From Branchiostoma floridae (Eukaryota > Chordata > Leptocardii > Amphioxiformes > Branchiostomatidae), in NCBI RefSeq assembly GCF_000003815.2, contig NC_049981.1, positions 27,377,757-27,441,756 of the forward strand: a stretch of DNA of 64,000 nucleotides, given 5' to 3'. Positions 1 through 64,000 of this stretch are shown one piece after another. Position 1 is the stretch's first letter. The number at the start of each line of letters is the position of its first letter. The position numbers were made by a program, and so were the translations under genes. The notes under the pieces were generated by a model. It had not been told where the DNA came from. It saw only the letters and a list, made by a program, of their open reading frames with translations, and made no database searches.

Positions 1-190
1 GACAGTCAGCAGGCAAATCTGAGGACAACCAAAATAATCAATCATCTAGCATTAAAATTACACGTTGTTTCTGTCCTACAAGTATAAGATAGTTATGGAT
101 TTTGTGGTTTTATTACGATGCAAACGTCCCTGTTTGAATTGTAGACAAATCGAACAATTCATAAAACATCTTCTTATACCCCCCCCCCCC

Positions 191-396
191 TTCCACTAGG
201 GTGAGGACCTTACTGCGACCAAGAGAATTGACAGAGCGCCCAACGAATTTCATAGATTAAAAATGAATCTGTTGACGCTTCTTATGACTTGTTTTCTTTT
301 AAGTGACGCTTTTGCAATTTGTATGAAATTCCAATCATTAAGTCAAAGATTACACAAATCCAATTCAGGTCGCAGCAAGATCGCCGTCTAGTGGAA
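191..396. mobile_element. 206-bp TIR element (MITE family also at 16.1 and 24.6 kb)
   Basis: The left end reads TTCCACTAGGGTGAGGACCT and the right end is its imperfect complement (AGATCGCCGTCTAGTGGAA). Related copies occur at about 16146-16322 and 24612-24825. Right-hand halves only are embedded in the ShK introns near 1930, 2345, 2795 and 3560, so a truncated copy was carried along when the ShK unit duplicated. A C-run (181-190) lies just outside. Confidence 0.7.
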
Positions 397-482
397 TGGC
401 GGGGAGGCCTTAATGTCCAACTACGATGTTCTCTCATTTGCTGATCTAACTCTACTCGTTAAGTTTGAGACATTTTATTTAC

Positions 483-603
483 CTGGATGACACACGCCAC
501 AACTCAAAGGACAGTTGGAATTCATCCACCCAGGATTGTTCTCACATTCACCATTCTGTGCCCAGGACGGACAGTATCGATTCGTGTCGCTGCAGTCTGT
601 TAT
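483..603 (-). CDS. ShK-domain exon after the Ig exon
   Basis: A 121-bp exon encodes [37 protein letters not shown]. It is a more diverged ShKT domain and lacks the Ser/Thr linker. Acceptor TTCTATTGCAG enters in phase 0 and donor GTAAATAA leaves in phase 1, so the gene continues beyond the left edge of the window. Confidence 0.85.
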
Positions 604-3600
604 CTGCAATAGAACAAACAATTTCCATTTCTAAACAACATTGTGGCAGAATATTTCAAATGCATGACTGTCAACACAATACACAAATTTACAGCTTGTA
701 TAATATTATATATGATATTAAGCTTTTGATAAATTGTTTTACAGGCGAATATAGGATTTTGCACTGTGCGCCAGTGTGAAGTTGTGAACCACATCAACAC
801 AGACATTTTATTTACTTTGATTACTTCAATCAAGTACCATGCATCATCAGCCATACAAGAGCAGTGTGAAAGGCGTCGTAGACAGTAAATTACTATACAA
901 GATATGGGCATATCATTTGATAATGAAATATGTTATGCTTTAATGCCTTACATTAGGGCATGCATCAAAGCTGACGCTACTAGACACCACGTCCACGCCA
1001 TCTTCAGCTGTACAGGTGTACTCTCCGTCATCTTCGGGACGAACACGTCCAATCACCAGCGTCCCTGTGGCTGGGTCGACGACTGCCGCGGGCGGAAGTG
1101 CAACTCCATTTCCTCGGGTCCAGGTAAATCTTGGAGAGGGACTTCCGTCCGACAAGCAGAGGAGAGTGACCTGCTCCCCTTCATCCACAAGTCTTGTTGG
1201 CCGTAACATGGCGGCAATTCTTAAGCCGGCTAGACCAAATATACGACAATGAGATAAAATAGTTCCGTAGCCAAGTGGCTTATCAAAAAACACATTGTGG
1301 TCACTCCTCTTCATATACAAGCCTTGTTGGCCTTACCGTGACGAAAATTGCCAGGACACTTAAAACAAGTAAGAAGAGAAACGTATAAACAATTAACATT
1401 GTTTAAATGCCAGTTGATACGACCGACTATATGGAAATATATGTGAATAGGGCAAATCCTTCTCTCATAATATTTATACTAACGTGGTCCAGCTGGCGTT
1501 GTTGACAAGTTCGATGCCTGCGTTGTGGATGCCTTCGCTGTCGGGAAAAAAAATTAGAAATTTTCATAAAGTTGTTGTGAAGTTTTGGAAAAATCCATAG
1601 TTATGATGGCTGTGGTCTCAATCATAACCAGAAGTACAATTACGGCTGTTTTTGAGCCGACTAAATCAATAATGTAGACGGAATACGATGATATAGAGAT
1701 GCTATTTGACAAAACAAGACAAAACACTATCGCAAGAAAGCGCAATAAATAGGGAAAATGACTGCGTTGTTGTTGATTTCGCTGTAGCACAAGACAAGTC
1801 AAAACAAGTCTTTTTTAAGAGAATATATTAAAATAAAAGTCTTTTACCTCTGTAAAATATTTGTAGCCTTGGGAATCTTCGAATTACAAATATAAAAAAA
1901 AAACTTTAAGTCAAGAATTACACAAATTCAATTTAGGTCGCAGCGAGATCGCCGTCTAGTGGAATGGTGCGTCGGCGTTAATGCCTCACCGCGACCTTTG
2001 CAAATCTTATTCTAACTCGTAAAGTTTGAGACATTCTATTAACCTGGAGGACACGCGTCACAACTCAGAGGACAGTTGGATTCCATCCACCGAGTATTGC
2101 TATCACATTCGCCTATACTCGCCCAGTACGGACAGTGTTCGCTCAAGTCGCTGCAATCTGATCCAGCTGGCGTCGCTGTTGAGCTCAGAGGCAACGACTG
2201 CGTTGTCGTGGATTTCGCTGTAGCACAAGACAAAACAAGTATTTTTCAAAAAGAGAATATCTTAAAAGTCTTGTAGCCTTGGGAATTTCAAATTACAAAT
2301 ACAAAAAATCTTTAAGTCAAGAATTACACAAATTCAATTTAGATCGACCGCAGCGAGATCGCCGTCTAGTGGAATGGCGCGTCGGCGTTAATGCCTCACT
2401 GCGCCGTTCTCTCCTTTGCAAATCTTATTCTACTCGTAAAGTTTGAGACATTCTATTAACCTTGAGGACACGCGTCACAGCTCAGAGGACAGTTGGAACT
2501 CATCCACCGAGCATTGCTTTCACATTCGCCTATACTCGCCCAGTACGGACAGTGTTCGCTCAAGTCGCTGCAATCTGATCCAGCTGGCGCCGCTGTTGAG
2601 CTCAGAGGCAATGGCTGCGTTGTCGTGGATTTTGCTGTAAGACAAGACAACACAAGTCAACACAAGTCTTTTTTGAAAGAAGATCTTAAAAGTCTTTATG
2701 TCCGTGAAATATTTATAGTCTTAGGAAACTTCCAATTACAAACAAAAACCAAAAAAAACTTCTAGTCAAGAATTACACAAATTCAATTCAGTTCGCAGCG
2801 AGATCGCCGTCTAGTGGAATGGCGGGTCAGCCTTAATGTCTCACTGCGACGTTCTCTCCTTTGCAGTTCTAACTCTACTCGTAAAGGTGGGGTCACACCT
2901 GCGTATATATCTAAGTCCGTATGAGGCGCGCATGGGAGTATTTGCCTCCACCAGGCTCCACAGGTCGTTGTAAAAATAATAGAGATTGGACAAACGTAAA
3001 CAGGTAACATGTCAGACGAGTTAGCTGGGTCACTAACCATACTTCTTGGTCAGCTAACTCATCTGGCATATTATGTATCTATATTTGTCCAATTTGTACT
3101 ATTTTCCCCGCGACCTGTGGAGCCTGGAAGAGACTAAGAGCCTCATACACACCTCAAACGGACTTGAATATATACGCATGAGTGACCCCACATTAAAGTT
3201 TGAGACATTCTATTAACCTTGAGGACACGCGTCACAACTCAGAGGACAGTTGGAACTCATAAACCCAGCATTGTTTTCACATTCGCCTATACTCGCCCAG
3301 TACGGACAGTGTTCACTCGAGTCGCTGCAATCTGATCCAGCTGGCGTCGCTGTTGAGCTCGGAGGCAACGACTGCGTTGTCGTGGATTTCGCTGTAAGAC
3401 AAGACAAGACAAGACAACACAAGTCAACACAAGTCTTTTTTAAGAGAATATCTTAAAGGTCTTTATCTCCGTGAAATATTTATAGTCTTGGGAAACTTCC
3501 AATTACAAACAAAAACAAACAAAAAACTTCTAGTCAAGAATTACACAAATTCAATTCAGTTCGCAGCGAGATCGCCGTCTAGTGGAATGGCGGGTCAGCC

Positions 3601-6600
3601 TTAATGTCTCACTGCGACGTTCTCGCAATTGCAGTTCTAACTCTACTCGTAAAGTTTGAGACATTCTATTAACCTGCAGGACACAAGTCACAACTCAGAG
3701 GACAGTTGGAACTCATCCACCCAGCATTGTTATCACATTCGCCAATACTCGCCCAGTACGGACAGTGTTCGCTCAAGTCGCTGCAATCTGGACTGGCTGG
3801 CGTCGTGGATTTCGCTGCAAGACAAGATAAAACAAGTCTTTTAAACGAAGATCTTAAAAGTCTTTTAAAAATGTTAATAGTCTTGACAAACTTCAATTTA
3901 TAAAGCAAAAAACTTTAGTAATAATACATGTTTGACAAAGATCTATTTCATAGCCGGGAGCACAATTACAATTGTACCTGTTGGAGCCGTCAATAGAAGT
4001 GCCCTCAATTTGAAATATTACAGAAGCACAGTAGTCCCTGTCTGCATTAACATATTGTGTGTCCGAGCTAAAATGCTTCAAAGAAAATTGGAAAACCTTT
4101 GTCTGAAATGTTTTGGATCTCAATATATCGTTAGTACTGTATTATATAACGTCGATTTCAAAGTAGTTGAAGTCTATTGGGGCTAACAGACCATTGCAAG
4201 AAACTATGGTGTATCTTTGCGTTTTCCATTAAAGATGTAATAAAGATGACAGCTCAGAAAAGCAAAAACATGAACAAGAATAGAACTTAGAGTTACCTGG
4301 ACAGAAGAGAGTTACCTATAACTTAGAGTTACCTAAGACGGCTACTACAGCGACATTTTTTTATTAGGAGTTAAAGATGGCTCATTAAATGGCACATCAA
4401 TACCATTAATAGTATGTCTATCATCCCAATGTTTTTACGCAAATTTAAAAGCTTTCATGAAAACTTTTCAATACATTGATTATTTGATTGGACATGGCAT
4501 ATGCATGATGTATCTTTGCCTTTTGCATTGATAATGTAATAAATCAAAGATGACAGCTTAGAAATACAAATACATGAACAAGAATAGAAGTTTGAGTTAC
4601 CTGGACAGAAAACTCCCGAGTCGCACTCTTGTGTCTCCTCAGTATCTCCATCACACTCCGCCCCGCCGTGCTCTGGTGCCGGATTGGTGCAGCTTCGGTC
4701 CCGAGTCTGACTACCGACTCCACACGTCACGCTGCAGTCAGACCATGCGCTCCAGTCAGACCAGCCGCCATCAACTACATGGAAAACAGAGAAAAGGTAG
4801 TCTGAAACAAACTAAAAATACAGGCTTTTAAGACGGCTACTACAGCAACAATTCTGATTTTTCTTATTAGGAGTTAAAGAGGTCTCATTAAATGACACAG
4901 GAAGGCTAATAATAATATGTCTATCATCTCAATGTTGTTATGCAGATTTAAAACCTTTCATGAACACTATTCAATACATTGATTATTTGATTCGAAATGG
5001 CATGAGCCTTATGTATCTTTGCCTTTTCCTTTCATAATGTCTTAAATCAAAGATGACAGCTTAGAAATACAAATACATGAATAAGAATAGAAGTTAGAGT
5101 TACCTGGACAGAAAACTCCCGAGTCGCACTCTTGTGTCTCCTCAGTATCTCCATCACACTCCGCCCCGCCGTGCTCTGGTGCCGGATTGGTGCAGCTTCG
5201 GTCCCGAGTCTGACTACCGACTCCACACGTCACGCTGCAGTCAGACCATGCGCTCCAGTCAGACCAGCCGCCATCAACTACATGGAAAACAGAGAAAAGG
5301 TAGTCTGAAACAAACTAAAAATACAGGTTTTTAAGACGGCTACTACAGCGACAATTCTGATTTTTCTTATTGGGAGTTTAAGAGGACTCATTAAATGGCA
5401 CATGAATGCTATTAAGGATATGTCTATCATCTCAATGTTTCTACGCAGCTTTAAAAGCTTTCATGAATACTTTTCAATACATTGATGATTTGATTCGAAA
5501 TGGCATGTGCCTTGTGTATCTTTGCCTTTTGCATTGATAAAGTAATAAATCAAAGATGACAGCTTAGAAATACAAATACATGAACAAGAATAGAAGTTAG
5601 AGTTACCTGGACAGAAAACTCCCGAGTCGCACTCTTGTGTCTCCTCAGTATCTCCATCACACTCCGCCCCGCCGTGCTCTGGTGCCGGATTGGTGCAGCT
5701 TCGGTCCCGAGTCTGACTACCGACTCCACACGTCACGCTGCAGTCAGACCATGCGCTCCAGTCAGACCAGCCGCCATCAACTACATGGAAAACAGAGAAA
5801 AGGTAGTCTGAAACAAACTAAAAATACAGGTTTTTAAGACGGCTACTACAGCAACAATTCTGATTTTTCTTATTAGGAGTTAAAGAGGTCTCATTAAATG
5901 ACACAGGAAGGCTAATAATAATGTCTATCATCTCAATGTTGTTATGCAGATTTAAAACCTTTCATGAAAACTATTCAATACATTGATTATTTGATTCGAA
6001 ATGGCATGTGCCTTGTGTATCTTTGCCTTTTCCTTTCATAATGTCATAAATCAAAGATGACAGCTTAGAAATACAAATACATGAATAAGAATAGAAGTTA
6101 GAGTTACCTGGACAGAAAACTCCCGAGTCGCACTCTTGTGTCTCCTCAGTATCTCCATCACACTCCTCCCCGCCGTGCTCTGGTGCCGGATTGGTGCAGC
6201 TTCGGTCCCGAGTCTGACTACCGACTCCACACGTCACGCTGCAGTCAGACCATGCGCTCCAGTCAGACCAGCCGCCATCAACTACATGGAAAACAGAGAA
6301 AAGGTAGTCTGAAACAAACTAAAAATACAGGTTTTTAAGACGGCTACTACAGCGACAATTCTGATTTTTCTTATTGGGAGTTTAAGAGGACTCATTAAAT
6401 GGCACATGAATGCTATTAAGGATATGTCTATCATCTCAATGTTTCTACGCAGCTTTAAAAGCTTTCATGAATACTTTTCAATACATTGATGATTTGATTC
6501 GAAATGGCATGTGCCTTGTGTATCTTTGCCTTTTGCATTGATAATGTAATAAATCAAAGATGACAGCTTAGAAATACAAATACATGAACAAGAATAGAAG

Positions 6601-9600
6601 TTAGAGTTACCTGGACAGAAAACTCCCGAGTCGCACTCTTGTGTCTCCTCAGTATCTCCATCACACTCCGCCCCGCCGTGCTCTGGTGCCGGATTGGTGC
6701 AGCTTCGGTCCCGAGTCTGACTACCGACTCCACACGTCACGCTGCAGTCAGACCATGCGCTCCAGTCAGACCAGCCGCCATCAACTACATGGAAAACAGA
6801 GAAAAGGTAGTCTGAAACAAACTAAAAATACAGGTTTTTAAGACGGCTACTACAGCGACAATTCTGATTTTTCTTATTGGGAGTTAAAGAGGTCTCATTA
6901 AATGACACAGGAAGGCTAATAATAATATGTCTATCATCTCAATGTTGTTATGCAGATTTAAAACTTTTCATGAACACTATTCAATACATTGATTATTTGA
7001 TTCGAAATGGCATGAGCCTTATGTATCTTTGCCTTTTCCTTTCATAATGTCTTAAATCAAAGATGACAGCTTAGAAATACAAATACATGAACAAGAATAG
7101 AAGTTAGAGTTACCTGGACAGAAAACTCCCGAGTCGCACTCTTGTGTCTCCTCAGTATCTCCATCACACTCCGCCCCGCCGTGCTCTGGTGCCGGATTGG
7201 TGCAGCTTCGGTCCCGAGTCTGCCTACCGACTCCACACGTCACGCTGCAGTCAGACCATGCGCTCCAGTCAGACCAGCCGCCATCAACTACATGGAAAAC
7301 AGAGAAAAGGTAGTCTGAAACAAACTAAAAATACAGGTTTTAAGACGGCTACTACAGCAACAATTCTGATTTCTCTTATTAGGAGTTAAAGAGGTCTCAT
7401 TAAATGACACAGGAAGGCTAATAATAATGTCTATCATCTCAATGTTGTTATGCAGATTTAAAACCTTTCATGAAAACTATTCAATACATTGATTATTTGA
7501 TTCGAAATGGCATGTGCCTTGTGTATCTTTGCCTTTTCCTTTCATAATGTCATAAATCAAAGATGACAGCTTAGAAATACAAATACATGAATAAGAATAG
7601 AAGTTAGAGTTACCTGGACAGAAAACTCCCGAGTCGCACTCTTGTGTCTCCTCAGTATCTCCATCACACTCCGCCCCGCCGTGCTCTGGTGCCGGATTGG
7701 TGCAGCTTCGGTCCCGAGTCTGACTACCGACTCCACACGTCACGCTGCAGTCAGACCATGCACTCCAGTCAGACCAGCCGCCATCAACTACATGGAAAAC
7801 AGAGAAAAGGTAGTCTGAAACAAACTAAAAATACAGGTTTTTAAGACGGCTACTACAGCGACAATTCTGATTTTTCTTATTGGGAGTTAAAGAGGTCTCA
7901 TTAAATGACACAGGAAGGCTAATAATAATATGTCTATCATCTCAATGTTGTTATGCAGATTTAAAACCTTTCATGAACACTATTCAATACATTGATTATT
8001 TGATTCGAAATGGCATGAGCCTTATGTATCTTTGCCTTTTCCTTTCATAATGTCTTAAATCAAAGATGACAGCTTAGAAATACAAATACATGAACAAGAA
8101 TAGAAGTTAGAGTTACCTGGACAGAAAACTCCCGAGTCGCACTCTTGTGTCTCCTCAGTATCTCCATCACAATCCGCCCCGCCGTGCTCTGGTGCCGGAT
8201 TGGTGCAGCTTCGGTCCCGAGTCTGACTACCGACTCCACACGTCACGCTGCAGTCAGACCATGCGCTCCAGTCAGACCAGCCGCCATCAACTACATGGAA
8301 AACAGAGAAAAGGTAGTCTGAAACAAACTAAAAATACAGGTTTTTAAGACGGCTACTACAGTGACAATTCTGATTTTTCTTATTGGGAGTTTAAGAGGAC
8401 TTATTAAATGGCACATGAATGCTATTAAGGATATGTCTATCATCTCAATGTTTCTACGCAGCTTTAAAAGCTTTCATGAAACCTTTTCAATACATTGATG
8501 ATTTGATTCGAAATGGCATGTGCCTTGTGTATCTTTGCCTTTTGCATTGATAAAGTAATAAATCAAAGATGACAGCTTAGAAATACAAATACATGAACAA
8601 GAATAGAAGTTTGAGTTACCTGGACAGAAAACTCCCGAGTCGCACTCTTGTGTCTCCTCAGTATCTCCATCACACTCCGCCCCGCCGTGCTCTGGTGCCG
8701 GATTGGTGCAGCTTCGGTCCCGAGTCTGCCTACCGACTCCACACGTCACGCTGCAGTCAGACCATGCGCTCCAGTCAGACCAGCCGCCATCAACTACATG
8801 GAAAAAAGAGAAAAGGTTGTTTAGAACAAACTTATGATAATTACATACTGATCTTCAAGACGACTCATATTTTGTTACCAAGCACTTAACCAGCGATTAC
8901 TGAAATGGCTCATGAATGCGATCAATAGTATGTCTTAGTATGGTTAATGCAGATTACCACTGCTACAGGGACAATTCGGTCTTAAAGAGGGCTAACTTAA
9001 CTGGCACATGGATGTCTATGATTATTGTGTTTACATTTAGAGCATCCACCATCAGCTACACGGGAAACACAATGAAGTTAATCTGGAATAAAATAGAAAT
9101 ACGACTACTATATTGATGACGCTGATTTTCGTAAATAGATACTTACAATTGCTGACTCTCCTGGTCATGAATAGTATCAATAGTATGTCTATGATTTTAC
9201 TTTTTGCCATTCATATTTGAGAGGTTTAATTTGATTAACAATGTTCAATAGAAAGATCATTTGATGCCAAATAGTATATGTATTGACATATTGTGTGTCT
9301 TTGCGACCTTCTTCATGAGTTAATTAAATAGTTTGAAGATGCTACCTCAAAACGTCAGTTGCTTGTGCAGCATTATGACTTACATGTTCCTGTTTCACAG
9401 TGATGTCCTTCATTAGCCTCCATAGCAGGCTCTCTGGGGACTTTTTGGGGGCTCACATTACTCTTTTGCTGGCCATTTCTATTTGTACTCGGTCGCTGAT
9501 TGCTGGCCTTGTCTGATTACTGGCCTCTTGGACGCCCCAGAGAGCCTGCTATGGACGCCACTTCTTCATAACCAGGACGACAATGTCATCTGTAGCTGTT

Positions 9601-12600
9601 GACGCTATCAATGCAAGTTCCACCATTTTGACAGATCACAGAAGAACAATCGTCAATTTCCTTATGAATTGGGATTTTAGTTAGTGTGCTTTGAAGAAAT
9701 TCAGTCTACAAGTTTTTGAAATGCCCTGCATGTTTATTTATTATTATCAAAGTGTAGTTCTCGATTAGAGAGGCATTGCTTTTTGTTGCGTTGTTTTATG
9801 ACAGCTTAATCAACGTTGTGGGACCGCGTGGCACGATCGGGAGCGTGTTGGTCTCAGGCCCGAGATGTCCCGGGTTCAAATCCGCTTGCCGTGTCACCGA
9901 TCTTGTGCCCTTGGAAAAGGCACTTTACACGACTTTCCTCACCTAACTCAGGTGTAAATGAGTACATAGCTGCGGCTAGTGACAGTGACAGGCCTTTGTT
10001 GTGGTGACAGGCCATAGGGGCATGTTCGGGCATGACGCACCCGCCATGACACAAGAGTCAGGGGTAGGACGAACCCCTTGCATCCTTGGTCGGAAGTCCT
10101 CCTAGGAGATGGAAACTCCAAATAATAAACCTGCATCTGCTGGGGCCGTCTTACGTGGCAAAACAGTTCTGTCCCTGTAGGACTTAGTGCGCCAGTAGAC
10201 GAGAGGGTGAAGAAGGAAGTGCACACCCCTCGCTCCTTCACCTTAAAAAGTCACGTGCAGGCCAGGCAGGCTGGTCGTCTAATCAACCTGTCTGCCTACC
10301 ATTGATCTTCGGATACGAAGTAACAGCCATCATCAAATCAACGTTGAAGCAGAAAGAGCAACACCGTAAACGCGTAAGATGAAACTCATGTTTTTGCATA
10401 ATAAATAAAATGACAAATCTTTTATGTATATCAAGTTTGCCCAAGTTATGATAGGAATACTTTATCTATTTATAATAGGAGTACGTACCTATTTCACAAT
10501 GATCTCCGAAATAGCCAGGAGCACAATCACAGCTGTAAGTGTCGACGCCGTCAATACAAGTTCCGCCATTTTCACATATCACAGAAGAACAGTCGTCGAT
10601 GTCTGAAATTGATATATTGGGATGGCAGTTAGTGTTCTTCCTAGAAACGCAAAGTATGCAAAGTCATGGCAGTATTCATATCAGCAATGAGAAAAACGCA
10701 TAACTCTTTTGCAGGTAGAATAAATGTGATGTCGACCTAAATCTGAGGGCAGCAACACCTCGTCAACCGGGCTGCTTTCCTGGAATTTTATGTCAACAAA
10801 CAGATGCCAGTGGGCCGTTGAAAAGCAGTTCCCCTGTTTCAATACTGTGTTGTTCTATATCTATAGGGTAGTCAGCTGTTGTGGAGGAAATCATTCCATA
10901 ATATCTATATGTCACTTTTACTTGAACTCTAGTTGTTATTATCTTAGTTCTGCAATAATGCTAAATTCATGATAACCGAAGTGACATGACGAACGATACA
11001 CACCGCAAACAAGATCAACACCCATCCATTGTCCATCTTCACATTCCTTAAAGTCCTGTCCACTGACGTTGACATAGCCTGGATTGCATTGGTAGTAGCA
11101 GATTGTTCCCGCGCTGTAGGGAAACCTTGTTGACGTGCAGGTCTTATCATCGCTCGTATTTGGTACGTCTGGCGGGGAGCGTGTACAGGGGCGTCCCGGG
11201 CCTGAAAAGGCAAACAATGTCAGGACATGTATCAGTCTCAATCGTAGGCCTCTATTGTCGTATAATTTTGGTGCCATGCACCCAGTTTCGAGCCCTGATG
11301 TGATATGGGTACTTACGTAATTCACAATGGTCTCCTCTATAACCATGAGTACATCTACAGCTGTAGCTGTTGACGCCGTCAATGCAAATCCCACCATTCT
11401 GACAAATACCAGGAGAACAGTCGTCAATGTCTGTATTGAGAAATTGGTATGGCAGTTAGTGTGCTTCCAACAAAACTAAACTGCAATATTGATTCAAATG
11501 CCATGCATCTTCCAATACAATGTTCTTTTATGAAGAACGTTATTGCACGGCAATTGTACATGTATTTACATCGATAACTGTCGTGATTCACGTTCACGAT
11601 TTAATTTCTATAGTCTTATATAAATAGTGACATACTTAGAACATAGTTATATCAGAGAAAATACTCTGGCACATCTTTTATACAATGTTTTAATACAATT
11701 CCATGCACTTGTAATAGGTATACGTACTTGTTTCACAGTGATCTCCTTCAAAGCCAAGAGCACAATTGCAGATATATCTGAAGACATGGTCAATGCAAGT
11801 ACCGCCATTTTGACAGATGACAGAAGAACAGAGGTCGTTGCCTGTATCATATTAGAATGGCATTTAATGATCCTCTGATAAAATCAGACTACAATTGTAT
11901 CAAGTTCCATGCATATCAAAATTAGTTCAGCAGTCTATCAAATCTTTCTTAAGAAAGCTTTTATGATTCACCATCATGTAAACATGCCAGTTTCAGTGAA
12001 CGTTTGATTAACAGCAGTGAATGAGGCATGCTCATCTCAATGCAACAGAGAACTCCATGACAAATCGTTTACAAAGGTTATTACTTTTTCAATTGGGGCA
12101 CGTACTTGTTTCACAATGATCTCCTTCATAGCCAGGAGCACAATGACATCTGTAGCTGTTGACTCCATCAATGCAAATTCCACCATTTTGACAGATCACA
12201 GAAGAGCAGTCGTCGATGTCTGCATGAACATATTCAGAAGCCAGTTAGCGTGCTTCCAAGAAAATCGAAGCACATGTATTGTCCAATGTACGTTTTCACG
12301 ATTACAAAGCTATTGTGCTGCATTGCTAAGATACAATAACAGAAATAGCTGAAGTTACAATAGCGATATCGTTATGACATTTCGTGTTTTTCATAAACAA
12401 ATTGTCAGTCAGTCCATTCAGACTATGGCATAGATAACACAATCACAAATCTGTTATTTATTTTAGTTCATGCTCTTACAATAACAGTACGTACTTGTCT
12501 GACAATGATCTCCTTCATAGCCAGAAGCGCAATCACATCTGTAGCTGTTGACGTCATCAATGCAAGTTCCGCCATTTTGACATATCCCAGAATAACAGTC

Positions 12601-14405
12601 GTCGATGTCTGCAATGACATTGGGAAGCTAGTTAGTATGCTTATAAGAAACGCAAACTAAAATCGTCTAAAATGCTGTGCATCTCCTAATACCATTATTA
12701 TTAAGTTTTCTGTGTTATGGTCCACTGACAGCGTTAGAATCATTCGTGTTCTTCCTTCGAAGGCGTCATACTCATGACGATTTTTTATCATAAACGTATA
12801 ATGAGAGTACTTACTTGTTTCACAATGATCTCCTTCATAGCCAGGAGCACAGTGACACCTGTAGCTGTTGACGCCATCAATGCAAATTCCGCCATTTTGA
12901 CATATTACAGAAGAACAGTCGTCGATGTCTGCATTGACATATTAGGAAGTATGCATTCATGCCAAGAAAATCACACTACAATTATCTCCAATACTNNNNN
13001 NNNNNNNNNNNNNNNNNNNNNNNNNNNNNNNNNNNNNNNNNNNNNNNNNNNNNNNNNNNNNNNNNNNNNNNNNNNNNNNNNNNNNNNNNNNNNNNTTTTC
13101 CTCGATCACAAAGCTGCTAATAATATAATTTGTTATGTTCCACTGTTTCGAGACAAATCCAGTCATTGTTGAAGTACCAATAGTGACAGCGTCAGAGTAA
13201 GTGTTCATGACGATCGCTATGTTCACTTTTTACAGGTTGATTGCGCCAGGAAAAATTCCTTGGCTCTTTTCGATAAGTCGTCTCTGTGTGCAATGACATG
13301 TAGGAATTGCAGTCCAAAGTCTTACAACGGACAATGGACCATGGCTTAACCCCCACGTCCTAAAGACTGTAACCCTTTTCGGTAGCGTAACAGCGTGCAT
13401 GCTGGGCGAGCGACACAGCCCGGATCGAACGCGCGTAGAACTAGTTCCAGAGGCAGGGCCGCTATCACTGGTCTACGCACACTGTGAGACGATCTCATTC
13501 AACGTTGTAATGACAATAATGACATCGTGTAAAAAAACTTGCGTTTTTCGATAGAACACGTAATGGTGAATATGAATATTTTTTTTTACAATTCATTGCA
13601 ATTACCATACGGGCACTTACTTATTTCACAACGGTCTCCTTCATAGCCAGGAGCACAATGACATCTGTAGCTGTTGACTCCATCAATGCAAATTCCGCCA
13701 TTGTGACAAATCACAGAAGAACAGTCGTCGATATCTGTATTGGCATATTGGGACGGCAGATAGCGTATTTTGAAGAAATCAAACTACAATTGCCTCAAAT
13801 TCTATTCACTTCTAATACGAACAACATGCATTTTTTGCTATTACAAAGGTGTTGTTAATTGTACGAAAAATACTTAGTATGCTCATGATATTTCTCATTG
13901 CAAGAATTCTTTAAAAAGGACGCCATGTTAAAGCCTATGTACAGGACAATCCAATTGTAACATGAATACCGACCTCTTTCACAATGATCTCCTTCATAGC
14001 CAACAGCACATTCACAAGTGTAGCTGTCTTCGCCGTCGTGGCAAGTTCCGCCATTTTGACAGACCACAGCAGCACAGTCGTCTCTGTCTGCAATGACGTG
14101 GATATTGCAGTTGAAAATGTATTTGCTATTACTATTCTAACTACAGTTAACTGTTAACTACAAAATATCCATGCCTTTTCTTGCATTCATTGTTGCTGCA
14201 CATACATGTGAGAACTCCCGCCCGACAAGCAGGTTTACCGTCAGTGCGTATCTGGCCTTAGCGACAGTTTAAATGGAGGGTGTAGTGAATTGCTCACAAT
14301 GTTTCCAGTTTAACCTAAGCTAAGATAATGACCTCCCAATTTCCTCAATTCAACTACAGACAATTGGAAGATGGCAGCAAGAAAAGCGAGATAAACACAC
14401 ACACA

Positions 14406-14462
<57 letters not shown>

Positions 14463-14466
14463 ACGC

Positions 14467-14497
<31 letters not shown>

Positions 14498-15715
14498 AAC
14501 ACAAACACACGTACATACACACACGCACACTCACTCACTCACTTTGCTAACTTCATGAGAAAAGAACTGACGTGATAAACTTTACGTACCACAAACGAGA
14601 TCACTTCCTATCCACCGTCCATCCACACATCGCTTAAAGTCCTGTCCCCAGACATCGACGTACCCGGGGATACAGTGGTAGTAGCAGATAGTTCCTGATC
14701 GGTAGGGATACGTGGTTGGCGTGCAGTTCTTATTATCGCTCGTGTTTGGTACGTCTGGCGGGGAGTCTGTACAGGGGCTTGGGCCTGAAAAAAACCCGCC
14801 CCAAATCGCAGGACATTTCAGTCTCAATTGACGGCCTCTACTGTAGGATTTTAGGGACAAATTTTTAATGTTTTCCAAAGCAAAATGTTGTCTTGATAAT
14901 AACTTTCATACATACTTGTGTCATTCTATTTCATTTCACGTGCTTTATTACGGCCAAAAGTTGTCTTTACTGTTATACCTGAAGCACAACATACGGCATA
15001 AAATCTCTAGTTTTAAAGCTATGATATAATAGAAGGAAAGAAAAATACACACAATTGCACTTTAATCCTTTTCCTCCAGCCCATCGAGCTGGCCTGACCT
15101 TGCACTTCCTTCTAGCGGCCCCCTTACCCGTCCTGCATCCGGGCTTACAACTAAAATAACAGATCTCTCCCTTGACATAGGGTGGTGCACAGCCAGTCCG
15201 GATTGTGTTTGGGATGGTCAGTTCGTAGCACGTTGCTGCAAATACAATCATAAATCACACTGTTAGGCCATACAAATTTATTTCTAAAAACGAAATCACT
15301 ACGTACTACGACAATTTTTTTTTTAATTGTTGCTGCCAGAATTTGAACATTTTCTGCTAATTTATATTTCCAAACGGTACATGCGGATCCTCTTTTTCAA
15401 TCCAGAAAAAAGAAAACGGGTGAATCTTAAACTGGAAATCTACTCACTGTGGCATTTCAAGACCACAAGGACACATTTTTTCAATAATCTTTTCTTGCTG
15501 TAGTATGTATCAAGGAAGTGTAATGTTCATATCGGCTCGCACGTATACAGGTATGCCTAAAAGCAGAATTTGGCGACACCCCAAGGACGATGATATTATG
15601 TTTTTACAACTTACGGTTCTTTCTCCTCTTCTTCCTCTTCCTGGCATCAACCAGAAGAAAGATGAGTGAAATAGCGCAGAGGAGGAGGAGCAGGGTGGAT
15701 AACCTGATGCTGGGA
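483..15715 (-). CDS. Giant secreted mosaic gene: signal peptide, Sushi, EGF, TSP1, ShK and Ig domains (partial, 3' end off left edge)
   Basis: I assembled this gene from exons on the minus strand that share splice phase. Order: signal peptide (15715-15615), Sushi (15235-15053, 14784-14590), seven EGF (14087 down to 11317), Sushi (11201-11004), EGF (10602-10489), nine TSP1 (8793 down to 4601), four ShK with linkers (3814 down to 2044), Ig (1229-952), ShK (603-483). Nearly all exons are phase 1-1, so they can be duplicated or lost in frame; only the Ig-to-ShK1 junction is phase 0. Visible coding sums to about 1,400 residues. The product should be secreted, in matrix or at the cell surface, since no transmembrane segment is seen before the window edge. 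Joining these exons into one transcript is inference from phase and order; two adjacent genes remain possible. The initiator ATG is probably in an unseen upstream exon. No one-to-one family match is recognised, so the function is unknown. Confidence 0.75.
952..1229 (-). CDS. Immunoglobulin-like exon of the mosaic gene
   Basis: One exon encodes an I-set type Ig domain: [31 protein letters not shown], then [18 protein letters not shown]. Cys in strand B, Trp in strand C and the D-x-G-x-Y-x-C motif in strand F are all present. The donor GTAAGG leaves in phase 0, which matches the phase 0 start of the next ShK exon. A CTAG acceptor would give phase 1 entry and so fit the upstream ShK exon; the exact 5' edge is less certain. 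Confidence 0.82.
1480..1835 (-). pseudogene. Eroded EGF exon and ShK-unit fragments in the intron before the Ig exon
   Basis: At about 1595-1680 the sequence still aligns with the EGF exons (CAACAGCT-like and GGCTATGA-like segments are recognisable) but is full of changes and open only by chance. At about 1490-1545 and 1760-1830 there are fragments of the ShK linker region (ACTGCGTTGT, TTTCGCTGTAGCAC). These are dead leftovers of earlier tandem duplication. Confidence 0.5.
2044..2217 (-). CDS. ShK-domain exon with Ser/Thr-rich linker
   Basis: A 174-bp phase 1-1 exon encodes linker [19 protein letters not shown] and the ShK core [34 protein letters not shown]. Acceptor TTGTGCTACAG; donor GTTAAT. 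In gene order it is the last of the four tandem ShK units and is followed by the Ig exon. Confidence 0.88.
2461..2634 (-). CDS. ShK-domain exon with Ser/Thr-rich linker
   Basis: A 174-bp phase 1-1 exon encodes linker [19 protein letters not shown] and the ShK core [34 protein letters not shown]. All six Cys are present. It is a near copy of the exons at 2217-2044 and 3391-3218. Confidence 0.88.
2887..3191. mobile_element. 305-bp foldback element in a ShK intron
   Basis: The ends are GTGGGGTCAC and GTGACCCCAC, and the two halves are imperfect inverted copies of about 140 bp (GCGTATATAT near the left end, ATATATACGC near the right; CCAGGCTCCACAGGTCG near 2960, CGACCTGTGGAGCCTGG near 3110). Flanks repeat TAAAG. 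The sister ShK introns at about 2025, 2440 and 3650 read CTCGTAAAGTTTGAGAC without the insert, so they preserve the empty site. No coding capacity. A related half-arm occurs near 33.69 kb. Confidence 0.8.
3218..3391 (-). CDS. ShK-domain exon with Ser/Thr-rich linker
   Basis: A 174-bp phase 1-1 exon. The linker [19 protein letters not shown], likely O-glycosylated, precedes the ShK core [34 protein letters not shown]. The usual Trp after the fourth Cys is Phe here. Donor GTTAAT; acceptor TTGTCTTACAG. Confidence 0.88.
3674..3814 (-). CDS. ShK-domain exon with short linker (first of the ShK block)
   Basis: A 141-bp phase 1-1 exon encodes a linker [10 protein letters not shown] followed by a ShKT domain: [34 protein letters not shown]. 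The six Cys, the W-A-x-x-G-E-C core and the final S-C-x-x-C are typical of the ShKT family found in secreted animal proteins. Compared with its sisters, the Ser/Thr linker is 11 codons shorter, an in-frame deletion that suggests coding constraint. Acceptor CTTGTCTTGCAG. Confidence 0.88.
3935..4046 (-). pseudogene. Eroded EGF exon between the TSP1 and ShK blocks
   Basis: The minus strand reads [37 protein letters not shown]. It is still open and recognisable as an EGF module, but the second and third Cys of the fold are replaced (C to F and C to S) and GDHC has become IDLC. With two of six Cys gone it cannot fold normally. It may be skipped or may be a relic. Confidence 0.6.
4190..8860. repeat. 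503-bp tandem array carrying the TSP1 exons
   Basis: The distance between equivalent exon ends is 503, 503, 501, 503, 503, 500, 503 and 503 bp, and the introns are almost identical. Two intron subtypes alternate. Type A has GCATTGATAA before the exon end and type B has CCTTTCATAA; the order from low to high coordinate is A B A B A B B B A. That implies a 1-kb higher-order unit later altered by unequal exchange. At the low end (about 4190-4600) a further unit keeps intron sequence on both sides, but its TSP1 exon is deleted down to the last 12 bp (ACCTGGACAG). At the high end the units grade into diverged remnants (about 8890-9100). Confidence 0.92.
4601..8793 (-). CDS. Nine tandem TSP1 exons of the mosaic gene
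   Basis: Nine phase 1-1 exons of exactly 174 bp each encode one thrombospondin type 1 repeat: 4601-4774, 5104-5277, 5607-5780, 6108-6281, 6611-6784, 7114-7287, 7614-7787, 8117-8290, 8620-8793. Each reads [18 protein letters not shown], then the R-D-R-S-C strand and [11 protein letters not shown], ending FCPG. The W-x2-W-x2-W motif is the C-mannosylation and Trp-Arg ladder site, and six Cys are present. Copies differ by only a few residues: S to R before QTRD at 7.1 and 8.6 kb, A to E at 6.1 kb, E to D at 8.1 kb. Donor GTAACTCT and acceptor CCATGTAG are the same in all. Confidence 0.93.
8860..9380. repeat. Diverged remnants of the TSP1 repeat unit
   Basis: About 520 bp without an exon. Phrases of the 503-bp unit recur in eroded form, for example TGGCTCATGAATGCGAT near 8906, GGGACAATTC near 8968, and CCACCATCAGCTACACGGGA near 9045-9065, which resembles the acceptor side of a TSP1 exon. 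I see no open reading through it. Confidence 0.5.
9384..9655 (-). pseudogene. Broken EGF exon of the mosaic gene (stop codon plus MITE insertion)
   Basis: The minus strand still reads [14 protein letters not shown] and SVNSYR, but the next Cys codon TGT has become TGA. The usual acceptor CAG before the first Asp codons is lost. The exon is also split after the glycine/tyrosine region by a small inverted-repeat element (9419-9555); beyond it the remaining piece encoding the GDHCET-like end continues to 9384. Its intact neighbours are 114 bp. The exon must be skipped, and its class 1-1 phase lets the flanking EGF and TSP1 exons join in frame. Confidence 0.8.
9419..9555. mobile_element. Small MITE inserted in the EGF pseudo-exon
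   Basis: A 21-bp terminal inverted repeat begins TCCATAGCAGGCTCTCTGGG at the left (9419-9439), and its complement begins CCCCAGAGAGCCTGCTATGG at the right (9535-9555). The host EGF sequence resumes on each side with CTTCAT, a likely target-site duplication. There is no coding capacity. The insertion boundary is clear because eight intact sister EGF exons show the uninterrupted sequence. Confidence 0.75.
9819..10335 (+). mobile_element. tRNA-derived SINE (517 bp) with an 11-bp target-site duplication
   Basis: An RNA polymerase III promoter is visible at the 5' end: an A box in GTGGCACGATCGGGAGCG and a B box in GGGTTCAAATCC. The element ends in a short CATCATCA tail. It is flanked by a perfect 11-bp direct repeat AATCAACGTTG (9808-9818 and 10336-10346), which is a target-site duplication. 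It lies in an intron of the mosaic gene, opposite in orientation. The body after the tRNA head contains a segment (AAAGGCAC then CTTTCCTCACC) that resembles the SINE near 63.5 kb. Confidence 0.8.
10489..10602 (-). CDS. EGF-like exon 8 of the mosaic gene
   Basis: A 114-bp phase 1-1 exon encodes [37 protein letters not shown]. It is the last intact EGF exon before the TSP1 array; the next copy toward lower coordinates (about 9.4-9.65 kb) is broken. Donor GTACGTAC, acceptor TTTCAG. Confidence 0.87.
11004..11201 (-). CDS. Sushi/CCP exon 3 of the mosaic gene
   Basis: A 198-bp phase 1-1 exon encodes [44 protein letters not shown]. It is paralogous to the Sushi exon at 14784-14590, with the same Cys and Trp spacing. 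Lying between EGF exons, it gives a Sushi-EGF(7)-Sushi-EGF layout that suggests block duplication. Confidence 0.85.
11317..11430 (-). CDS. EGF-like exon 7 of the mosaic gene
   Basis: A 114-bp phase 1-1 exon encodes [37 protein letters not shown]. All six Cys are intact. It lies about 115 bp from the third Sushi exon; donor GTAAGTAC. Confidence 0.85.
11728..11841 (-). CDS. EGF-like exon 6 of the mosaic gene
   Basis: A 114-bp phase 1-1 exon encodes [36 protein letters not shown]. It is the only copy lacking the DIDDC start (NDLC instead). All six Cys are present. Confidence 0.85.
12106..12219 (-). CDS. EGF-like exon 5 of the mosaic gene
   Basis: A 114-bp phase 1-1 exon encodes [37 protein letters not shown]. 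It is nearly identical in protein to the copy at 12928-12815, although their introns differ, which suggests exon conversion or a fairly recent duplication. Confidence 0.87.
12495..12608 (-). CDS. EGF-like exon 4 of the mosaic gene
   Basis: A 114-bp phase 1-1 exon encodes [37 protein letters not shown]. All six Cys and the C-x-D-x4-Y-x-C-x-C signature are kept. Donor GTACGTAC. Confidence 0.87.
12815..12928 (-). CDS. EGF-like exon 3 of the mosaic gene
   Basis: A 114-bp phase 1-1 exon encodes [37 protein letters not shown]. It lies just 3' in the gene (lower coordinates) of the 100-N gap, so its upstream intron is not fully sequenced. At protein level it matches the copy at 12219-12106 almost exactly. 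Confidence 0.87.
12996..13095. other. Assembly gap of 100 N
   Basis: Exactly 100 undetermined bases lie in the intron between the EGF exons at 13734-13621 and 12928-12815. The round length suggests a placeholder of unknown true size, so further EGF exons could be missing here. Confidence 0.98.
13370..13500 (-). mobile_element. Possible tRNA-derived SINE head (decayed)
   Basis: The minus strand has a B-box-like GTTCGATCCGGG about 45 bp downstream of GACCAGTGATAGCGG, which is a weak A box. No tRNA clover-leaf, tail or target-site duplication was found. It is in an intron of the mosaic gene. Confidence 0.35.
13621..13734 (-). CDS. EGF-like exon 2 of the mosaic gene
   Basis: The 114-bp phase 1-1 exon begins DIDDC and contains [18 protein letters not shown] and APGYEGDRC. 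All six Cys are present and the hydroxylation consensus is intact. Donor GTAAGTGC, acceptor CAG before ATATCGACG. It lies about 350 bp from the 14.0-kb copy across a unique intron, unlike the TSP1 array, so this duplication is older. Confidence 0.85.
13974..14087 (-). CDS. EGF-like exon 1 of the mosaic gene
   Basis: The 114-bp phase 1-1 exon encodes one 38-residue EGF module with six Cys: [30 protein letters not shown]. The C-x-D-x4-Y-x-C-x-C pattern is the Asp hydroxylation signature of calcium-binding EGF modules. It begins DRDDC, where the other copies have DIDDC, and is the most divergent copy. Confidence 0.85.
14395..14545. repeat. (CA)n microsatellite
   Basis: About 130 bp of ACAC with GTAC and AAAC interruptions, ending in CACTCACTCACT. 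The long open frames read across it are artefacts of the repeat. Intron of the mosaic gene. Confidence 0.95.
14590..14784 (-). CDS. Sushi/CCP exon 2 of the mosaic gene
   Basis: This 195-bp phase 1-1 exon encodes a Sushi domain with Cys at start and end ([39 protein letters not shown]). It has the canonical four cysteines and the G-x-W before the last Cys. It is a close paralogue of the Sushi exon at 11201-11004, so a Sushi-EGF block was probably duplicated. Donor GTACGTAA; acceptor after TTTTTTTCAG. Confidence 0.85.
15053..15235 (-). CDS. Sushi/CCP-like exon 1 of the mosaic gene
   Basis: A phase 1-1 exon of 183 bp (61 codons) encodes [22 protein letters not shown] and a final KC. This is the spacing of a complement control (Sushi) module, but the Trp that normally precedes the last Cys is displaced ([10 protein letters not shown]). 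Acceptor TTTGCAG and donor GTGTGTAT flank it. It directly follows the signal-peptide exon, so the mature protein begins with a Sushi-type domain. Confidence 0.7.
15615..15715 (-). CDS. Signal-peptide exon of the mosaic gene
   Basis: The 101-bp exon is bounded by a pyrimidine-rich acceptor ending CAACAG and a GTAAGTT donor. It encodes a hydrophobic run starting [15 protein letters not shown] and ending LLVDA, then a strongly basic stretch RKRKKRRKN. This has the shape of a signal peptide core with cleavage near VDA, although the basic run lies after rather than before it. It enters in phase 2 and leaves in phase 1, which fits the next Sushi exon exactly. No in-frame ATG lies within the exon and a stop lies just upstream, so the start codon must come from an earlier exon that I could not find. 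Confidence 0.65.
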
Positions 15716-16145
15716 CTGTTGGAAAAAAAGTCTCACTTAACAACAAAAAAGCTAACAGAGAGTGCAATTTGTTTCCTAAGCACACTCAGAGAATGGCACG
15801 CCAACTATGAATCGTTTAATCTTGGAGGTCGTAGGCTGTCTTGTTTTATAAGACAGCGTAACACCCTAACATCTAGAAGTCTTGATTTTGCACGTTAAGT
15901 GTGTATAATCAACATTATAACTAAGCAAGCTAAAAAAAATAATAACATACCTAATGCAGGTTGAATAAAAGCAGGTGTGTATAGAAAATCCTTTGAAAGA
16001 TTTTTGGGACCAAGGTAACACTCCTAAGACATGCCACAAGGCATAAAATTGTAATCTTAGACGCATTCGGAATACTCATACATTTGCAGTCGTCGATATT
16101 ATGTTATTCATTAAATACTCTTTAACCATATCTGTCTTACGCCCC
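15716..16145. other. No gene seen upstream of the signal-peptide exon
   Basis: About 430 bp of AT-rich sequence. It should contain the 5' intron, first exon or promoter of the mosaic gene, but I could not identify an ATG exon with a matching donor phase. Confidence 0.5.
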
Positions 16146-16322
16146 CAGTCAACTAGCATATAGGGCGGCGACCTCGCTGCGACCGAGCGACTTGACAGGT
16201 CACTCAACGAGTTACATATGCAAAAAAATGACGAACCTGTTAACGCTTTGTGTGTGCTTTTTTGGCTTTACGAAGTCAGCTATTAGACAAATCTAATTGA
16301 GGACGCGGCGCGGTCGCAGGTC
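16146..16322. mobile_element. TIR element related to the 191-396 MITE
   Basis: It starts AACTAGCATATAGGGCGGCG, then GACCTCGCTGCGACC, and ends GACGCGGCGCGGTCGCAGG. The interior shares GTTAACGCTT and the CAACGAGTT phrase with the copies at 191 and 24.6 kb. The right TIR is more eroded. Confidence 0.6.
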
Positions 16323-19300
16323 CATCTGCAATATGGTAGCAGATCTTTGCCTGCAGTTTTGACAGTGTATTAATTTCATTATTTCCTTCCCCTTTTTCGT
16401 CTTCGTTGTTTATTGGAAATGGAGGAAAATGGATATCTGCATGTATATCATGTACACATGTGACCTATCAAGAGATACAAATGTGCCAAAATACCCAACG
16501 GCGTATCTTAAGGGCGAGTCACGTCCTACCAATCAAATCTGTTTATCACTATTCTAGAATCCGACAAACAAACTTGCAATTGATACATAACTATCGTGAT
16601 TGTCCTAGAACTATATCAGACCCCTGGTCTGCACTAACAATTCTGACAACATCTTAGTAAGTATCTGTTCGTACTCACCCCATGGTGGTGATTCCAGGAG
16701 AGGTTGAAAGTTCGTCCTGCCTCAGATGTTGTCAAGTGTAAGTGAATATTCTGCACAGTGTAGTGAAAGTGATGGATGATTATGACGTTCACCTAAACCA
16801 ACACCCATCACCCTTCACCCAACGGTGGTGTTGATGTCATCACTTATTCATTAATTCATTTACTTTAATGTCTAACTGAATGTCACAATTCCTCCAAAAA
16901 AGTCAGTGAGGTGCTAAGTGTCTACTTCGTTAAACTGTTGGTTTAAACTGATATACAATATACAATCCCAAACAACATTTCAGTAAACAGAACGAAACGA
17001 TACATTGTCGATACAACTTGATACTACACAGTCATTTAAAGCTGAGTAAGAAGTGTCAGACGTGTCACAATGTAAAGGAATAATGCTTGTTGCCTTAGGT
17101 GATAGTGTCTCTATCTGTAAACAAGACTGCGATGAGAGGCCAACGTTTCAGGTATTCAGTGACTCGGAAAAGGTTATCTGATACCAGAGGTTTTGTCAAG
17201 ATAAACCTGCTTGATTTGTATAACTTGAGTTTGAGGAGCTCATACCTCAGTTAACAAGAGATTTTATGCAAATGACTTAAACATCACATTTACATAATCT
17301 ACACATGGTAAAATCTACGCAATTTTACCATTTTTGTATAGATTATGCAAATCATTTCTCATTTGCATGTTTGGTTTTGTTTATGTTCCACCTTCCGTGA
17401 ATTACATTTATTACATTTATTGACGTCCAGTTATGGAAAACGCTGGTCGACAGACCGGTAAGTGGTAAGTAAGTTATGGGAAACAATTGAAATATAAAAT
17501 TTCCGAATTGATTATGTCCTCATTAGTATGATATGTATCTATTCGTGTACATATCTGCCTATGCTACCTGCATGCCTAAAATGATGGAAATCCGTCGTTT
17601 CTTTCTTCAGTTATCCCCTTTGAATTATTTTAAAAAACGTCTCTGCAGTTCCACAAATTACATGTTAGAAGGCCCAAACCTGACGTATTTTGTCCTGATG
17701 TCAAAACCAGTCTGCCACCAAAATTCAAGAGATACGTTGAAAAACTGCTACGATAGAATCTTATCAATGCTATCATAGAATTTTACCCCCTTTTTTATAA
17801 TGTGTACTTCATGTGCATAGTCTTCTAAGCTACCTACGTAAAAAAATCATGTAAATCCATTATTATAGTAGTATATGCAATCGATTCCCAAATTGCATCC
17901 CCCTCCCTCCCTCAAGTGTAACAATGCAGAATTACTCTTTCATACTTTGGACTTAATTAAGTGTACTATGTGTTTGTTACACCATGAGGTGTTTTACCAA
18001 GTGTGCAATACAAACAAGCAAACAAATGTTTGGCTATTTGTAAATACCTGAACACTATTGCAACAGGCTCTGTTTTTTAATACCTGAACATTAGTGCAAC
18101 AGACTCTCAAAGCTTACTTGGCCCCTAAACTTATTGCCGATAGCCACATTTCTTTCGATGACTCTGGTGGTGAACCTAGGTCAGTCCTGTCAGAGTAGAG
18201 TGCGAGACGTTTTTGTTCTACTTGGCGACAGCCCTGTGGCAAAGTTACAAATTACTGGCCACACTAGCTGTCAGTAGTGATTACATTTGTCGACACGCCA
18301 GAGAATATGAATGAAAATGACGCGATGCGCACCTCTAATTACCATGGCATTTCTATTAGAATACCATGTGGACAATGACGATGCACAGATATCTGAAGCA
18401 ACTGCACCTTTTGACCTCCAGAACGTCACCTGTGCCACCGCAATTTTCTTCCAGGCATTTTCTTGATATCTGTATCCCGTATCGTGCTGTGCATCTCTCA
18501 ATTTTCTTCCACTACTTTTGCAATTCTTCCGTCAATTACCCTTCTGCACTGGGTGTGTTTGGAAAAAGATTTAAATCTGAGAGAGGTGTCAATGACTTTT
18601 TCTACACCATACATGGCTGTATGTGACCCTATAGTCGTAAGAAAGATGAGCAGAGATTATTTGTTCGTTTGTGATTTATGATGACGAATGTGCCTCTGCT
18701 ATCTCGCTTGTCATCGTGCATGTAAGTTCAAGTATTGCATAACCCCACCTTATGTTGCAACTGCAGTGCACAGTGTGTATCAAATAATGATTGACACGGT
18801 TTTAGATGTTTACAAAGTGTGAAAAAAATGACATTTTTGAAGAAATCTGAAAATAACCTCACAGTGTCTAGAAATATACAAAAGAACGTTTAGTTCCACC
18901 GATTGACGAACACCGCACAACCTTCACATTGTTAACGTTATGTGCCAGGGGTTTTCTTTTTATAAGGCCTCCTTTGAAAAGTGTTAAAAATTCAACAGGA
19001 TTGATATCAGTAGATTTAAACTTGTTTTGTCAGACGAGGTCTGGGAAGGCGTATTGGAAAACACAAATGCAAATACTGCTTTTTGCAATTTCATGGGAAT
19101 TTTTGAATTCGCATTTTGATGCATTTGTCCTGTTTACAACAGCAAAGTGCAATCTGTGTATTGGCGGGTTTTATGATTTGTTTTACGTCATATCTGCTCA
19201 AGTATGAAAAATAGACTCTACAAGAAATAAATATTTTGAAAAAATCATACTCCAACAACATTACATCTATATAAATCATACAGGAATGACGTTAAAGGTC

Positions 19301-20815
19301 TGATTCATAGATCGAAATATATTACCAATACAACGAATGTGCGACCGAAAATGTCGACAGATGTGCGACCGAAAATTCGAGGTGAGATTTTTTTGGTGTT
19401 AAATGACAGTTAAAAACTTCAATATTGCCAGTATCAATTTAAGGATGCAACAATATGTAAACAACTGCAAACGTATCGTTAGAATTGTTAACAGGAAAAA
19501 AAAGAACTAATATTGTTCTTTCAAAATTTTATACCTGAGATATCGGAGCTAATGATATTTTGAAGCTTTGTCCCTTCTTTGGCGAAAAAAAAGTTGATAT
19601 GACACCGTTCTCCCTCGCCTAAGAACCTACCACGACAGAAATTCATGATAACAATATCAATCAAAAATTAAGTGCCCTGCTCTCAAAACAGACTGTTAAA
19701 TGTGGTATCACACTGCACTTCGGGTACTCGTGCAGCACTGCAGGGTTCGTCAAGGCAGATGGAACCCCGATGTGCCGGTTGCAAGCGCGATGTTTATGAA
19801 AAGTTAAAAAAACGCAAGTGGCAAGATTCTCCCACTGTACCCCCACAGTGCCGCCAAAATGCCATCAACAGTATCAATGTTGTATTTTGCCCCTTTTGCG
19901 TCAAGTATCAAAAGAAAACACCATTTTATCACCGAAAAGCTGTTTTGGACAAATTTCTAATCATTTTACTACGTTTTTTTATTCAGTAACAGCACTACGA
20001 TTCCACAAAAATTAAATTGTATCCGTATTCAGACTAACGTAAAAATGTATTTTGATTTGTTTGATGGGAATCAATTCAGTGTACTAAAAACACCAAATAA
20101 GTATCTGGATTCTCGATTCATAAACCTACAGATGTGAAGAAACAGATTATCGTAAAACGTTGAAAAAGAAATCATTTATGTTGGATGATAACGTTTGCTT
20201 TTGAGTTTGAGTTTGCGTTACGAGCAATATGTAATCATCGCTGGTGGCCTGCCGCCGATAGAACACCAAACATGGAGTCATTTGGACCCATGAGCCATGT
20301 TTTCTCCCACTTTTTTTTAAGTATAATAGATTTAAACATCAAGTTAGGCAAGCCATCCACCGACAGTGAAAATACTCCGCGTCACACAAAAACGTATGAA
20401 ATATCTTCATTTGAGAAAACATATAAAAATAGATCATTACACATACATGGTGTAAAACACAATCGATCGAGTCAAATCTGGATAATGGTTCGTGTCTGTT
20501 CATTCGGGTCACTTCTGTTACTGTAAAAGTCTTCCAAAGTTATTCATAACATATGTAACATACAATTCATTATAATAAGGGAAATCCTTTCATAATTTTA
20601 CAGTCGATTTTGATAAATTGACATTGCTGCGTTTGCCAATAAAATGCTCATTTAGTCTAGGAACGCAAGAGTGCAGCACGTCAGTGTGAGTGCAAGGGAA
20701 GGGGAGATGCCACCTTTACAGAAGTTCTCGAGGGTTAGTTACACACCTTTCAAGACTTCCTTAAAAAGTTACATAGTGCCATCAGATCTAACGATACCTT
20801 ACGTTTTACCACTAT
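16323..20815. other. Intergenic, no gene supported; contains a relic of the 1.1-kb repeat family
   Basis: AT-rich sequence without a coding region I can support. At about 17220-17780 it shares GAGCTCATACCTC, TTTTATGCAAATGACTT and ATTGACGTCCAGTTATGGA with the repeat copy at 26.7 kb, so this is a third, incomplete copy. Two short direct repeats are visible: ATACCTGAACA near 18045 and 18080, and ATGTGCGACCGAAAAT near 19336 and 19359. Confidence 0.55.
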
Positions 20816-20885
20816 ACAGACCTAGATAGATCTAAACCTTCTAATTATAGGCCAATATCTATATCGGCATTCAAAAAAGATTGGT
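20815..20885 (+). mobile_element. Reverse-transcriptase relic (LINE fragment)
   Basis: The plus strand reads KPSNYRPISISAF. This matches the conserved N-Y-R-P-I-S start of the reverse-transcriptase domain in non-LTR retrotransposons (usually followed by L-P). Stops surround it and no further domain motif is visible. A dead fragment. Confidence 0.45.
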
Positions 20886-22237
20886 GATCTATCAATGATT
20901 GCTACGTATACAGCCAACATGGTGGTCATCAAATCTTCAACTGTTCAAAACAGTTGCAGCGTTTCAACGGACACTGTTTTCTGCGTTCGTGACACAGCGA
21001 GGTGTTACCACTGGGTGTGGGTTGTACAGACTATGACAAACAGTTGAATTATGGCATTAAAAGTAACCACACCACTTAAAGAAAACTCTGGAATTTCCGC
21101 TGACGCTCCAGGGATTAAGGTGTTCATTTACACCAAAAAACACGAACGTAAAACGTATACGCTAAACATATTTACCTGACGTGAAATAAGGAACGGGTTT
21201 AGTGCGATCCCGTTTAAATTTATCGCAGTACTTAGCTTAATGACGCCGAAAATGCGAGGTACATATACTAATACACAGCTGTCCTGGGTGTCCTTCCACT
21301 CACAGCCAGTATCTTCTAATCTCAAATCTTCCAACAAAATCCCAAACTAGTTCTAGTTTTGTATAAAGTGTTTCATCTAGATATCGTTCGCTGTTATCGT
21401 GTAGCATTTTGTGGTAACGGCATATCAATCAGGCCATGCAGGTGACAAAAAAAGCACTTTTGAAGCTTACCGAGGTTTAGACAGGTACTAGGTGCCCTCC
21501 TCGTGTCGCCGGCGGGGACAGTCAGCTACTGCTCCGCACCTTATGCGTGCTTCCGCTCCGGAACCGGCGTCGAACAAACCGTCAATCAACACAAGGAGAT
21601 TTAGTCTACTTGGTCAAGTCGTAGCTTCCTAGGCTTAACGAATGCTATCTTTCAAGTTTGAAAGGAAGACAAGCCGACTGAGTCCTGTCCTGGTTGAGTC
21701 TCGAAAAGGTGTGTTCTCATAATGCGCCACCGGCCTCGTGTGTGCGTGAAGCGCAGTTACTGGACTGAGCCGCAGAGACTGCGCCCTTATCATGGTGAAT
21801 GTCACGTCTGCTGTTACTCAGGGTCACTGAGCCGCATGTTACGTCATTCCTGACATTTTCAGTGGTTGGTCTAAAAGTTTGGTGTGATGTTGACATACAA
21901 AAATTTAACAAAACGACCAACTTCTAAAATTCCCTAAGCAAGTCTCTACAACAGCCAAGCTAAGTTGCCAGTAGGGAGGGTAATGAGAGAAAGAATAACA
22001 GAACGAGAAGCGAAAGAACACGCCTGCAGATTCATGGTCAAATACTCTCATCGACAGAATGCCATTTTTCTGTTATTTCCTTTATTCTGACATCCTTCAA
22101 CCTGTCAGTTTAGTCTTCAATGATTGAAACATTCAATAAAATACACAGATTACACATCACAAAAATACACATTACGTTACGTACCAATATCAAACAATTC
22201 TATGTTTGCATGTATATGTTTCATGTAATGCAGGGCG

Positions 22238-22290
22238 GGGTTGTCCAACTGAGTGCTATTTGCAGTGCAATAGCACTGAGTTGGACAATC
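22238..22290. repeat. Short near-perfect hairpin
   Basis: The arms TTGTCCAACTGAGTGCTATT and AATAGCACTGAGTTGGACAA pair with one mismatch around a short loop (GCAGTGC). The size would fit a miRNA-like stem or a tiny transposon remnant. No conservation evidence is available from the sequence alone. Confidence 0.55.
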
Positions 22291-23948
22291 CTGGGTAAAG
22301 ATGACAGAAATGAAAAATAAACGCTTCCGCACTAGAGGTCATTGGTGAGGATGTCAGGAAGGTGGCATGGGAAAAACACATCGCCCTCCTCCAAATTTAG
22401 ATCATATGTTTAGGAACCTGTTTCTGTTAATGAAGCTGTTATCAAGCAAAATTATGAAAATATTTGTGGTCACACAAGTCACGTGGGGGGACAACAGAGA
22501 ACACTCATAAGAATCATAAAAGACCATATATTTCGATCTGTTAGAGTTTTTAAATTGCATTTTTCTTCTTTTCGTTGAATCAAGAACGTGGATCGAAATG
22601 ATTATTAAATAAGCAAAGTTTGTCTGTTGAACATGATATGGTTGTCAAAGTTTAGGAAATATCTTGAAAAGGGCAACAACGCTATACGTTACACTAAAAA
22701 GAATCCCTTTCATCTGAAAACTTAGCGGCCTTTCTGCTTTCAACTAATTCATTCATCGAATCTGAAAAGGTTACCGTGCAAACTACAGTTTGGAAAAGCT
22801 TAAGCAAAGACAGATTAAGTGGATGGTTGCTTTGGGGCATTGTAGCTTTTTTCACTTTGCCCATTGGTTTGGAATAAATTACATCTAGATTCGGTCACTT
22901 ATCCCTGCTTAGTGATATACAACTGCAGATACATGACGTGTTGTCTGGCGGTGCATCATTCGGTGAGAACATTTTACACCTCACCATTACTCCTTTTGTA
23001 GTGGAACGATGATGATAATGATGATGATGATAATGGTAATCATGATGATGATGCTTTCTCTTGACTTGTCACCGTACCTTGTCAGACGCTCCATGTAAAC
23101 CATGACTCGGGTTTGTTACACGAACCAAGTTCACTCTAGGTTTCCATTCATTACGATCATCCATGTTGTTTTCAGACCCAGCATACATCTCCGGTTATTT
23201 AGTCGATGTAAGTCCGATGAACTCTTCCAACTCGGAAATAACCAAGCTTGGCCTCCACAGGAACATCTCACTCGCCGGTGTTCCTGTAGTTAATGCCCGC
23301 AGTTTCTTCTTCTTCTCTCTCTCTCTCCCTCTCTCTCTACTCTGTGGATAGCACACAAATAGAACAAACAATATAAACGTTTTCACCGAAACTCCAATTG
23401 CATAGCTGTCTATTGCAAAATTCTCAGCTCTGGTGGGAAATTTGTCTGCTACTTGTGCCGAATGTGGTGATTCGTTAAGAAGTTGTACTCGCTGTACACT
23501 AAGGTGTAATGTCAAGGACCCCTTGTTTTCACCTTTCGGCCAGACATGCATAAGCACCCCCATTCTTTACACGTGTGTACTGTGACCTCCCCAATTAGCT
23601 AGCATGACAGGTCATGGCCGGACAGCAACAGGCAGAAGGCGTTTATAAGGTCCAAAAACCCCTTTGATTGTCCCCCTCCCTAATTTACAAATGGCTATAA
23701 TGATAATACCTTAACAGTGTGTCATCTATTTGTCTGGTTCTCAAGACATTAAGCTGGGGCAAATTACAGGTTCGAGCCAAATCGGATTATATACAAGCGA
23801 ACACAAAGTCACACCTGAAAGGTCTTTGTCGGGAGACTACAATGAGAGGGTATTTTTGTACATCCTGGATAGAGCAGTGAAAGGCAGTGGATACCTTTAT
23901 ACCGAACAAAATACCGGCTTCGTGCGTCAAGATGTCGGGTACGGTATA

Positions 23949-23967
23949 GGGGGGGGGGGGGGGGGGG
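23949..23967 (+). repeat. G19 homopolymer
   Basis: An unbroken run of 19 G. It can form G-quadruplexes and is a likely assembly or polymerase-slippage hot spot. Confidence 0.9.
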
Positions 23968-24611
23968 CAGTTTGACACCAGCCTTTCAGCCAGGTTCATC
24001 ACCAGGTATGCTCGCCGTGGCCAATCGTCTGTTCTAACCCCAAGTTGTTTCGCTTACGCTAGGTATGAAACGAACCATAAAACTGTTTATTAGGGCAACG
24101 ACCGGCATTTAATGTCTGAATGGGAAGAACTGCTTTGCTAACAAATTAGTTTTACTGGCATGAACACAAGGTCATGTATTATTCATGCCCAGTTGTTGAT
24201 ATTCGATTATTTACCCCTAAAAACAGGGGCATATTCCTACCCGTAGCGCAGTGAAACACCCATAAAGTACATCGGAATTTTCCAATGGGCAGTAGCAATG
24301 TGTATGAATGCCTTGTTTTGGTCAATGACAAGGGCTACAGGTCTTGAAGTTGTAAACAAGCCCAATGCTCCCGACTGGTGTATTAGATAGTGACCTGTCC
24401 GAGGCTGTCTGTCGTGTGACCACCAAGACACTGAACAGAAGATTTTGTTCATAACACCTAGGCTTTATGGGGATAATACCACTTTATTTCACATAAAAGA
24501 TAATGCACTGATTGGGGAAATGGTTTGTTATGACTTGGGGTGATCAACGCAATGTTAGTAAACTTAATCATGCATAGTTGATCCCGTTGGACGTGTTCTA
24601 TAACGTTACAC

Positions 24612-24825
24612 GCCATTCCACTTGGTCGGCGAGCTTACTGTGACCGCCCTTCGACCCAGTGATCTAACAGAGCGCTCAACGAATTCCATAAATAAAAGAT
24701 CGAATCTTCTAACGTCATTCCTTTATTATTTTGCAAGATATTCCAGTAATGAAATCAAGGATGACGCAAATCCGATTTAGATCGAAGCGAGGTCGTAGAG
24801 CGATCTCCGTCCAGTACAATGGAGG
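24612..24825. mobile_element. TIR element related to the 191-396 MITE
   Basis: Left end CCATTCCACTTGGTCGGCGA, with the interior phrase CAGAGCGCTCAACGAATTCC shared with the first copy. The right end, CGATCTCCGTCCAGTACAATGG, is imperfectly complementary to the left. Confidence 0.65.
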
Positions 24826-25540
24826 GTATTTGTGGCGAGTAAACTGTGACCTATTGTGCAGTAGAGATAGAAAACTTCTTATTCGAATCCATGAATATCC
24901 TGCTGATTATGTTATCCTGCAGCTTGTGTACCTACGTCATATCTCGCACTGTGGAGAACAATCTCTTGATTGTCATCGTAAATTCCACAGCCAGGAATGT
25001 AAACGTGAGTAGATTTTGTGAAGAGATAAGAGTAGAATAGTTAGCTCAATGTAAGGCTGGATTTTCTGGTCTGGGGCTGTCGGCACTGCTTTCAACGGTA
25101 CGATTTATGGTCGTGTAGTGTCAGGGGTAATTGTCGCGGAGGAACGCACATTTGTTTGGGCAAGATGCCGCACGCGCACAGGGCGGCTGGTTGGCCAGTA
25201 GAGTTGGCCCAACCGTGAGAGGAGATTTTACGTAGCCCTGGAGGCCAATACATGCCACGGTGGCCTTGACTATACCAATAAAAGTCTAAACAAGATCATT
25301 ACACTCATAACTTAGAACGATGTATCATTCACGGTGTTGGTTCTGAAGTTTCAGTACAACTGTCGCATGTGTATAATTATGCCATAAATTATCATCCACC
25401 CACTTGCCCTCTGGTTGAATAAACACCTTCAGTTGTTTTTGTTATTGTTTTTTGTCGGCGATTAAGCATCATATCACACAAATAAAAGAGAAAGTCAAAG
25501 AGAACATGATTCAAGATTGCCATGTCATGGACAGGTGAAG
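24826..25540. other. No gene supported
   Basis: Non-coding by inspection; no domain, RNA gene or clear repeat recognised. Confidence 0.45.
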
Positions 25541-26060
25541 GGAGGTGCTCCTTCAGAAAAGTTCAACATGGACATCTCTCGACGCTCTTCGGTCGCGTAG
25601 CTCCTTAAAAAAGCCCGCAGGCCCGGCCCAAGGTTGTATTCTGACATGATTGGACATCTGTCCTGACGACGACAGAGGTCGTGTGTAGACATATTTCATG
25701 TCATGTGCTTCACGGCCCAGTATGGGGTGGTTTGGGGGCATATTTCATAATGCAATGGCATATTTGTGAACATATAATTTATAAAGCTTTATCTGAAGTT
25801 GTTAAATTCTCATGTTGAGGGCAGGAGTTCCACGGGAAAATCGTCGACGGTGTCTCTGTCACGTAGCGCACAAACGTCTCAGCATGAGGTCGTTTTAGAC
25901 ATATAATTTAAAGGTTCATCTGTCAAAAAGTTATATAACTTCTCATGATGAGCTCGAGGATCTTCGGGTCTTTGTCCTGTCTGCGACGCTCTCTCTGTCA
26001 CGTAGCTTGCAAACTTCCCCGCATGAGGTCGTTTCTTGACATACATTTGTATTTTGAGAT
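25541..26060. repeat. Three diverged tandem units of unknown origin
   Basis: The phrases CTCTGTCACGTAGC, GCATGAGGTCGTTT and GACATA recur near 25850-25905 and 26000-26045. A more diverged unit is at 25560-25710 (TTCGGTCGCGTAGC, GAGGTCGTGTGTAGACATA). The minus strand is open across part of two units, but without a recognisable domain. It may be a decayed repetitive coding exon or a minisatellite. Confidence 0.4.
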
Positions 26061-26728
26061 GTTTCACTCGCATACAAGAAACCTGCCAAGACCACCCAGA
26101 CAGAAGGCAGTGCCTACTACAGTAGTGGTTTAAAAGGGGGGGGGGGTATGTACGGGGGTCTAACATCATGGCTATTGCGTGCTTGTATAAGATACGTGCA
26201 AACAACCATACCACATTACCAGTACAACTAACTATACACTGGAGCTGGAGAGTCATTTTTTTCTTGGGTTGAAACTTAAACTAAATAGCAAAGGTAAAAG
26301 GAGTCTTCTACTAACAAAGAAGAGCTCATGAAACAAGTATGTCGGTAAGCTTAGAAATGAATCCACTCTACCTACCATGCAACAAGTACAACGGGACGAA
26401 TGGAGACCGTTATTGTACACACTGTAAGATACATGCCACAAGAAAAGAATAGCTTACACGTACAATAGATAAATACATTGCCAAGCTAGCACAAATGCTA
26501 TATGGTGTCATTAATGTTCTCCTCCGAGAGGGTACCCTTAAATAGTGCCGAGCAAAAAAAAATGAACGGCTGCATGGGCGCGTTTTTTTATTGGGGAGAA
26601 ATTCTCTTTAAGCCAGCCCAACTAATCTCATGTCCTAGCCTGCACCAGACTGACTGACGACACATGGCGTGTTATGATCTATAAATTGAACATGATCCAT
26701 GATGCAAATGCATCATTTCAAATACAAC
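26061..26728. other. No gene supported
   Basis: AT-rich stretch with a G-run near 26137. No domain or repeat recognised. Confidence 0.45.
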
Positions 26729-27702
26729 TAGAGTTCGGTGACCTCATACCTCCATGAGCTTTTGTAAATTTTATGCAAATGACTTGCACATTTACATGAT
26801 TTATGCATGGTGATGTTCATCATATTTGTCATATTATAAAGTATGAAATTCCCATCATTAATCATTAAGCGGTTTTGCAATTTTCGCATATATTATGCAA
26901 ATCAGTTTCTCATTAGCATATTTGGCATATGCTTATGTTCCATCTATCATAATTTACATGTGTTACATTTATTGACGTCCAGTTATTGAAAACGATGGAA
27001 TTATGCAATTTCCACATTAATTATGGAAATCAAATCTTCATTTGCATAACATGCATATCATTATGAACATCTTTCCCTAAGCTACCCGCATGCCTAAAGT
27101 GATGTCAATCTGTCATTCATCTCTGCAGTTATTCTGCTCTTTGGAATGTTTTGACAAAAATGTCCCTGAACTTTCAAAAATAAATGTTAGGGGGCTAAAA
27201 CTTGCCCCACTTTGGCATGACGCTGAAAGCTATCTACCATTAGAATGTCAAGACCATATCATGTCCGGGATAAGAGATACATTGATAAAACTGCTATGAT
27301 AGATAATTCTCATTAATTATGCAAACGTACTCATATTTTGCATAATCAGTACTTTATTTTGTACAACATTGTCTAAGGTACCCAAATACCAAAAATCATG
27401 ACAATGTGTTGTTCTCTTCTGGAGTTATCCGCTTCAGAACTTCTTGACAAAAATGCCCCTGCTGTCCCAAAACCAGTTGCTAGGGGGGCCAAACTGATAT
27501 CACCTATTTCTGAGCACAAGAGCTATCTAATACTCACAATTCATGACCATAGCTTGTTTAGAGCACGAGATAGCAAAACCAGAAGTTGCGCTACAGTACC
27601 AAGGGAAGCCGCCAAACTCTAATCATTTGCAGCTTTCATCACACTCCACCAACACACCAAGTATGAAACCAATCCATCCAGCCGTTCTTGAGTTATCTTG
27701 TT

Positions 27703-27789
<87 letters not shown>

Positions 27790-27835
27790 GCTAGTGAAAA
27801 TATAACCTCCATGGCATTTCATGGAGGTAATAAAG
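26727..27835 (-). mobile_element. 1.1-kb dispersed element, copy 1 (contains (CAGA)n)
   Basis: One end reads CTAGAGTTCGGTGACCTCAT and the other ends CATTTCATGGAGGTAA. It is the same family as 53533-54637, in opposite orientation; shared text includes the complement of GAACGGCTGGATGGATTGG. It contains an 83-bp (CAGA)n tract (about 27704-27786) and an internal duplication (GACAAAAATG then CCCCTG- or TCCCTG-like, near 27153 and 27445). No transposase is visible, so it is probably non-autonomous. Confidence 0.65.
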
Positions 27836-28002
27836 ACCACAAAGGTATACCTCTTTATCAATGATATTTGTTTGATTGAACCACTGATTACATTCCGGGT
27901 CGCACAATGGTCATCTCCTCAGTAAAAAGGGGTCTCATAATGAGCAGTGTTGCGTGTTCTGTGATTTCTCAAGTGAAATGAATGGACCGTGAAACTAGTC
28001 TC

Positions 28003-28155
28003 TACCTCTGCCAGAGGAGTATAGCCGACTAGGGAACGTAAACAGCGCGCTGGTCGCTCGCTGTTCCCTAGCCGGCTATACTCCTCTGGCCGCCTTACTC
28101 CTCTATTTGTTCAATTTCTGCGGTTTTCTAGCGACCCGGAGTCTGGTAGAGACTA
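28003..28155. mobile_element. Foldback element with 29-bp inner arms
   Basis: GCCAGAGGAGTATAGCCGAC continuing TAGGGAAC (28011-28038) pairs with GTTCCCTAGCCGGCTATACTCC continuing TCTGGC. The outer ends GTCTCTACC and GGTAGAGAC also pair. No coding capacity. Confidence 0.65.
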
Positions 28156-28851
28156 CAGTGAAACAGCTATATTTGGATTCCATAATCGTTGTCGCCCGAA
28201 GCTAGATGTGGTTGATTAACCCCATTATAAGGTACGGGAGTGCCGAGATGTGAATCAGATAACCTCTAACCGATCGCTCGTTTGTCATCTAGCTTGTCAT
28301 ACTTAATAGGAACATAATTATCATAATTATAGAAAGCGATACGGTTCTACAGAGATCACAAATGCTGATTAGCTCCTTCCGCGAGGTCACAGTCTTCGCA
28401 CGATGTTTTGTCACTAGAAATACAGTGAAGAGAACTTACCTCCACAAAGCCTACCTACGATCGTAGGATTCGTCAGTAAAAATCGGCAAATAATTGGACA
28501 TTAGTTTCAGTCCATGTAAATCTATCATAAGGTTAACATTCACACTCCGCCAAATCTTTTGGTAGCAAACCTTCCCTGGCCAATTATTCTCCATATTATC
28601 CACCGTAGTCAGTCTGGTAGACTACTGCGCACTAGAGACGAAGTCAGATCGTACGGTCGACGACTTGAAGGTTATACCACATGGCCACAGACCTTCTGTA
28701 TCAAGACACCTTCATTTCGTAAACCACGTCCGTGGCTGTAACATGAAATTCCTCAATTATCTTTTGTAAAACTCTCCACACGACAAACGTGACCGGTCAA
28801 CCGGCACTGCCGAGCCCTGAGGGAGTGGTTGGCCTTGGGTCTATTATCTCA

Positions 28852-29205
28852 ATCTACACACAGTTTTTACCGATATCTGTGGAGATGTCGGGAGGAATCT
28901 AGAACGTAGGGGGCCGGACACCCATGGCGCTTGCAGTCATAAACATATAGTCATAAACATATAGCGCGATTTTCCAAATGGCGTTATATGCTAATGACCC
29001 TTCCCGAAGTCGGGAAGCATCTACACGCGCGCGAAGCTGTCGGGGACCCCTGCTAAGCTATCGGCAAGGTGTCGTACGAATGGTCCGGACGGGAAAAATT
29101 TTCCCGATATCGTAATGGCGATATAGTAGTTCCATCTAGACGATGAAAAAAAGCTGTCGGCGAGAGGTTGTAGGCTCACCGATATCGGGAAAAACTGTGT
29201 GTAGA
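28852..29205. mobile_element. 354-bp TIR element
   Basis: The terminal inverted repeat is about 25 bp: ATCTACACACAGTTTTTACC at 28852, and its complement GGGAAAAACTGTGTGTAGAT ends at 29205. The interior is rich in CG and GATATC palindromes and is not open. Confidence 0.7.
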
Positions 29206-30336
29206 TCGTGCGGATCCTCCTCGCACCTGCATATAGGTAAAGAAACTGTCAACAATACCAAGCTTGATTAAACCCAATGTGTAATTTTCAACTCGCAAGA
29301 AAATCAAATGTTAACGTTACGCATAATCGCTATCAAAAGAACACGTCTGAACAAAGATAACCTAAGGAAGTGCACGTTTGTTTTCAAAAATCAAAATGTG
29401 GGAATTCCAAATAGGGACGCAATTAGTGTAGAGATATTCAACGATGCTTAGTTCCGATTGGCCTAATCAACGTCATCAATGATATTTCTTGCAAGTAGAT
29501 GTACGAAGGCTAATTGAAAGTTAATAAGAATAATTAGTATATATGTGCTGCATGTTTTGCATATGAAGATAAAAATGTATAACTTCAATGCACTAATTTA
29601 CATCAATTAGTTTCATTTCTACTTATCAAAGGTTATGATATTACATTGCACTTGTCATTGCATTTCTAATTCGTACCCATCTTTCACGTTCTATCAGAAC
29701 TTGCCGTATACAACGACATCTAACGGAGTTTGCCTGAATTACAGATAATCTCAGCGTATAAAAAGATGTGACAAACATTATTGGCATCCGATACCCAAAT
29801 AAAAAAAAAGACTTCATCTTATTGAATCTACTAATCAGGAACATTTAAAAGCATTTTTCAGAACCGGGGGAATTGTTTCTGCAGTCTGGAGAGTTGTGGG
29901 GTGGCCATGAGAGGTGTATGATACGTGTCTATAAGTTCCTCTCTCCAGTTTGCGTCGATGAGGGTTAGACATCCAGGTTATAAGATACGCCAAAAGCGGC
30001 AGTTACTCCAGCAACAGGATATGATTTTGCAAACGGTCAGACGTTGCAGATAGCATTCGATATCTTTCGTCAGTTACACTGAAAATATTTCGTTGGGGAG
30101 CAGGTTTATCCTAACTATGAAGCAATATGCAAAAGGGCAAGGAAGATAATTTTGGTAGTCCAACGGAAACAAATTTTGGTATTTGTTTTTTCTCCATCTT
30201 TTTTTTTCGATACCCTCATGAAAAAGTGGTCGTCTGTTTAAGCCTACAGAAACGAAAAGCCACCGATACACCATAATTTGTTGAACTTCGGGGGCATTCA
30301 TCCTATTCATAGTTTACCGGGGCCCCTTACTCACTC

Positions 30337-30366
30337 CAAGGAGGTTAAAGAACTTTAACCTCCTTG
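30337..30366. repeat. Perfect 14-bp-arm palindrome
   Basis: CAAGGAGGTTAAAG, two bases, then CTTTAACCTCCTTG. Fully complementary, so it can extrude as a cruciform or RNA hairpin. No flanking element was recognised. Confidence 0.75.
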
Positions 30367-30888
30367 CTCACTCGATCACAAAATATTTGAAATCCTCGGG
30401 ACTCAGGCTGTCTGCTACATATGATGGCTGTTCTTTCCAAAACCAGTTGTTCTGTTTTGAACAGTATCGTAGACTGTTGACCCAATAAGGTTGTACCTAG
30501 TTGACCTTAGGATGACCTACTTTTAACCTTTATTGTTCTGGTTGAATGACCTTTCAACCCACCTCAGTCCAGTACATGTACAAAACACCTTTATTGTTAA
30601 CTTGTCTTCTCAGTTCACAACTGAGACAGGGTTAGCAGTACTAAGATGCACTGTATTTTATGTCAACGAAAAATAAAAATTTAAACCAATAAATGAGCGC
30701 AAGGTATGCATACTGTCGACTACTTTTCATTCCGATCGGGCCCCTTTGTCATCATCGAAATGTGACGTTGCTATAGCCTAAATGTGCCTTTTTGAATTGC
30801 GCAGATGAGCAATAAATCTGACCGAGCTACAAAACAATCCGCTTGAAAAATCTGCCAGCGCCCTACCGCCGTCATGTCAACCCTAGCC

Positions 30889-30960
30889 CGCATGCGCAAA
30901 CAGATATTTGCCTAGGTTGGTGACATCTGCCTGTAACGTTCCGAGCATGAACCCGGTAAG
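30889..30960 (+). promoter_or_regulatory. Possible promoter/first exon (NRF1-like site, ATG, GTAAGT donor)
   Basis: CGCATGCGCA matches the core of the NRF1 binding palindrome. About 50 bp on, GAGCATGAACCCG is followed by GTAAGTC, a strong donor. This could be a three-codon first coding exon of a plus-strand gene, but no matching downstream exon was found. Confidence 0.2.
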
Positions 30961-32478
30961 TCATCGTTTTTATCGTCCTGGCAATCTGCCGCGTCCACAC
31001 ACGTGTGCACTAACAGGTAGGTCTTGCTGTAAGATGCTCTCGTCTGTGATATTCAGTTTTCCTGCCTACGTTTTTGAGAACTGCCTTTCCGGTGACAGGC
31101 GACTGTAATTTTTTGGCGTGAGGGTCAGAATTCTACAGATGGTCAGTTTATCCTCGCGGGCATCGGTATATCATATGTACAAATTATGCAATAAGAACAA
31201 GTAAGGACAGATCACCACAGATATGTGATGCTAGAAGACATGTAGAGGGAATGAGAGGACGGATACCATAACTTCAAATTGGTTTAGATCATCATGTTTT
31301 CATTTAATTCATCAATTCATCCATGCTACTGCCGTGACCTACTTTTTGGTTGACCTTTGAACCCACGTCAGAAGTATCAGATAACGTGTTGTTGCTTTGA
31401 CGTGAAGCCTTGCGTAACGTGGATTGAGGCTTGAATGGAATCTTGAATGGTTGGACAATGTCACTATGCCCCCATTTTCAGTTTACCACATAAGGCCTCA
31501 CTGATTTGATTAGTGATATAACCTCCATGATATATGGATGACATCCGATAGCTCGTTCTTTAATTTTCGTCCGTTAAAAAAAAATATGTTTGTAGGCATA
31601 CTGTACACCGTGCAACGGTGCCTCAAATGGAAACCGGATACAAGTGAGATTTTGCACCTGGGAGCGACCCTCACGGTCAGCCATCTTATATAGTAAGAGT
31701 GACCGTGTTTGAAAACCTCGTGAGGATCTCTTGAGGAGTATCTGGATTTAAACTCTTTTTCCACACAAGATTGAAAACCTCTTGGAGATCACTTGATACA
31801 CCAGATGATTATAAAGCTTTTCGTGAGAACGCATTAGTTCTGGTGTCAAAACTTGAAAACATTTCAGGGTTTGAGGATCTGTGAGGATCTGTTACTCAGC
31901 CCGTACTACTTCGGCTCTCTATGGGGTTTTCGCGTCATCTTATATATATCGCAATAGAGGCCCAGAATTTCACTTCTGGGTCAAGTATTTCTCTTCGCAG
32001 TTTGACGGAACAGCTTTCAAAAGATGTTACAGACATAACGCTTAATAAATACGACATAACAATTTGGGTAATTTTTGAGATATGACTTTGCACATGTCTC
32101 TGTATAAACTGGCTTTGCCTATCTGATTTGGGGATACCACATCACGTATGTAAGTTACAATATTTTTACAGTCAAGGCGTCATAGAGAGAGAATAGATTC
32201 CCGAGTATGATAGCACACAGTAACGTTACATGTACTCGATTCCCACACTATACGTAAAAAGGATACAAGACAATCATACACCAACACGCACTGTGTACTT
32301 GGCTCAATAAAAGATACTAAATTCAGTCCACAGAAAAAAAGTCTCCAGAATCGTACACAAACAGTAATACACACTCACTTTCTTCAATCAGTAGCCTTCT
32401 ACTGGTTCAAGGCCTGTGTCTGTAGAATGATTTTTATTGCCGGACGGCCAGTTAGTTTGTTCGGCGGCCCATAAGAGA

Positions 32479-32591
32479 GTCTGCCCGCCGATCAAAAATT
32501 AGCGCTCCGAGGAGTAAAAGCCCGAAAGAGCCGGCAAAACTCACTCAGGCCAAGGACGTCCTTGCTCAGGCTATTGGATTGGCGGGCAGAC
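32479..32591. mobile_element. 113-bp TIR element
   Basis: The ends GTCTGCCCGCCGATC and GATTGGCGGGCAGAC are inverted repeats with one mismatch. Too short to code. Confidence 0.6.
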
Positions 32592-32892
32592 TGCATTGAG
32601 TCACCGAAGAAACAGCCTGGCGACCCCTGGGTAATAACATTAAGCTTTCATCTTTTACTGCTATTTGTGGCAAAAAAAGTACACTTTATGTTGCTAAATT
32701 CCCTTCTACCACTGCCCTGAACTGCTCTGGAAACACGTAATGCAAATGTGACCCGGAAACAGATTGGCCACGTTCAATCACCGTGTGTCTCGAAACCCCC
32801 ATATAGAACTATGTCTTCTCGTGAGGGTCGCTCCCATATACACGATCTATACAAGTGCCGTAGAATGGTACAGTACCGTGATGAAATGATAG

Positions 32893-33220
32893 TCTCCAAG
32901 CAGAGGTTCGGCTCACAATGGAAAAAAACCGTCTCATTAGCATAACAGTGCTGAGATATGAGAGAATTTTTCCCGCGGAGTTATGTGTTGTTTTTTCAGG
33001 GCCCCCACAACAGCTACAGGATGCCGAGTTGTCCTACAGTAGTCTAGGCTACTAAGTCATGTTGGTGTGAAAGTAGAGGTATTCCTGTGCTGCTAGGAGT
33101 GGTGCAAGACCAGGTGGGTATCCCTTGTCAATCTTATTTTCAAAGGTCGCAGCGGAACGGGCAGGCGGCTTGCCTTTAGTATGATAAATTTAGCTCAAAA
33201 CCGTAGGATCTGCTTGGAGA
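32893..33220. mobile_element. TIR element sharing ends with the 60.07-kb foldback
   Basis: The ends TCTCCAAGCAGA and TCTGCTTGGAGA are inverted repeats. The left end is shared with the element in the TNIP1-like intron (60073-60193), so they are one family with different interiors. Confidence 0.55.
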
Positions 33221-35132
33221 TTAGTTGAGCTCGGCATGAGCGGACATGACATGGCGACGACATTCAAACTTTCCATCAACATTTCTGCTACCAAGAAACT
33301 GATGAGATTGTTCCTTTTCTCGTAATTGTGCGCTACTATTCTCCGGTTAGTCTAATACGAGCGATCGCTGTTGTTGTTTATATCCGGGGTATTCGGTGTT
33401 TGGTGCCTACCAGGACGTCAGTAGATTGGATTAAAAATTGATATTTAAATCAGCAGATCAAATTACCGGTTAATATGTAAATCAATCGTTTGCCAAACAC
33501 CTGCTTTTTGCCTACCACTGCGTCACCGTGACATCATCGCGATCGCTCGTATACTTCATGATTTTTTAGCCTAGGCATATAAATTGTTACTTTCCTCATT
33601 TGTTCGATGCTTTGTACGTCACCCCGTAAAGTGAATTTGCATATAAATGCTGAGAAATAGTTAACTACGTAAACCATATTTCTACTCTTTGAGTCGTGGC
33701 TCCACAGGTCGATGGAAAAATAGTAGAAATTGGCAAAAAGAAACCACGATAACACTCCTAGGCCAATTACTAGTAACTCTTACTGGGCTTTTATTCCTAA
33801 CTGGGCCAAACCCTATTCGGCCAGGCGGGAGTCTGAGATAGAGTGGTACTTCCACCCCACCCCCACCCCCCACCCCCGATCAAAAGGTTCATATATATTC
33901 AACATGTTTGCAACCTTTGTGATTCTGGCCGGCAGCCTGCTGACCATGCATTGTTATATGAAAGTCAAGTAGGCACTTGCACTTGAATGATTTAATAGCA
34001 AATCCTCAAGATAAGGGGCAAATCATACCGTACCCACAAGTTCCTAACTCATTATTCCTATCTATTTAGGCTTGGATAGAAAGTCCGATAAAAACGCCAA
34101 AAAAGAAACGTCAAAAAAGAGCCGGAGCCTAACCTCTACTAGGAAAGTAAGTTAAGTAACCCACTTGCCCTAATCATCACCCCCCCCCCCATCAGCGATG
34201 CCCAAGTGGTGTTGATAGAGGGTCTGTAAGAAGAAGATGATAAAGAAGACGAAGATTTTCATACCCTCTGTCGTCTCTATATCTGCCCTTTTATGGCGTA
34301 GTATCTTACTTGTATTCACTTTAGTTCTGCCATCGCCTCCCCCCTATATAGTGAATAGAACGATCCCCTGACCCTCAGAAGTTTGTCTAGCAAATGTTTG
34401 TCGTCTGAACGTAACATCAATCACTTCTGGCTCCCGTGTCTGATTCCTACGAGTGTCTACTCTTTGTAAGCATGTACTTTAATACACTGGTGGCAGCGGG
34501 GTTCGGACCACAAAGTACCGAAGTAACGGGTTCCTTTTTCACCACTCGGTGTTCAGTATCTTCCGCACTAGATCTCCAGTGCCGAAGTTACAATAGCACT
34601 GGGTGTCCATTTTCTATCTTAGTTCCAGCCGCCATTACGACGTCCAAGAGGACTTTGAGTTCGAGGACGACAGGTCACCACGCCCCCCAGCCCCTACCTG
34701 CCACTGCTACGTTTGCTGGCCTTCCAGCCGGCCACAAACATTGAGGTACTGTATGGACACCAATTTTGCCCACACGATGTTGACTGACTACTTTCTCACC
34801 TGACAGCATGGTCATAACTTAAGAACCATTACGGACCATTACATGCAAGTGGTATTTGCAGAATAGAATTTGTTGGAATGGCGTTTGATAGACTTTGACA
34901 TAACGTGTTAGCATTTGAGGGTAACCATTCATGCATGTTCTGAAGTTTTGATTCCTGTGATAATGACACCTTGTTTTCGTCAACAGTTCGTAGCATATTC
35001 ACTGCCATATGCCGCTGGAACATGTCGTCAACCCTGTTGAATGGTTCTACTTCGCACTGCGGATAGGTGTCGCTACAACATCTTGAGTGGTCCCTTGAAA
35101 CTGTGACATTTGACCGTTTTCAAACGATCTTC

Positions 35133-36377
35133 ATGATGCAAGGCTGTACTATCTTCCGGCGCCCTGTGTGCGATGTGCTTATCCTGTACATCGGGATGTT
35201 CTGCGTCGTTCTGCCCATTCTCTGCCACAGACTACACTATTCCATCTACTACAGCCAAACCCTTCACATGGGAAAGACTGATTCCTTCGCTTACGCAATG
35301 AAGGTAAACGATGATCGCAAGAACCTGGCGCAAATATCACTCCTCTCGCGATCATCTGCGACGTCTCACCTGATGCCAAATGCAGACTCCAAAGTAAAGC
35401 TAGCTATTGGGTTTGTTTCGGTCAGCAGACAAGTCAAAATGCGGGACGGAAGTCTCTACAATCCAGGATATCTTCTGCAGTCTGTCGAAGCGATCCTTCG
35501 AGAAAATCCATCCAACGAAACTCGACTTGTCGTTTGTAACGTAGACTCTGACCCGTCCTCCAATGTTGATGCTGCCTTTCTGTCGTCATTCGTTCCCGTT
35601 CACTCCAGATATCTGGAACGAAATGTAGTTTCACCGTTAGGGTTGAAGGAAAGGTTCAAGAAAGAGAGAGAAGACTACATTTACTGTTTGGAAGAAGCCC
35701 TATCTTTCGACCCGGAGTTTGTACTTATCTTAGAAGACGATGCTCTCGCGATTCCTGGTGTATTAGATGTCATTTACCACGTTATTCAGACAAAAATTGA
35801 CAAGAAGTACAGAGGTTTTGAGCTGACAGAAAACAACTACACCAAAACATTCTTCAAGCTTTTTACTCCAACATATATGCAAAATGACTTTCATACTACT
35901 AAACCAAAACGTATCTTTGTTCATATCTATGAACTCATTGGAATAGGCATCATAGGAGGAACAATTATAACTTTTGTCCATACGCTATTTTTCAACAAAG
36001 GACTAAAAAGATCCTACGCCACTATCTATGGACTCTTTGTGGCTGGTGTCGTCTGTAGTATACTTGCAGCCTTAGCAGTTTCTAGAGTGCATCTTATGGA
36101 GTGGAGGAGAATTTCTAAACACTTCTATGTGATGTTTCAGGCTGACAACTGTTGCACGCCTGCAATTATGTACCGGAAAGACACTGCAGTAGACTTCTTG
36201 AGATATCTGCAGACAAGGAGGCATGACGATTCGCCTATAGACGGAGACATGAATGGTCTTGTAGTATCCCACGGTTACAGAAGATTTGCCGTAGAGCCAA
36301 ACCTGTTTTCACATATCGGGATGTTCTCGTCTATACAAAAGAAGATTAACAGAGGCTTTCTCCATGGCTTTGTGTAA
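35133..36377 (+). CDS. PGAP4: PGAP4/TMEM246-like Golgi glycosyltransferase, paralogue 1 (intronless)
   Basis: This 414-residue protein has the unusual PGAP4 layout. An N-terminal membrane segment (about 13-31) leads into a glycosyltransferase domain that is split by two membrane helices (about 266-286 and 298-317) and resumes to the C-terminus. The acidic EDD at about 201-203 sits where the family has its metal/UDP-sugar site (VLILEDDALAIPG). C-terminal marks are NCCTPAIMY and VEPNLFSHIGM. In mammals PGAP4 adds GalNAc to GPI anchors in the Golgi; that role is inferred here. The ATG at 35133 is the first in frame; the frame extends upstream only with non-ATG codons. The length is close to vertebrate PGAP4 (about 400 residues). 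A tandem partner lies 2.3 kb downstream. Confidence 0.85.
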   Translation: MMQGCTIFRRPVCDVLILYIGMFCVVLPILCHRLHYSIYYSQTLHMGKTDSFAYAMKVNDDRKNLAQISLLSRSSATSHLMPNADSKVKLAIGFVSVSRQVKMRDGSLYNPGYLLQSVEAILRENPSNETRLVVCNVDSDPSSNVDAAFLSSFVPVHSRYLERNVVSPLGLKERFKKEREDYIYCLEEALSFDPEFVLILEDDALAIPGVLDVIYHVIQTKIDKKYRGFELTENNYTKTFFKLFTPTYMQNDFHTTKPKRIFVHIYELIGIGIIGGTIITFVHTLFFNKGLKRSYATIYGLFVAGVVCSILAALAVSRVHLMEWRRISKHFYVMFQADNCCTPAIMYRKDTAVDFLRYLQTRRHDDSPIDGDMNGLVVSHGYRRFAVEPNLFSHIGMFSSIQKKINRGFLHGFV

Positions 36378-36865
36378 GATAGAATAGATTCATAAAAGGA
36401 ATCTTGAATCTGTGGTTTCCTGTGTCAGATATGTATAATGAAGCCTCTAGTGTATGTTCTGTATGTCTCATTTTTATATTTCAGCTATAATACAGGAATG
36501 CTTGAAATATACTGTTCTTTTTTGTATTTCTTCTCCTGTCAAATCATAAAATAGATTCATTTCTGTCATATAATTTTTAACCTAAAATGAGCTGAAAGTT
36601 GGTACGAGTGTAGAGTTGGTCACTACCCTACTCCATTATTATGATAGAGGGCTTTAAAATAATTTCATTTAGTTCTATTGGCCATCTTTTGGACCAAAAA
36701 ATGTATATCTATGCTCCCTAGCCTGTGCCCTTGCATTATTGCCAGCTCCAAAGGCCTCACAGATATTAGTTAACTTTTGCAATGCTTTCGCCAAAGAACA
36801 AACAAGACAAGTTTACGGAAACCTTTCCAATAAAACAACCCACTTTGGCATTGCTTAACTGGGCA
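36378..36865. other. 3' flank of PGAP4-like 1
   Basis: AT-rich sequence following the stop. An AATAAA occurs at about 36829, far downstream; a nearer variant signal may be used. No gene recognised. Confidence 0.4.
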
Positions 36866-36970
36866 TGGGCACTGAGATAGGCCATATGTTAGATAAGATG
36901 GGAGATAATAAGCTCCCCTGGGGACACCATTGCTGGAGCTGCAGTCTCCAAACAAATAACTCAAACGTCT
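36866..36970 (-). mobile_element. Reverse-transcriptase relic (LINE fragment)
   Basis: The minus strand reads CPQGSLLSPILSNI in one frame, with NGVPRG in the neighbouring frame. Together they recall the conserved G-V-P-Q-G-S-x-L-S-P motif of non-LTR reverse transcriptases, broken by a frameshift. No other RT motif was found nearby. Confidence 0.5.
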
Positions 36971-38708
36971 TTAAAGGCCAGGAAGGAGGTTTTGGAGCTG
37001 AAGCTATCAGAAAGAGTACTGCCTTAGTGCACTCTAAATGACAGCATCTGAAAGAAGCACACAATATTTCGTACCACCTTAACAGGTACTCTGCTGAGCA
37101 GCTTGTAAAACAATTTCTAGCTGTTAAGGAAGGAAGGAAAGAAGGAAGACCAGAAGCTACTGCCCCGCAGTCCAACTTTCGCACAGCCTCATTGCTCTAT
37201 ATGGGTACCGACTGGCTGTTTCTTCAATGAGAATATTCAATGGGAATTAACTCTGTTGAATGCTTTAAAGGCATCGAGAAAACATACAAAAACTGGGGAG
37301 TCGCGACATCTAAAATAAGAGATAATCTCTTTGAGAGCAAAGATGCACATACACACATGTAACGTTATCTGTCCCATGCACGGTGCTGTTTAAAATCTAC
37401 AGATGACCAAGAAGAACAGTTACAAACAGTTTGAACGGGCACTGGAGATGGCAATAGGCCGGTGTTTCTTCTTAATTGAGATAATTAGATTCAAATTTTT
37501 ATTATCGGAACAATTTAACAGGATTAGGGAGCTTGAAGCAACATGGCTTGTTTTGATTATTCCATTTAGAGAGAAAGTGGTATTGGACCGGTCCATTTGA
37601 CTTGAGATGAAGCTGGTCTTGCACGGGGGCAATAAGTTGATTGTTGGTGTCTTTTTTTCTCAATTTTGGACAGTCCATTGCATTGGAAGGGGTGAATTAT
37701 TTTAGCTGCTTATAAACGGTGCATTTCCTTTTAAAATCGCTAGGTAGCAATTTTTGTTTATGCGGTCAAAGGGCACGGGTTACCTGTCCGACAGTGTCAG
37801 TGTATTTGCACGGCCCAGCTGGGGACAATCGACTCACGTATCAGAGTTATCCTTCGTAAGTTTTGATTCTTGTACCTTTCTGTTTGATTGACGTTTATTT
37901 CTCATGTAAGCTACCAAGTCGCCAGTATCAGACATATGATAATGGCGAAAATGTATTGGACACCTGTTGGCGACACTGCCCCCCTCCCTCATACATGTTT
38001 TCATTGTCGAAACGCTCCAGATTGTCATGGCCATAGACCCAGACGACAGTCGGAATAAACTGTTTGCACTGTAATTCTATACAGTCATTCGTTTAAACGT
38101 ACGAAAACAATTAAATATTTCGCTGAGACCGTTGACTCGCCTTAGCTCGTCATGCGTGACTAAATAGCCAAACAAAGTAGATTGGAGCCGACTCGCTGAA
38201 GGCTCACTGTAGCCGAACACAACTAGTATTGACCAAGAGAGCCGCTAAAGACTTGTTTTTAGCACTCAATTCAAATCTCAGTATAAGGCCTCCTTCATCC
38301 GATATATCAATACATGTACAATTTCCAGAGAAAAAATGGGAAGGTTAGTCTTATTGGGGAAAAATGTAACGTTATAGGGTGTGAAGTTTTTCCTCTCGAG
38401 ATCGTGACGGGTCGTATGCTGAAACTGCCTTAACAAAACTGAAGAACAAGTGGACACCATTTTTTATAGATTACAGATACTGTAGGTTAATCTCGTCAGA
38501 AAGATGACAATTTTTATAGTTGTAGTTGAAAATTGTGAAAACGTGCTAATGCACTTGTTTACACATATGACAAAGATAGCATAAAAATGATCATGCCAGT
38601 GTTTTTTAGCATTGAAGCCAGCATGCACTGTTGCTAAAAGGATTGGCAGCCAGGCTTTAGTGCCTATAGACACTAGTCGCCAGACTAACTGGATCTGTCT
38701 CCACTTAC
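36971..38708. other. Interval between the two PGAP4-like genes, no gene supported
   Basis: Contains a GGAA-rich run (about 37128-37150) and otherwise nothing recognised. It must hold the promoter of the second PGAP4-like gene, but no TATA or clear initiator was singled out. Confidence 0.45.
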
Positions 38709-40073
38709 ATGTGGCGTTTTTCTAACACCCCGGTACAGATCCTTGCACGGAGAGACTCCTTTCATGGACTCAGCACCGGCATTCATCAGATAGAAGCAGA
38801 ATCGGCAAATATCAAAGTTGAAGAAATGCCACATACGAAGAAGCCCTGTTGCGGTGTGAGTTCTAGTGGACGTCATGTGTGCGGTCTGTTGCTACGCAAC
38901 TGGACGGCCATTGGTCTCTATATCTCCGTGTTCTGCGTGATCCTTCCGATCTGTTGTCACAAGTGGTATTTTTCAGTTTACTATAACCAGAAACTCCACC
39001 TAGGTGGCGCTTCTCCTAGTGTTTATGCTAGGAAGGTTAACGATGAATGTATAGTACGAGCGGTGTCGTTCTTCTCACAAAAGCGTGATGCACAATTACC
39101 AAGAACAACTAACGATGTGAAGATGGTGATTGGATTTGTTACGATAAAGAGGAAGGGAGAAATAAAAGATGGCGGGGACTATAAACCAAGATACCTGCTC
39201 CAAACTGTGGCGGGACTTCTTCAAGAAAGGTTGCCGGACACAATACATGTTCTAATCTGCAACGTGGCAACCAACCCTTCTTCACATACCGATGCGGCCT
39301 TCTTATCAAAATATGTGACTGTTGTGTCGAGATACGGAAAGTATGGGGCTGCCAAGCCACCGGGACATCTTCAAGACAAAGAAAGAGAAGACTACATCTT
39401 CTGTCTTAATCAGAGTTTATCTTATAACCCCAGATATGTCCTTCTTTTAGAAGATGATGCACTGGTTGTACCAGGAGCAGTAGATGTCTTAGTCTATGTT
39501 GTGGATAAGATCGAAGACAGACGGTATAGGTTTGAAGCGTCAAAAACTTTAGCAAAACTGTACAGTCCTTTATCGTTACAAAGAGATTTCTACACAGACA
39601 AGCCCAGTCGCATTGTAAGAAACTTGTTAGAATTACTAAGCATAGGTCTATTTGGAGGCTCGCTCCTCCGGATACTGTATACCTTACTATGTGAGAGAAA
39701 CAGAGAGAACCACCGACTTTTGGATGGGTACTTTGTGGCAAGTTTGATCTGCTGTGTTTTGGCAGCGCTGGCCATTTCAAGACCACATCTGTTAGAGCTC
39801 AGAAGAATCTCAAAACAACTTTACATGGTTCTAGAAGCCAACGACTGTTGCACACAGGCCATTCTGTATCACAGAGAAGTTGCTAAAAGTATCGTATCGC
39901 AGTTTGAAAAGGGCTTTGTGCCTGACTGGTATCCCATAGACGCAGGTTTAGATTACCTAGCGGAGAAGCTTGGTCTCGCACCGGTGTGCGTGGAACCAAA
40001 CCTGTTCACACATATCGGGATGTACTCGGCTCTGCACGAGGGGGAGAACGTCTATCTTAAAGACTTTGCTTGA
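38709..40073 (+). CDS. PGAP4: PGAP4/TMEM246-like Golgi glycosyltransferase, paralogue 2 (intronless)
   Basis: This 454-residue protein is clearly paralogous to the gene at 35133. It has an N-terminal membrane segment (about 66-83), the acidic site VLLLEDDALVVPG (EDD at about 248-250), two inserted membrane helices (about 308-327 and 340-358), and the C-terminal marks NDCCTQAILY and VEPNLFTHIGM. The first ATG gives a tail about 40 residues longer than paralogue 1. An internal ATG at 38826 (purine at -3) would give 415 residues, matching the partner's length, and may be the true start. AATAAA at about 40297 fits as its polyadenylation signal. The expected role is GPI-anchor GalNAc side-chain addition in the Golgi, inferred from the family. 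Confidence 0.85.
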   Translation: MWRFSNTPVQILARRDSFHGLSTGIHQIEAESANIKVEEMPHTKKPCCGVSSSGRHVCGLLLRNWTAIGLYISVFCVILPICCHKWYFSVYYNQKLHLGGASPSVYARKVNDECIVRAVSFFSQKRDAQLPRTTNDVKMVIGFVTIKRKGEIKDGGDYKPRYLLQTVAGLLQERLPDTIHVLICNVATNPSSHTDAAFLSKYVTVVSRYGKYGAAKPPGHLQDKEREDYIFCLNQSLSYNPRYVLLLEDDALVVPGAVDVLVYVVDKIEDRRYRFEASKTLAKLYSPLSLQRDFYTDKPSRIVRNLLELLSIGLFGGSLLRILYTLLCERNRENHRLLDGYFVASLICCVLAALAISRPHLLELRRISKQLYMVLEANDCCTQAILYHREVAKSIVSQFEKGFVPDWYPIDAGLDYLAEKLGLAPVCVEPNLFTHIGMYSALHEGENVYLKDFA

Positions 40074-40359
40074 TCATCATCATATATTGATAATGTTGTG
40101 CCACATAGAGGGCGACGAAGCACAAGGTGAAGAGACAATGTTGTCAAACACTTGGCTATTATATGGCAAAGACTAGTACGAGACGCGATTTGGAATGCGT
40201 AGAGACACCCCCTCCCCAGGACGAAACAGCTTTCTGGATCATGGAATGATCATGAATAATGGGGTCATCGTGTAGACTGTGGTACCACAACATCAAAAAT
40301 AAAACATGTTTTTAAATTCACTTTTCAACTTTCGTGATCTCTCTCCCTCTCCATTTGTA

Positions 40360-40700
40360 TACATACATAGATAGATAGATAGATAAATAAATAAATATAG
40401 GTCTTAAATAACACTGAAAAATTTATATTTCTAATGCAATTAGACAAACCATGTATTCTAAACTCCACCTGCATCTACATTTACAACTGTATTAAGAAGC
40501 GAGAAGAAGTTGAACCTGTACATACTAGTACTAGTATACTTTAGACTTTGTAGTCTCAGTCATGTATCACACCCTACATGAACTGTACTTAGAATCACTA
40601 GGAGAAGTATTCTATTCACCCTGACCTGTACTTAGCTTGTTAGAAAACAAAATGTACAATAAAGGTCTTCATTCATTCATTTAATGTATTTGATGTACCG
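40360..40700 (+). repeat. ATAG microsatellite and a LINE-like 3' tail
   Basis: (ATAG)n and (AATA)n at 40367-40397. At about 40560-40685 the sequence ends TGTACAATAAAGGTCTTCATTCATTCAT, which has the look of a non-LTR retrotransposon 3' end with an ATTC repeat tail. No coding is left. Confidence 0.45.
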
Positions 40701-41520
40701 GTCTAAGAAAACCTTTGTTAAGATTCTGGACAAATACTTAATACAGTGTGAAAAGAAGACAGACCACAGAGGCAGACATCGTTTCAACATGACTTCCCTT
40801 TAATTCAGTAATTTCATGAGAGGTTAAAAGGACGTAAATAGCACAAGATTACCCTGTATGTAATGAGGGTAACTGCGAGTTACGAGCTTTCCGTCTAATG
40901 GAAATACTTTGTATATTCTATTGTGTTGTTGCAATTTGAAGAAAGTCAGAGTCGAATTTCATTACAAACAAACCTGCAACATCGTTGTCAATGTCAATCC
41001 ATTGGTATAATAAACAGATAATCAGTAGCAGTTTCAGTCCTGCTATGGCAGCTGGACGAGCGTCGCAGTCGTGGTCGCCCTTTCTTGACACTGAGGGCTT
41101 CAGGTGAACGAGCTTTGCACAGTCATGCTGGACAGAATTTTGTGGAAAAGCTAGTGTCACCTCTCACTCAAATTATGCACTGAACTGACCAGCTTCAGAT
41201 ACAAACAAGGAGCCTTAAACACTATACGGTATGATGTTAAGTACAGTATTAGCCTGGGTTTTGTACAGTTGTGCTGGTCTTGAGGATTGATTATGTACAT
41301 ACTTTCCTCAAATTTCACATATATGTTTTTAGTTATACGCCTTAGTTTTTTTTTCTAAATCATCTTCGTAGGGCCTGGTGTTACCATCATGGTGATGAAG
41401 AGCGGCCCATAGCGATAACTGTAGCAGCATCTCTTCCCCCTAAGTCAGAAACATCAAGCTTGACTTCACTGACTCAATAGGCGAAGCAGGGGTTACGAGG
41501 CTGCTCGGGAAATTCCCTAC
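40701..41520. other. No gene supported
   Basis: A minus-strand frame at 40918-41160 is open for 80 codons with a hydrophobic stretch, but it starts at GTG and has no domain. I treat it as chance. The 3' UTR of the prokineticin gene may reach in from the right. Confidence 0.4.
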
Positions 41521-41524
41521 CCCA

Positions 41525-41530
41525 TTTATT
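41525..41530 (-). terminator. Polyadenylation signal of the prokineticin gene
   Basis: AATAAA on the minus strand, about 245 bp beyond the stop codon at 41774. It is the first canonical signal in the 3' flank. Confidence 0.5.
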
Positions 41531-41773
41531 GCTGTATCTATTCACACACAAAATTGACACGAGCATTTGAGCAGCATAAATTATTATGCATAGATACTTA
41601 TGTAAGACCCAAAACTCCGTTTCTCCGTTTGCATGTATCTGTCATACCATAGATAGCCTATCTGGTGCTTTTGTCATTGCTGGGCTCCAGACAAGACAGC
41701 TGTTCACCTTAAACTATCCGGATTACTAGTATTCGCTCAGTGGCAGCCTGTGCCGCTCAACGTGACATCGTTC

Positions 41774-42605
41774 CTAAACTGACGCTTCTATAGCCACTTG
41801 TTTGCACTTCCCGACGCGGTACTTCCCCTCCAGCGGATGGCACTCGAAGCCGCCGTGGCAGGGGCACAGGAAGCTGCTCCGCGGGCGCAAGAGGAGAGGG
41901 AAGGTTGGAGAGTTGACCTTGCAGATTTGACCCTCCTTTCGGAGGCTCTTGCACACGCGGATGGGCATCTTGACGTTCCACTGCGCGCAGCAAGAGGTGT
42001 CGTCTCCGTCAGCGTCAATGCAATCTGCGTCAGTTTGGCAAAACTGCGAAACAAGGGTGGAAGACGTTTTACAACTAGCACTAAGCGTTCGGAGCGCCCT
42101 GATTTTTACAGGGATATTAACTTTTTTCTTGCACTAAGGCCCATTGAGGCCTTGTTGTCTCAACAAACCAGCATCTGGCTACATTGTACTTTGATTGCAG
42201 ACAATGCTGCCTAGCAGGCAATTATACAGGCATTGTCTTTTATATTCTAGGTGACAATTGGGCCCAGGTCCTATTCCCTCTTACTTTCAGTGACTATTTC
42301 AACAAGATTTGCAGATGTTACAGTAACGATTGATTAGAATTGAAATATCTATCTAACTCCGCAATGCTACACGGTGTCGACAAAGCACCAAGACTGATAT
42401 CTAGAACATCCAAAACAAGAGCAATTCTTTCCGTGCCCAATCTGTACAGATATTCCAATATATTCCAATTCTAACAAGGATGGCTAAATCCATAGATGCA
42501 TCTGGAAGAATTCACAAAGATGTTGCTTACCCCTGTGATGGGCATCATGCCAGACGCAAAGAGGCAGCCGAATGAGGCGATGAGGATGATCTGCAGCAGG
42601 CTCAT
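41774..42605 (-). CDS. PROK: Prokineticin-like secreted hormone, two exons, 114 residues
   Basis: Exon 1 (42605-42531, 25 codons) encodes a signal peptide starting MSLLQIILIASFGCLFA and ends MMPITG. Exon 2 (42043-41774) encodes FCQTDADC, SCCAQW, RVCKSLRKEGQIC, FLCPCHGGFEC, GKYRVGKC. The junction is phase 0 (GGG then GTAAGC; TTTCGCAG then TTT). The mature part has ten Cys in the prokineticin (colipase-fold) spacing, including the C-C pair, the E-G-x-x-C turn and the C-P-C. The C-terminal Y-R-V-G-K-C parallels Y-R-C-S in vertebrates. I-T-G then x-C lines up with the A-V-I-T-G-A-C start of vertebrate prokineticins, but A-V is replaced. ATG context ACCACCATG is a perfect Kozak. The length is close to human PROK1 (105). 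Vertebrate members signal through G-protein receptors; that role is inferred here. Confidence 0.88.
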
Positions 42606-42700
42606 GGTGGTAGAGATAGAGTCTTCTGGTCTGTCGGATCGTCGGAGTGGATGTAGGTTCGCTGGTCGGCTTCCAATGTAAAAAGTCTCCCCTGGTTCGG

Positions 42701-42710
42701 GCTCTTTTAT
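42701..42710 (-). promoter_or_regulatory. TATA-like box of the prokineticin gene
   Basis: GGGATAAAAGAGC on the minus strand lies about 100 bp upstream of the ATG. A start site about 30 bp downstream would give a 5' leader of roughly 70 bases. No other TATA-like sequence is close. Confidence 0.45.
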
Positions 42711-42759
42711 CCCCAAAATCTCCGCATCAGAAAAAAACATGCTTGCTATTCAAAATTTG

Positions 42760-45700
42760 CCCGATTGCCAAGTAGGCTACTTAACACTTAGCAGCCCTCA
42801 ATTGCCACTCCCTTTCAAAAAAAATTCCGAGGACCCTCAAACGTTCATAACGTGTTAAGGTACCTCAAAAAACGGGTACTGAAGAGTGCTTCATTGAAAT
42901 GGAATGTCCATAATATCCATACATTATAGATGATATGATTGCCTTATTATTACTTTTGATGACTTAAGATGAATTTCCAGAACATTTTGTGTAATTAACT
43001 GTCTCCTCTACGATCACGAAAGAAAATAGCTCTGTAAAGGGACCATCGATTCCATCCCGATTTCATCACGTCTACAGACAAAAAACTACTCTCCAACTAA
43101 AATCACAGAACCCATACATTATACAATAAATAGGAACCTTCTCGTCTTCCACTGTCTCACTGTCAAAAGAAGTCGAATCCAATATGTTAGAATATGGAGT
43201 CAATGATAAAACTAGATAGGTCACATGGTATGATGTTCACCATTGTTTATTACGTGTTGTTTTAATCAGTTGTAGTAACAATGGTTCATGGATTGATTTA
43301 TATTTACATGTGGTGACAATATCACAACTCATAAAACAGCTATGAATTCAAACAAATAAATTTGATTATTGCTGGATTATCGGAATAACATTGAGCAACA
43401 TTGAATTATAGACTCTGGGCTAATTAATGTGCCGTAAACGTACGATTATCAGATTTACTAGTATCGTTGTGAAACAAAGACGCATTGAAATATATAAATG
43501 TCTTACGTATGTGAAACTGCTTAATGCACACTGATTTAAGTTCTTTGAGATTAATGAAGACTGGTGTCACATCAGGACATGATGCAATGTAGAGGATATG
43601 TCTTGTTCCTTTTCTTTAGAAACCCGATAATGACAACTTTAATCGCTAGTTTTGGATTCTCGTGAGAGTAGCGGGACGTAATACTATAATGTATATTTTC
43701 TTCTGTAAATTGTTTGGTTCATCAATTTGTTCTTGCCAAGGGTTCTCAAAACGTCCAACATATCTTTTGTGTAGCTAAGAATACAGTATGTGTGTACACG
43801 TTCTGAAATAAAACCTTCCATTTCCCCTTCGGTATCTATGCAATAAATGTAAAGCTTGCACGTTAAACACATGCGCACTCTATAATACGTGCGGGAGCAC
43901 ACATTACACAGAAAGTGCTTGAGACCTATAGTACTTCTGATGTATCCATCCGCAATATTTTTAGTCAAAACCACTTGCAAAACAACACGTCAGAATTCCT
44001 GACGCCTGGTTTAATCTGTATGTATTAATTGAAGTATGAACCTCGGCGTAGAGAGGGCCATCACTCGGAAAGACATCCATGCAGAGATTCCATTTCTACA
44101 AAACATAGTGCTACAGAGATCCTTGAAGAGTAGCTGTGTGACCACTTGGCAATATAGCTTGTTTGAAGATCTCTACTTGTGAACTATCCTGAGGACGGCA
44201 CGCGGACGGCAGTGTGCGGAGCTCGTTACGTAAGAGTAGGTGTGGAGACTGATGCAGACGTAATTCTGCAATAGATAGAGTTGAGTTTTCGTAAATTTTG
44301 AAAATGTAAAAGTTTCCGGTGTTCACGCTTAGCAGTGCAACTGGTTTCATAGCATAGTATGGCTGGTTTATTGAGAACATTCAACGCCATATAGCAGACA
44401 TAATACGCCTGAATTGAGATGTGACTTACAACATTAAAAACGGGCACTGAGATTCATATTAGGGTCATCTTTAGCGTCGGCTATAACTCGTCTTGCTGCC
44501 ATATAGCTATATGTAGTCGTATGTGCAGTGTTATCAGCGCCTATCAGACAATTTGCATTGACATCCAGCGAGGATGACAATGATGTTGGAGCGACCGCTA
44601 CTCGTTTATAACACCAGAAATGATCGCCATATACGTTAGGTTCGCACAAAATCCAGTTTTTACATCCTGCGCTCATTGTACTTTTCAATATGTATTGTAT
44701 GGATGGTATTTAAATGAGCTTTACAGATACTTGGCAGTAGTTGGAATTCTTGCCCCACAGGTTGTCACAAAATTTCAATCAAATACGACGACAAAGTACA
44801 TAAAGCCTGATCAATTTATGTCCAAGGTAGTGACCTAGCCTCTGCTCGGGGAATAGCTCATCAGCTCCAGAAATCGAGAGCCTGTGTTGTAATATTAGTT
44901 GCCGCCAGATGTTCTAATGGGCTAAACCACACTACGTTTAAGATGGGGGCGTCGTAATTTAACATAACATTGAAGTATGGACACGAGACTGTGCCCAAAT
45001 TTACCATGCATCATCGGGAGCTCACTATCTGCATGCCGACATATTAAACAAATCAATCAACTTGATCTTGAGTTAAAGCTGCGAGCACATATATGCACAA
45101 CCATCCGAAGTACCCTACTGGAGGTAAGCCTCATTCACGGAACATGTGACATTTGATTTATGTGTTAGCTTTTACATTTACACCATGCATGGGCAGATTA
45201 TATATGTTTGGTGCCACTAGGAAATACTGTCAAAAGTTGTGTAATTGACCTGTCTTCTCTATCAGACAAATAAAATTACAAAGTGCTTTGTGACATTTAT
45301 CAACGTCTCTGGGCAATCGTTGAAAGTTGTCATCCATCTGAAATACTGCCGAAGGTTTGGCGTATGTTATTTCATAAATACACTTCTCAGAATATTCAAA
45401 TCACCGTATGTCTCTAAGAATCACAGTGGTGACGAATTATTCTTCAAACAAGTACGAATTTGGTATCGACGCAAACTGAACCTTGATCAGAGTGAGTAAT
45501 GGCAGCGTAGCCTCCAGCTGTCGTGCCGATTATTGTGTACCATTAGTACCACAACACAATGGGTGACCAGGGATACATTTGATAAAATGCGCCACGGAGA
45601 CATCAAACAGGCATTGAAATTATGTGTAAACGGCGAATAAATTACCACCACCCTGTTGATCTTTCGGCACTTAATAAACAGAAGGTTACAAATATAGGAT

Positions 45701-46100
45701 TAAAAGATTTATTAGAAGTGGTGGCAACCGGAAAGGCATTAATGCTATACCTTATGTACTTTATATCTGAAAGTGTCCATTATAAATAAGAGTACTTGTA
45801 CACATAATGCCATTTGGCGGCACGAAATCGCCCGTTGTCGTTATCCCTCTAATCGTGGCCTTGGTTACGAAATTGCGCCGTGTTGTCCGGCAGCAAACAT
45901 ATTAGTGAGCACAAATGAGACTTAATCTGACAACACACACATTAACGTGATTACACATCACCAAGCAAGACAAACCACCTGGACAGGGGACACGACACCA
46001 GCACTCTACACGGAGACTCCACACGATAAACAGACTAAGTCTTAGTGCCTGAAAGAGTCAACATCCGCGAACCTAATCATTTATAGACTTGGGAGTGAAT
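42760..46100. other. Intergenic, no gene supported
   Basis: AT-rich. The longest open frames (44434-44676 minus, 45245-45499 plus) have no domain, no coding-like codon bias and no clear splice partners. No RNA gene was recognised. Confidence 0.45.
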
Positions 46101-46401
46101 GAAAGATGCTGTGTACATCGTGGTTTTGTACCACACGTCTTCAAAAGGTACATTTTGTGTGCATTTTCTTGGTGATTACCGTGTTAACGAAGAAATGGGC
46201 AAACTAGTTGCTGTTTTGACGGTGTTCTTAGTTTGACCTGCTTGAATCGACGACGGGAGACGCCAATGTTTTGAGCAGTACTTCAAGTCGCAGACGTACA
46301 TGTCAACTTTGGAGGAAACACTAGCTGTAAACACTTGTGACATCTCAGGCGAGTAGAGAAAAATATCCAGTACGCATTGCCGCAGATTGCGTCTTTAGAA
46401 C

Positions 46402-47799
46402 ATGGCAGGGACGTCGTCAACAGGGGTACAGATGGACCATCTCTGTCGCAACTTTTCTCAAGTTCAACAGGCCAACAAGGCATGCGATCTAGCCCTCCAG
46501 AACAAGCTCGATCATCTGAAAAAGGAATATTTTAGGAACCTGCGAAAGAGTACCGACAGGATATGGCGACTACAGGGCACGGACACCCCTCCGACCATGA
46601 GAATAAAGCCGCAGCGCGTGCACCAACGGTCGACGTCCGTACAAGACTTCAAACTACCCAGCGCCTACAATCTCAAGTCTTTGCAGAAGGAGCTGACGGA
46701 GGTTGAGGACGGAGAAGGAGACATAAGGAGGAGATTTGACGCAAGAAAGCAGAGGTACAGTCTGCCCGCCCGACCCTACACCGCCATCCCGGTAAGATAC
46801 GGACATAATCATTTTGAAACTACTGAAGTTTGCGATCAAACAGTTTTATCTCGGGAGAGAATGCGTTTGAACACACTGCCGTTTGACAAGAAAACATTGA
46901 TGGAAAACACCTTATCAGAGGACACAACAGAGCTCAGCGCAGGACAACACTCGCGCCTTAAGAAGCCACATCCGGATCGGTTCCGACGGAAAACGTGGTC
47001 GGCGGGGGAACATAACAATCTTATGACTCTAGCAACAAAGGAATGCGGCAGGATGGGGCCATCTAGATCCAATATTTGTAGCGACAAGTTTTGGCAGATT
47101 AATAACTCTAAATCCCTTCCTAATGACGGTAACCACAACCATGTACATACGACAAAAGATGCTGAATGTCAAGAATACATAAGCGACGCGGAGCCTGGAC
47201 CAGATGTTACGCATAACAACGTCAATAACCATGAGAAAGAAAGTGGCCGCCAGCATTTAGAGACTATAATTGAAGATATAAAAATGTCATTTGCCGATCT
47301 ACAAGGGAAAGATTTGAGGCCGAATGACGTCAAGGTAATAAACAAGTCAAATGAAACATCGGCAGGCAGGCCAAAGATGGTCAGAAGCAAGACAAGTCCG
47401 GTCCTTCTTACGCCGTCTCTTCAAGGACGCGCCATGTCCAAGAGGGGAACAAGAACCTTTACTCCCCCATCTGCGTCATATCGCACTCGGTCAAACTCGG
47501 TAGTAGTGCAATCGTCTGAATCCGTATCACCGTGGCAACGTGGATCACGTGACATGAGCAAGAGAACTAGAACACGTAGAAAGTCGGACATGCCGCGCAT
47601 GCGTCCTCAGGCTTCCAACTCCCAGCGATCGAGGAAGAGTGGGATTTTTGGTTATGTAAATAGCACTGGATTTGATAACGAAAGAATTGAAAAACGAAAT
47701 GGTAAGGACCAAATGCAAGAGGAAGCCCCGTCACCCCTGTCACAGCTACAGAACTGTAGGTACCTGAGAAGGGCTGGGGATGACGAGGAAACGTGGTGA
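46402..47799 (+). CDS. Basic, mostly disordered single-exon protein with short N-terminal coiled coil
   Basis: A 465-residue frame starts at AACATGGCA, a good Kozak. Residues about 10-60 are helical and heptad-like (FSQVQQANKACDLALQNKLD, then LKKEYFRNLRKSTDRIW), followed by LQKELTEVEDGEGDIRRRFD. The rest is low-complexity, rich in Arg, Ser, Thr and Lys. It has many basophilic kinase or 14-3-3-type sites: RSTSVQ, RYSLPAR, RRKTWSAG, RTRSNSVV, RTRRKSDMP, RSRKSG. The helical start followed by the basic tail loosely recalls CCDC190, but I cannot confirm it. ATTAAA at about 47974 could be the poly(A) signal. No neighbour shares its strand closely. Function unknown. Confidence 0.7.
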   Translation: MAGTSSTGVQMDHLCRNFSQVQQANKACDLALQNKLDHLKKEYFRNLRKSTDRIWRLQGTDTPPTMRIKPQRVHQRSTSVQDFKLPSAYNLKSLQKELTEVEDGEGDIRRRFDARKQRYSLPARPYTAIPVRYGHNHFETTEVCDQTVLSRERMRLNTLPFDKKTLMENTLSEDTTELSAGQHSRLKKPHPDRFRRKTWSAGEHNNLMTLATKECGRMGPSRSNICSDKFWQINNSKSLPNDGNHNHVHTTKDAECQEYISDAEPGPDVTHNNVNNHEKESGRQHLETIIEDIKMSFADLQGKDLRPNDVKVINKSNETSAGRPKMVRSKTSPVLLTPSLQGRAMSKRGTRTFTPPSASYRTRSNSVVVQSSESVSPWQRGSRDMSKRTRTRRKSDMPRMRPQASNSQRSRKSGIFGYVNSTGFDNERIEKRNGKDQMQEEAPSPLSQLQNCRYLRRAGDDEETW

Positions 47800-48049
47800 C
47801 AAAAACGTCTGACTCATGAGCTCAGTCATTTTCTACTTACATGTAACCAAATTGTTTAACCGTTATGAAACGTTATGATGTATCTTTTGTTCGTTAGTCT
47901 ATTGTCGACAATGTCTGCCTCTTATGTATATCTAGTCACTTTCTGTTTCTGTTGTATATAACCGTGCTAAACATTAAAAATCACATGTGATGTAGTACAA
48001 AGTCTTGCGTCTGGTTTCTCTCTTGTTACTTCACTATTCACATCATCGG

Positions 48050-48135
48050 CAAACACACACAAACACGCACACACAAACGCACACAAACACACACAAACAC
48101 ACAAACAAACACAAACACAAACACACACACACGTT
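48050..48135. repeat. ACAC/AAAC microsatellite
   Basis: A CA-rich run with AAACA interruptions just beyond the 3' end of the 465-residue gene. Confidence 0.9.
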
Positions 48136-48139
48136 GGTT

Positions 48140-48688
48140 TGGATTGACATGAAAGTAACATCCGCGCCAAATCTTCATTTTCTTGAAAAATACTTTATTT
48201 ACAACGTACTACAAGGTAATATGTATACATAATGTGAACAACATATGTATTTATAACGATGACATTAACGTACTTTGATCTTTTTATACTTCTACGCAAT
48301 ACTAATCCAGAAAGGGAAAAAGTTGAGGAGCTTGACAAAAAGGGCCACAAAAATTAAAGAATATTATTTAGTAGCAATATGTTAAACATAGTATTTCATC
48401 AAGCGTTTAATACGCATCTGCAAAATGCACCCTCTTGGCCACATCTAAGTACAAGATGTGTTTCAGCAAAATTTCCCTTACAGATTGCTTGTTCTCAATG
48501 AACTTGACACATTGGGCTGTCGCCTAATATTGCCTATATCATGAGTTCCACTATCTGTATCTGTATAGCCGGTATAACCGCCGTTCGGCGTAACACACCA
48601 GCTTTAAATACTAGCCTGTGTTATAGCATTTTTTGCCTCTAGAAGTAGAAGGCTGGTTATGGTCGCTAGGGCCGTTTGGAGTGCCATT
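48140..48688. other. 3' flank of the LRR-death-domain gene, no gene seen
   Basis: AT-rich. It should include the 3' UTR of the minus-strand LRR gene. I did not find a convincing polyadenylation signal. Confidence 0.4.
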
Positions 48689-51600
48689 TTAGTCTGACTT
48701 AGGTTCCACACTGAGCCCCTCTTTCTCCTGCATCTCTGTGAACATGTCCCTGAGTGTCTGGGCGAGCTCCGGTTTGCGCATGTTGTTGAGGTGCCTGGAC
48801 AGCCGCTGTACTCTCTCAGCGTTCTTACAGAAGGGTGTGCAGGACTGGGTCTTCCATTTCAGCAAAACCTGCAACCATGCACAATAGTTAATATTGATCA
48901 TTAGAACATGATTCGTCACTACAACATGCATGGATGGTCAGTCTTGACCTGGTGTACATCATTCAGCACTCACATACATGATGCATACATCATAGTACAC
49001 ATGCACATACACGCGCGCGCAAACACACACACAAACACAATGAAATACACATACGCATGTGCACAAAAACACACAAGCACATTAAAACATATGCATACAA
49101 ATACGCACGCATACACAGATGAAACGCGCACATTCAGACACACGTACAAACAAGCATACAAACGCACACATAGACACACACACGTATACACACACATGGC
49201 CTTATGTGGCATACATATACATGTGCTATACATTGAGAACCTGATAAATCTGTTCCTTGGCCTTCTTGGGATGTCTCTTCTCGATGCCGTTGAACATGGT
49301 GTCTGTGAGGCCCAGCTCGCAGGCCAGCAGCATGGGGAAGGGCACGGTGATCTGGTTCCTCCTGATGCCGTCCACGAACTGTCGCAGGAGCTGCAGGAAA
49401 CGGGCCTCTGCAAACAGAAGGATTGTCACAATGTCAGTGTCACGTTTGGTTAGATGTTGTTCATTTGTTGATACAGTGAGAAAGGACGCCTGTCAATTGT
49501 GAGCTTTCAAGCTGCGTAGTGGGATCATTGGAAATGGTTTAAGACTTTCGCGGACTACCATGCTCTTCTGTGTTATAAAGTGTAAATTGCCCTACCCCCC
49601 CCCCCCTCGAATTAAATCAGCATTAATGTGTGACACCTTGGGAATGCATTAGAAACTTCACATCATCCAATATTGACACCTATATGAACTACGGTACAAT
49701 TTATGAGCTTTGGACAGAGAGAATGTGTTCATAGTCATTGTTGTTACAAACATGAACCCTGTATACTAAGGACACGCGTTAAGTACCTTCTAGCTTCCGC
49801 TCTTTGGCCTTCCTCTTCCTGTCCTTGCAGAGCCAGCTTCTGATTGATCGAAGGCCACCGACGCACACGGATAATGGCGGGAACTCTAGCGGGTTACTCT
49901 GCAATGACAAGTCTTTCAGACGACCGTAACAGAAATCATCGAAGTTTTCTGGCAGACGCGAGATTCGGTTGTCCTGGAGCTGTAGGAGTTTTAATCCTGA
50001 CAGGACACATAGTTCGTTTGGCAAGCACCTGATATCGTTACCGGGTAGTTTGAGCTCCCTCAAGGAACCCAAGTTGCGTACGGTCACAGGAAGTGACGTA
50101 ACTCCGGAATGTTCAATGAACAGTTTCTTCAAGTTTGTCAGGACCCGAATTTCTTCAGGAACCCCACCAATCCTTTTCCTTTGCCCGCCGAAGTACAGCT
50201 CTTCAAGAGATTTCAACTTGCAGATTTCTACCGGGAAATGTTCGAAATCATTTTGCGTGAGGGCCAGAACTCTCAAATGTTTCAGGTCCGCGATCTCCTC
50301 TGGCACTTCTCGTAGCTTGTTCTCGTCCATGGACAAAATTTCTAGGTTGAGCAATTCGCACACCTGTGCCGGAAATATCTCAAACTGGTTTCGAGAAAGG
50401 TAAAGTTCTCTCACTCGCACGTTTCCGAGATCTTCTGGGAGCCGCTGTAGGTGGTTCCCGGCTAAATCTAAGATCTCAACAAAGATCAAACTGCACAGGT
50501 TCAAGTTCAGATCCATGAGAGCGTTCTTGCAAAGCCACAACTCTCTGAGAGACGCGAGGTCGCCGACTTCGTCTGGAATGAGACTCAAATGATTTCCGCA
50601 AATGCTCAGCACTTCAAGACACAGTAGTGTGCACACTTGAATCGGTAGGTAGTCCAGGTCGTTCTTGTTCAGAACAAGGCACTTCATACGGGATAACTGG
50701 TCCATGTCCGCTGGGAGACAGCTGATGTGATTCTCCTCAGCTTCTAACAGTTCGAGATTAGATAGGGAGCACACTTCTGGTGGAATCTCCTCAAACCCAT
50801 TTTCACTGATGATGAGTTCCTTGAGGACCCGTAGCTCTGAGATATCCTTGGGCAAGTCTGTCAGACTGTTTCCGACTAAACTCAAGTGGATCAGGTTTGT
50901 TAACATACAGACGCCGATTGGCACGTGCGTTAACTTAAGACTGTTCAGCTCTAACGCCTTTAATGACGTCAGATAACGGACTTCTTGAGGCAGCTTGCTC
51001 TTCTTGATAGCTACGTCTTCAATAGACACTTCTTGTATGTCATTTTCACTGATGTCTAAGGTGTCGACTTCGAGTTCTATCAATTCCATAGGGAAGGTTT
51101 TAAAATCATTGCACTTCAGTGTGATGACTTCAAGATTCTGCAATTCTGTCAATGCCTCTGGTAAAGTAGCAATAAGGTTTTTGTCCAGGCGGAGCTTTTG
51201 TAACTGCCCTAATCTATTGACGTCTTCCGGTAAACGCTTCATGCGGTTCCCATTCATCTCTAAAGTTGTCAAGCTAGTTAGTCCGTACGTTTGCTCCGGG
51301 AAAGTTTTAAATCTGTTCTTGTTCAACATCAAAGCTGCCAACTTCTTTAGCACGACAACATCATCTGGAAGATTGGTTAAACAGTTGTCTGACATTTCAA
51401 TCACTTCTAAGTTTACCATGGAGGTTATTTGTAGGGGAAAGGTCATGAGTCCGAGTCCGTTCAGCCTCAGCACACGTAGCTTCCTGAGCTGTACGATCTC
51501 AGCGGGGAGTTGTGACATATCGTTATCGCTAACATCTAGAACCTGTAGACGCTCCATTAAACATATACAGAAAGGAAATTTGCCAAGCCTATTTTGTTGA

Positions 51601-52247
51601 AGAAACAGGTGCCTCAGGCTTTTCAATCTGCGACAAGAATCAGGCAGAGAGATCAATTTGTTGTGGTTTAGATGGAATTCTCTCAAGTTGTTTAAGTCCC
51701 CTATCTCGGATGGCAAGGTTTCAAGTTTGTTGTGGCTTAGGTTTAGTCTGAGCAAGTTCGAGAGCGTGCATACTTCAATTGTCAAGTCATGAAGTTCGAC
51801 ACGTTCCAACTGCAACTCTTCCAAATTCTTCAACTTTGTAAACTTAGCGGGAAGCTTTGATGTGGCGTCACAAAGTTTGGGGTTGTCCGAAAGCCTAAGT
51901 TTTCTCAGTCCCTTTAGATAGCATACATGGACGGGAAACCCCAGCAGCTTGTTTTGTGCAATAGAAAGTACCTTAAGGTTTTTCAGCAAGCGTACGTCTT
52001 GTGGGACGCTCACGATTGCGTTGTTGTCTACGCTCAGTTCCTCTACATCGCGAAGACTGTAGACCTCTTGGGGTATGGCGTGTAAGCCTCTGTTTTGGAG
52101 ATGTAGGCAGAGGGTCTTCTGCTTTGATTTGAATGTTAAAGCCGAGAGTGAGACTCCTGATTTGGGTAATAAGGAAAGCAGCTGGTCTAGTTTGCTTGTG
52201 GCGGCAGAAGACGACCCCACGTTGAGCGGAACCGTACTGGTGGCCAT
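48689..52247 (-). CDS. Leucine-rich-repeat protein with C-terminal death domain (LRRD1/PIDD type)
   Basis: There are three exons: 52247-49787, 49407-49241 and 48868-48689. Junctions are phase 1 (AAG then GTACTT; TTTGCAG then AG) and phase 0 (CAG then GTTCTC; GTTGCAG then GTT). The 935-residue product starts at ATAATGGCC. After a Ser-rich leader come about thirty LRRs of 23 residues with the L-x-x-L-P-x-x-I/V consensus. A basic spacer (RKRKAKERK) then leads to a death domain across exons 2 and 3: LLACELGLTDTMFNGIEKR, AKEQIYQVLLKW, RLSRHLNNMRKPELAQTLRD. The size and order match LRRD1 and resemble PIDD1, without the ZU5 or UPA domains of PIDD1. Death domains recruit partners by homotypic contact, so a cytoplasmic scaffold in apoptosis or NF-kB signalling is likely by family. 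Confidence 0.9.
49000..49200. repeat. CA-rich microsatellite in intron 2 of the LRR-death-domain gene
   Basis: Irregular ACACAC/ATACAC/GCACAC sequence between exons 2 and 3. Long frames read through it are artefacts. Confidence 0.85.
49408..49786 (-). other. Intron 1 of the LRR-death-domain gene
   Basis: About 380 bp with a C-run near 49596-49607. No gene on the other strand. Confidence 0.7.
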
Positions 52248-52329
52248 TATTGTTATGTTGTGGCTTCTTTCTATGGCAAGCCCTGACCCTGAAAGAAATG
52301 CAACGGTACGGTAAGTACGGATTACCACT

Positions 52330-53135
52330 ATTTATAGCACACAGTATAGGTTTCTACTTCACACTACTGCACTCAATTGGGTCAGGGCGGTTAGCTATTT
52401 CTTTGGTATTAACGACTATTGTTCCCTTCACGTTAAGAGCGTTGCAGAAGTATCAGGTTATCCACCGAGTGAAGTATATTACCCTGCACCTGTGAAATGG
52501 GTGCACCGTCTGTCGCCCTGTGGACATTTATCGGGCTAACAGGACCGCCCTCGACAAACTGTTTTTGTTGGACAACAAAGATAAGAGGGTGAGAAGCCGG
52601 GCCACCTGGTAAATAATAGTCTGTTAGCCGACCGAAGTCCGGCGAATTACGTCCCTCTTATTGTGTAGTGGCGCGTGGCGTGACTATGGGACCCGGCACG
52701 TACCTTCTCAGGACAGATACCGGCTGATTGTTGGTTTTATCAGTTTTTCTCAACAAGAAAAGCCATACATGGTGCCGAGTGTATAGCTCAGCATATTGAA
52801 GAATTACTCAGTTTACCGATTATTCAACTTTCAAACACTACATAGGAATTCTAGTGTCTAAAGAACATGAAAGGCTGATATTTCTATGGTTAAAAGTACT
52901 GCTTACTTGTAGGCAAGTATTATGATCATATGTTGACAGAAAAATATAAAAAAGAAGAGGTAGCTCTTGTGATAACTATCTATATTTTATGTGTAGCTAA
53001 ACTAGTAAGTACAATTATTGTGATAGGAAAAATGAGCCTGTCCAACATAACTACGGTCATTAATGGACCGGTATATAGTCTTATCATTAAAACTACAAAC
53101 ATGTTATGATACGCAGTAGCTCTGAGTGCTACCAA
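52330..53135. other. 5' flank of the LRR gene, no gene supported
   Basis: Should contain the promoter and perhaps a 5' non-coding exon of the minus-strand LRR gene. No TATA, tRNA or repeat recognised. Confidence 0.4.
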
Positions 53136-53137
53136 CC

Positions 53138-53452
53138 TTAGTGGGTCCCGGGTCTGGTCTGGCCCAATCTATCCCATGGCGGTCCTGTGATCATTCCCCG
53201 CGGCGAGAAAATCCGCTGTAGGTCGGACAAGCCGACATGTTTGGAGAAGGCGTGCTGTGTTTGTGGGCGGGTAAGCGATATGTTGTACCTGTAGTCTGCG
53301 GCGATGTTGCCGCAGTAACAGAGGTCAGAGGTCATGCCGGTGTTGACAGGTGCGCTCGGCGTGTGGATTGTCTGCTCGGCATGTACGGACTTTGCCGACG
53401 CCGATTCCGAAGATGTCCGAAAGCCGGGACACCTTTCCCACTTCGTACACAT
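53138..53452 (-). CDS. Small GC3-rich open frame of about 104 residues, unknown
   Basis: The minus frame starts MCTKWERCPGFRTSSE and runs through HTPSAPVNTGMTSDLCYC, ADYRYNISLTRPQTQHAFSK and FSPRGMITGPPWDRLG to a TAA. Codons mostly end in C or G, unlike the AT-rich flanks, which is a coding sign. The ATG lies close to a 1.1-kb repeat, so the frame could be the last exon of a gene whose 5' part was displaced, or a complete small gene. I recognise no domain. A second frame over the 5' half is also open from the adjacent ATG, so the true start is unsure. Confidence 0.45.
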   Translation of the reverse strand: MCTKWERCPGFRTSSESASAKSVHAEQTIHTPSAPVNTGMTSDLCYCGNIAADYRYNISLTRPQTQHAFSKHVGLSDLQRIFSPRGMITGPPWDRLGQTRPGTH

Positions 53453-53532
53453 ACATCTTCTCACTTACGTTGTTATTGACACACAGACAAGAAGTTATTC
53501 AAAAAGACGTAACAAGGTTCTCCTGTGTTTAA

Positions 53533-54637
53533 TTACCTCCATGAAATGTCATGGAATGGAGGTTATATTTTCTGTTATGTGTCTCTGTCTGTGTAGATGA
53601 TTACTCAAGAACGGCTGGATGGATTGGTTTCATACTTGTTGTGTTGGTGGGGTGTGATGAAAGCTCGAATCGATGAGATTTTGGGAGCCGTATCTGTCGT
53701 TATAATCGATATAATAATATCAGAAATCACCCCTATATTTGAGATATATTGGTACAGGCATCGTGCTTTATGTGTTTGTTAATGGGCTTAGCTCCAAGCA
53801 GATGGTGAGGTGACAGCTGTTTGGGGAACCCCGAGTTTTTTTAATATGATAATTAGTTTTATTTATGTCTGCTTAGGATATCATGGAGATGTGAAGCGTA
53901 AGTATAATTGTAAGAAGTTGAGGTACATTTAACGATAATGCTTAACAGGTATGGATGTCTCACATACTATACTGCTGATTTGAGTGACATGGTGATTAAA
54001 ATGCCATTAGGTCCTCTCATCTGGGTTGGGTGTCAGAAGTTTTATGGGCGATACAGCTGTTCTGATTTTGTTACGATAAGGGACAGTTGTTAGTTGTCTC
54101 TTTCGTAGCCAATGGCACTTGTTTTTTAGCAGACGGGGTTGGCGCCAAGTATTCATCTTACAGTTGGTGTAGGGCTGTCAGAGGAAAGTGTGCATCTCGT
54201 TTTTGTACCGTGTGAACAGCTGATGTTATGACATATTGGTGGAAAATCAAATCACCATCTGACTAAAGTTGGCCACATCCCTTCTTCTTTCTGAGTTTCC
54301 CAACTTCCTCCCACCACACAGCTCTGAGGCACATAGTCGAACCTCAATAATGCTGACAACCTTAGACATTTTAAATGCCAAACATCAAGCTTAAGGAACA
54401 CCACGCTACCATATGCCGTCGACCTCTTAAACGCACATTACACAATTAAGTGTCACATTTTGATAATTACTAATCAGATGGACATCCTCTGTGTCATTAA
54501 ATAAATACACCACTACTTTCCCATAACATTTATATCATATAACCATTACTCTCAAATACAACCGACTATAAACATACATACCATCCACAAAAAAGCAATA
54601 AATATTTCATGGAGGTATGAGGTCCCCGAACTCTAGT
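53533..54637 (+). mobile_element. 1.1-kb dispersed element, copy 2
   Basis: Starts TTACCTCCATGAAATGTC and ends GGAGGTATGAGGTCCCCGAA before CTCTAG. It is the same family as 26727-27835 in the opposite orientation, sharing TCAAGAACGGCTGGATGGAT and GGTTTCATACTTG. Here the CAGA tract is cut down to a few units. No transposase. Confidence 0.65.
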
Positions 54638-55690
54638 TTTTAGTGTTTTGTCTGGGTTGCAGTATTGTCGGCATTTGTTTACACTTGTTTCAATAAGAAG
54701 GATCACCATAGATATAGATACAGATACTTGTAAAGTCTAGATAAAATGGTAACATAACTGTATATGCTTATCAACGTTTTATCGGTTTCTCCCCATGCTC
54801 ACAATCAACGCACACTACAGGCAATGATATTCTTATTTTGGTATTTGTATTACTTATGTATTTCGCCCATATGGTGAAGAATAATCTACTAATAATATCA
54901 TTCACTATTCTTATAAGCTCCGATAAAATCATCGGGACACAAGAAGACGAACTCCTGACGTCGACTGAAGACTTGCATTGTTAGACAGAAACATTACAGA
55001 GTAGACTCAGAATCATCTTTATAACCTTACCATGTATATCATGCCTGGCAAATAGAGACAATCCCACTCATAACGTTGGGTTTCTTTCCTTGGGAAAATA
55101 TGAATGAAGCTTGTCCTCATTATATTCACACGTAGATGCCAAAGATAAAAAGGAGCACTCAATGCCTTAATGCGATTTCAGAAAATGTTTCCAAACAGGC
55201 ATTTCGAAATGCACTGAAACAGAACCACTCATTTTCCCACACTCCAATAGTCAGATTAGCACCACAACGACAGAGATTACTGCACACGTTAATAAGTCAT
55301 TGAATGATATTTCTACGTTCAGCCCATAACGTCTTCCTATCACATCGTAATATACCATATTGGTAGTGTCAATGCCGTTAATTGTATGAATTCATATCAC
55401 TTTATTTCAGCCACATGATAGAAGAAGCAAACGCGAGCTATTAGTGAAAGTACATGGAAGAAGTTTAAAAGAGAAGTTTTTGCTCATATTTCGCCTTTTA
55501 ACCAACTAGAGACAAATTTATTTCTTTTTCGATTCGTCAGAAGATTAGGACAATGTCAGATTATTACGTTGTTACGTTTCAGATAGTATGATTGCAATCT
55601 TTCTTTGCATCGTCTTGCAAAACTAAAAAGAGGGCATATTTCTTTCGATTCTACAACTTACACCTTTGGTGTAGATTATACCAACTAAAT
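54638..55690. other. No gene supported
   Basis: AT-rich with no domain, RNA gene or clear repeat recognised. Confidence 0.45.
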
Positions 55691-55693
55691 CTT

Positions 55694-55790
55694 GCCTGGG
55701 TACCATCCTATTTCTACCGGGGCTCCCTACATTCGCTTTTTAGGGTAGCGAGTGTAAGGAGCCCCGGTAGAAATAAGATGGTACCCAGGC
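55694..55790. mobile_element. 97-bp foldback element with 44-bp arms
   Basis: GCCTGGGTACCATCCTATTT (55694 on) pairs with AAATAAGATGGTACCCAGGC (ending 55790), and the inner parts CTACCGGGGCTCC and GGAGCCCCGGTAG also pair, around a 9-base spacer. Transcribed, it would make a long hairpin. Confidence 0.75.
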
Positions 55791-56990
55791 TAATCTAAGT
55801 CACCATCAACTTGATAAATGTTGTGGTCCTAAGTCTATTTGACAGTAATTACTTTTGTCGTTCCGTTATATCTTTTATAGGGACTTGCAACGATCTTCAG
55901 TCGCAGATTCACAACGCCATTCCCAGCTTGGTCAGCCCAAACCCACGGCGTTTGGCGCTAGTAGTCCAATCCACACTTGTACCATGACCTTAGCTCCCAA
56001 CTGACCGTCCACACACGTCCTTCATACGGCCAAACGACAGTGTGAACACCATGTGTGCCTGTGTCCGTACTGGCTCCAACACGGGTGGACGAGCGGCAAC
56101 AAGAGCAACTTAAACTTCAACAAAACTGCTTCTTCAGTCATTTTTTACCCTTTCAGCTGTGTCTGCAGTAATGCATACATTTAATGTACTACCTTTATTG
56201 TCACTTAACCAGATGTTGGTACTTGGAACGACCGACTGTTTAGTCTGTATTGGGATACTGGTCGACTGAACAAATATTTTAACATTTCCCAAGTATTTAG
56301 ACATAATGCGATTCTTCGTGTATCTTTATTTCAGTCAACAAACAGACATTGACAGTTTACTGATGATACAACCAAAGAGTCACATTTGAATAAAGAATAC
56401 ATGGGAAATGTGTATATATTATGATCGTTCAAGTTCAAGTTGCTCATGTCCGTTTGCGTGTCTTAAGACACCACTATTAGGTGATACAGCGTTGAATGTG
56501 GTCTTGTAGGTCTCTTGGGTTGTCAAACAGTCGCTGACATCTAGTGATGAGACAAAAAGGGAACGTTTGTTAAAGCAAATAAGTGACATATGACGTTAGT
56601 CTATGTTTGGTTAATAGGCATAGCGCCCTTTTCTTTAATCTTAAGTTTCGTGTTTGTATTATTTAAGCATCATTTAGAAATGTCTCAAGGCATGGAAAAA
56701 CAAGGGAATACAAACGAAACGAAACGAAAATACTGCAGCTGCAACCATCCTACTATACTAGTACTCCTCTTCGCCCTAGATGAAAGCAGTGCATGACACA
56801 CATGTATTCCTTTATACATCTATTGTAGTTTCTTATAATTACTAGAATGACTTCTCGTTGTCATGATAAACAGTGACTTGTGGAGAACAAGGGGAAATTA
56901 AACTTCACGGAGGATGAAAAAACTGAACTGAACTGACCGAATGCCTTTAAACAGTGGTGCAGTACAATCAATAGTCGTTAACGCGTTTGA
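55791..56990. other. No gene supported; 3' flank of the TNIP1-like gene
   Basis: About 1.2 kb. A short plus-strand frame at 56590-56796 has a hydrophobic start, but nothing supports it. TTTATT motifs near 56325 could be minus-strand poly(A) signals of the TNIP1-like gene. Confidence 0.4.
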
Positions 56991-56993
56991 TAT

Positions 56994-59102
56994 TTACCTG
57001 GGACAGTCTCCCACGACGTATTGGTTGCCCAGCCCGTCCGCACAGTCATGCTCCACGTCAGTAGGGAGAGTTCTCGGGATGACCTGAGAGGCGAACCGCC
57101 CGTGTTGGTAACCTGTCCCGCGGGGTGTCAGGCGACCACGCTGTAACACATGATCCGTGAACAGTTTCATCAGGTTGGTACATCACTGAATAATGAGACT
57201 CTTTTTACACAACCAGTGCTTTATTCTCACCGACGTTTCGGTGACCGTCTGTCACCTTCTTCAGGGCAATTCTGACTGGTTTACATTGTACTGCAGGACA
57301 GATGTCGCTGCTCACAGCAGCATAAAGCTGTTTGTATATACATATGTAAATACTTTCGTTTTGTGACCGCATCTGAACTGTGAGCAGCGACATCTGTCCT
57401 GCAGTACAATGTAAACCAGTCAGAATTGCCCAGAAGAAGGTGACAGACGGTCACCGAAACGTCGGTGAGAATAAAGCACTGGTTGTGTAAAAAGAGTCTC
57501 CTTATTCTGTAACGCATGATGATGATAAAAGTCTTTTCTAATTTCTCATTCATCTGTACCAGGTACTTATCCCATGAAAAAGGATAGCGCGTAAGATATT
57601 GTAAAGTCAGTAGCAGTAAATCACAAATCAGTCATTTTATGACAACCGTTATTACAATGATAGTAATATCAAAACATGCATGGGATATTAATTCTCCTCA
57701 GAGATTTCTGGGTTTTTTTTTCTTTTTTTTTTTTTGTTAGTTAAGTGATTGTATGGTACCTGTGGATATCGGCTGAGTTCCCTTTGCTGGATCTCGGCAG
57801 CGGTAGGACGGTAGTATTGCTGGTAGTGAGGAGGCTGTTCTCGGTACGGTGGTGGAGGCGGGTAGAACTGGACTGGCGGCGGCTGGATGTACTCCTCCTG
57901 CCGCGGACCGGCATTGTAAGGTGCGGGGTCTTCAGCACCCTGGGGGGTAAACGTCAGATATTTTACATAGACTTAATTTGATTACTAGTATTAGAAATGA
58001 CAGTTAAGGACGCAGTTCATTGTACACGTATAATGAATTTCATTTACTGTTTTCATATACAATATATTGAAAGTCTGAAGGTCGTAGTTTTCTAGTAAGC
58101 ACCAGAACCATTGATAATGTGATATAAGCATATGAATACATGCAATGTTGATGCTAGATCTACACTATCCGCGTATCATTGAAATTTTTTTCTTTGCTGG
58201 AGTAATAACTTTACTTCTTTCTCTCACTCACTCACTAACTCACTGTCACTCATGCAATAACTCACTCACTCACTCACTCACTCACTCACTCACCCTCTTA
58301 AATACCATAGTGACGACAACTTTTTGGTCTGACTAGTACTAAACACACACCATTGGTCTCCGTCTCAGTTCACGTTGAAGTCGCTCTTTCTGTCGGCGTT
58401 CGCGATTGAAGTCTTCCTCGTACACCCGAAGCTGTATGTATAAATAAGACATTAGGCAATTTTGTTGTTGACAGGAATACATTGAAAAGATTATCAATCA
58501 TCATCATCATCGGTCACATATGCTCTGTAATGTGTCTTCTGACAGTATTTATACCCCGATATGAAGTATATCAGCTGGATGTAATGTTACATTTCCGATT
58601 AGATAGTATTGATACGGCGTAGTAAGATTCTAATCTCACCTGTTGAGACAGATAGTCCACCTGTAGCCTCAATGCCACCATCTCGTCCCTCAGAGCCTCC
58701 TTCTCCCCCTGGATCCTCTCCCGGTCGCCCCTCTCCGTCTCGAAGTCCTCGCGGTAGGTCGCCACCTGTGCCCGAAGGACCTCGATCTCTGTCCGCGTGT
58801 CCAACGAGCCGCTGGGTTGTGTGTTGTGTGAAGGGGGCTGGCTTTGGCGTGGGGCCGACTGTTGGCGCTCTGCTGCTTGGTATGGAGGAGTTCTTATCGC
58901 CATACTGGGCGCCTCACCAAGTGCCTGTTGAAAGCAAAGACATGGAGTGATGTCGATAACCTTATTGAGAGGAGGGGGGGGGGCAGAGAGTGAGAGAGAC
59001 AGAGACAGAGAGAGACAGAGACAGATAGAGAGAGACAGATAGAGAGAGACAGATAGAGACAGGGAGACAGAGACGAGGGACAGAGACAGAGACACAGATA
59101 GA

Positions 59103-59144
<42 letters not shown>

Positions 59145-62100
59145 GAGAGATGACAGTACCTGTTGCTGTTTGTACGTACCCCATTCAGTCTCCTGATCTC
59201 TGCCTCCAGGTTGCCCCGCTGCCGCATCATGTCTGTGATCTGGTTCTCTAGGAGAGTCACCCGGGCGGACAGGGTGTCCCCGCGCTGCTTCTCCTGCTGG
59301 TAGTCCTGTACTGCCCTCTCTCGCGCCTCCTGGAATTACAAACGATTACGGTAATACAGTGTAGCTTCTTCAGGTTGGTATATGAATTGATGTTATTATT
59401 TTTTTTTTTTTAAAGTAACCAAAATATATTTGCCCTCCGGCAGGTAGGTAGTAGGCCCGGTGCCTTTCTCATGGCCATAAATGATGACTTGACCTACCTC
59501 TATAATGCGGTCCCAAACGTGACGGAGGGGCTAGCCGACGGACTACCCAGACGCCGACTGGTAATTATAAACTCCTTTTGATTGGGTGATCGATTAACAA
59601 ACAACGTGGTTTTATTACTAGTGTAAGCTTGCGTGGTTTCCTGGCATCTCCTAGCATTTACACCCCCTCCCGATTTTTCATTCATACTTTGCAGAACTGT
59701 GCAGCATTACCTGTTCAGCATCTATCCTTTTCTTAGCCGACAGAAGCATCTTGTCAATGTCTCTTTGCCTCTTGTCTTCCTGGCCGCGGTACTCTGCGAT
59801 CTGTCTGTGAGCTTCCTCCAGTTTTTCCTCCAAACTCCCCTTCATGGACCGATACTGCACGTCCCATTGTTTGTTCACATCGATGATCTGAAGTGTAAAT
59901 AAAGGGTGTAAAATGTGTAATTTTACAGTGATGTAGGTTTATTTCCCACCGTTATACAAGTATCACAATCAATTTCATAATTTACCAAACGATTCTTTTC
60001 CGACTTTAGAAGACTTCACTCTTTAATATACATTTTTCGATATTTGCCAATTTTGCGATTTGTACGATTTACTACTCTCCAAGCAGAGGTTGAGTCGCGT
60101 AGATATAGTAGTAGTCGGAAAAATTACGTAAGAGGAGCGCCGGTGCAATTTTTCCGACTACTACTATATCTACGCGACTCTGCTTGTAGAGTACAATTTA
60201 CAGAATGGTCGCCATATGTTTTGAAACGTACGAAATTTGATGCACGCGCGGAAGTTATCCATAAAATACAGTCTGTAGAGGGCCTTAGGTGCAGGAAAAT
60301 TTGTATATCTTTTGTCGTATCTATTTTGTTACATGATTACTAAGCTTACCTCTTTCTTCTGCCTCTGTAGTTCCTCAACTTTCGTCTGCAAGTTGTCGAT
60401 TTCCTTGTCAAAAGAATGCTGCTTATCGTCATTCTGTATGAAGGAAAGTGAACATTCAAGAGGCTATGGAAACTCTTCAATTCTGCAAACTCTTTTATTC
60501 CCTTATAAGCTTATAACTATTATATGGTAAACGTGAACTAAGAATTGATTAATTGTATCTATCAAACGTCTGTTATATACATGGCTTTAATGTAGTAACT
60601 CTGTATCTCCAATGCATACTTTTTTCTGTATCTCCAATACACTCATTTGAATAGATTACTATCGGCCATTTCCCTAACATTGGGTCCTCTATCAAGTCAA
60701 CATTATAGACTCACTTGTTTGACGACTGGTTGTGTTATTTCGTCTCCCTGGTCCTCCCGAGCCTTTAGCTCGGCCTGCAGGTCATCTACCTGGTTTCTGT
60801 TGGAAAAGGGTGGGCGGACCAGTAAGTTACAACAAACTACGCTATGTACGTGTACATATAGTTGATCAGAAAGTTGTAAAAATGCGTATAATATAAGAAC
60901 TTTTTTCAAACAGTTAATTCGTGACCAAACAATAAGACATGGAAAAAATTTTATGGTTACATGAATAGGACTGAAACAACATGCATTTCTCCAGAGTCAA
61001 AAACACCATGCCTGAGACAAGCGCGACACAGTGAGAATGAGATGTAATTGACCAAATATAATCAGGGGTTACGAACATTCCTCACGCTTTATTTGAACAT
61101 TAACCTTGTCGTCTGTGGTTTTGAGTATATAATGTTTTGACTTACAACAAAGCAACTAAAGATACTACTCCCATTGGAGGCCAGACCTTCTCGAAAAACG
61201 CCAAGAACGTACAGAACAACCCAGTATAATTATTGCAAGAGAAAAGCTATTCTGAGATTTCTTAATGTGAACCCTTTTTTGTCTAATAGTTTCCTCGTAA
61301 CAAAACAATTGGCTGAGCACAATTGAAATAGTATTACGATGTCACAACAATACGCCCAGTATAAGAATTTGTGTGTTTCACACATTCTTCTTCGCGCAGG
61401 AAGACCTGGTTACACGGATAGCTTGAACGTGATCTCTTCCATATAATGGTACAATCACATTCGTCCGAGACCGTCGCACGATTTTCATGTAGAAGTTTCC
61501 AGCAGGCTGCTGTGACAGAACCGGCGACAAGGATAGGTCTAAAAACAATATCGAAACAAGACAGCTAAATGTTGTCCGACACATGCATGACTATGCCAAT
61601 TATGCCTTCAGCTTGAGATCGTGCGACCATCGAACGCCGAATTTGACCGGGCCCTACGCCAGAAAAATCTTACTCTGGGCACGCACGGATTGCTGAGAAT
61701 CAATCGACTAATTGAATTAGGGAAGCGGGAGTTATTGACCTGAGAATATTCTATATCCCTACTCTATATTTCTTTAGCCTTATGATCTTGCTGGGTAACC
61801 TTACAACCTATTCGTTTTGAATATGCTGAGTTTTGAAGCAAAGCAAAGTACGTTAACATATTACCGTAATCCCATCGGTGCCTTGCTTGAATTCGACCTT
61901 CTTGAAAGCTGCCCAAATCATACTGAGACTACTGACCAACCCAGTATAATTATGGCAATCGAAGAGATATTAATAGCTTTTTTAATATGAACCAGACACG
62001 TTTTTACTCTTAAAACGTTTCCTCGTTGCGGAATAATTAGCAGAACACAATGGACGTAAGGTTATATAAGTCATATCCAACAATAGGAGACTGCACTGGT

Positions 62101-63823
62101 AGACACCGTAACCGCAGGGGGATGACTCAAACCGCAATCAATCGGTTATTCAACTCTGACACTACCAATTAGCCGCTTTTGACGTTCTAGACGATTCGAT
62201 GTAACAGAAAACGGATCGTTTTTTCCATGCATGGAATTCTAGTAGACAGTTAAACGCTCAGCGTAATGCTTTAGTAGTAAAGGCCGCAAATATGACCAGT
62301 GGTCGAGTGGTACGGCTGTCATAGCTCCCAGACGACCTTGGAGCTTAGCAAGGGTAAGGGTCATTGTACTTGAGTGACCGTGTGGGCGTACACATCGCCT
62401 GTTTCTTTTTAATCTGTAGATAGGCACGTTTAGAATGTGAGCCAAATTTTCATCCGAGTAATGGTCTTAAGGGGAAGTGTGAAGTTGCTTGTTCTGTAAT
62501 GCATGTAGTATTAGTGAACGAGTTACTTTTCTCCGCAGAACACACAACAAGCGAAAGGGGGGAGGGTAAAAACAACCAGAACTCATTATCTCTATGAAAA
62601 ATGGAGATCTAAATTTAGTTTTGAGTGTGTCTGTCTGTTAGTCTGTCCGCCAGCCTGTTTATGTTTCCGGATTATTGTAGTCAGCACAACTCAAGATGGA
62701 TCAAGTCTGGATGGATCACGATGAGATTTGGTATGTGGGTAGGTGTTGGGAAGACGAAGCTCAAGTTTGCCCCCAGGTTTTCCTGGAGATTCTTTAAAAG
62801 TACATCATATCAGCCAATTGTATGATATCGTCAGTTCCTTGATTAAGTAAGAGGGGATCAATATACAGATTTCTGTGTTGTTTTCTGACCCTGCAGACTT
62901 ACTGTAAGGTACGTATGATGTCGTTCTTCTCCTGTAGTCCGTCTGCAAGTTTCTTCTTCAGATCTTCGTTTTCTGTCGTCAGATCTCTAACCAGAACCTG
63001 TGGTAGTGATAAAAACCGATTAGCTAGCAACTCATCATACCATGCCTGCCCTGTGTGTTGTGTCTTTGTTGTATTGCATTGTATGGCCCAAGAGACGTCC
63101 CTGAACTTAGTGTGTCATCATTACCTTTAAATAAGAAGGTTATGTTTTCGTATCTTTTTGAACAGCATAACTCGAGAAATCATGGATGGATCTTTATGTT
63201 ATTTTGTCCAAATTCTTTTAGCGTTTTCAAGTGGAAACTTACGTGAAAATATAAGATAGAGTTTATTCTTCATAAAAAAGGGCGTTTTATGCACAAACAC
63301 TCTCCTGTCGTGTTTTAGAGTTTTCGTTTACTTGATTTAAATAGGGACAGACCATAAAGGCAATGTGGCACTGCACTAAAATAACAGTGCCACATACAAA
63401 GTACAGACAGAAGTTAAAGTAGTATTTTAGCCAGGTACTCATTTTAACACCTGGATGAAATGAGGAAGGTCGTGCCTTTCCCAAAATGCAAGGGAACAAC
63501 GTCGGGGACAGGGCGAGTATCGAACCCGGGACCTCTAGGTTCCGCACCCACCACTGTGACAGCAGGGTGTTTGTACACCGATAATGAATGTGACATACAG
63601 TTTCAATGTAACGTGTGATTTCCACAATACATGTACATACCGATTGAATGTTGTACTTTTTCTCCATTTGCAGAACCCTGGAGCCGAAGCGTGCCATTTC
63701 GGCGGCCATCTCAGTGGACTTCCTCGGGCCGCCATCATCGTGCAGTGCGGCCTCCAGTCGCTGGGCGTGATCGGACAGGGGCTCGCCTGACACCGGCATA
63801 TCGCTCCACTCTGTCAGCAAGGG
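56994..63823 (-). CDS. TNIP1: TNIP1/ABIN-1-like ubiquitin-binding adaptor (5' end off right edge)
   Basis: Ten exons join in phase: 63823-63641, 62997-62903, 60796-60715, 60433-60350, 59887-59711, 59329-59180, 58924-58640, 58431-58351, 57939-57760, 57140-56994, for about 487 residues. Most of the protein is coiled coil. The segment VNKQWDVQYRSMKG matches the V-N-K-Q-W-D-x-x-F-R-S-M-K block of vertebrate TNIP1. Exon 58924-58640 holds a Pro/Gln linker and a UBAN motif (YREDFETERGDRERIQGEKE), which binds linear or K63 ubiquitin. The next exon has a second motif of the same type (VYEEDFNRERRQKERLQ). A Pro/Tyr-rich exon (QPPPVQFYPPPPPYREQPP) follows, as in TNIP1. The frame closes at TAA (56994), though CAG/GTAAAT there could also be a donor. 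TNIP1 restrains NF-kB with A20; that role is inferred. Confidence 0.9.
57189..57506. mobile_element. 318-bp foldback element with about 125-bp arms in the last TNIP1-like intron
   Basis: The outer ends AATAATGAGACTCTTTTTAC and GTAAAAAGAGTCTCCTTATT pair, and pairing runs inward through CATTGTACTGCAGGACAGAT / ATCTGTCCTGCAGTACAATG to a short centre. Each arm holds the phrase GTCACCGAAACGTCGGTGAG (minus strand at left, plus strand at right). No coding. Confidence 0.85.
57233..57264 (-). ncRNA. Hammerhead-ribozyme-like core in the foldback arm
   Basis: The minus strand reads CTGAAGA, a 6-bp stem GGTGAC/GTCACC with a small loop, then GAAAC. This is the C-U-G-A-N-G-A / stem II / G-A-A-A arrangement of a hammerhead core. 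The opposite arm has CAGAAGA, which breaks the core. I could not find convincing stems I and III, so activity is doubtful. Confidence 0.25.
58230..58292. repeat. (CTCA)n microsatellite
   Basis: CTCACTCA repeats with two interruptions, in an intron of the TNIP1-like gene. Confidence 0.9.
58972..59152. repeat. GAGA/CAGA purine-rich microsatellite
   Basis: About 180 bp of GAGAGACAGAGA with a G-run at the start. It lies between two TNIP1-like coding exons; Ser/Leu-rich frames across it are artefacts. Confidence 0.9.
60073..60193. mobile_element. 121-bp foldback element in a TNIP1-like intron
   Basis: GAGTCGCGTAGATATAGTAG continuing TAGTCGGAAAAATT (60092-60125) pairs perfectly with 60147-60180, a 34-bp exact stem. 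The outer ends TACTCTCCAAGCAGAG and CTCTGCTTGTAGAGTA extend it. The outer end is shared with the element at 32893. Confidence 0.8.
61195..62095. repeat. Diverged direct repeat within a TNIP1-like intron
   Basis: CAACCCAGTATAATTAT occurs at about 61218 and 61936. Similarity continues through TTAATRTGAACC, GTTTCCTCGT and GCWGAACACAAT-like phrases for about 170 bp. Origin unknown. Confidence 0.55.
61378..61584 (-). CDS. Possible small secreted peptide gene in a TNIP1-like intron
   Basis: A 68-codon ATG-started frame reads MCRTTFSCLVSILFLDLSLS, then PVLSQQPAGNFY, then a basic part MKIVRRSRTNVIVPLYG and RSSCAKKNV before TGA. The N-terminus has the shape of a signal peptide with a cut near LSQ, which would leave an N-terminal Gln. 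The ATG context is weak and I recognise no family, so it may be chance or one exon of a nested gene. Confidence 0.25.
   Translation of the reverse strand: MCRTTFSCLVSILFLDLSLSPVLSQQPAGNFYMKIVRRSRTNVIVPLYGRDHVQAIRVTRSSCAKKNV
63425..63560 (-). mobile_element. tRNA-derived SINE fragment
   Basis: The minus strand carries an A-box-like AGTGGTGGGTGCGGAA and a B box in CCCGGGTTCGATACTCG, then TGGGAAAGGCACGACCTTCC. The last segment parallels AAAGGCACTTTACACGACTT in the intact SINE at 9.8 kb. No target-site duplication was found. Confidence 0.6.
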
Positions 63824-64000
63824 CTAGGGGAACGAGAAATACGCGTAATTATAAGGCCATCTTAATTTCATTACATGGATGACATCCGTGCGAACATCAA
63901 TTCTTTGCCGTTTCCAAAAAAAGTTCGACCATACTCTAAATCGTGCAAAGCAGCTGTAAAATATGAGAAAACATGTCATAGATTGTTGCAAATATATCGT

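Follow-up and report, generated by a model that had tools for sequence, protein, structure and literature searches.

The N-terminus of prokineticins has been regarded as untouchable, since vertebrates keep the sequence AVITGA there. Binding has been described as taking place at two sites, with the cysteine-rich core on the exterior of the receptor and the AVITGA tip in a pocket in the membrane (excerpts of PMC9776816), and adding a methionine before Ala1, or replacing Ala1 by methionine, turns vertebrate prokineticins into antagonists (excerpts of PMC2694302 and PMC9776816). A mutation table for human PROK2 assigns G32R (c.94) to exon 1 and C34Y (c.101) to exon 2 (partial text of PMC3624607); the boundary must therefore fall within the codons for G32, A33 and C34 of AVITGA-C. 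More distant relatives, the arthropod astakines and the ambulacrarian prokineticin-like proteins, have the same ten-cysteine domain as the product described here; astakines are without AVIT, and ambulacrarians and Xenoturbella have K/R-RFP-K/R at that site (excerpts of PMC11521371). Receptors of the PROKR type were already reported from Branchiostoma floridae in 2008, in a survey whose available portion gives twenty predicted genes (PMC2246102). Among the titles retrieved for prokineticin with amphioxus, Branchiostoma, cephalochordate or lancelet, none concerns an amphioxus ligand family, and a prior description or annotation is possible.

We analysed a stretch of 64,000 nucleotides from B. 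floridae (the window), which contains a prokineticin-type gene. Its product resembles PROK1, PROK2, Bv8 and MIT1 in signal peptide, ten-cysteine pattern, ITG followed by x-C, and match to PF06607, and the gene resembles human PROK2 in having an intron after the glycine of the motif (the human boundary being bracketed). It differs from the vertebrate prokineticins in having MPITG for AVITG, with an N-terminus that is probably extended, from Bv8 in a tryptophan placed two residues earlier and a second cysteine loop of 9 instead of 4 residues, and from human PROK1 and PROK2, of three and four exons (partial text of PMC2694302), in having one coding intron versus two or three. Other loci of the genome share the ten-cysteine domain and, where it was found, a first exon ending in TG, but the first residue of their pentapeptide is A, L, I, F or M, and a third coding exon is present in at least two of them. 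We consider the predicted product a member of the prokineticin-domain family and of a clade of MPITG genes, one of at least 23 loci, which probably acts on part of about 22 PROKR-like receptors (probability roughly 0.78).

Gene structure and domain assignment

A sequence-only reading had proposed a two-exon gene with a signal-peptide-like start and ten cysteines, and the structure was confirmed (Table 1). The gene is a real one, and its product of 114 amino acids is a putatively secreted signalling protein. Exon 1 translates as MSLLQIILIASFGCLFASGMMPITG and ends with GGG|GTAAGC; the 3' end of the intron is TTTCGCAG, and exon 2 begins with FC and carries all ten cysteines of the domain. A second in-frame ATG is located upstream, at 42740; from agreement with consensus sequences we favour the start at 42605, because of the TATA-like and initiator-like sites and the CCACCATGA context. 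Third codon positions have a GC content of 0.77 in this gene, compared with 0.45-0.54 in four other window frames.

Table 1. Features of the prokineticin-type gene, in window coordinates.
Feature	Position	Strand	Remarks
Exon 1, coding part	42531..42605	-	signal peptide-like start and (M)MPITG; ATG in CCACCATGA context
Intron, phase-0 GT-AG, 487 bases	42044..42530	-	at ITG|F junction
Exon 2	41774..42043	-	ten-Cys prokineticin domain; stop TAG
Candidate core promoter	42675..42711	-	GATAAAA at 42711, initiator-like TTACATT at 42681; match to consensus only, without chance estimate
Poly(A) signal AATAAA	41525..41530	-	about 240 bases 3' of stop

The ten cysteines follow the prokineticin order with near-identical spacing (5, 9, 0, 11, 9, 18, 1, 5 and 11 residues). 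With ranges set around the spacing of the product itself, this pattern turns up a single time when the window is read in all six frames, and never in 200,000 shuffled versions of exon 2. Against Pfam, the full product matches PF06607 (Prokineticin) with 29.2 bits (E 1.1e-6, cut-off 21.6) and no other family at E<=10, dickkopf and colipase, the rival folds named in the sequence-only reading, included. None of the nine controls (eight shuffles with cysteines fixed and one reversed sequence) matches any family, and the assignment to prokineticins proposed earlier is upheld. Without exon 1, exon 2 falls slightly short of the cut-off at 20.9 bits; the mature spliced form reaches 26.4, the unspliced read-through 23.0 and the unspliced locus in the genome search 22.6, so that splicing raises the score, though by no more than a few bits. 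In the PDB the product is closest in sequence to prokineticin Bv8 (2kra, E 0.00096), the following four matches being at chance level (E >=0.47). Single-sequence AlphaFold2 gave a poor model of exon 2 alone (mean pLDDT 54.5), and a fold search with it returned 29 matches, none at E<=0.001, with MIT1 ranked 18th at a chance-level E of 8.5; we therefore use fold evidence for none of our claims. The product probably contains five disulfides.

The window contains several other repeats and open frames. Eight full and one partial tandem copies of a unit of about 503 bases, 93-97% alike to the first copy, extend from 4458 to 8832; the first contains a thrombospondin type 1 domain (Pfam) and the others have similar frames. 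A 417-base unit is repeated 1.9 times at 1861-2657, with the copy at 2042-2245 matching the ShK domain, and an Ig exon (943-1332) and a Sushi exon (10942-11475) lie near this repeat. Neighbouring open frames at 35067-36374 and 38670-40070 are 41% identical to each other; the latter has a weak MGAT4_cons match below the cut-off and no PDB match at E<=0.1, and the layout of the pair presumably recalls that of PGAP4. A single frame at 49782-52331 encodes an 850-residue leucine-rich repeat protein, best matched in the PDB by leucine rich repeats and death domain containing 1, while a frame at 58574-59335 matches the CC2-LZ domain of NEMO. Scanning the window against Rfam and for tRNA genes gave no hits.

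Prokineticin loci across the genome and the MPITG clade

The product was searched against the 513,431,437-base assembly (513 Mb), giving 22 places at E<=0.001, two of which are first exons, so 20 are domain loci. PF06607 found 23 places, 20 of them over the cut-off; 17 are among the 20 loci of the product search and six are new. Inspection of four of these six gave three family members, the fourth (L033, C10:15084465) being set aside because its sequence differs from that of the others and a TG exon 1 was not found with it. C199:343010 and C13:21267431, both below the Pfam cut-off, are likewise left out of the count, and three loci of the product search (C6:7.25, C2:13.22 and C4:13.063 Mb) are absent from the Pfam family list. 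The family comprises at least 23 prokineticin loci, both searches scoring best candidates only. With this number of loci, one of which (on C9) has a literal AVITG, the earlier suggestion that the window gene represents an invertebrate-chordate root of the PROK family is not supported.

The ten-cysteine domain is intact in one frame at 15 loci, L032 reads likewise, and two further loci need a third coding exon to complete it; the remaining loci are assembled in part, and some could be broken. All 15 aligned members match PF06607 at E<=1 (best 1.3e-10), and 17 exon 2 matches outside the MPITG clade have 33-42% identity to the window product. On C13 near 21.25 Mb (L016, 2813-4125), the predicted intron contains seven similar pieces of the beginning of a prokineticin exon 2, all of them upstream of the intact copy.

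First exons were found for 18 of the 23 loci (all except L011, L017, L019, L025 and L032); that assigned to L022 is about 11.5 kb upstream, and L012 has one additional TG-type first exon outside the gene assignments. Their pentapeptides are MPITG and LVLTG, three times each, and, once each, AVITG, LVITG, IIITG, MVITG, MVVTG, MAITG, IVFTG, IVITG, ITVTG, LVVTG, FVVTG and LTVTG, making the first position M in six, L in six, I in four, and A and F in one each. T and G are constant in all 18, every exon ending in TG; this is partly built in, because the searches required TG before the donor or favoured I/V-T/S-G or TG in the ranking, although LVLTG and IVFTG ranked first without the I/V-T/S-G bonus. 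AG directly precedes the x-C codon at 19 of the 23 loci.

The non-canonical N-terminus remarked on earlier is a pentapeptide, MPITG, common to three genes. In a tree of 15 exon 2 rows, without outgroup, the window gene groups with its copies on C6 and C14 (support 97/94), this being the sole starred branch among 12 inner branches, nine of which are open; on these sequences we regard the three-gene clade as firm. Over 105 codons, excluding unalignable C-terminal ones, the window gene and the C6 copy differ by a dN of 0.029 and a dS of 0.197 (NG86), or 0.026 and 0.380 (YN00). Given this low dN/dS (about 0.15 by NG86), the coding sequence indicates that purifying selection keeps the frame relative to this nearest copy. 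When window positions 41586-44367 are compared with the C6 copy (L009), the three longest matching pieces take in intron and flank and are 69-83% alike, suggesting that the pair arose by duplication of DNA and not through an mRNA-derived copy.

The N-terminal tip and putative receptors

The N-terminal segment of the product is MPITGF, with ITG and its distance to the first cysteine kept; since this is not AVITGA, the gene is not placed in the vertebrate-type AVITGA subgroup. The sequence-only reading allowed either an altered receptor contact or removal of the methionines by processing. Scored with a weight matrix, the site of signal cleavage is uncertain and is predicted after Ala17 (5.2) or Gly19 (3.2), which would leave three residues or one in front of MPITG. 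Glycine, alanine and serine before the cleavage site suit signal peptidase. Outside the clade, 13 of 15 first exons have one of these before the pentapeptide (the exceptions being P and, in a QFVVTG paralogue, Q); the three MPITG genes have M, M and Y there, residues that the matrix rejects at -1.

We applied the same matrix to 15 of the 18 first exons found, three of the clade and 12 others. Cleavage one residue before MPITG is the first or second choice in all three clade genes, and cleavage three residues before it the first choice in two of them; among the other 12, the exact pentapeptide is the first choice in four and among the first two in seven, while the first choice leaves additional residues in eight. 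Because of the M, M or Y before the pentapeptide, the mature tip of the MPITG clade is probably extended, reading MMPITGF or SGMMPITGF in the window gene, although such an extension is perhaps not unique to the clade. Trp24 is called essential in reviews. When the product is aligned to Bv8, a valine occupies the equivalent spacing; the early tryptophan, third after CC, is present in 10 of 15 aligned rows, that of the window gene included, and therefore appears to be a trait of the lineage rather than a fault of the window gene.

A search for a receptor counterpart in this genome had also been suggested, and candidates were found in number. The query was a human receptor sequence of the PROKR type. 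Among the best 136 of 586 candidates, which were scored, there are 104 matches at E<=1e-10, of which 22 are PROKR-like first exons with 46-64% identity up to just past the DRY motif (query position 90). Of these 22, 20 start at query residue 1-3 and two at residue 26; near-full-length matches belong to other receptors, at 23-31% identity. Linkage of ligands and receptors was tested and not retained: two clusters of ligands have a receptor-like locus at most 0.4 Mb away, a proximity that is not unusual under random placement (P 0.14). They are on C4 near 13.06-13.41 Mb and on C13 near 18.17-18.42 Mb, with ligand loci 0.25-0.34 Mb from a PROKR-like first exon.

For the secretion, receptor pairing and effect of the window product, we infer the following. 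Signal cleavage would release the mature peptide, probably with at least one extra residue before MPITG. As in vertebrate prokineticins, its cysteine-rich core would bind a PROKR-type G-protein-coupled receptor from outside, with the free N-terminus entering the receptor pocket. Since the clade has the pentapeptide MPITG and probable extra residues, it probably acts on only some of the 22 or so PROKR-like receptors. The peptide should fail to activate vertebrate receptors, because a methionine before or at position 1 gives antagonists in vertebrates.

This effect of methionine raises the alternative that the MPITG clade, with Met at position 1 preceded by M, M or Y, acts as a natural antagonist, occupying PROKR-type receptors but not activating them and so dampening the remaining paralogues. 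We consider it unlikely: other paralogues begin with Met, Leu, Ile or Phe, which the receptors may tolerate, and extended tips may not be confined to the clade, given the eight of 12 other first exons with additional residues and the QFVVTG paralogue. An equally doubtful extension is that the at least 23 ligand loci and about 22 receptor loci expanded together, and that the clade turned into natural antagonists through the very pair of N-terminal changes later engineered by pharmacologists in vertebrate prokineticin.

Less probable still is an astakine-like use of the fold, as a blood-cell or defence factor independent of PROKR-type receptors. Non-vertebrate members are without AVITGA, and protostomes have no known related receptor according to excerpts of PMC8398477 and PMC8557429; however, PROKR-like loci are abundant in this genome, and the xxTG|x-C segment and the intron position are of the vertebrate kind. 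The first intron splits the motif after Gly5 in the window gene, fitting the interval AVITG|A bracketed for human PROK2 exons 1 and 2 (c.94-c.101).

A pseudogene or a member of another cysteine-rich family (of dickkopf, colipase or MIT-like atracotoxin type) is scarcely credible: exon 2 alone weakly matches MIT_LIKE_ACTX (E 0.17) and the 15 aligned members include weak extra matches at E<=1 to MIT-like atracotoxin (five, best 0.0017), Colipase_C (four, best 0.033), Dickkopf (two, best 0.0069) and Tachystatin A (one, 0.00048), but the full product matches Prokineticin only, the frame is intact, the intron is GT-AG and dN/dS is low.

Proposed matching of diversified tips and receptors

The reading we favour, on the sequences compared here, is that of diversified ligand tips matched to diversified receptors. 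The 18 first exons, constant only in T and G (in searches biased towards these residues), stand beside about 22 receptor-like loci and constitute a natural mutagenesis set, which bears on how the tip of a protein ligand switches its receptor. The amphioxus genes are also a candidate case of ligand-receptor co-expansion.
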